Below, one piece after another: positions 1 through 36,213 of a stretch of 36,213 nucleotides of DNA. Made by a program: the position numbers and the translations under genes. Where the stretch lies: the NCBI GenBank assembly GCA_913053615.1, contig CAJXHA010000002.1:1-36213 (forward strand). The letters are read 5' to 3'. The stretch comes from an uncultured Bacteriovoracaceae bacterium (GTDB lineage: Bacteria > Bdellovibrionota > Bacteriovoracia > Bacteriovoracales > Bacteriovoracaceae). The stretch's first letter is position 1. Each line of letters opens with the position of its first letter. Under the pieces are notes generated by a model. The model was not told where the DNA came from. It searched no databases and worked only from the letters and a program-made list of their open reading frames with translations.

Positions 1-942
1 TGTTTGTCCTCTTTTAACTCTTCCATCCATCACTGCTTCATGTAATGCTGCTGGAATAGATGCGGAAGATGTATTGGCGTACTTTTGAACAGTTTGAATT
101 ACTCTTTCCATAGGGAAATTTAAAAGCTTAGCCGAAGTTTCAATAATTCTTAAATTTGCTTGGTGTGGGATAAACCAATCAATATCATCAAGAGTTAAGT
201 TATTTCTTTCAAGAAGAGTTGCACAATGAGAAGACATTGTTTTAACAGCTGCTTTGAAAACAACCTGTCCATCCATTGAGATATATTGTTCTTTTTTCTC
301 TAATACTTCATGAGTAATAGGCTCCTTTGAACCACCTTTTGGAAGTGCAAGGGCCATACTCTTTGAAGAATCACAACCTAGGATAGAGTCAAAAATCATT
401 GCACCCGTATTATCTTCATCTCTTGAAATAACCGTTGCACCACAACCATCTCCAAAAAGAACACAAGTCGATCTATCTTCCCAATTATTAAATGTAGATG
501 TCATTTCACATCCAACTAATAGTGCGTTCTTATAGACTCCAGTTTGAACTAAAGAATTAACCATTTGAAGTCCGTAAACCCATCCTGTACAAGCAGCATT
601 GAAGTCTAAACAAGCACATTGGTTACTTATCCCAAGTCTCGTTTGAAGCTGACTTGCTGTATTTGGAAATAACATATCAGGTAAGGTTACAGAAAAAAGG
701 ATTAAGTCGATATCATCTGGTGTAAGCCCAGCATTTTTAATCGCTTCTCTTGCAGCATGCTCGGCCATACCACTAGGGAACTCTTCATTTTCAACGCTTC
801 CAATTCTTCTTTCTTTGATTCCTGTTCTTTGAGTGATCCATTCATCTGAAGTGTCGACCATTTTTGCAAGGTCATCATTAGTCATTACTTTTTCAGGGTG
901 ATAATTACCAGTTCCTTTGATTATGGCATTGTACGTTTGCAT
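1..942 (-). CDS. fabH: Beta-ketoacyl-ACP synthase III (FabH), C-terminus truncated by window edge
   Basis: Manual translation of the minus strand from ATG at 942 (MQTYNAIIKGTGNYHPEKVMTNDDLAKMVDTSDEWITQRTGI...) stays open to base 1; active-site Cys context DFNAACTGWVYGL, PHQANLRI and YANTSSASIPAAL motifs of KAS III. Confidence 0.95.
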   Translation of the reverse strand, partial: MQTYNAIIKGTGNYHPEKVMTNDDLAKMVDTSDEWITQRTGIKERRIGSVENEEFPSGMAEHAAREAIKNAGLTPDDIDLILFSVTLPDMLFPNTASQLQTRLGISNQCACLDFNAACTGWVYGLQMVNSLVQTGVYKNALLVGCEMTSTFNNWEDRSTCVLFGDGCGATVISRDEDNTGAMIFDSILGCDSSKSMALALPKGGSKEPITHEVLEKKEQYISMDGQVVFKAAVKTMSSHCATLLERNNLTLDDIDWFIPHQANLRIIETSAKLLNFPMERVIQTVQKYANTSSASIPAALHEAVMDGRVKRGQT

Positions 943-974
943 GAGGGTATTCCTTTTTTGAAAATTAAGTGCAA

Positions 975-1012
975 AAAAAAAGGCCATCAAATATCGCTAC
1001 TTGATGGCTTTT
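975..1012 (-). terminator. Rho-independent terminator between rpmF and fabH (possibly bidirectional)
   Basis: Inverted repeat GCCATCAA (983-990) / TTGATGGC (1001-1008); read on the minus strand it is followed by a run of T (AAAAAAAAA at 973-981 on +). Confidence 0.7.
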
Positions 1013-1062
1013 ATTTAAGACAATTTAAACATTGCTCTTAATTCTGTGTCAATGAGATTTGA

Positions 1063-1272
1063 TTACTCAGCGCTTTCTTCTTCTGCGTCAGCTTTGATTT
1101 CGAAAACCTGCTTACCTTTATAAGTTCCACAGCTAGGACATGCGTGATTTGGAAGAGTTAAGTCTCCACAATTTGGACATGACATAGGGTGTTTTCTGTA
1201 CTCTTTATGGTGCTGACCAGCTCTTCTGAGACCTTTTCTCGATACTGATGTTTTCTTCTTAGGAACTGCCAT
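1063..1272 (-). CDS. rpmF: 50S ribosomal protein L32
   Basis: MAVPKKKTSVSRKGLRRAGQHH... with zinc-ribbon CPNCGDLTLPNHACPSCG; canonical bL32. Confidence 0.97.
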   Translation of the reverse strand: MAVPKKKTSVSRKGLRRAGQHHKEYRKHPMSCPNCGDLTLPNHACPSCGTYKGKQVFEIKADAEEESAE

Positions 1273-1306
1273 ATTAATCTCCAGATTTAATTTTTTTTAG
1301 ATGAAA

Positions 1307-1335
1307 CTTATATAAAAGAATCTATGGAATTTCAA
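1307..1335 (-). promoter_or_regulatory. Putative sigma70-type promoter for rpmF
   Basis: On minus strand TTGAAA (1330-1335) - 17 nt - TATAAG (1307-1312), upstream of rpmF start at 1272. Confidence 0.5.
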
Positions 1336-1354
1336 TAACAAAAGCTATTTTTTG

Positions 1355-3049
1355 TTATGGATTTGATTCATAATTCAATGAGTCTAAGTGTTTGATTTTA
1401 TTGGGTTGGCTATCTGGCTCAAAAATTTTCAAGATAACAGTCGCATCTTGAGCCCCTAAGTCATAACACTTAGAATTATATTTTGAGCATTTTTGCATAA
1501 TGTCAGTTTTAAGATTTGGGCACTCGAATTCATAACTTGTAATGTATGCATTTCTGCCGGCCATTTTCATTACTTTATTAATATTTTCTTCTGAACAATT
1601 TGGAAGGGTAAATAAATTGAAGTTTTTATTTATGCGGTAGTCTCTAAAAAAGTATTCATGCCAAGAATAATTAGAAGTAAAAAGATAGATTTCATTAGAG
1701 TAATTAGTTGCCTTGGTTACTTTTTCAAATAAGTCAGAGCTCTTATGTGTATTAAAATAAGTGAGCTCAGAAGGGGAAAATGCAAGGTTTGCTAGTAAGT
1801 ATACTGGCAAGATGGAGTTAAGTATTTTTTGCTCTTTAATATAGCTTGTAAGTAGACTGAGGACAAAAATGAGCAATGCAATCAAGAAGAAATTATACCT
1901 CATATATATTGTTCTTCCCGTGACTTTAAAGAAAATCATCACTGCAGTAAAAACAAGAATTGTAAGGACTATACTTAAAAAAGACTTATTCTCTTTAAAA
2001 ATCTGGCTGAGCTTATCTCTTAAAATAAATCCTAATATAAGTATAAGTGATACGAGAATCAAATAAGGACTAACTTTTTCAAATGGAACAGAGTGCTCGG
2101 GTGCTCCTAAGTAAAAGTCAGTAATTTTATTATAACGTGTAAAGTTAAAGATTATCTTTTGAGAAACCCAAAAGATAATGAGCTGGATAGGTAAATATTT
2201 GATCGCTAATTCTTTGTGTTCGAAGACCCACATTAAAAGATAGAGTAGTAATCCACTGATAAGAACGTAGTTCTCTGAACTATGTGAATTGAGCTGAAAG
2301 AGAACGAGTATGGTAAAAGCAAGTATTACCCTTGTGAACTCTTTAAAGCTGAATTTTTGTTTCGAGAAAAGAAAGTACACAAAAAATAATGTAAACTGAT
2401 GTATTGGAAAGTAAGGTGTGAAGTGTTGTTCTAGCGTAAATTGAATCCCAATAAAGTACAAGTAAGCAATATTAAAAATAGCGAAATGATGTAGGTCTTT
2501 ATATTCTTTGTCATGAAAACTTTTGAGTGCAATTAAGACTAAGCAAATAAAACCTGCAAGATAATTGACGAAGAATATTAAACAGCTCAACCACAATAAA
2601 AGCTTAACAGAATGATTACGTACATACTTACTAAGAAAGATAAGGAGCAAACTAAAAGCGAGGATATAATTAGTAATAATTAGGCTGAATGAAAAAATAT
2701 AAGCATTAAATAAGATATAAAAGAAAAGATATTTATCTAATAAAGCCCTTTTGCTATTTATTAAAAAGTAAAGAAGAGGCAATGTTGAGAATAGTATCGA
2801 GAAGAATCTCATTTTATTTATAGTTATTATATCAAGAGAAACAAGAATCTTTGTCACTAAGTATGTAAGAGGTGGGTGAAAAGAGTGATAAAGGGAATAA
2901 CCAAATATACTTTCAAGGTCCCAATATCCACGTGATAAGACCATTAACTCATCAATAAAAAGCTCTGTATTCCAAGCATAAATAACCTTAAATAAAGTTA
3001 TGATACATACTAGGATTATAAGCGGTTTTATTTGTAGGAGCTTTCCCAT
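1355..3049 (-). CDS. Polytopic membrane protein, GT-C / PMT (GT39)-like glycosyltransferase candidate
   Basis: 564 aa, many TM helices, N-terminal acidic loop after TM1 (WNTELFIDELMVLSRGYWD) followed by HPPLTYL, typical of GT-C family proteins. Confidence 0.55.
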   Translation of the reverse strand: MGKLLQIKPLIILVCIITLFKVIYAWNTELFIDELMVLSRGYWDLESIFGYSLYHSFHPPLTYLVTKILVSLDIITINKMRFFSILFSTLPLLYFLINSKRALLDKYLFFYILFNAYIFSFSLIITNYILAFSLLLIFLSKYVRNHSVKLLLWLSCLIFFVNYLAGFICLVLIALKSFHDKEYKDLHHFAIFNIAYLYFIGIQFTLEQHFTPYFPIHQFTLFFVYFLFSKQKFSFKEFTRVILAFTILVLFQLNSHSSENYVLISGLLLYLLMWVFEHKELAIKYLPIQLIIFWVSQKIIFNFTRYNKITDFYLGAPEHSVPFEKVSPYLILVSLILILGFILRDKLSQIFKENKSFLSIVLTILVFTAVMIFFKVTGRTIYMRYNFFLIALLIFVLSLLTSYIKEQKILNSILPVYLLANLAFSPSELTYFNTHKSSDLFEKVTKATNYSNEIYLFTSNYSWHEYFFRDYRINKNFNLFTLPNCSEENINKVMKMAGRNAYITSYEFECPNLKTDIMQKCSKYNSKCYDLGAQDATVILKIFEPDSQPNKIKHLDSLNYESNP

Positions 3050-3054
3050 TGTAA

Positions 3055-3597
3055 CTATTGTTTTAAGTTTGTCGGAGATTCCATGGTCTCAATTGGCCCA
3101 TCTTCATCAAGCACTGGGTATTGATTAATGTTTAAATAAATAAGCTCATGTACCATTTCTTTCAGGTTCGCTATATTTTTCTCAGAAAAATGAACTTCAT
3201 GAACATCATTGTCTACAAAAGTTTCATCTAAGTCTTCATATTCTTCGTCTTCAGCAAAGTGATTTGGAATAAAACAAGACTTAAAGGAAACAGTCATTTC
3301 ATCACGCATCTCTTTTAAGGTTCTGACACATTCTGTGAAAAAAGAAACATGTAACTCACCTTTGCACAGTAAAACATTACCAAATGGTTGGTGGTGTACT
3401 CTCTTAAGAGTGATGTCTAAATTTATTTCAGAGTCAGCTAAGTATTGCTCAGTTGTTCTTTCGCTCACTTTCTCATTTAATTCATTGAGAAGGTCTTCTA
3501 ACCAATCTTGTGATTTGTTTAGCTTATAAGAGCTTTCCTCGTTTGGTTTTAAGAGGAGAATATTAACTTCAGCATCAATCTTATCAAATTTAGTCAT
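3055..3597 (-). CDS. YceD / DUF177 family protein (23S rRNA accumulation protein-like)
   Basis: Pattern G-x-L-x-V-x(4)-TECVRTL...F...F followed by acidic stretch and LKEMVHELIYLNINQYPVLDEDG resembles DUF177; two genes upstream of rpmF, where yceD is normally found. Confidence 0.7.
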   Translation of the reverse strand: MTKFDKIDAEVNILLLKPNEESSYKLNKSQDWLEDLLNELNEKVSERTTEQYLADSEINLDITLKRVHHQPFGNVLLCKGELHVSFFTECVRTLKEMRDEMTVSFKSCFIPNHFAEDEEYEDLDETFVDNDVHEVHFSEKNIANLKEMVHELIYLNINQYPVLDEDGPIETMESPTNLKQ

Positions 3598-3601
3598 AGT
3601 T

Positions 3602-4156
3602 TTACTTTTTACTTGCTTTCTTTTTAGCAGTTTTCTTTTTTGCAGTAGTTTTTGTTACTTTCTTAGCCGTTTTCTTAGCGGCTTTTGTTACTTTTTTCGC
3701 CGTCTTTTTAGCGACTTTCTTAGCTTTCTTGGCTGTTTTCTTGGCAACCTTTTTTGCTACTTTCTTTGCGACTTTGGCAGTTTTCTTTGCTTCTTTCACT
3801 GTTGCTTTTAAGTCTTCAGCGTCTTCATCTTTACTGTCTTTCTTAGCGGCTTTCTTGGTGGCTTTTTTTGTTGCTTTCTTTTCAACTTTCTTGGCAGCTT
3901 TTTTCTCTACTTTTTTAGCGGCTTTCTTTGCAGGTTTTTTTGCCGCTTTTTGACTAGGCTTTTTACCCTCTTTTAGATCTTTATAAAAATCCACTAGTTT
4001 ATTATAAAACTCAAAAGAGTCATCAACATCAACACCTTTAAACTCTTCTTCTAATTCTTTATGCAGGTTCTTGTCATGAATTTTGATCAAACTTAATAAA
4101 TAAAAACATTTTGATTTATAGTTCTGATTTTTCTCTGGTCCACTAAAGCTTGTCAT
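3602..4156 (-). CDS. Histone H1-like Lys/Ala-rich DNA-binding protein
   Basis: About 75 aa N-terminal region followed by repeated KKAAKK/KKVAKK/KKTAKK heptad-like tail to the C-terminus. Confidence 0.75.
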   Translation of the reverse strand: MTSFSGPEKNQNYKSKCFYLLSLIKIHDKNLHKELEEEFKGVDVDDSFEFYNKLVDFYKDLKEGKKPSQKAAKKPAKKAAKKVEKKAAKKVEKKATKKATKKAAKKDSKDEDAEDLKATVKEAKKTAKVAKKVAKKVAKKTAKKAKKVAKKTAKKVTKAAKKTAKKVTKTTAKKKTAKKKASKK

Positions 4157-4221
4157 AAATCCTCCACCTATGTTTATATGTTTACTTATTTAATAAGACT
4201 TAAAGAGAAATTGCAATAAAT

Positions 4222-4677
4222 ATGAAGTACTTAATTTGTGGATTTAGTGGGGCTGGAAAATCTAGCTTGCTAAATAAAATTAAAAATGATTCGCAGTATA
4301 AAGAATATGAATTTTATGATTTAGACAGCGAGTTATTAAAGATTTTTAAAAAAGATTCAATCACTGAATTGGTTGAATCCATTGGTTGGGAAGAATTTCG
4401 CCAAGCAGAACAAGAAACTTTAAATTTACTACTGCAAAAAAGTAATATTTGGATTGCGCTCGGTGGTGGTAGTTTGAATGAAAAGAATGTAGATTTTTTC
4501 TATGAGTCAAAGGACATCAAAGTCTTATTCTTAGATACTCCAATAGAAGTTTGCTTAGAGCGTATAAAGGCCGCTGGTGATAGGCCCTTATTGGCAGAGG
4601 GTGAAGATTTCTTAAGAAATTTATATAAGTCTAGACTTCCAATTTACACAAGATTTGAAAGAATTTTAAGTAATTAG
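4222..4677 (+). CDS. aroK: Shikimate kinase-like protein
   Basis: P-loop GFSGAGKSS, DLDSELLK, ALGGGSL, RPLL motifs characteristic of shikimate kinases; 151 aa. Confidence 0.75.
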   Translation: MKYLICGFSGAGKSSLLNKIKNDSQYKEYEFYDLDSELLKIFKKDSITELVESIGWEEFRQAEQETLNLLLQKSNIWIALGGGSLNEKNVDFFYESKDIKVLFLDTPIEVCLERIKAAGDRPLLAEGEDFLRNLYKSRLPIYTRFERILSN

Positions 4678-4740
4678 AGTTTTATATACTTGATGTTTTT
4701 ACTCGGAAAATGAATCTTTTACTAGATAAACCAACTAGGC

Positions 4741-4770
4741 TTGTCAGATGGTCCGACGAAGTGCCATAAT
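4741..4770 (+). promoter_or_regulatory. Putative sigma70-type promoter
   Basis: TTGTCA (4741-4746) - 18 nt - CATAAT (4765-4770), upstream of the ORF starting at 4802; the -10 is part of palindrome CATAAT-T-ATTATG. Confidence 0.4.
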
Positions 4771-4801
4771 TATTATGATTGCCATCAGCTAAGGAGTAGG
4801 T

Positions 4802-6247
4802 ATGAAGGCTCAAGAATCTAATAATCAAGAACAATTTCAAGTAGCACTTTTATTTGACTCGCTTAAAGAAGCGAAGCCCGTTTCGGATGCTTTAAGAGAT
4901 ATAGGTGTTTATGCCCATCTTTATACAGAATTAGATGAATTTTGGGTTCATATAAATACTCAAACTCCAGATCTTGCATTAGTAGATGTGAAAAAGATGT
5001 CTCAGGGGACTTTATTATTAAAGAATCACCCTAAAGCTCAATCTGGTGATTTAAGTTTTGCTTTTTATTATAGTGAAGAGACTAAGTTTCTTACCCAATC
5101 TACTTTTCAATTTAAGCATTATGGATTCATTAAAAAAGAACTCGAACTAAGAGGACAAGTACAAAGTATTTTAAAAAGATTTAATGAAGTTCTCCATGCT
5201 AAAGATGAAGTTGAAACATTAAAAGAAAGAGTACAAAGATTACAACTTCGTTCTCAGAGATTAGTAGAAGATAATGAGATTGCCTTTAATTTTAATCATC
5301 AATTAGAAAAGCTTAATCAGCTTGTGGATAGAGTTGGTCGTTTTAGTTCAGAGAAAGAATATATTTCTCAATTAATTACAGTGTTCTCTGAGTGGGATGA
5401 TGTAAGTGAGTTTGGAGTTTACACTCTAGGACAAAGTGGTCAAAAATTAGTTTCACCTAAGGCCATTAGAAATAAGTATAATGAATTACCTGATCTTTGG
5501 TTAACGAGAGCAAGTGAGAAAGGCATTGATCAATTCTCACAAGAAATGGCTCATGAAGTTGCATTTGATCTATTCAATCAAAACCTAAGAGTCGTAAATA
5601 TTAAAGCACGTTCAGAATATCCTGAGATCATGATTTTATGTCAGTTTAATGAGGATAACTTACACCAATTTAATTGGGATCTATTAGAAGAAAGACTTTC
5701 GTTTCGCTATATGAGTTTTTTAATGCGTACTCAATCAGAGGAAAGTGTAACAGATACCAGAACTGAAGTTTGGAATGTTCTAAACTATCTTGATGATATT
5801 CACTTTCACCAAACTCAAGCAAAGCATAAGTGTGTTGAGATCGATCTAACAAATTTAGTTAATGTTATTAAAGAGAAGCATGGAAATCGCTTTTATTGGA
5901 AATCATTTTTTCAAGATTTTAACTCTCAACTTTCAGAGGTTTTAACTGGTAACTTTAAAGTTGCAAATTTTGGTGTTAGCAGTATTGCAACACTTATTGA
6001 TAATCGTTATTTAGAAGAGGACTTTGCAGCTTGTAAAGAATTCTGTTTAAATTTTCAATATTGGAGATACTTTGAAGATACTGCGATGATGATGAACTCA
6101 ACAATGTATCCAAAAGTGAAAATTATTGCTCCAAGCTCTGTGAATTATTTAAGACAACAACAAACTCAAAATACAGCAGCTGCTCAGATTCCGCTAGAGA
6201 CTAAAGTGAATCGCATGAAGTATAGAGCACCTCAACTTGATGCATGA
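4802..6247 (+). CDS. Protein with divergent response-regulator receiver-like N-terminus and large uncharacterised C-terminal region
   Basis: Receiver-like order: FDS, TPDLALVDVKKM (putative phospho-Asp), YGFIKKEL (putative conserved Lys), followed by a predicted coiled coil (DEVETLKERVQRLQLRSQRLVEDNE). Confidence 0.5.
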   Translation: MKAQESNNQEQFQVALLFDSLKEAKPVSDALRDIGVYAHLYTELDEFWVHINTQTPDLALVDVKKMSQGTLLLKNHPKAQSGDLSFAFYYSEETKFLTQSTFQFKHYGFIKKELELRGQVQSILKRFNEVLHAKDEVETLKERVQRLQLRSQRLVEDNEIAFNFNHQLEKLNQLVDRVGRFSSEKEYISQLITVFSEWDDVSEFGVYTLGQSGQKLVSPKAIRNKYNELPDLWLTRASEKGIDQFSQEMAHEVAFDLFNQNLRVVNIKARSEYPEIMILCQFNEDNLHQFNWDLLEERLSFRYMSFLMRTQSEESVTDTRTEVWNVLNYLDDIHFHQTQAKHKCVEIDLTNLVNVIKEKHGNRFYWKSFFQDFNSQLSEVLTGNFKVANFGVSSIATLIDNRYLEEDFAACKEFCLNFQYWRYFEDTAMMMNSTMYPKVKIIAPSSVNYLRQQQTQNTAAAQIPLETKVNRMKYRAPQLDA

Positions 6248-7359
6248 GAAAAGACACAGCTCTCTTAGTCAACTTTGAGAATCTAAGTTATAACTTTCAA
6301 GAATTAAATAAACTAGCACCTCATAATGAGGTGCTTTTTATGATTAAAGCAAATGCATATGGAAGCGGACTAACTGAGACTTATCGTTATGCAAAGGAAG
6401 TGAATAGAATTTCTAATTTTGGTGTTGCTTCACTAGGTGAGGCAATAAAAATTCGAGAAACATATCCTAAAGATAAGACAAGTATATATGTTTTTAGTGA
6501 TCTCAACTTAGATAATCATGAGTTCATAAAGTTATATGATGAGCTAGATATTATTCCCGTTATATCAGATATGGAGAGTTTAAAAATCTATATCGAAAAA
6601 TTGAAATCAAGGCCACTTGTAATAAAGCTTAACACTGGTATGAATAGACTAGGCTTTGCAAAGAGTGAAGTTGATGAACTTATAAGTATAGTGGCGAAGA
6701 ATAATTTAAATATCTTTCACTTAATGACTCACTTTTCAAGTTCATACTTTGATGTTGATAGAGTCCAAGCAACTAGAAAGCAATATGAACTTTTTTGTGA
6801 CATTAAAAAGTCATTTCTCTCAAGTGGAGTGAGTATCCAAAATACAAGTTGTGCTAACTCTGGAGCAATTGAACAAGAGTTTAGTTTAAATGAAAACTTT
6901 ATTCGTCCAGGTCTAATGCTCTATGGGCCATATAGTGTTGGAGGTATAAAGAATGAGCCCATTAAGTGGCATGGCAAAAATATAAACTCTCTAGAAACCA
7001 GAATCATTAAAAAAACATTCTTTAAAAAAGGAACTCCTATCGGCTATGGAGGCACGGTAGTTGATGACGACTATCAAGTATTGCTCCTTCCTATAGGTTA
7101 TGGTGATGGTTTTTTGACTTATTATGCTAATGCTAAGTTTAAGCTAGAATCACAAGAGGTTAAAGTCCTTGGTAGGGTAAACATGGATATGGTTGCTCTG
7201 GGGGTAAAGGGCAGCAGTACTGGCTTTAAGCTGAATCAAAAGGTAAAAATATGGGACTTTGATCAGGCCAGTTTGATGCAATTCTCAAGATCTGTAAAAA
7301 CAATTCCCTATCAAGTAATGTGCGCCATAAGCACAAGAGTTCCTAGAATATACTTATAA
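6244..7359 (+). CDS. alr: Alanine racemase
   Basis: PLP-Lys motif MIKANAYGSG, LNTGMNRLGF, TSCANSGA, RPGLMLYG, GYGGT, GRVNMDM; overlaps upstream ORF by ATGA. Confidence 0.93.
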   Translation: MRKDTALLVNFENLSYNFQELNKLAPHNEVLFMIKANAYGSGLTETYRYAKEVNRISNFGVASLGEAIKIRETYPKDKTSIYVFSDLNLDNHEFIKLYDELDIIPVISDMESLKIYIEKLKSRPLVIKLNTGMNRLGFAKSEVDELISIVAKNNLNIFHLMTHFSSSYFDVDRVQATRKQYELFCDIKKSFLSSGVSIQNTSCANSGAIEQEFSLNENFIRPGLMLYGPYSVGGIKNEPIKWHGKNINSLETRIIKKTFFKKGTPIGYGGTVVDDDYQVLLLPIGYGDGFLTYYANAKFKLESQEVKVLGRVNMDMVALGVKGSSTGFKLNQKVKIWDFDQASLMQFSRSVKTIPYQVMCAISTRVPRIYL

Positions 7360-7401
7360 AACTTATTTTCAGATAAAGTTTATTTTTCTACAATAGTCTT
7401 C

Positions 7402-8193
7402 ATGGTTAAAGTAATTAATCGTCCTTTAGAAATGCTTGGAAGCACAGTCTTAGATTTAACTCCATCACTTGGACGCCTCACTATTTATATGATTCACGTA
7501 TTCATGTGGTTAATAAGGCCACCTTTACGTTTAAAATTATTTTTTGAACAAATGGTGTTCATGGGAAATAAGAGTTTATTCATTATTATGTTAACCTCTT
7601 CATTCTCTGGGATGGTTTTTGCTTATCAAATATATCTTGGTTTTACCGCTTTCAGTGTTGATTCATTTGTAGGTCCAATTGTTGCGATTGCTGTATGTAA
7701 AGAGTTAGCTCCTGTGTTTACAGGACTTGTTGTTGCCGGAAGATGTGGAGCTGCGATGGCCGCTCAATTAGGAAGTATGGTTGTTACTGAACAAGTTGAT
7801 GCCCTAGAGGTGATGGGTGTTAGTTCAATTCAGTATTTAGGAGTTCCTAGAGTTGTTGCAACTGTAATTACAATGCCAATGCTTGCTGCTATTTTCATGC
7901 TTATTGCTAATACTGGCTCATGGATTGTTGGGACACAATTACTTGGAATTGATGAGGCCATGTACTTTGCAAAAATATCAGACTTTATGACAGTAAAAAT
8001 GGCAATCGAAGGACTTATTAAATCTGCCATCTTTGGATATATGATTGCTATCATTGGTACTTATCAAGGCTTTCAAGTTAAGGGTGGTGCCGAAGGAGTT
8101 GGTAAGGCCACTAACCAAGCTGTGGTCTGGGGAATGGTTACTGTTCTTGTCATGGACTTCTTTTTAACAGCTATTCTGGCGAAGGTTTTATAA
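7402..8193 (+). CDS. mlaE: MlaE-family ABC transporter permease
   Basis: MlaE/YrbE hallmark: VCKELAPVFTGLVVAGRCGAAMAAQLGSMVVTEQVDALEVMG; directly followed by MlaF and MCE genes. Confidence 0.95.
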   Translation: MVKVINRPLEMLGSTVLDLTPSLGRLTIYMIHVFMWLIRPPLRLKLFFEQMVFMGNKSLFIIMLTSSFSGMVFAYQIYLGFTAFSVDSFVGPIVAIAVCKELAPVFTGLVVAGRCGAAMAAQLGSMVVTEQVDALEVMGVSSIQYLGVPRVVATVITMPMLAAIFMLIANTGSWIVGTQLLGIDEAMYFAKISDFMTVKMAIEGLIKSAIFGYMIAIIGTYQGFQVKGGAEGVGKATNQAVVWGMVTVLVMDFFLTAILAKVL

Positions 8194-8945
8194 TGAGTTA
8201 TAAAGCGTCCATCGAATTTAATAATCTTGTAAAAGAATTTGGAGATCACCGAGTATTAAATGATCTCGATTTTAATATTCATGAAGGAAAAATTACCACC
8301 ATTCTAGGTTTCTCTGGTGCAGGTAAGTCGACGCTTTTAAAACATATATTAGGAGTTCATCATCCAACTACTGGGCAGGTAAAAGTTCTCGGTGAAGATT
8401 TGAGTACTCTTAATGAGTCAAAGCTACGTGAGTTTAGAACTAACTTTGGAATGGTATTTCAGTACTCGGCTTTATTCGACTCTATGACTAACTTTGATAA
8501 TGTTGCCTTTCCGATGCGTGAGTTCACAAATATGAGTGAAGAAGAGATAAAAGAAAAAGTTCATACTCTTTTTAAACAAACTGCATTAGATGACTTTGCA
8601 ATTCATAAACTCCCATCTGAAATTTCAGGAGGGATGAGAAAGAGGGTTGGACTGGCGCGTGCTCTTGCATTGCAACCAAAAATTATGCTGTATGATGAGC
8701 CAACAACTGGATTGGATCCAATTACAACTCATATGGTTGATGATCTTATAACTTCGACACATAACAATAACTCAGATATTCCAATGACTTCTGTTATTAT
8801 TTCCCATGATATTGCAGCGACATTAAGAATCTCTGACTATGTTGCTTTCTTAGAAATGGGGAAGATGGTGGTGCACCTTCCTGTTGATGAATTTAGAAAA
8901 TCGGATCATCCAACAATTAAGAAATTTATCGAGTTATCAACTTAG
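8193..8945 (+). CDS. mlaF: MlaF-family ABC transporter ATP-binding protein
   Basis: Walker A GFSGAGKSTLL, signature SGGMRKRVGLARAL, Walker B LYDEPTTGLDP, H-loop ISHD. Confidence 0.95.
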   Translation: MSYKASIEFNNLVKEFGDHRVLNDLDFNIHEGKITTILGFSGAGKSTLLKHILGVHHPTTGQVKVLGEDLSTLNESKLREFRTNFGMVFQYSALFDSMTNFDNVAFPMREFTNMSEEEIKEKVHTLFKQTALDDFAIHKLPSEISGGMRKRVGLARALALQPKIMLYDEPTTGLDPITTHMVDDLITSTHNNNSDIPMTSVIISHDIAATLRISDYVAFLEMGKMVVHLPVDEFRKSDHPTIKKFIELST

Positions 8946-8974
8946 CTGAGTCACAAACTCAGGAAAGGATTTCC
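8946..8974 (+). other. Two adjacent small hairpins between mlaF and the MCE gene
   Basis: CTGAGT-CACAA-ACTCAG (8946-8962) immediately followed by GGAAA-GGA-TTTCC (8962-8974). Confidence 0.4.
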
Positions 8975-9046
8975 GCAATTTTTACTTTGGTAATTTCTAC
9001 TATTTTTAGGTTAGAATATTCATATTATTAATGATTTGGAGTCAGT

Positions 9047-10447
9047 TTGAACGAATTAAAAGTCGGCTTTTTAACTTTAATCGCACTAGGTAGTTTAGTG
9101 ATCGTTTCTTTAAAAATTACTGGAGATAAAGGTGGTTTTGGAGAGTACGTAGAATATAAAACAATCCTTAACGATGCGACTGGAATATATGAAAAGTCAT
9201 CAATAAAGGTTGCAGGTATTGTTGCTGGTAGAGTGAAGTCTATCAACTTAAGTGGTTCACAAGCACTTATTACTTTTGAAGTTTTAAAAGATATAAAAAT
9301 TTCTAAGATGTCTATCCTTCGAGTGAAGACTGTAGGTTTCTTAGGAGATAAGTATCTTGATATTTATCTCGGAGATCCAAGTCAACCAAGATTAAAGGCA
9401 GGTTCACTTGTTGCAAATGAAAGTGGTGCTGGTTTTGAAGAGCTTGGAAAGGATGCTTCTGAGGTCTTAAAGGATGTTAAAGCAATCGCGAAAGCTATTC
9501 GTGAAGGTTTATATGATGAAAATAAAAATAATATTGTAAAAGATATTATGGGTAATATTAAAGAGTTCTCTCAAAATGCTAAAGAGATCTCTGTTAATTT
9601 AAATGGTCTAATCAAAGATAATACAGGAAATATTAATTCTACCCTGGCTGATCTTAAAAAAGTTGCTCAACAATTACAGTATGAAACTGATCGCTATGCT
9701 GATGGCTCGCTTATGAATGATATGGAGGATTTAAAACCAATCCTTGCAAATGTCGATCGTGCAACTAGTGATCTAAAGGATATTTTAGCGGATATTAAAG
9801 CAGGGAAGGGGACAGTAGGTAAGCTTCTAAGAGATGATGAAGTAGTTGATCAAGTTAACCAAACTCTTTCAGGTGTTAATAGACTTGTTAATAGAATTAA
9901 TAATTATCGTACTAATGTTTCTATCTATTCTGGAGTTAATGATCGTTTTGGGTCAAGAACTGATCTTAATTTAGATTTAATTCCAAGCCCAGAAAGATTC
10001 TTTAAATTTGGAATCGTAATTAATGATTATGGTCCTGAAGTTTTTGATGAAACCACAACAACTACAAGTGTTGATGGTGGTTCTGAAACAGTAGAAGAAA
10101 GACGTGAAGTAAATGATTCAGCATTTAAATTTAACCTTCAAATTGGTCGTCGTATTGGTAACTTTGCATTACGTGCAGGTTTAATCGAGACAACTGGTGG
10201 TGTGGGTGTTGATTATTTATTACCTGAGTATGGCTTTAGAGCCTTTAGTGAAGTCTTTGACTATCAAGAAGATGCTGGACCAAATTTAAGGTTTGGAACA
10301 GAGATCAAAATATGGAATGTTATGTATACAAAAGTTATGGCCGAGGATGTCCTTTCAAAAACGGATGATCAGTCATATACTTTTAGTGTAGGTTTAAGAT
10401 TTACAGACGATGATCTTGCATCATTAATAGGAATATTGGCGAACTAG
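9047..10447 (+). CDS. mlaD: MlaD/MCE domain protein with putative C-terminal outer-membrane beta-barrel-like region
   Basis: TTG start; N-terminal TM plus MCE domain (VGFLTLIALGSLVIV...GIYEKSSIKVAGIVAGRVKSI...VKTVGFLGDKYLDIYLG), coiled-coil middle, C-terminal amphipathic-strand pattern after ~290 ending in VGLRF. Confidence 0.88.
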   Translation: MNELKVGFLTLIALGSLVIVSLKITGDKGGFGEYVEYKTILNDATGIYEKSSIKVAGIVAGRVKSINLSGSQALITFEVLKDIKISKMSILRVKTVGFLGDKYLDIYLGDPSQPRLKAGSLVANESGAGFEELGKDASEVLKDVKAIAKAIREGLYDENKNNIVKDIMGNIKEFSQNAKEISVNLNGLIKDNTGNINSTLADLKKVAQQLQYETDRYADGSLMNDMEDLKPILANVDRATSDLKDILADIKAGKGTVGKLLRDDEVVDQVNQTLSGVNRLVNRINNYRTNVSIYSGVNDRFGSRTDLNLDLIPSPERFFKFGIVINDYGPEVFDETTTTTSVDGGSETVEERREVNDSAFKFNLQIGRRIGNFALRAGLIETTGGVGVDYLLPEYGFRAFSEVFDYQEDAGPNLRFGTEIKIWNVMYTKVMAEDVLSKTDDQSYTFSVGLRFTDDDLASLIGILAN

Positions 10448-10448
10448 T

Positions 10449-11219
10449 ATGGATAAAACTTGGCTCATTCGCACTAAAAATAATCATATCCTAGGTCCAG
10501 TGACCAAGGATAAGGTTCGTGAACTAATTGAAAAAGGTTCAATAAAGGGTGAGGATGAGGTTTGTGCAGGTAATGGTTATTGGTTCTATATTCGCGAAAA
10601 AGATTTAATTAATAAGTATATAACAGGGGATGTTCCTCAAGGTTTTAACCCTGTCTCTGAAGCGGAAACGGTACTCTGTATTAAGTCTTCAGCTCCAACT
10701 AAAGAAGCAAATAATAGTCATTCCAGTGAAGCAGACAATAGCTCTCTACCAAGTGATGATGACTTAGCTTATCCTGACATGCAAGACTTAGAAACCAGTA
10801 ATACGGCTTCAACTACAATATTAAATGTAAATGATCTTAAAGTTCAGTTAAATACGATTCCAGATGAAGAAGCTGAGCCAATTGTTGAAGAAAATGAAAC
10901 TTCAAATATGTCTTTAGATGCTTTAGAAGAAGTAGATGAAGATGAGGAAGATGAGTTTAAAAGTCAGTACACTAAAAAAAAAGTTAAACTAACTCAAAAG
11001 CGAATTAAGAAAAAATCAGGAAATGTTAAAGTAAAACAACGAAATGATAATATTCTTATGTACTTGGCATTTTTATTCTTGGCCATTGCAATTGGTGTTT
11101 TTATCTATCGTAAAAACTTTTTAAAGAAATTCATTGGAAACTTTTCTCATCACTTAATTTTAGACAAAGCATACGCTCAAGTAACCACACCTGTTGTAAA
11201 CACCCCAAAAAAAAAATAA
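10449..11219 (+). CDS. GYF_2/DUF4339-like domain membrane protein (probably the N-terminal part of a longer product, see A10 run)
   Basis: TWLIRTKNNHILGPVTKDKVRELIEKGSIKGEDEV...YWFYI matches GYF_2-type pattern; acidic linker; single TM (ILMYLAFLFLAIAIGVFIYR) near the C-terminus. Confidence 0.6.
   Translation: MDKTWLIRTKNNHILGPVTKDKVRELIEKGSIKGEDEVCAGNGYWFYIREKDLINKYITGDVPQGFNPVSEAETVLCIKSSAPTKEANNSHSSEADNSSLPSDDDLAYPDMQDLETSNTASTTILNVNDLKVQLNTIPDEEAEPIVEENETSNMSLDALEEVDEDEEDEFKSQYTKKKVKLTQKRIKKKSGNVKVKQRNDNILMYLAFLFLAIAIGVFIYRKNFLKKFIGNFSHHLILDKAYAQVTTPVVNTPKKK
11207..11216 (+). other. A10 homopolymer: candidate slippage / frameshift site joining the 10449 and 11273 ORFs
   Basis: CCA AAA AAA AAA TAA in frame 0; the -1 frame reads AAA AAA AAA ATA ATA ATT AGT CCC TTA GAG... 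and is open into the 384 aa ORF with no ATG/GTG before TTG 11273. Confidence 0.6.
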
Positions 11220-11272
11220 TAATTAGTCCCTTAGAGTTTGAGCAAGGCCGTATCGATGTTCATGATGGATTA

Positions 11273-12427
11273 TTGGGCTTTAAATTAGTAGGAGACCTTA
11301 AAAAAACTTTAAGTGGTTGTGATCATTTTAATGACCCTCTCATTATGAGTACTTTTATTCTTTCATCTTTCAATGAAGAAGACTTGGTTCTTAAAATGAA
11401 TGAATGCCAAAATAATACTTTAGATAAAAATAGAAAGTTTATTTTGAACTATGGAACTGTTCGTTTTGGTATTAGCGCTCAAGAGAAGAGCATAATAGAA
11501 AGTACTTGGAAGAATCTTAAGCGTGAATATGAGCTCTATGAGCGTATCTTAAAAATTGAAATTAATCCTGAGAAAAAATTAAATTTAACTCAATTGAAAA
11601 GACAAATGGCCTATTATGAAGGATTTGATAACTTTATTTCTGATATCATACTTATTTATTATGCAGCTGTAATCCAAAACCCTGGCCTTTATGAAAGTAT
11701 AATGAATAAAATAATAAATACTCCACTTCCATTATTCTTTTTGAAAAACGATTACCCATATAATATTGAATTACAATTATTGAAAAAATTATCAGACATC
11801 TTAGAGTTTATCGATCAGAATGTAGATGAAACTAATAAGACAAAGCTCTTTAAGATTAAATTAGCAATAGAAGCCAATAAGTTCTTTAAAGATCAAAATA
11901 AAGACTTATTTGAGCTACCTTCATTCAGTAGTATGAATGATTTATTACAGTCACCAAATACAGGCGCTAATATATTGAATATATGGCTTCCATGGGCAGT
12001 GGAGAATTTTCCAAAAAATAAAATAGAGGACACCTTTATAGCTAGCTTTGAAAACGTCGATTGGATGCAGTTGTGGGCATTGAAGTATTATTTTATTGAG
12101 CAACCAAAAATAAGAGAGAAAGTTTTTACCAAGTTAGAGACAATGCTTAAGTCTGATGATTTAAAGAAAAAAATTCTTTTTTATGAAATTCAATCTAATA
12201 AGAATTGGCAAAAATATTTTAATGATAAAATCTCTAAGTTTTCTATACAGTCGATTAAACAGAAAAGGTTTCTCTATCAAGGTTTAATTAAGGAGAATCA
12301 AGGGATATCATACGCAGTCTTTAAGCTATTTAAACTAGGGGACTTCTCAAGAGATTATTTTATTAAGCTCTTGGCAGTAAAATCTTATGGAATATCAACA
12401 ACCAACATTCTACCACTTCAGCGATGA
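11273..12427 (+). CDS. Uncharacterised protein; probably the C-terminal part of the upstream membrane protein
   Basis: Only candidate start is TTG at 11273; protein-like sequence IIISPLEFEQGRIDVHDGLLGFKLVG is readable in frame upstream of that start, back to the A10 run. Confidence 0.6.
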   Translation: MGFKLVGDLKKTLSGCDHFNDPLIMSTFILSSFNEEDLVLKMNECQNNTLDKNRKFILNYGTVRFGISAQEKSIIESTWKNLKREYELYERILKIEINPEKKLNLTQLKRQMAYYEGFDNFISDIILIYYAAVIQNPGLYESIMNKIINTPLPLFFLKNDYPYNIELQLLKKLSDILEFIDQNVDETNKTKLFKIKLAIEANKFFKDQNKDLFELPSFSSMNDLLQSPNTGANILNIWLPWAVENFPKNKIEDTFIASFENVDWMQLWALKYYFIEQPKIREKVFTKLETMLKSDDLKKKILFYEIQSNKNWQKYFNDKISKFSIQSIKQKRFLYQGLIKENQGISYAVFKLFKLGDFSRDYFIKLLAVKSYGISTTNILPLQR

Positions 12428-12959
12428 TTCTATATGGTTGGTTGAAAAAACAATCGAGCAAATAAGTAATATAAATCGAGAAATAAGTGTTTTAGACCTT
12501 GGGGCTGGCTGTGGTATTGTAGGTATTGAGCTTGCCTTAAAATACACAAAAAACATACGCCTAAGTTTTCTAGAAAAACAAAGTGAATTTCAACCATTTC
12601 TTGAAGAGAATATTAATAATTTTATTTCTAAAGTAGAAACGAAAACTTATATTAAAGACATTAAAGATTTCGACTCTAAATATAAGTACGATGTGATAAT
12701 TAGTAATCCTCCTTATTTTGAGAGTGGAAAAGGAAGACCATCGCCATCCTTAAATCGAAACACTTGCCGTACATTTCAAGGAATAGGTCTTATTCAGTGG
12801 TTTGAACTTGCTTCTCGTTTTATCAATAAGGGGGGAAGGTTTATTTTCTTAGTTCATAAAAGCAATCAGGAACATCTAGAACTATTAGAAAAAGAAAATA
12901 TTCAAATTTTAGACCAGCGAGATGATCGTTTAATTTTAGAAGCGCTTTATAAAGAGTGA
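12387..12959 (+). CDS. TrmN6 (YfiC)-like tRNA adenine-N6 methyltransferase
   Basis: SAM motif VLDLGAGCGIVGIEL, catalytic ISNPPYFESG, N-terminal QPTFYHFSDDSIWLVE; class I N6-adenine MTase. Confidence 0.8.
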   Translation: MEYQQPTFYHFSDDSIWLVEKTIEQISNINREISVLDLGAGCGIVGIELALKYTKNIRLSFLEKQSEFQPFLEENINNFISKVETKTYIKDIKDFDSKYKYDVIISNPPYFESGKGRPSPSLNRNTCRTFQGIGLIQWFELASRFINKGGRFIFLVHKSNQEHLELLEKENIQILDQRDDRLILEALYKE

Positions 12960-13475
12960 GCTAAGTAACTCTCTAATCTCATCATCTTCAATATCTGCAA
13001 ATAGCTCGTTTGCTTTTGCTTGTTTCGCACGAAAGTGAGGGGAAAACTTATGGCCTTGTGGTTCTTCTTTTTTAACTTTGCTCTCAACTTTTTCTTGAAA
13101 CTCTTCAGCTGAGAAATTTGCATTAGAAAACTTTATCTTCTTTATTCTATTTTTAAGAGCAGGAATTTTTTCTTCAATTTTTTGTATTATCTCACGAGTC
13201 ATCATATTTAACTCTTGATTAAAAATAGGGTGCTTAGTAATAACAAATAAAGTGTCTCGCTGAAGCTTTTGAGGAATAGAGTTCTTACCAAGTAATTCTC
13301 CAACTACTTCGACCCAATTATTTATCAAGAAGATAAAGTCAAAGCACTCTGAACTTCGTGAGTAATAACCTCTATTTTGACGTTTTAAAGTCTTTTGTTG
13401 GTCGCTGGTATAGACATCTTTGCGTCTAACTTGGCCACTTAAGAATTCTGAGAGCTTTTTAGAATCATTTCCCAT
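12936..13475 (-). CDS. DUF721/DciA-like protein
   Basis: NNWVEVVGELLGKNSIPQKLQRDTLFVITKHPIFNQELNMMTREIIQKI follows the DUF721 pattern (W..vvG......P..l....L.v.......eL). Confidence 0.6.
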   Translation of the reverse strand: MGNDSKKLSEFLSGQVRRKDVYTSDQQKTLKRQNRGYYSRSSECFDFIFLINNWVEVVGELLGKNSIPQKLQRDTLFVITKHPIFNQELNMMTREIIQKIEEKIPALKNRIKKIKFSNANFSAEEFQEKVESKVKKEEPQGHKFSPHFRAKQAKANELFADIEDDEIRELLSSLFIKRF

Positions 13476-13574
13476 ACTTTTTCATAACAAAATTTCATTA
13501 AAATAGACATAAATAAAGGATGTTGCGGCGTGTAGGCCATGTGCAAAGCACTCCCTTTTTGATATTAATAAGAA

Positions 13575-14216
13575 ATGAAAACAATCTTTATGTTGTGCTT
13601 ATTTTTAACATCTTGTGCTGGATATCGTTACCAAGAAAAGAATAATCCATTTGCGCAATATGGAATTGAATCCATCTCAATTCCTATGTTTTACAATAAG
13701 TCTAATCACTCTAATATTTCTTCTTTGATGACGAAGGAAATTTACCTAATGTTATCTAAGTTTAAATCACTTAAGGTACATTCTGGGGAGCATAAGGCAG
13801 ATGCTGTTTTAATAGGTATTATTGAGTCTAGGGACAAACTATCACAGTCAAGGCAAGGAAGTAACCTACGTTCAGTTGAAAATGCTGCAGGTGATTTAAT
13901 TGGTGAGAATAGAGGTGATTTTTATATTCCTTCAAATACAAATGTTAGAGCGAAGCTAAGACTAATATTAATTAAAAATCCAAGTCGAAAAGAAATTAAG
14001 TTAATGCAATCAAGTCTTGGCAAGTTTATGGCCAGTTCTCGTATTGTTATTAATGAAACGATTGATCTAACTCAGAGTTTTACCCGTGAAATTTATGATG
14101 ATGAATCGGTTGTTGTTATCAACTCTCAAAATAGATCAGCCATTAGAAAGTCTTACTCCGACATGGCACAATCTGCAGCTCAGAACTTCAAGGATATGAT
14201 TATTTATGCATTCTAA
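13575..14216 (+). CDS. lptE: LptE-like lipoprotein (LPS assembly)
   Basis: Lipobox LTSCAGYRY, IESISIPMFYNKS pattern, located immediately upstream of a HolA-like gene as in the common lptE-holA order. Confidence 0.6.
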   Translation: MKTIFMLCLFLTSCAGYRYQEKNNPFAQYGIESISIPMFYNKSNHSNISSLMTKEIYLMLSKFKSLKVHSGEHKADAVLIGIIESRDKLSQSRQGSNLRSVENAAGDLIGENRGDFYIPSNTNVRAKLRLILIKNPSRKEIKLMQSSLGKFMASSRIVINETIDLTQSFTREIYDDESVVVINSQNRSAIRKSYSDMAQSAAQNFKDMIIYAF

Positions 14217-15153
14217 GTGGAAGATTTGGGATTTCTTTAAGTCACATGATCATTCGCTAGATAGTGGTGATGAAGGAGTTCATTCTTTTTATGCCTTTGA
14301 TCCTCTTGTCTCCAAGCTCTTTATTGAACGAATTCCTCGAAATATTTTAGAGGGAAATAAATTAAATATACTTATTGGTAATGAAATCACTGAACAATGG
14401 GTAGAGGATAATCTCTTGTCCCTTGGATTATTTGGAAATAGTGAGTCCTATTTAATTCACTTTGCAGAAAAAATCCCCAAAAATGTTCAGCAATTATTTC
14501 TTAGTGGGAATCTTATTAGTGATAGCCGCTTTGTCATTTTAGTCTTTAATGAATTAAATGATTTTGCAAAACAATTACAAAAAAGTGATGTGGTCAATAG
14601 TATTGAAGTTACACCTCCTATGTTTTGGGAAAATAAAGAATTACTTGAATTTTTCTCATCTTACCTCGGTGTTTACCTTTCATATGAGGCATCTCAATTA
14701 ATCATCGATTCCATTGAACCTGGCTGTAGTGAGTATTATAATCTTTTAAATCAATTACAGATTAACTTTCCTGATAAGAACATTGATAAAGATATGCTCT
14801 TAGAAGTTATGGAAAAAAATAAAATGGATCAGTTTGAGCTCGCTGCTCTTTTCTCTAGTCGAAAGTTTAATGAGTTTTATTCACTATTAATTGAAAGACT
14901 TAAAGATAATGGCTTTTATTCATTTAATTACTTTATGCAATCACATTTATTAAAAATGCTAGATACAAGTTACTTAGATGGTAAGAAAAAGCTTTCAAAG
15001 TATGATCGACAGATTTTAAGTGATGCAAAAAAGTGGAATCGTCATAGTCTTGTAAGAGCAATTGGCTACTTTAAAAAGCTTGAAGTTCTACTAAGAGAGA
15101 ATGATGAAGTCTTTATGCATACGTTAAAAAAAGATTACTTAAAAAGCTTTTAA
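14206..15153 (+). CDS. holA: DNA polymerase III delta subunit-like protein
   Basis: HolA-like architecture (ELLEFFSSYLGVYLSYEASQLIIDSIEPGCSEYYNLLNQLQ ... DQFELAALFSSRKFNEFYSLLIERLKDNG); overlaps lptE-like gene by 11 nt. Confidence 0.65.
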   Translation: MHSKWKIWDFFKSHDHSLDSGDEGVHSFYAFDPLVSKLFIERIPRNILEGNKLNILIGNEITEQWVEDNLLSLGLFGNSESYLIHFAEKIPKNVQQLFLSGNLISDSRFVILVFNELNDFAKQLQKSDVVNSIEVTPPMFWENKELLEFFSSYLGVYLSYEASQLIIDSIEPGCSEYYNLLNQLQINFPDKNIDKDMLLEVMEKNKMDQFELAALFSSRKFNEFYSLLIERLKDNGFYSFNYFMQSHLLKMLDTSYLDGKKKLSKYDRQILSDAKKWNRHSLVRAIGYFKKLEVLLRENDEVFMHTLKKDYLKSF

Positions 15154-16622
15154 TCTCTTAGATATATCTTTCCATAGTGTTCATCATTTCCAATCAACTT
15201 TGTAAATTTATAACGGCAGCTTTGAATCGCTTGTTCTTGTAAATTTCGTTGTAAATTATTACCATGTTTTAAAATCACTATTGCATCATACTTTTGTCTG
15301 AAGCTTTCACATTGTTTTTGAGAAAAATCAGGGACCTCATTTGTATGTCCTAGCTCTTGCGCCCAGATACTTTGAAAGTAGGGCTTAACATTCTTTTTTG
15401 ATACTTTCACATAACCATAGTGTGGGTCCTGTAAATAATAAACAAGGGGCCATTCAACATTGATATTTAAATGAGAGTAATTCTCATTCAGTTCTTTAAT
15501 AATATTTTGGTAATTATTGATGACATCTTTATAAAGCCTTGAGTCTTCTGGAATAATTTCTTGAGCCTTTTTAAAGTCTAAATAGAAGAAATTGCTTATA
15601 CAAAATATAATAAAAAAAGTAAGTAGCTTATTGCTTAAATTGAATCTAAAGAAAAAATACATAAATAGCCCATAGAGACTGTAGATTACCGGGTAAAGAT
15701 AATAATGGGCCTTGAAAATATGAAAAGACATTCCTAGGGCGTAAAATATAATGGGTAATATAAAATATAGTAATTCAGTGGGGATGGCTTTTTTATATTT
15801 AACTATTTGGTAGAGAGACCAAATACTTATAAGACTTAGAACCCATCTATTATCCATAAAAAAGAACCACTTTAAATCGTAGGTGAAAATACTTATATAA
15901 CCCTGTAAGCTCTTAATCAGTTGAGTGCTTGCTGGAGAAGATGAAAAAATACCATGGTTATGATGGTGTAAGAAGAAAAAACTCGACCAAAGAATAATTG
16001 CAAAAATGCTTGAGGAAATAAACTTCCATCTTTGTTGGTTCTTCTTTTTTAAAATATATATGCAGTCTAAAATTATAAAGCTTACCAGAAAAGCAAGAGT
16101 CGTTTCTCTTGCTTGTGATAGTAAACAGACACAAATAAAAAAGGAAATGAAGCTTGAGCGCATGTGAAAGTAAGTCGCCATTATAGCAAGCGTTGCAGCT
16201 AGCATCTCATAGCGAAAATTAGACATATGAATAAAGTAATCTGGTAGTAAGAAAATAGGAAAGATGGCCAACCAATAGAGATTCTTCTTAGTCGGTCTTA
16301 ACTCCTGTAAGGTCTTTATAAAGAATGTTAGTCCTAGAATACTAATCATATACATTGTGAAATGAATATAAAATGGAGAGTGACCAAAAACCTTTACAAT
16401 GGGAGCAAGAAGGATTGGAAGTAAAAGAGGATGATCTGCAAAGTCCCCAAGTTGATACTTATGTAGGAGTATCTCTGAAAGAGAGTATTTAAATATATTA
16501 AAAAGAACGTAAGGTTTTTCTTCACTAAAATAAGGAAGGTGGAGAAACTCCCATTTAAAAATAAGAATGATACAAAATAATAAAGAGTAGATAATAAAAG
16601 TCTTATTCTTTAAAAGAGTCAT
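15150..16622 (-). CDS. Polytopic membrane protein, GT-C-like glycosyltransferase candidate
   Basis: 490 aa, multiple TM segments, early loop with ADHPLLLPILLAPIVKVFGHSPFYIHF; soluble C-terminal tail. Confidence 0.5.
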   Translation of the reverse strand: MTLLKNKTFIIYSLLFCIILIFKWEFLHLPYFSEEKPYVLFNIFKYSLSEILLHKYQLGDFADHPLLLPILLAPIVKVFGHSPFYIHFTMYMISILGLTFFIKTLQELRPTKKNLYWLAIFPIFLLPDYFIHMSNFRYEMLAATLAIMATYFHMRSSFISFFICVCLLSQARETTLAFLVSFIILDCIYILKKKNQQRWKFISSSIFAIILWSSFFFLHHHNHGIFSSSPASTQLIKSLQGYISIFTYDLKWFFFMDNRWVLSLISIWSLYQIVKYKKAIPTELLYFILPIIFYALGMSFHIFKAHYYLYPVIYSLYGLFMYFFFRFNLSNKLLTFFIIFCISNFFYLDFKKAQEIIPEDSRLYKDVINNYQNIIKELNENYSHLNINVEWPLVYYLQDPHYGYVKVSKKNVKPYFQSIWAQELGHTNEVPDFSQKQCESFRQKYDAIVILKHGNNLQRNLQEQAIQSCRYKFTKLIGNDEHYGKIYLRD

Positions 16623-16652
16623 ATCTTATGGTCTAGGATTTGAGCAGAAATG

Positions 16653-17894
16653 TTAAATGTTTTTTGCAAAATTCTTCGCGTGAGAGATCATTTCGCGGAT
16701 TGAAATTCCATCAACATAGTTACCAAAGAATATAATCCCTGGATTATAATTATAAATCTTTGTTCTAAGTGCTTTAACCGTTTTATAGCGTTGGTAATTA
16801 TAAAAAGGAATGCCTTCTTTCCATACTTTATGAGAGCTAAATTTAATATTATAGAATAAGTCTTTTTGAGTGAGATCATACATCTCTTTAGAGTGTAGCG
16901 TTTGAAGATCATCAGCCTGAGGAGTAATGAATGTGTAACTATAATAGTTTTTATCAACGCCTCTATTAAAAATAGCGGTATTATTTAAAATCCCCATTGT
17001 CTTAAACTCAAATTGTCTTGGAAATAAAATACCAAAAGAATCTTTTAGGGCCTCAATCTCAGTATTAAGAATGTAGGTTGAAGTGCTAAGAGGAAGATAG
17101 TCTATTTTATTAAGCTCTTTTGATAATTCTGGGTACTGAGCTTGTACTAATTGAGCAGCGTCAGGAGCACTGGTACAAATAACATTATTAATATATTCAT
17201 CAATAGCAGGGCTTGCGTTGAGATTAATATTCCCACTTAGTTCACTTGTGAGTTTATCAATTAAATCCTGCATCCCATTTTTAAATGAAATACTTGTCGC
17301 TTTATGTTTTTGAGCTCGTTTCTTCTTTAATTCTTTGAAAAACTGAAGGTAGTTACCTTTAAAGGACTTTTCAATTTTAAAGATAGAAAGAAAATGTAAT
17401 TGGTCGCTAGTTGTTGCGTAGATTCCACTTAAAGCAGAACTTAGAACTTCATCACAGACTTTATTTCCAAGTAGGGGAAGGAAAAATTCTTTAACACTCA
17501 TTTCTTCTGCAATCTGTGGTGTTTTTTTTAATACTCTAAAAAGAATTAAAAGAATCTCATAAATACTAATCATTTTAAGATTCTTTAAACTTCCTCTCCA
17601 TATTTTTCGTTTTAATTTTTTATTGGCACCAATATAGTCAATATTTAGTTCTTGAATTAATTCCATCACATCAGCATTCGTAAACACTGCGTTCGCTGCT
17701 TGTTCCGCTAAGCCATGCTCAGACTTAACAGTTCCAATTTTTCCGCCTGTTTTTGAGCTTAGCTCATAGAGGACAACTTGATGGCCATACTTTTTTAAAT
17801 AATAGGCCATTACTAAGCCGGCAATACCAGCTCCGTAAATATGAAATGGAACTCCTTTTTTATGAGTTCCAATTGGACCTGTGCTAATTTGCAT
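16653..17894 (-). CDS. Protoporphyrinogen oxidase-like FAD-dependent oxidoreductase
   Basis: Dinucleotide-binding IYGAGIAGLVMAYYLKKYGHQVVLYELSSKTGGKIGTV; C-terminal FFGNYVDGISIREMISHAKNFA as in HemY-type PPOX. Confidence 0.8.
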   Translation of the reverse strand: MQISTGPIGTHKKGVPFHIYGAGIAGLVMAYYLKKYGHQVVLYELSSKTGGKIGTVKSEHGLAEQAANAVFTNADVMELIQELNIDYIGANKKLKRKIWRGSLKNLKMISIYEILLILFRVLKKTPQIAEEMSVKEFFLPLLGNKVCDEVLSSALSGIYATTSDQLHFLSIFKIEKSFKGNYLQFFKELKKKRAQKHKATSISFKNGMQDLIDKLTSELSGNINLNASPAIDEYINNVICTSAPDAAQLVQAQYPELSKELNKIDYLPLSTSTYILNTEIEALKDSFGILFPRQFEFKTMGILNNTAIFNRGVDKNYYSYTFITPQADDLQTLHSKEMYDLTQKDLFYNIKFSSHKVWKEGIPFYNYQRYKTVKALRTKIYNYNPGIIFFGNYVDGISIREMISHAKNFAKNI

Positions 17895-17895
17895 T

Positions 17896-18276
17896 TTAAG
17901 ACTTTAGAGTACTTTCAAGATCACCTGAATCATACATTTCAGTAATAATATCGTTTCCACCAATTAACTTACCTTTAAAGTAAAGTTGTGGAAAAGTTGG
18001 CCAGTTAGAATATTCCTTAAGGCCTGAACGTATATCCATATCTTCTAAAATATTAAATGTTGTGAACTTAACATTGATATGCTTTAAAATCGCCACTGTA
18101 TTGGCAGAGAATCCACATTGTGGCATTTGCTCATTTCCCTTCATGAAAAGAACTATATCGTCAGACTTAATTATTTTTTCAATTCTTTCAGTTAACTCAC
18201 CACTCACACTATCAGGACTTAATTCTTTTGAGTGTGCTTCTTGGTTTAAAATATTAAATGGATTATCGTTGCTCAT
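17896..18276 (-). CDS. grxD: Monothiol CGFS-type glutaredoxin (Grx4/GrxD family)
   Basis: FMKGNEQMPQCGFSANTVAIL, WPTFPQLYFKGKLIGGNDIITEMYDSGDL. Confidence 0.92.
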   Translation of the reverse strand: MSNDNPFNILNQEAHSKELSPDSVSGELTERIEKIIKSDDIVLFMKGNEQMPQCGFSANTVAILKHINVKFTTFNILEDMDIRSGLKEYSNWPTFPQLYFKGKLIGGNDIITEMYDSGDLESTLKS

Positions 18277-18278
18277 AA

Positions 18279-18521
18279 TTACTCCTGTAGTTTATCTTTA
18301 GTCATTGTTTTAATTTTTACAGCATGAATAAGGCTTTTAAGATCTTCTTTTAAAATGTCCATCACCATCTGGTGTTGATCAATTAAAATCTTCCCCTTGA
18401 ATTCATCACTGTAAACTCTTATGTCTAAGTGATCCATAGTACCCGTGAGGTCACTAACTTGAACCACAGAGTCTTGTAGTTTTGATTCGATTAGTTTTTT
18501 TACGTGCTCTAAGTTATCCAT
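18279..18521 (-). CDS. bolA: BolA-family protein
   Basis: 80 aa BolA-like fold pattern (VKKLIESKLQDSVVQVSDLTG...LDIRVYSDEFKGKILIDQHQMVMDILKEDLKS-LIHAVKIKTMT) adjacent to a CGFS glutaredoxin. Confidence 0.8.
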   Translation of the reverse strand: MDNLEHVKKLIESKLQDSVVQVSDLTGTMDHLDIRVYSDEFKGKILIDQHQMVMDILKEDLKSLIHAVKIKTMTKDKLQE

Positions 18522-18536
18522 AGTTTAAATATCCCT

Positions 18537-18923
18537 TTAAATCATAAAGCTAGTGGCCAAAGTAGCTAAACGCAATAGTACCGTAATTCGACCTAGAAGT
18601 TTATGTTTTTTTAAGTGGCTATTGTCTCCATTCATGATTTTACTTCCATAGTTAGCAGCAATAACATAAAGAAGCACCGTGCTAATTGCTAATGATACAT
18701 GGATGTTTAGAATTGCTGGGTTTTGCATAGCCTTGCTTGCTTTAGCAATAGCACCGCGTGTGAGTTCGATTTGGAGTATTAAGATAATATCCCAGATGAT
18801 AACAAGCTTCATGATTTTAGAGTGTTTCCAACGATTTTTATTGGATCCAAAAACATGGCTCACACCGTATAGCATTAAGAGGACTATTATTATAGATTGT
18901 ACTTGAAAAATTATTTGAGACAT
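18537..18923 (-). CDS. Small polytopic (about 4 TM) membrane protein with conserved-looking His residues, possibly DUF420-like
   Basis: Preferred start MSQIIFQVQS (ATG at 18923) instead of the 26-residue longer track ORF; TM segments and His in NIHVSLA and KKHKLLGR. Confidence 0.5.
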   Translation of the reverse strand: MSQIIFQVQSIIIVLLMLYGVSHVFGSNKNRWKHSKIMKLVIIWDIILILQIELTRGAIAKASKAMQNPAILNIHVSLAISTVLLYVIAANYGSKIMNGDNSHLKKHKLLGRITVLLRLATLATSFMI

Positions 18924-18975
18924 ATTTATATCCTTGAGTAATAATAAATTCCCAAATTTTTTACGGATAGACAAG

Positions 18976-21834
18976 ATGAGTGATTTAGGCAAATGGGCCA
19001 TTATTGATATTGAAACAACTGGAATTGATGCAAATTACGATAAAATTATCGATATTGGCTTCTTACAATTTGATGGTACTAAGCTGGTACAGACATATTC
19101 TAGTCTGGTGCGTTCTGATCAAAAAATATCTAAATTTATCCAAAAGCTTACTGGCATTAAAGAAAGTGAGCTTAAAAAGGCTCCAGCTTGGTCAAAAGTA
19201 GAACCTGATTTTCAAGAATTAAAGTCACATGCCCTAATTGCACATAACGCAGCATTCGAAGAAAAATTTCTAAAAAAATATTTAGAACCTCTTGAAGGGG
19301 AAGATTACTTTTATGACTCGATGCTTTTTTTGGCACTTTTATTTCCGGCAAAGAGTACTTTAAACCTTGAAAGTTTTCTTATTGATTTAAAAATTAAAGA
19401 AAAAGAAGATCATAGGGGGCTTGCAGACTCAATTGATCTTTTAAAAGTTATGCTCTTAGCAACATATATAACTCAAAAAGATAGTGAGTTTAATTTCTTT
19501 CTTAAAGATAAAATGAGCGATTTTAATAGTGAAGATTTTTGGTTTAAAAAATTCTTTAATTTGGAGTCTGAAGACCTATTAACGATTGCTGAACAGATTG
19601 AATACGATTTAATTGAAAGTTATGAAGCATATAAGGGAATAAAAAGCTTTGAAGATGAAAGCTATGACTATGACCCTGTTGCAAAAGAGTTTAGTGGAGA
19701 AAATATACAAAGTATTCTGACAAATGAAGAGAGACTAAAAACTTTCTTTCCCGCTTATAAATATCGCGACTCACAAAAAACCATGTCACTAAGAGTAGGG
19801 CAGTCATTTAAAAATAGAATTCACTCTATCATCCAAGCTCCTACGGGAACAGGTAAGACCCTTGGTTACTTACTTCCAAGTGCATTATTGGCAAAGAGTA
19901 AGGATGAACCAGTACTAGTGTCTACAGGAACTAAAACATTACAAAACCAAGCAGTTGAAAAAGACATCCCTCAACTCTATAAGATTTTAGGGGTTACACC
20001 TGATGATCTAAGAGTAATTCGTTTATTTGGTTCAAAGAACCACTTATGTGAACTTAAATTTAGAAATCTTGAACGAGAAGATCTTTTAAGCCAAATGATG
20101 GGTTTTGATGAGGCTTATAGTAAAGCTTATTTTGAGACATACTTCTTTTATAATAGTCATTTAAAAAACTATAATAAAATTTTAACTCGAGAAAGTGTTC
20201 CTTTCGTCTTAAAAAAAATAAATAAAGAGTTTAAAGAATTAGATGAAGAAATAGCTGTGGATTTTAGGGCCTGTACTGGAAATAAATGTCCCTTCAGAGG
20301 TGATTGCACTTATTTAAATGGTTTAAAAAAATCTAAAGAAGCAAACCTTATCATTGGTAATCATGCTCTTATGCTTTCATGGCCAAGAGGAATGGAAAAA
20401 CCAAAGTATGTTGTCATTGATGAGGCCCATAAACTTGAAGGGGAAGTTACAAATGCTTATACGCTAGTACTTTCTCAAAAAGATATTGATCAATTTGGAA
20501 CTCAGTTAAATAGCAATATCGGGTCACTATTTTATATTTTTGGACAATTAGAAGCAGAGCCGGAAGAGAAAATTAAAAGAATTCGCTCTGAAATTCAATC
20601 TTTGAGTTCAATTATTAATGATCATAAAGATCCATTACTTGAATCAATTGAGAGAACAATTAAAAAACAAAGAAATTATACAGATATATATTGGAACGAA
20701 ATTCCAATGATTAAAAAAACACAATTAAATAATAATTTAGAAAGTGCCATTTTTAATCATATAGAGAGTTTAAGCTTTGTCTTTCAACAGTTGTATGATC
20801 TTTTAACTCCTTATGCTGTGAAGTGGGATCCTCAAACACTAGGGGATAATGAGAGTTTACTAAGTGCATGGTCTACTTTTGAAAGGCTCTATTCACAAGT
20901 TGAAAATGCTTACACAGTAACTCAAATTTTAATTCAAGAGAAAAAAGACCTCGTTTCAAGTATCAAGTTTCATGAAGAGTACGGTTATGAATTTAATATA
21001 GCTCCAATTAATGTTGGAGAGATACTTTATGAGAATGTAATTAAGGATGCTGAGTCTTGTGTTTTTACTTCGGCCACTCTAGCAAATCACGATGGAAGCC
21101 GTGGTATGGCCAGTGTCGAGTGGATGACTGGTTATCGTTATGTTGAAGCTGAAAAAAGATTTCAAAGCGCAATGTTCTTAGATAATGATTTTGATTATAA
21201 AAAGAATGTAAAAGTTTTTCTCGCTTCAAATGTACCAGCAATATACTCTTTGGAATATGTTGAGACAGTGCTAAATCCGTTAATAAAATTAATTAAGGAA
21301 ATTGAAGGAAAGACACTTTTATTATTCTCTTCAAGAGTGCGCTTTGAAAAAGCAATCGAGATCATTTTAGATAAAGTTGAAACTGAAATGTCTTTATTTG
21401 TTCAAGGAATGGGACAAAGTGTGGTTGAGGATTTTAAACAAGCTGAAAATGGAATTCTCATTGGAATGGAATCTTTTGGAGAAGGGATTGATATTCCTGG
21501 TGATAAATTAAAATTAGTTTATATTGATAAAATTCCAGATCTTCGTAGAGACTTAATCATTGATGAGAGAAGAGATTTCTATGCTAGAGAATTTGGAAAT
21601 GAATTTGTGGACTACTTTTTATCTCATCGAACCCGCTCACTTCATCAAAAATTAGGTCGACTGATGCGAAGGCAAAGTGATTCAGGTGCTGTGATTATTA
21701 CTGATCCACGTATTGGTAAGTGGAAAAGAGGAACATTAGATACTTTTAACCAAATGATGTTGCCATATAATATTGAGTTCAAAGATCTAGAGGTTGCTTG
21801 TTCAGAAGCGAGAGACTTTATTAAAGGTATGTAA
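18976..21834 (+). CDS. dinG: DinG-type Fe-S XPD-like helicase with N-terminal DEDD exonuclease domain
   Basis: Exonuclease motif IDIETTGIDANYDKIIDIG and HNAAFEEKFL; Walker A APTGTGKTLGYL; Fe-S Cys cluster CTGNKCPFRGDC; DEAH box VVIDEAHK; QKLGRLMRR. ATG at 18976 preferred over TTG at 18934. Confidence 0.92.
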   Translation: MSDLGKWAIIDIETTGIDANYDKIIDIGFLQFDGTKLVQTYSSLVRSDQKISKFIQKLTGIKESELKKAPAWSKVEPDFQELKSHALIAHNAAFEEKFLKKYLEPLEGEDYFYDSMLFLALLFPAKSTLNLESFLIDLKIKEKEDHRGLADSIDLLKVMLLATYITQKDSEFNFFLKDKMSDFNSEDFWFKKFFNLESEDLLTIAEQIEYDLIESYEAYKGIKSFEDESYDYDPVAKEFSGENIQSILTNEERLKTFFPAYKYRDSQKTMSLRVGQSFKNRIHSIIQAPTGTGKTLGYLLPSALLAKSKDEPVLVSTGTKTLQNQAVEKDIPQLYKILGVTPDDLRVIRLFGSKNHLCELKFRNLEREDLLSQMMGFDEAYSKAYFETYFFYNSHLKNYNKILTRESVPFVLKKINKEFKELDEEIAVDFRACTGNKCPFRGDCTYLNGLKKSKEANLIIGNHALMLSWPRGMEKPKYVVIDEAHKLEGEVTNAYTLVLSQKDIDQFGTQLNSNIGSLFYIFGQLEAEPEEKIKRIRSEIQSLSSIINDHKDPLLESIERTIKKQRNYTDIYWNEIPMIKKTQLNNNLESAIFNHIESLSFVFQQLYDLLTPYAVKWDPQTLGDNESLLSAWSTFERLYSQVENAYTVTQILIQEKKDLVSSIKFHEEYGYEFNIAPINVGEILYENVIKDAESCVFTSATLANHDGSRGMASVEWMTGYRYVEAEKRFQSAMFLDNDFDYKKNVKVFLASNVPAIYSLEYVETVLNPLIKLIKEIEGKTLLLFSSRVRFEKAIEIILDKVETEMSLFVQGMGQSVVEDFKQAENGILIGMESFGEGIDIPGDKLKLVYIDKIPDLRRDLIIDERRDFYAREFGNEFVDYFLSHRTRSLHQKLGRLMRRQSDSGAVIITDPRIGKWKRGTLDTFNQMMLPYNIEFKDLEVACSEARDFIKGM

Positions 21835-21939
21835 TATTAAGCACTTATATTGATTTTCTGTATAGATACCTATAATTATTACTCATAGATGGGTTTTTAA
21901 TTGTGCAGCGCAAGAATTTCTGGTAACTTGTGCTCACTT

Positions 21940-22272
21940 ATGAAGATAACTAAAGCCCTATTTATTATATTCTCCCTTACTCTTTTAAACACAGCTGTGG
22001 CAAATACAACGACTATTCGCTATCAATATGTAACTGTTGTTAAGGAGATGTTAGTGCAGAGAGCTTTAAATATCTCAGAACTTAATAAGCAAACACCTTT
22101 TGATTATATCAAAACCATTACAAAACAAGCGATTTCCAATATTAAATATTCTGAAATTCCTATTGAACTTAGTGAATGCGTAGAGATTATGAAAGCAGAT
22201 CTTGAGCAAAGAAGTATCTATATGAGTCATCAAGAGATAGTGGAAACCATTGTTGCGGCAGTGAACTCTTAA
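21940..22272 (+). CDS. Small secreted hypothetical protein
   Basis: Signal peptide MKITKALFIIFSLTLLNTAVANT from ATG 21940 (track ORF begins at TTG 21901). Confidence 0.6.
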   Translation: MKITKALFIIFSLTLLNTAVANTTTIRYQYVTVVKEMLVQRALNISELNKQTPFDYIKTITKQAISNIKYSEIPIELSECVEIMKADLEQRSIYMSHQEIVETIVAAVNS

Positions 22273-22294
22273 TATTTCCTATTCAAATAAATAG

Positions 22295-23026
22295 CTATTT
22301 AAATAAGTAACTATGATCAACTTGGAAGTTCTTAAGCATTTCAATTTCTACGCTTATTCCACCTAGTAAATCGGCCTTATAAGGTATTTGAAAATATTTA
22401 CTTAAATAAAAGTCATGGCCTTGACCATGTGGATTGGAAAGTCTGTCTTCATCAAAGAGTTTAAAGTGAATCGCCTGTACTTCATGGCCGGTTCGCATTT
22501 TTATTGCTCTTGGTTCGGAGTTAACTAACTCTACATGAACCATCCCTTCAATAAATGGTGCTTCATATTTCCAAATATTGGGAGATGTAATAACTGCATA
22601 TGGTGTTCTGTGAACAGGATCTGGTTTTCTGTGCTGAGTCATTGCAAGATTAGATGCAAAGCTCGGAGTAGAGATATGAAACTTATTATTAATAACTTTT
22701 TCAAACTCACCACTGCCAAGTTTTGAATTAAGGGAGTAGTGAACTGTTTTATCTTTTTGATTAATGACATAACGCTCTGTGCTTTTTTTTGCGCCTAGGG
22801 ATCTTTTGATGCGCACACTAATAGGTTCAAATTGGTAACTCAACTCGTAATCAACATAGATTTTTAAAAACTCACCCGTCTCAACTCGAGAAAGAATTTC
22901 GCTATTAAAGGTGTAATTGCCTTGTGGGCTTGAGTCTTGGAAGAGTTTAAAGAACTCTTCACAATAAGTGTTCTTATCTTTGATAAAATTAAATTTTCCT
23001 TCCAATATTTTTTCTTGAAAACCCAT
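22295..23026 (-). CDS. Hypothetical protein
   Basis: 243 aa ORF with normal composition; no family recognised. Confidence 0.65.
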   Translation of the reverse strand: MGFQEKILEGKFNFIKDKNTYCEEFFKLFQDSSPQGNYTFNSEILSRVETGEFLKIYVDYELSYQFEPISVRIKRSLGAKKSTERYVINQKDKTVHYSLNSKLGSGEFEKVINNKFHISTPSFASNLAMTQHRKPDPVHRTPYAVITSPNIWKYEAPFIEGMVHVELVNSEPRAIKMRTGHEVQAIHFKLFDEDRLSNPHGQGHDFYLSKYFQIPYKADLLGGISVEIEMLKNFQVDHSYLFK

Positions 23027-23052
23027 GGTCTAAATCCAATATTAATTTAGTT

Positions 23053-23066
23053 ATGATCGTGATCAA
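23053..23066. promoter_or_regulatory. FNR/Anr-type box in the divergent region upstream of nqrA
   Basis: ATGAT-CGTG-ATCAA matches TTGAT-N4-ATCAA at 9 of 10 defined positions. Confidence 0.4.
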
Positions 23067-23068
23067 TC

Positions 23069-23089
23069 TTAATTAAAACATTTAATTAA
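23069..23089. repeat. Perfect 9-bp AT-rich inverted repeat upstream of nqrA
   Basis: TTAATTAAA-ACA-TTTAATTAA, 3 bp downstream of the FNR-like box. Confidence 0.5.
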
Positions 23090-23195
23090 TTCAACTATTG
23101 TACACTCTGCTGCATTGTCATCTACGGCTTATCTGTGTTAAATTATCTATCAAATTACGTAATATTCATAATGATTTTTAAAGGAAATTGCTGCA

Positions 23196-24530
23196 ATGAT
23201 CAAAATCAAAAAGGGTCTAGATCTTCCTATTGAGGGAAGCCCTGAACAAAAAATCTATGATGGTCCAAATGTTACAAAATTCGCACTCATTGGTGATGAC
23301 CTAGTTGGAATGAAACCAACTATGGAAGTTAAAGTTGGTGATCAAGTTAAGATTGGTCAATTACTTTACACTGATAAGAAAACACCTGGTATTCGTTATA
23401 CCTCACCAGCTTGTGGTGAAGTGATCGAACTTAACCGTGGTGAGAAGAGAGCTTTTCAATCAGTTGTGATTAAAGCTACTGGCGATGATCATGTTACTTT
23501 TGAAAAATACAAAGGTGGAGATGTTTCTCAATATTCAGAGCAAGATGTGAGAGACTTTCTTAATGAAGCAGGTATGTGGGCTTCTTTAAAAAGAAGACCA
23601 TACTCAAAGGTTGCTGTACTTGATGAAAAACCAAGTGCAATCTTTGTTAATGCAATGGATACTCATCCATTAGCTGCTGATCCGCAAATCGTTCTTGCAA
23701 ATCAAGACAAAGCTTTTAATAAAGGTTTAGAAGTACTTAAAAAGCTTTGTGATACTGTTTATGTTTGTCATGCAGATGGAGCGAAGGTTCCTTTTATTGA
23801 TGGTGTAAAGACTGAAAGCTTTTCAGGACCACACCCTGCAGGCTTAACTGGAACACATATTCATTTCTTAAATCCAGTTGGTGAGAGTCGCTTTGTATGG
23901 TCGACAAATTACCAAGAAGTGATTGCAATGGGGAAATTATTTGAAACAGGTCAATTATACCTTGAAAGAGTTATCTCATTAGCGGGACCTGTTGCAAGAA
24001 ACCCAAGATTAATTAAGACAAGATTAGGGGCTTCAATTGAAGATTTAACAAAAGGTGAAACTTTTGAATCTGAAGAAGTAAGACCAATTTCTGGTTCTGT
24101 ATTTGGAGGGCGTAAAGCAACTGGACCGTTTGCTTACCTTGGAAGATTTCACCACCAAATTTCATTACTTAGAGAAGGTCGTGATAGAGAATTACTTGGA
24201 TGGCATAGTCCTGGTTTTAATAAATTCTCTGTAAAGCCAATCTATGTAACTGCATTATTAAAAAAGAAGTTTGGCTTTGATACCAATGCCAATGGAAGCT
24301 TAAGATCAATTGTTCCAATTGAGTCTTATGAAAAAGTAATGCCATTAGATATTTTACCGACTCACTTACTAAGAACACTTATGAGTGGGAATACAGAAAT
24401 GGCTGCGAAGCTGGGTGCTTTAGAGTTAGATGAAGAAGATCTTGCATTATGTACTTTTGTTGATCCATCTAAGAATGATTTTGCTCCTAAACTTCGTGAT
24501 AGTTTAACGACGATAGAGAAGGAAGGTTAA
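23196..24530 (+). CDS. nqrA: Na+-translocating NADH:quinone oxidoreductase subunit A
   Basis: NqrA N-terminus [17 protein letters not shown]; followed by nqrBCDEF. Confidence 0.95.
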
Positions 24531-24531
24531 G

Positions 24532-25731
24532 ATGAAATTTCTAAGAGATTTATTAGATTCAGTTGAGCCTCAATTTCATAAAGGTGGAAAATTAGAAAAA
24601 TTATATCCACTATACGAAGCGATAGATACTTTTGCTTATACTCCAGGTGAGGTAGCACATGGTAATACTCACGTTCGTGATGGAATTGATTTAAAAAGAA
24701 CAATGATTTCAGTTGCGATCGCTCTGGGACCATGTGTACTTTGGGCATTATATAATACGGGTTACCAAGCAAACTTAGCTCTTGCTTCAAGTGGTTTAGA
24801 GGCCACTGGATGGAGAGCAGGAATCATGTCTATGATTGGTTTAGCTCATGACCCAAGTAATTTAATTTCTAATTTTGTTTACGGGTTCTTATTTTTCTTT
24901 CCTATTTTTCTTGTGACTCAGATTGCAGGTGGGACTTGTGAGATGATTTTCTCGATTGTGAGAAAGCATGAGATTAATGAGGGATTTTTAGTAACAGGTT
25001 TACTTTACCCACTAACGCTTCCTGCAACAATTCCTCTATGGCAAGTTGCTGTTGGAATTATCTTCGGTGTTGTTATTGGAAAAGAAGTTTTTGGTGGTAC
25101 AGGGAAAAATATTTTCAACCCAGCTTTAACTGCCAGAGCGTTCTTATTCTTTGCATACCCAGCACAAATTTCAGGTGATGCTGTTTGGACAGCGGTTGAT
25201 GGATACACTGGTGCTACTGCACTTGCTCAAGCTGCCGCTGGTGGTGTTGATGCAATTGGTTGGTCTTGGCAAGATGCTTTTATCGGACTTGTGCCAGGAT
25301 CTCTAGGTGAGACTTCAACACTACTTATTTTAATTGGTGCAGGTTATCTGCTTTCAACTGGAATTGGTTCTTGGAAAATTATGCTTTCAATGCTTTTAGG
25401 TATGGCCGCAACAGCTACACTTTTTAATGTTATTGGAAGTGATACTAATCCAATGTTTGCAGTTCCTTGGCACTGGCACTTAGTAATTGGTTCATTTGCA
25501 TTTGCTTGTGTGTTTATGGCAACAGATCCAGTTAGTGCTTCAATGACTCCTAATGGGAAGTTTATTTACGGATTTTTAATCGGTGTTCTAGGTGTACTTA
25601 TCAGAGTTGTTAACCCTGCTTATCCTGAGGGATGGATGCTAGCGATTCTTTTCATGAATGCTTGTTCACCACTAATTGATTATTTTATTGTAGAAAGAAA
25701 TATTAAAAGAAGGATGGCAAGAAATGGCTAA
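24532..25731 (+). CDS. nqrB: Na+-translocating NADH:quinone oxidoreductase subunit B
   Basis: FMN attachment motif [12 protein letters not shown]; NqrB membrane topology. Confidence 0.96.
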
Positions 25732-26482
25732 GGGGAATCAAGTAGGAAAAACACTATTAGTCGCAGGACTTTTATGTTTTGTTTGTTCAATTATTGTTTC
25801 GATTACAGTTGTTACGTTGAAACCTCAACAGGCCAAGAATGCTGAAATCGATTTTAAGAAAAACGTTCTTAATGCTGCTGGTATGTTAGAGCCAGGTGAT
25901 GATGTTGAAGAGAAGTTTAAGCAGATTCAAACTGTTATGGTTGATATTGAAAGTGGTACTATCACTGACGCTGTAAACCCAAAGAACTTTGATCAAAAAT
26001 CTGCTGCAGCTAATCCAAATTATTCAGTTAAGATTCCAGCGGATAAAGATGTTGCTGGTCTGAATATGAGATCTAAGTATGCAAAGGTATTCTTAGTTAA
26101 AGATGGTGATGAAGTTAAGAAAATCATTCTTCCAATCTCAAGCATGGGGTTATGGGCAAGAATGTATGGATTCATGGCTCTATCTGGCGATACGAATACA
26201 GTTGAAGGTTTTGCTTATTACCAACACGGAGAGACTCCAGGTCTAGGTGCTGAAGTTGATAATCCTAAATGGAGAAAGCAATGGGTTGGGAAAGAGATTT
26301 ATAACTCTGACTGGGAGCCGGTTGCTGGTGTTGTTAAGCAAGTAAATAAACCAGATCATCAAGTAGATGCTTTAAGTGGTGCAACCATTACTTCAAATGG
26401 TGTTGATACTTCACTAAAGTATTGGTTTGGAGAACACGGTTATAAGAAGTTTCTTGCTAACGTAAGAAATGGAGGTCTGTAA
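25724..26482 (+). CDS. nqrC: Na+-translocating NADH:quinone oxidoreductase subunit C
   Basis: FMN attachment motif [22 protein letters not shown]. Confidence 0.96.
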
Positions 26483-27102
26483 TGAAAGTAAAAGAATTAT
26501 TATTTAAACCAATTTTTAAAGATAACCCAATTGCATTACAAATTCTTGGAGTTTGTTCTGCACTTGCGGTAACAGTTCAATTAAAGAACGTTGTGGTTAT
26601 GTGTGCTGCTGTGACTTTAGTAACGGCACTATCAAACGTTGGTGTATCTTTAATTAGAAATCATATTCCAGGTAGTATTCGTATTATTGTTCAAATGACG
26701 ATCATTGCTTCTCTGGTTATTTTAGCAGAGCAATTTCTTAAAGCTTATTTATACGATCAGTGGAAAACCATGGCCGTGTACGTAGGACTAATTATTACAA
26801 ACTGTATCGTTATGGGACGTACTGAAGCATTTGCAATGAAAAATGGTCCAGTGGCAAGTTTCTTTGATGGTATTGGGAATGGTCTTGGTTACTCATTCAT
26901 TCTTATCGTTGTTGGTTTTTTCAGAGAGCTTTTTGGATCTGGAAAGATTTTTGGATTTACAGTTCTTGAAATGACTAAAGACGGTGGATGGTATCAAGGT
27001 AATGGTTTAATGCTTTTACCTCCAAGTGCCTTTATTATTATTGGTTTAATCATTTGGGCAATTAGAACAAATGATCCTTCTCAAATTGAAGAATCAAATT
27101 AG
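26482..27102 (+). CDS. nqrD: Na+-translocating NADH:quinone oxidoreductase subunit D
   Basis: NqrD-type membrane protein ([17 protein letters not shown]) in nqr order. Confidence 0.96.
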
Positions 27103-27108
27103 GAGTAG

Positions 27109-27723
27109 ATGATGTTAGAGCATTATTTAAGTATTATTGTAAAAGCTATATTTATTGAGAACCTAGCACTTTCATTCTTCTTAGGAATGTGTACGTTCTT
27201 AGCAGTATCAAAGAAAGTATCAACTGCACTTGGTTTAGGTGTTGCGGTTATCGTTGTTCAATGTGTGACGATTCCTGTGAATAACCTTTTATACACTTAC
27301 TTTTTAAAAGAAGGTGCACTTGCTTGGGCCGGTTTCCCAGAAGCAGACCTTTCTTTTCTAGGTTTAATTTCTTATATCGGTGTTATTGCAGCGATGGTTC
27401 AAATCTTAGAGATGGCGTTAGATAAATTCTTCCCAGCTCTTTATAATACTCTTGGTATTTTCTTACCATTAATCACTGTGAACTGTGCCATCTTAGGTGG
27501 ATCATTATTCATGGTACAAAGAGATTATAACTTTGGTGAATCTATTGCCTACGCATTTGGTGGTGGAATTGGTTGGGCCTTAGCAATCGCGATCTTAGCT
27601 GGGATCAGAGAGAAAATGGATTACTCTGATGTTCCTGCGGGATTAAGAGGCTTAGGAATTACTTTTATGACAAGTGGACTTTTAGCAATTGTTTTTATGG
27701 CTTTTGCTGGAATTAAATTATAG
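27109..27723 (+). CDS. nqrE: Na+-translocating NADH:quinone oxidoreductase subunit E
   Basis: NqrE-type membrane protein ([34 protein letters not shown]). Confidence 0.96.
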
Positions 27724-27732
27724 GACTAAATT

Positions 27733-28956
27733 ATGAATGAAGTAGTATTAGGAGTTGCAATGTTCACTGGGGTTATTATTGCCCTAGTAGTATTGATTTT
27801 AATCGCTAGATCTAAGCTAGTTCCTCAAGGTGACATTAATATCAATATCAATGATGAGAAAGATATTAAGGTTAGCCCAGGACAAAAGCTGCTTGGAGCA
27901 CTAGCTGGTGAAAAACTATTTTTATCTTCTGCCTGTGGTGGTGGTGGAACCTGTGGACAGTGTTTGGCCAAAGTAACTGAGGGTGGAGGAGATATCTTAC
28001 CAACAGAAAGATCTCACATTACAAATCGTGAAGCTAAAGAAGGCTGGAGACTTGCTTGTCAGGTGACTTGTAAGCAAGACATGAAAGTTCACGTTCACGA
28101 TGAAGTATTTGGTGTTAAGAAGTGGAAGTGTAAAGTTAAGTCTAATGACTCTGTGGCAACTTTCATTAAAGAGCTTGTTCTTGAATTACCAGCTGGTGAG
28201 TCAGTTCCTTTTAGAGCTGGTGGTTTTATCCAGATTGAAAGACCAGGTGGACTTAATATCGACTTTAAAGACTTTGCTGTTGAAGATGAATATAGAGAAG
28301 ATTGGGATAAGTACAATCTTTGGCAATATAAATCATATACAGATGAAGAAGTTGTAAGAGCATACTCTATGGCAAATTATCCTGAAGAAAAAGGGATTAT
28401 TATGTTAAACGTACGTATTGCAACACCTCCACCAAGAGTACCAGATGCTCCTCCAGGGAAAATGTCATCTTATATTTATAACTTAAAGCCAGGTGATGAA
28501 TGTACAATTTCTGGTCCATTCGGAGAGTTCTTTGCTCGTGATACAGATAAAGAAATGGTCTTTGTTGGTGGTGGAGCTGGTATGGCACCGATGAGATCAC
28601 ATATTTTTGATCAATTTAGAAGAATTAAAACTGATAGAAAAGTAACTTTCTGGTACGGAGCTCGTTCTAAGAGAGAAATGTTCTATGTTGAAGATTTTGA
28701 TATGATTCAAAGAGAGAATGAAAACTTTAAGTGGCATGTGGCACTTTCAGATGCTCTTCCTTCGGATAATTGGGAAGGATATACTGGATTTATCCATAAC
28801 GTTCTTTTCGAAAAATATCTTAAAGATCACCCTGCTCCAGAAGATTGTGAGTACTACTTATGTGGACCTCCAATTATGAATGAGTGTGTTATTAATATGC
28901 TCTTAGACCTTGGTGTTGAGCGTGAAGATATCATGCTTGATGATTTTGGTGGTTAA
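27733..28956 (+). CDS. nqrF: Na+-translocating NADH:quinone oxidoreductase subunit F
   Basis: 2Fe-2S motif [20 protein letters not shown] motif [13 protein letters not shown]-binding [12 protein letters not shown]. Confidence 0.97.
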
Positions 28957-29006
28957 GCTGATACATTGCTTCTGCGAAGCCTAAAGGTATTGGGATTCAT
29001 GGAAGC

Positions 29007-29044
29007 TTTTCATTCAAATATGCAAATGCATATTTGAATGAAAA
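29007..29044. repeat. Perfect 18-bp-arm inverted repeat (2-nt centre) downstream of nqrF
   Basis: TTTTCATTCAAATATGCA-AA-TGCATATTTGAATGAAAA. Confidence 0.9.
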
Positions 29045-29077
29045 ACCAAGAAGCAAGTTTTAAAGAACTATTATAAG

Positions 29078-29105
29078 AAAAGGATGCCTTAGCATCCTTT
29101 TTTAT
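29078..29105 (+). terminator. Rho-independent terminator of nqr operon
   Basis: AAAAGGATGC-CTTA-GCATCCTTTT followed by TTTATT. Confidence 0.85.
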
Positions 29106-29185
29106 TGCCCAAACTTAAGGCTAAGCTATTGAAATCATGCCCATTTTCAAGTTGAGTTTTCACTCAAAAATACCGATATGAATTT

Positions 29186-30826
29186 ATGAAATTTATACTC
29201 CTCATTTTAGCATTATTAAGTCATTTCTCTTTTGCTCAAGATTTTGAAAATACGCAAGAAATGATTGAAATATGTTTAGAAGAGTTTGATCGTAATGAAT
29301 TACTTTTTCCTTTGATCAGTCCAGAAGGTGTTACTATTTTAGAGAGTGTAGGAACTTCAAATTATCAACTCTCAATGGATAGTAGTTTTACACAAGCTCA
29401 AGCCAATGAATTAGAAGCACTAAAAGAGCAATGTATTCAATTATTTCAAAGTCAGTTATTAATGCAATTTCAAATTGGAAGCGTTGCCGATAGTTATAAA
29501 TGTGCCACTCAAGTCCAAGCGATCTATGCTAAAGGTGATGGCCTAAACGATTTAATTGGTGATTTAAAAGATTTAACCAGTGTCATGCGAGCACAGTTCA
29601 TAGAAGATACCGATAATTGGAGTCAAGCTCGTAGAAGAAATGAGCAATTGGCCCTAAGAAATGGAAAACGTTTATTAGAAACAAACTTAGAGATCTTTAA
29701 TGAGGTAAATGACTTAGAGCCACCAGTAACGAGTGAAAATGAGTTCATGTTAAGAACAGTCAAAAACCCAGGATTAAATCCACAAAGTTTTACCCGTAAC
29801 GCTCAAGTTCTAGAGGTAATGCTTCAATGCACTTTAGATGCAAATAAAACTTCAATTAGTTCGGTTGGAATGATGAGGCCATGCCTTGAAGAGAATGGTG
29901 TAAGCTTAAGTCGTGAAGAACAAGAGTATTATCGAGGTTATAGTAATTATCTTGTAAATGCATTTAATAGTTCAGCTTTAAAGCAAGCGGTTAATGCCTT
30001 GGCTCCTGCTGCAGTTCCTAATAGGCTTATTAGTTGTAGTGGTGGGGGAAATTGTCTAGCACAATTAACCGATGAAGAGAAAAGATTAAAATTAATTCAC
30101 CTAAAAGAGCTTGCCGCTAAGATGGCCAATCCAAGTGATACGATGACTAGTGAAGAGTTTTATATTTTAAGTTCTTTTATGCCTTCGAAAAAACAGGTCA
30201 CTACTTTAATGGTAAAGGATCATAATGGAAATTACTTACCTGTAAAAGAGATGTCTCCCGGTGAAGGATTTGAAGCAAGCTTGGCCATTGGTACTAAGTT
30301 ATTTCAGGGAGACAATCGTCAACCTGAAGGTTTTATGCGTACAAATTATCATGGTGATACTGGTTTAGCGAAACAGTATTTTAAAATGGATGTGATGTAT
30401 CCTGAGAATGAATCAGAAGATAGTGAGCTTTATAGAGGAGTTCGTGAGATGCGCACCCAATTAGGTCAAAGTCGAGTGGGGCAAAGTCGCAATGGATCTC
30501 GTTTAGGTATTGGGGGACAAATACGTATTCATCCCGAAGAGGGAGGCTCTATTGGGTGTTTGATTCTACCTAATGAAGAATCAACTATGATCTCTTCAAT
30601 TGCTCATCGAGAAAATCAAAGTGGCACTATGGTGAGTAATGGTAATAACCCAAGTATGATGACAATTCCATTTGAGCTGACAGATGAGAATCTAGACTTC
30701 TTCTCACAAAAGATTCAAGACTCAAGTGGAGAAAGTGGTCATATAAAGTTTTGGAATCAATTAAAAGCACAAGAGAAAGAACTTAATTACTCTTATGCTA
30801 TACCAGTTAATCGAGTCCTTGATTAA
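29186..30826 (+). CDS. Secreted protein with L,D-transpeptidase-like (YkuD-related) C-terminal motif
   Basis: Signal peptide MKFILLILALLSHFSFAQ; QVTTLMVKDHNGNYLPV ... GGQIRIHPEEGGSIGCLILPNE resembles H..SxGC of LDT-type folds. Confidence 0.6.
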   Translation: MKFILLILALLSHFSFAQDFENTQEMIEICLEEFDRNELLFPLISPEGVTILESVGTSNYQLSMDSSFTQAQANELEALKEQCIQLFQSQLLMQFQIGSVADSYKCATQVQAIYAKGDGLNDLIGDLKDLTSVMRAQFIEDTDNWSQARRRNEQLALRNGKRLLETNLEIFNEVNDLEPPVTSENEFMLRTVKNPGLNPQSFTRNAQVLEVMLQCTLDANKTSISSVGMMRPCLEENGVSLSREEQEYYRGYSNYLVNAFNSSALKQAVNALAPAAVPNRLISCSGGGNCLAQLTDEEKRLKLIHLKELAAKMANPSDTMTSEEFYILSSFMPSKKQVTTLMVKDHNGNYLPVKEMSPGEGFEASLAIGTKLFQGDNRQPEGFMRTNYHGDTGLAKQYFKMDVMYPENESEDSELYRGVREMRTQLGQSRVGQSRNGSRLGIGGQIRIHPEEGGSIGCLILPNEESTMISSIAHRENQSGTMVSNGNNPSMMTIPFELTDENLDFFSQKIQDSSGESGHIKFWNQLKAQEKELNYSYAIPVNRVLD

Positions 30827-32221
30827 TTAGTCTTGTATGTATTTAAGATAGTCTTCGTGGACAACCGCCTCTTTGTAGGCTGCTGCGGCTTTAATGTATT
30901 TAAGCTTATAATCAAGTAACTCTAGCTTAGCATCAACTGTTTTCTGTTCTCTTAAGTTTAAGAGAATAAGATCACTATCCCCATTAAAGAACTTTATTCT
31001 TTCTGCTTTTTCTAGTTTTTGAGCATACTTAATTTCTAATTGGCTTGTTTCAATTTGTTTGGTTAGATTAAGCAATTTAATCTGCAGTTGAGAAAGGTAG
31101 TTTTTAAATTTGTCCTGATAAAAACGCTGTTCAATTTTTATTTTATCTTGTTTTAATTTACTAATTGCAAGATCTGAATCAATTTTTCTTCTTTCAATAG
31201 GTATTTCAAGATCGAGCATGATCTTTTGTTCTTCTCCACGGTAGGATTCAAGACCTTCTCCTTGGTCTTTTGCACTTGAAAGCTTTAGGTTAAGCTTGGG
31301 AAGAGTTTGGTTATCTTTAAACTCTATTTCATTTTCATACTGCTTAAGGGCCAAATCAAAAATGCGAAATTGTGGGTTTCTACTTAGGGCCCTTTCAATT
31401 TCTTGTTCAAACTGTTCACTTTTAACTTCAATCTCTTTGAATTCAAGTTTGTGATCTTTATCTTTGACTAGCTTCGTTTTACCTTGGTCATCTCTAAAAA
31501 ATAAACTTAAGTAGATTCTTGCTAGGTCTAGGTCCTGTGTTGCTTTAAGGAGTTTATTCTTTCTTTTGGTTAGGTACTGTAAGTTCTCTGTTATATAAAT
31601 GCGAGCGAGATCACCTTTTCTTGCTCTTTTTTCAATAGCTGTTTGTTGATCTTTAGAAAGCTTATACAGATCAGAGTAAACATCAGTGATTATATAATTA
31701 ATGATATATTCATAATAAGCTAATTCTGCACTTTTTAATGTCTTTAATTTCTTGCTAAGTAGTTCTGTTTTACTAATATCATTTTGTAATTGCTGGTTTT
31801 TTACTTGAAGTCGATTATTGTCAATTAAAGAGTCTCTTAGTAGAGAGAAGTTAATCCCTAGAAAATATTCCCCATCACTAAGAGTTTCATGCTCTTTTTC
31901 GTAAACGGGTATCTCTCCCTCTGAACGACGATAGCCACCTTCTAATTTAGAATTAAAGTAGGGAAGTGGTTTGACAAGTTTTAAGGATGAGTAATCACCA
32001 TCATAATATCCATCGACTCTTTGTTGTGAGTTACCAATTAATTTGGAGTCAAATGCACCTTGGTTCTTGGTGAATTTTCGACGGTTAATTTTATACTCAA
32101 CTTTTGCTTTTTGAATTTCTGGATAGTGTTTTATAGAAGAGCTTAAAACTTTTTCCAAATTCACCGCTAAAAGCGATTGAGAGTATATTAATAGGATAAG
32201 ACTACTTATTTTCAGCATCAA
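30827..32221 (-). CDS. TolC-like outer-membrane efflux protein
   Basis: Signal peptide and long alpha-helical/coiled-coil composition, paired repeats, adjacent to HlyD-like and ABC genes. Confidence 0.7.
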   Translation of the reverse strand: MMLKISSLILLIYSQSLLAVNLEKVLSSSIKHYPEIQKAKVEYKINRRKFTKNQGAFDSKLIGNSQQRVDGYYDGDYSSLKLVKPLPYFNSKLEGGYRRSEGEIPVYEKEHETLSDGEYFLGINFSLLRDSLIDNNRLQVKNQQLQNDISKTELLSKKLKTLKSAELAYYEYIINYIITDVYSDLYKLSKDQQTAIEKRARKGDLARIYITENLQYLTKRKNKLLKATQDLDLARIYLSLFFRDDQGKTKLVKDKDHKLEFKEIEVKSEQFEQEIERALSRNPQFRIFDLALKQYENEIEFKDNQTLPKLNLKLSSAKDQGEGLESYRGEEQKIMLDLEIPIERRKIDSDLAISKLKQDKIKIEQRFYQDKFKNYLSQLQIKLLNLTKQIETSQLEIKYAQKLEKAERIKFFNGDSDLILLNLREQKTVDAKLELLDYKLKYIKAAAAYKEAVVHEDYLKYIQD

Positions 32222-33242
32222 TATCCTTCCCTTTATAGTCTTCTTTTATGGCATTCTTATCTTCAAGAGATATAGGAAAACCATTTAACTTTCTCCAAAG
32301 CTCAAAGCCAATACTCACTTCATTAAGTAAAAGCCAAGAAAGAACTCTGGTTCCTTGACGAAGATATTTAGAATCTGGCCATTGTTCATCTTTATCCGGA
32401 ACGATAATCACTCTAAATTTCCCATTAGCAGAAACACTCGGGTCAGTAGATTTAACCACTCCTCCAAATGTTCCAATTGCGACTGAAGGCCATCCACTAA
32501 ATTGTACCGCAGGCCAACCCTCAAATTGTAGACGGGCTTTATCCCCAATTTGAATCAGGGGGAGATCATTTCCATCAACATAGATTTCAACCGCATTACT
32601 TTCTACTTTAGGCACAAAACTTGCTATTTTTTGATTCTTCTTCACTTGAACAGAGCCTGAACCATAAAGAACATTTAAGATAGTACCATCTCTAGGGGCC
32701 GTAATTAATTGAGTCTCTTGACGTGATAACTTTACTTCTGCTTTTGCAAGGGTTGAGGCCGCTTCAGCTTCATTTGATAATAACTTTTGATATTCAATTT
32801 TAGCTTTCTCATACTTTGTTCTAGCACTGAGACCTTGTTCATAAAGTTTCTTTTGACGATCAAAATTTATGAGTGCCGTTTCACTGGCAGCTTTATAGGC
32901 TTCATACTTCTTATAGGCAGCATCTCTTTCAAGTTTTAAACGAGTAACATAATTAGGGTCATTATCAACAATCTCTACAATAGGATCACCTTTTTTTACA
33001 AATGCTCCGTCAGAAATAAACCATTGATTTATTCTTCCATCAACAGTGGCATTGATAGACTGAATTCGATCATTAGGACTAAAGGCAATCACTTTTCCAC
33101 TTCCTTGAGAGGTCTGAACCCAAGGAACAAATGTGAGAATAATAATTAAAGAGATAAAAAAGAAAAATAAAATTCTATTTAAAAATAATTGCCACTTAGG
33201 GATATAGAGAGATCTTAAAATTTTACCTTTATTACTAAGCAT
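32202..33242 (-). CDS. HlyD-family membrane fusion (periplasmic adaptor) protein
   Basis: N-terminal TM, lipoyl/barrel pattern (VDGRINQWFISDGAFVKKGDPIVEIVD ... ITAPRDGTILNVLYGSGSVQVKKNQKIASFVP), coiled-coil hairpin. Confidence 0.85.
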   Translation of the reverse strand: MLSNKGKILRSLYIPKWQLFLNRILFFFFISLIIILTFVPWVQTSQGSGKVIAFSPNDRIQSINATVDGRINQWFISDGAFVKKGDPIVEIVDNDPNYVTRLKLERDAAYKKYEAYKAASETALINFDRQKKLYEQGLSARTKYEKAKIEYQKLLSNEAEAASTLAKAEVKLSRQETQLITAPRDGTILNVLYGSGSVQVKKNQKIASFVPKVESNAVEIYVDGNDLPLIQIGDKARLQFEGWPAVQFSGWPSVAIGTFGGVVKSTDPSVSANGKFRVIIVPDKDEQWPDSKYLRQGTRVLSWLLLNEVSIGFELWRKLNGFPISLEDKNAIKEDYKGKDIDAENK

Positions 33243-34850
33243 TTAAGACTCCTTATCCAGATCTATTAACTCAAAGCTCTCACAAGCACTTACTGTACAA
33301 GTAGAAATGACACCAATTCGATTTTCTTTTAAAAGATCTATTATCATATTACGCTCTCTCTCTGAGAAAACTTTAAATGTTGGGGTAAGAACCAGAAAAA
33401 GTGGTCTAAAGAGGATGGCACGTATTATCTCTAGTTTAAGAATACTCTTATAGCTTAATGGTGAACCATCAGAATTTAATGTTGTTTGCAGGCCTTGATC
33501 AAGAATTGCAATGGAATTATCTAGTTCTATCTTTTCTAAAAGTTCATTGAGAAATTTCACATCAATATCTTCTTTTAATAATAAGTTCTCTTCAATACTG
33601 GCCCTAATAATTTCAGGTCTCTCTAAGAGGTAAAAATTTCGAATCATCAGATAATCAGTGCGATCGATATCACTGATACACTTAATATGAAAATGACCTC
33701 TTACTATTCGACGATAACCTTTAAGAAGTGCAATAAATGTATTGATCTTCGCATTGTCCTTAGAGGTTATTAAGTAATAATTATGAGGCTCTAATTGAAA
33801 ATTAAATGTGTAGATCTCACCAGAGTTATTTTTAACTTGTAATTCATTAAGGTGAATACGATTAGACATAATAATCGAAGACTCAGTATCTTCAATTTCA
33901 TAAAAGATATTTAATTTATCTAGGGCCGCAGTTAAGTCATACATTTTTTCTAAGATTTTTCCAAACTTAGTTAAACTCGTTAGAATCAGAGTCACGATAA
34001 TTTCAGCAGCTACTAATTGTCCCATGGATAATTGTCCAATAACAACTAGATAACCACCTACACCAAGAACAAAGGCACTTAAAAAAGCATAGAGGATAAA
34101 GAGGCCCATAATCTGAGAGAAAAGATAACGGAAGTGAGTCTTTCTCGCTTTGAGGTATTGAAAAGTATACTCCTCTGACTTTGTTAGTGCAAAACTCGCA
34201 TGTCTTCTAAATAGTGTGTGAATACGACTAATTTCATTAATCCAATTTCCCATATCATACTTTGCATAAGACTCATTGATAGCGGATTTAATAGCGGCTT
34301 TTCCTAGTAGCTTCCAGATTAAAATTAATGAGACGATCAGTATTAAATCAAAAATTAAGAAGTATGGGTGATACAATGAAATAAGTATCATACCAACAAA
34401 TAATTGGAGTGAAATGAAAACTCCGTCAGAAAGAATAGTCGTCATACTTTTTTGAACTGTCATAATGTCATAGTAACGATGACTTAAGTTATTCTGGTTT
34501 ATTTTATTAAGCTTTTTAATATTACTGCTAAGAATTTTTTCTACAATGGTTAAACTCATCTTTGCAAAGAAATGCTGTTGAAAAAACTCGAGAGTCTTTA
34601 AAAGCAAAGCATTTAAGAAAACATTTATTCCAAGGATAAAGAGTAGTAAAAAAGAAAGGACAATAATAGGTTGAAGTAAAACGCCAAAAGTAACCGTATT
34701 AACTAAGCTTTGCACTGATACTGGTATTGCCAGAGAGATTAAACTTAGAAAGATCGATAAAATGATAACAGAGCTATAATAAGGCCTTTCTGACTTTAAG
34801 AGCTTCCAAACTATTTCAAAGTAATTTTTTTCATTATTCATAAGACTCAC
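33243..34850 (-). CDS. ABC exporter-like protein with intact TMD but degenerate nucleotide-binding domain
   Basis: Six-TM ABC exporter-type N-terminus; C-terminal NBD scaffold (ASIEENLLL, QGLQTTLNSDGSPLSYKSILKLEIIRAILFRPLFLVLTPTF) lacking Walker A, LSGGQ, Walker B D/E and H-loop His. Confidence 0.75.
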   Translation of the reverse strand: MSLMNNEKNYFEIVWKLLKSERPYYSSVIILSIFLSLISLAIPVSVQSLVNTVTFGVLLQPIIVLSFLLLFILGINVFLNALLLKTLEFFQQHFFAKMSLTIVEKILSSNIKKLNKINQNNLSHRYYDIMTVQKSMTTILSDGVFISLQLFVGMILISLYHPYFLIFDLILIVSLILIWKLLGKAAIKSAINESYAKYDMGNWINEISRIHTLFRRHASFALTKSEEYTFQYLKARKTHFRYLFSQIMGLFILYAFLSAFVLGVGGYLVVIGQLSMGQLVAAEIIVTLILTSLTKFGKILEKMYDLTAALDKLNIFYEIEDTESSIIMSNRIHLNELQVKNNSGEIYTFNFQLEPHNYYLITSKDNAKINTFIALLKGYRRIVRGHFHIKCISDIDRTDYLMIRNFYLLERPEIIRASIEENLLLKEDIDVKFLNELLEKIELDNSIAILDQGLQTTLNSDGSPLSYKSILKLEIIRAILFRPLFLVLTPTFKVFSERERNMIIDLLKENRIGVISTCTVSACESFELIDLDKES

Positions 34851-36179
34851 TTATTTAATACTAACTGTTTTTATATTAACAAACTCTCTTATGCCTTCTT
34901 CGCTGAGTTCTCTACCAATACCTGAAAGCTTTTCTCCGCCAAAGGGGAGGCGAGGGTCACTTTTCACAAAGTGATTAACAAAGACAGAGCCAGCTTGAAG
35001 TTCATTAATAAAATACTCAATGCACTCTTCATTTTTTGTGAAGATAGCACTACCAAGTCCAAATTCAGATAAGTTGGCAAGGATAATGGCCTCATCACTA
35101 TTTTTAAACTTTGAAACAACAGCAACTGGTCCAAACATTTCCTCTTTAAAGGCAGTATGTTCTGGAGTTACATCTTTAAGTATGGTTGCAGGGTAATAGG
35201 CAGATTCTTCATTTGTTATTTCACCACCTATAACAAGCTTTGCACCTTCTTGGATGGATTGAATTACTTGTTGATGGATATCATCACGAAAATCTTTAGA
35301 GGCCATAGGACCTAATTCTTTCTGCTTAGTTTGAGAAGTTAATTTCTCTATAAATGAATCATAAATTGTTTCTTGAACCAGTAGTCTTTTAGCAGCAATA
35401 CAGCTTTGACCACAATTTAGAAATCTTCCCTGAACGATATTTTCAACAGCATCATCAAGATCTGCATCTTCAAAAACGATATATGGGTCAGAACCACCAA
35501 GTTCTAGGACGGTACTAATCAGTTTTTTAGAAGTTTGTTGAATGACCTTTAACCCCGCTGGAGTCGAACCGGTTAAGCTCACTCCTTGAATTAATTCAGA
35601 CTCTAGAACAGATTCCATGTTCTTACCACTCACTAAGAGTGTTCTAAATATATCTGCTGGTGCATTTATGGACTTAAATAATTCTTCAATGGCGAGAGCA
35701 CAACCTGAAACATTAGAAGCATGTTTTAAGAGAGCAGTGTTACCACTAGCAATACAAGGAGTGAGAAAACGAAAGACCTGCCAGAAAGGAAAGTTCCAAG
35801 GCATAATTGCTAGGTGTACTCCTTTTGGTGAGTATCGAATAAAACTCTTAGAGGCATCAGTTTTTATGGTTTTATCTGCTAGAAAAGTCTTCGCGTTCTC
35901 AGCATAATAGCGACAAACCCAAGCACACTTTTCGATTTCGCCTACGCCTTCACTTTTTAATTTACCCATCTCATTATGCATAAGCTCAGAAAGCTTTTCT
36001 TTTTCTTTCTCTAATTGATCTGCGAGTTGATTTAATAATTTTGAGCGTTCTGTATGAGTGCTCTTTTTCCATTGTTCAAAACGATGATGTGATTTTTGAA
36101 TAATTCCCTTAATCTCATCCTGATTCATCTCTTGGAAAGTATTAATGACTTCTAAATTATGTGGATTTACAGACTTCAT
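34851..36179 (-). CDS. Aldehyde dehydrogenase (succinate-semialdehyde dehydrogenase-like)
   Basis: IMPWNFPFWQVFRFLTPCIASGNTALLKHAS, LELGGSDPYIVFEDADLD, FLNCGQSCIAAKR, MFGPVAVVSKF. Confidence 0.93.
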   Translation of the reverse strand: MKSVNPHNLEVINTFQEMNQDEIKGIIQKSHHRFEQWKKSTHTERSKLLNQLADQLEKEKEKLSELMHNEMGKLKSEGVGEIEKCAWVCRYYAENAKTFLADKTIKTDASKSFIRYSPKGVHLAIMPWNFPFWQVFRFLTPCIASGNTALLKHASNVSGCALAIEELFKSINAPADIFRTLLVSGKNMESVLESELIQGVSLTGSTPAGLKVIQQTSKKLISTVLELGGSDPYIVFEDADLDDAVENIVQGRFLNCGQSCIAAKRLLVQETIYDSFIEKLTSQTKQKELGPMASKDFRDDIHQQVIQSIQEGAKLVIGGEITNEESAYYPATILKDVTPEHTAFKEEMFGPVAVVSKFKNSDEAIILANLSEFGLGSAIFTKNEECIEYFINELQAGSVFVNHFVKSDPRLPFGGEKLSGIGRELSEEGIREFVNIKTVSIK

Positions 36180-36213
36180 TTTAATATATCTTTTAATTTT
36201 AGAATTCTTTTCT

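Follow-up and report, generated by a model that had tools for sequence, protein, structure and literature searches.

The window, i.e., the whole stretch of DNA that was analyzed, comprises 36,213 nucleotides and is one entire contig of an uncultured Bacteriovoracaceae bacterium. The genome is 81.6% complete; most genomes with which it was compared are metagenome assemblies. On the minus strand a close-packed run of genes reads aldehyde dehydrogenase (ALDH), ABC-like, HlyD-like, and TolC-like; the view ends upstream of ALDH. The ABC-like open reading frame (33243-34850, minus strand) codes for 535 aa. Its GTG start is located immediately past the ALDH stop codon, and an in-frame ATG is found three codons 3' of the GTG. 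The genes for the adaptor and the TolC-family protein share a 20-nt overlap. The features, with the evidence for each, are:

33885..34850, minus: transmembrane domain (TMD) of a type IV ABC exporter, residues 1-322 (Pfam ABC_membrane, AlphaFold2 [AF2] fold, conservation across the states of the nucleotide-binding domain [NBD])
33246..33884, minus: pseudo-NBD, i.e., NBD-like without ATPase motifs, residues 323-535 (AF2 NBD fold, motif loss, purifying selection in relatives)
33735..33770, minus: degenerate Walker A, ITSKDNAKINTF (alignment)
33576..33602, minus: ASIEENLLL, retained, equals the usual TIxENxxL of exporter NBDs (alignment)
33417..33464, minus: degenerate signature, SPLSYKSILKLEIIRA (alignment)
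33375..33398, minus: degenerate Walker B/catalytic Glu, FLVLTPTF (alignment)
33279..33308, minus: H-loop position without His, ISTCTVSACE (alignment)
32202..33242, minus: periplasmic adaptor (HlyD/MacA/RND-type membrane fusion protein), one TM helix, short α-hairpin (Pfam/NCBIfam, AF2, VIA-align, conserved beside the ABC gene)
30827..32221, minus: TolC-family outer membrane factor (Pfam OEP, 5e-20; conserved third gene)
34851..36179, minus: ALDH abutting the cassette (Pfam; neighbor not conserved)

ALDH was considered as a cassette member and rejected; it probably stands outside because it is not a conserved neighbor. Near the cassette, on the plus strand, the window carries an nqrA-F operon for a sodium-pumping NADH:quinone reductase (23196-28956). 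A sodium gradient kept by the organism could in principle power export. Convergent with the cassette is a plus-strand gene for a secreted protein of 546 aa (29186-30826), the C-terminus of which shows a weak YafK/LdtF-like match (L,D-transpeptidase or DpaA).

An exporter fold without ATPase motifs

The sequence-only reading had claimed a recognizable TMD and NBD scaffold from which all four catalytic motifs are gone. Both halves of this claim are borne out. The TMD matches Pfam ABC_membrane with an E of 6.7e-6, just short of the curated cut-off; ABC_tran was not reported in the Pfam search of the protein. NCBIfam type I exporter models align over both TMD and NBD, and in a phmmer search of the PDB the alignment with ABC exporters spans the full length of the protein. 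In this alignment the Walker A slot is occupied by ITSKDNAKINTF and the signature slot by SPLSYKSIL. In the family alignment the Walker A Lys is replaced by Ile and the Asp-Glu pair of Walker B by TP, and the H-loop is without His. Thus, the window protein has neither a Walker A GxxxxGK[ST], nor LSGGQ (it reads PLSYKSI), nor the Walker B/catalytic Glu, nor the H-loop His of an active exporter.

The AF2 monomer (53 family members; pLDDT 87.6) displays the complete exporter fold, i.e., a six-helix domain-swapped TMD and an NBD, as compared by Foldseek/VIA-align. The closest solved structures are TmrAB (Z 27.4) and HlyB (Z 26.4, rmsd 2.9 over 526 residues), with TmrB as the top fold match. SbmA structures are not among the fold matches listed, which has no bearing on membership. 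A second, hidden Walker motif was not seen in the protein. By predicted fold the window protein is a type IV ABC exporter half with the ATPase motifs missing, and a folded rather than scrambled NBD is predicted.

No second copy of the protein occurs in its genome, in which two other PF00664 exporters (C41 and C88) with canonical motifs were found. Homologues at 28-48% identity occur across Bdellovibrionota, and wherever the genes are intact and the contig extends far enough they stand in a trio with HlyD and TolC. A search for related loci with the single window protein as a query found none; an alignment of the adaptor as a query succeeded and yielded at least 533 loci in 84,980 species genomes. 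The best 80 of these at least 533 loci belong to Bdellovibrionota, Alpha- and Gammaproteobacteria, Myxococcota, and Verrucomicrobiota; plasmids contribute members from Sphingomonadales and Bacteroidota. Taken together the trio recurs in Bdellovibrionota, Sphingomonadales, Legionella, Myxococcota, Verrucomicrobiota, and Bacteroidota, which agrees with the earlier claim that the cassette goes with HlyD and TolC. A description of this exporter family was not found in the open-access papers searched.

Among 112 scored loci Walker A is kept in 23, an NBD-like domain without Walker A is present in 79, and the NBD is absent in 10; these proportions are biased, 80 loci being the nearest to the window family, and are not population frequencies. 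Walker A is absent, then, in 79/102 NBD-bearing homologues. About nine of the 23 Walker-A-bearing loci retain Asp-Glu and His as well, and LSGGQ was found in no family member among the 112. Mapped onto the trait-independent adaptor tree, the presence of Walker A changes state at least 8 times and that of the NBD at least 4 times. The closest relatives are likewise motif-less, and near-intact forms are confined to more distant clades. The loss is a trait of the family and not a defect of one strain; chance is excluded because dozens of orthologues show the identical loss.

Purifying selection acts on the dead NBD, though this domain is less conserved than the TMD. Its dN/dS according to Nei-Gojobori, with some dS saturated, is about 0.1-0.4 in most close pairs and ranges from 0.10 to 0.60 among motif-dead pairs. 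These values are <1, yet they usually exceed that of the TMD. In canonical MsbA-like exporters from the same genomes the NBD is the more conserved domain (64 vs. 50% for the TMD; 269/276 pairs). In the window clade the order is inverted: 26% for the NBD vs. 48% for the TMD, the NBD being higher in 0/36 pairs.

Two observations concern the genes around the cassette in relatives. A LysR-type regulator recurs near its 5' side, upstream of the ABC gene, in about 25/111 loci (e.g., L046:9207-10091, L100:3471-4322) and could point to an inducing compound. Genes for the inorganic carbon pump DabA-DabB adjoin the cassette in L043, L046, L050, L076, L100, L106, L109, L111, L114, L132, and L139, i.e., in Bdellovibrionota, an Oligoflexia MAG, Legionella, and one Sphingobium. 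Over the phylum as a whole, DabA mostly resides elsewhere in the genome, away from the cassette. As a functional link for the window cassette DabAB was dismissed: the adjacency is real in some lineages, and DabA was not found in the 81.6% complete window genome.

Loss of the nucleotide-binding domain in relatives

The adaptor is present in 73/369 genomes of the phylum. About 28/369 genomes encode a TMD-only protein of 281-316 aa, an intact open reading frame with its stop at the start of the adaptor gene. One single-contig genome (G185) possesses such an NBD-less cassette together with a second, full-length, motif-dead one. Four genomes carry a single-chain TMD-HlyD fusion of 668-701 aa without an NBD. 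In the NBD-less proteins tested no significant Pfam match (E below 0.001) was obtained. The coordinates are:

L061:7504-8376, L028:1378-2310, L196:1486-2346, L057:7955-8905: NBD-less membrane proteins without Pfam match
L206:1893-3938, L207:529-2535, L208:1730-3835, L209:1732-3780: single-chain fusions of NBD-less TMD and HlyD adaptor

Apparent NBD-less matches in L041, L063/L178, L050, and L065/L205 were left out as contig-end truncations or broken or duplicated frames. A 595-aa open reading frame in L049 was discounted because of an opposite-strand overlap. An ABC-F and a small ABC ATPase near L061 were rejected as partners; they were not seen beside other NBD-less cassettes. At L065:7050-7938 (G025) the TMD gene extends over two neighboring frames (146 and 151 aa), either a sequencing error or a genuine split TMD. 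In L056 (G123; 7187-9107) a TMD is fused to the start of HlyD and the remaining HlyD is in fragments, a degraded cassette on a large contig.

The cytoplasmic loops TM2-TM3 and TM4-TM5 carry the coupling helices. Measured between conserved anchors they have 66 and 46 residues in almost every protein with an NBD, whether or not its motifs are dead, vs. 53-58 and 27-39 residues in the NBD-less proteins (28/29). The periplasmic spans are equal in both groups. The coupling-helix residues N124, R125, and W203 are present in 73/78, 76/78, and 76/79 motif-dead proteins and in 1/29 NBD-less proteins each (Fisher p 4e-9 on all such columns, uncorrected for relatedness). Since full-length loops and coupling residues are kept in motif-dead proteins, the pseudo-NBD of the window protein probably still docks. 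Conversely, with trimmed docking loops and lost coupling residues most NBD-less members cannot use an NBD in trans via the usual interface. In the TMD-HlyD fusions the loops are close to full length, which suggests a more recent loss of the NBD. These sequence comparisons give good support for a cassette that is functional in several lineages with no ATPase docked to it.

Energy source and alternative explanations

The TMD residues P43, Q47, E88, D128, H161, K197, G265, G277-Q278, E283, and E301 are invariant and specific to the family, and P43, Q47, E88, D/E128, H161, K197, R236, F240, G265, G277-Q278, and E283 are fixed across all NBD states. Five carboxylates are conserved in 28-29/29 NBD-less proteins and in 12/12 members of the window clade. 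At positions 88, 283, and 301 of these five, and at 193, canonical exporters of the same genome have no acidic residue. The conserved charged residues occur in members with a near-intact NBD as well; consequently, they did not arise in response to NBD loss and may have a role in binding the substrate or the adaptor.

We propose, with a probability of about 0.5, that the window protein forms the inner-membrane part of a tripartite exporter (TMD, adaptor, and TolC) which is widespread, ABC-derived, ATP-independent, and driven by an ion gradient. ATP independence of the cassette is well supported by the comparisons above; by analogy, the energy source is probably an ion gradient. The ancestor would have been an ATP-driven export machine of which membrane channel, adaptor, and outer-membrane exit were kept while ATP hydrolysis was lost. 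In the window clade the motif-less pseudo-NBD, folded by prediction, probably serves as a structural or gating element because the coupling-helix residues for docking stay conserved. In other lineages the NBD was dropped, the docking loops were trimmed, and some TMDs were fused to the adaptor, the periplasm-facing surface and the fixed charged TMD residues being retained throughout. The TMD dimer would alternate access by coupling to a H+ or Na+ gradient, with the carboxylates E88, D/E128, E193, E283, and E301 as candidate coupling residues, and would hand over a substrate of small or medium size to the conduit of adaptor and TolC. Ion-driven export is suggested because the analogous systems run on ion gradients. 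MsbA-MD and LmrA-MD do so without NBDs (PMC4979069, PMC6155054), and SbmA/SLiPT are natural proton-driven NBD-less importers with an ABC fold in which the coupling helices were lost as well (PMC13316013). For the ABC relatives of SLiPT a partial ladder of the same kind, already in place, is reported (PMC13316013). Against an ion-driven exporter count the location of E283 near the periplasmic end of TM6, which leaves an ion relay in mid-membrane conjectural, and the fact that no substrate-like gene was seen among the linked genes, i.e., the recurrent cassette neighbors.

The sequence-only reading had offered three options: an active partner, an ATP-independent conduit, or another energy source. 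The latter two remain; a partner ATPase is argued against. An ATP-independent scaffold or passive conduit, in which the TMD holds the adaptor-TolC channel in place or acts as a gate for facilitated export that follows a concentration gradient downhill, would agree with the TMD-HlyD fusions and with top-conserved TMD features that include the periplasmic end (P43, Q47, YHP, GG, GQ), as expected for adaptor docking or gating. However, a full six-helix TMD and the buried or cytoplasmic charged residues E88, D/E128, K197, and H239 are kept everywhere, and for a pure anchor one helix would suffice, which the adaptor already has. We consider it rather unlikely. Heterodimeric exporters with degenerate sites such as TmrAB, TM287/288, and CydDC are common, and the window genome has at least two canonical exporters (C41, C88) with which the protein might pair or by which, or by an NBD encoded elsewhere, it might be energized. 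Yet among 111 loci the cassette has no recurrent neighbor that is a second exporter gene. Further, two chains build each ATP site, one with its Walker A/B and the other with its signature; since the window protein lacks all of these, both composite sites would be damaged, and the NBD-docking loops are deleted in NBD-less relatives. This makes an active partner improbable.

Could the pseudo-NBD bind a nucleotide or another ligand without hydrolysis and act as a regulator or sensor of the pore? Purifying selection and the retained docking surface would fit, but the window clade has kept neither the P-loop glycines nor the Lys, and other lineages do without the domain, so that such a role is quite doubtful. 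Finally, lost motifs are compatible with a decaying pseudogene whose frame is open by chance, a possibility already disfavored by the sequence-only reading. It is practically excluded by selection and recurrence: the dN/dS of the dead NBD stays low (0.60 at maximum), the loss is shared by many lineages, and the operon is conserved.

If the ion-driven tripartite exporter is correct, the family may be a second natural case, independent of the first, in which an ABC exporter switched from ATP to an ion gradient, here as a tripartite export engine with every step still alive, a proposal we put forward tentatively. The living steps would lead from a near-intact NBD via a motif-dead NBD to no NBD with trimmed coupling loops and to a TMD fused to the adaptor. 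ATP hydrolysis is the defining trait of ABC transporters; here a large natural family repeatedly dropped hydrolysis and kept the rest of a three-part pump. It shows that a TMD can work uncoupled from ATP and provides a graded series for an experimental test of the energy switch inferred for SbmA. Since the genes carry the annotation of ordinary ABC transporters, both what powers them and what they do have probably been mis-assigned. The NBD-less membrane proteins without Pfam match could serve to build a new family model.

Comparison with known systems

With HlyB-HlyD-TolC and PrtDEF the cassette shares the type IV exporter fold from end to end (HlyB, Z 26.4) and an operon with adaptor and TolC; it differs by the absence of ATPase motifs, by a MacA/AcrA/EmrA-like adaptor, and by relatives in which the NBD is missing. 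The earlier designation as type-I-secretion-like therefore stands in part. Exporter, adaptor, and TolC genes are together, but the adaptor is not of the long-hairpin HlyD type. Its hairpin helices, 98-135 and 141-176, comprise 38 and 36 residues, and the closest structure is MacA (AF2, VIA-align). Because the adaptor with its short hairpin resembles the MacA/AcrA/EmrA efflux adaptors rather than HlyD, efflux of small or medium-sized compounds is suggested and not secretion of large RTX proteins.

TmrAB, TM287/288, and CydDC are alike in fold and in a degenerate NBD, yet in those exporters one composite site still works and a partner gene exists. Neither was seen in the window family, and no adjacent partner half-transporter gene recurs in the examined loci. 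LmrA-MD and MsbA-MD are ABC membrane domains which move substrate on ion gradients without an NBD (PMC6155054, PMC4979069); those are laboratory truncations, whereas here natural genes are concerned. For HlyBD2-OMP2 from Blastomonas fulva T2 the available part of the report gives the gene order and similarity to proteins from Novosphingobium aromaticivorans (PMC9505733). This description, rather than a sequence comparison, suggests that it is of the same family as the window cassette. In that part of the report it is treated as an ordinary ABC pump, without mention of motif loss (PMC9505733).

SbmA/BacA (SLiPT) are alike in that an exporter TMD is without a working NBD and that the NBD-less relatives have lost or shortened the coupling-helix loops (PMC13316013). 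SbmA has neither NBD nor coupling helices; the window protein keeps both, and the NBD-less relatives have no NBD and shortened docking loops. Pfam SbmA_BacA has no match in the window protein, the NBD-less relatives, or the window genome. The five conserved carboxylates of the window family are candidate counterparts of the ladder of glutamates along the SbmA cavity. The window family differs further by six helices without an extra TM0 pair in the model, by tripartite export with adaptor and TolC, and by intermediates with a dead NBD which still exist. The best reading is that of an ABC-derived exporter convergent with the SbmA/SLiPT importers, with living intermediates of NBD loss.
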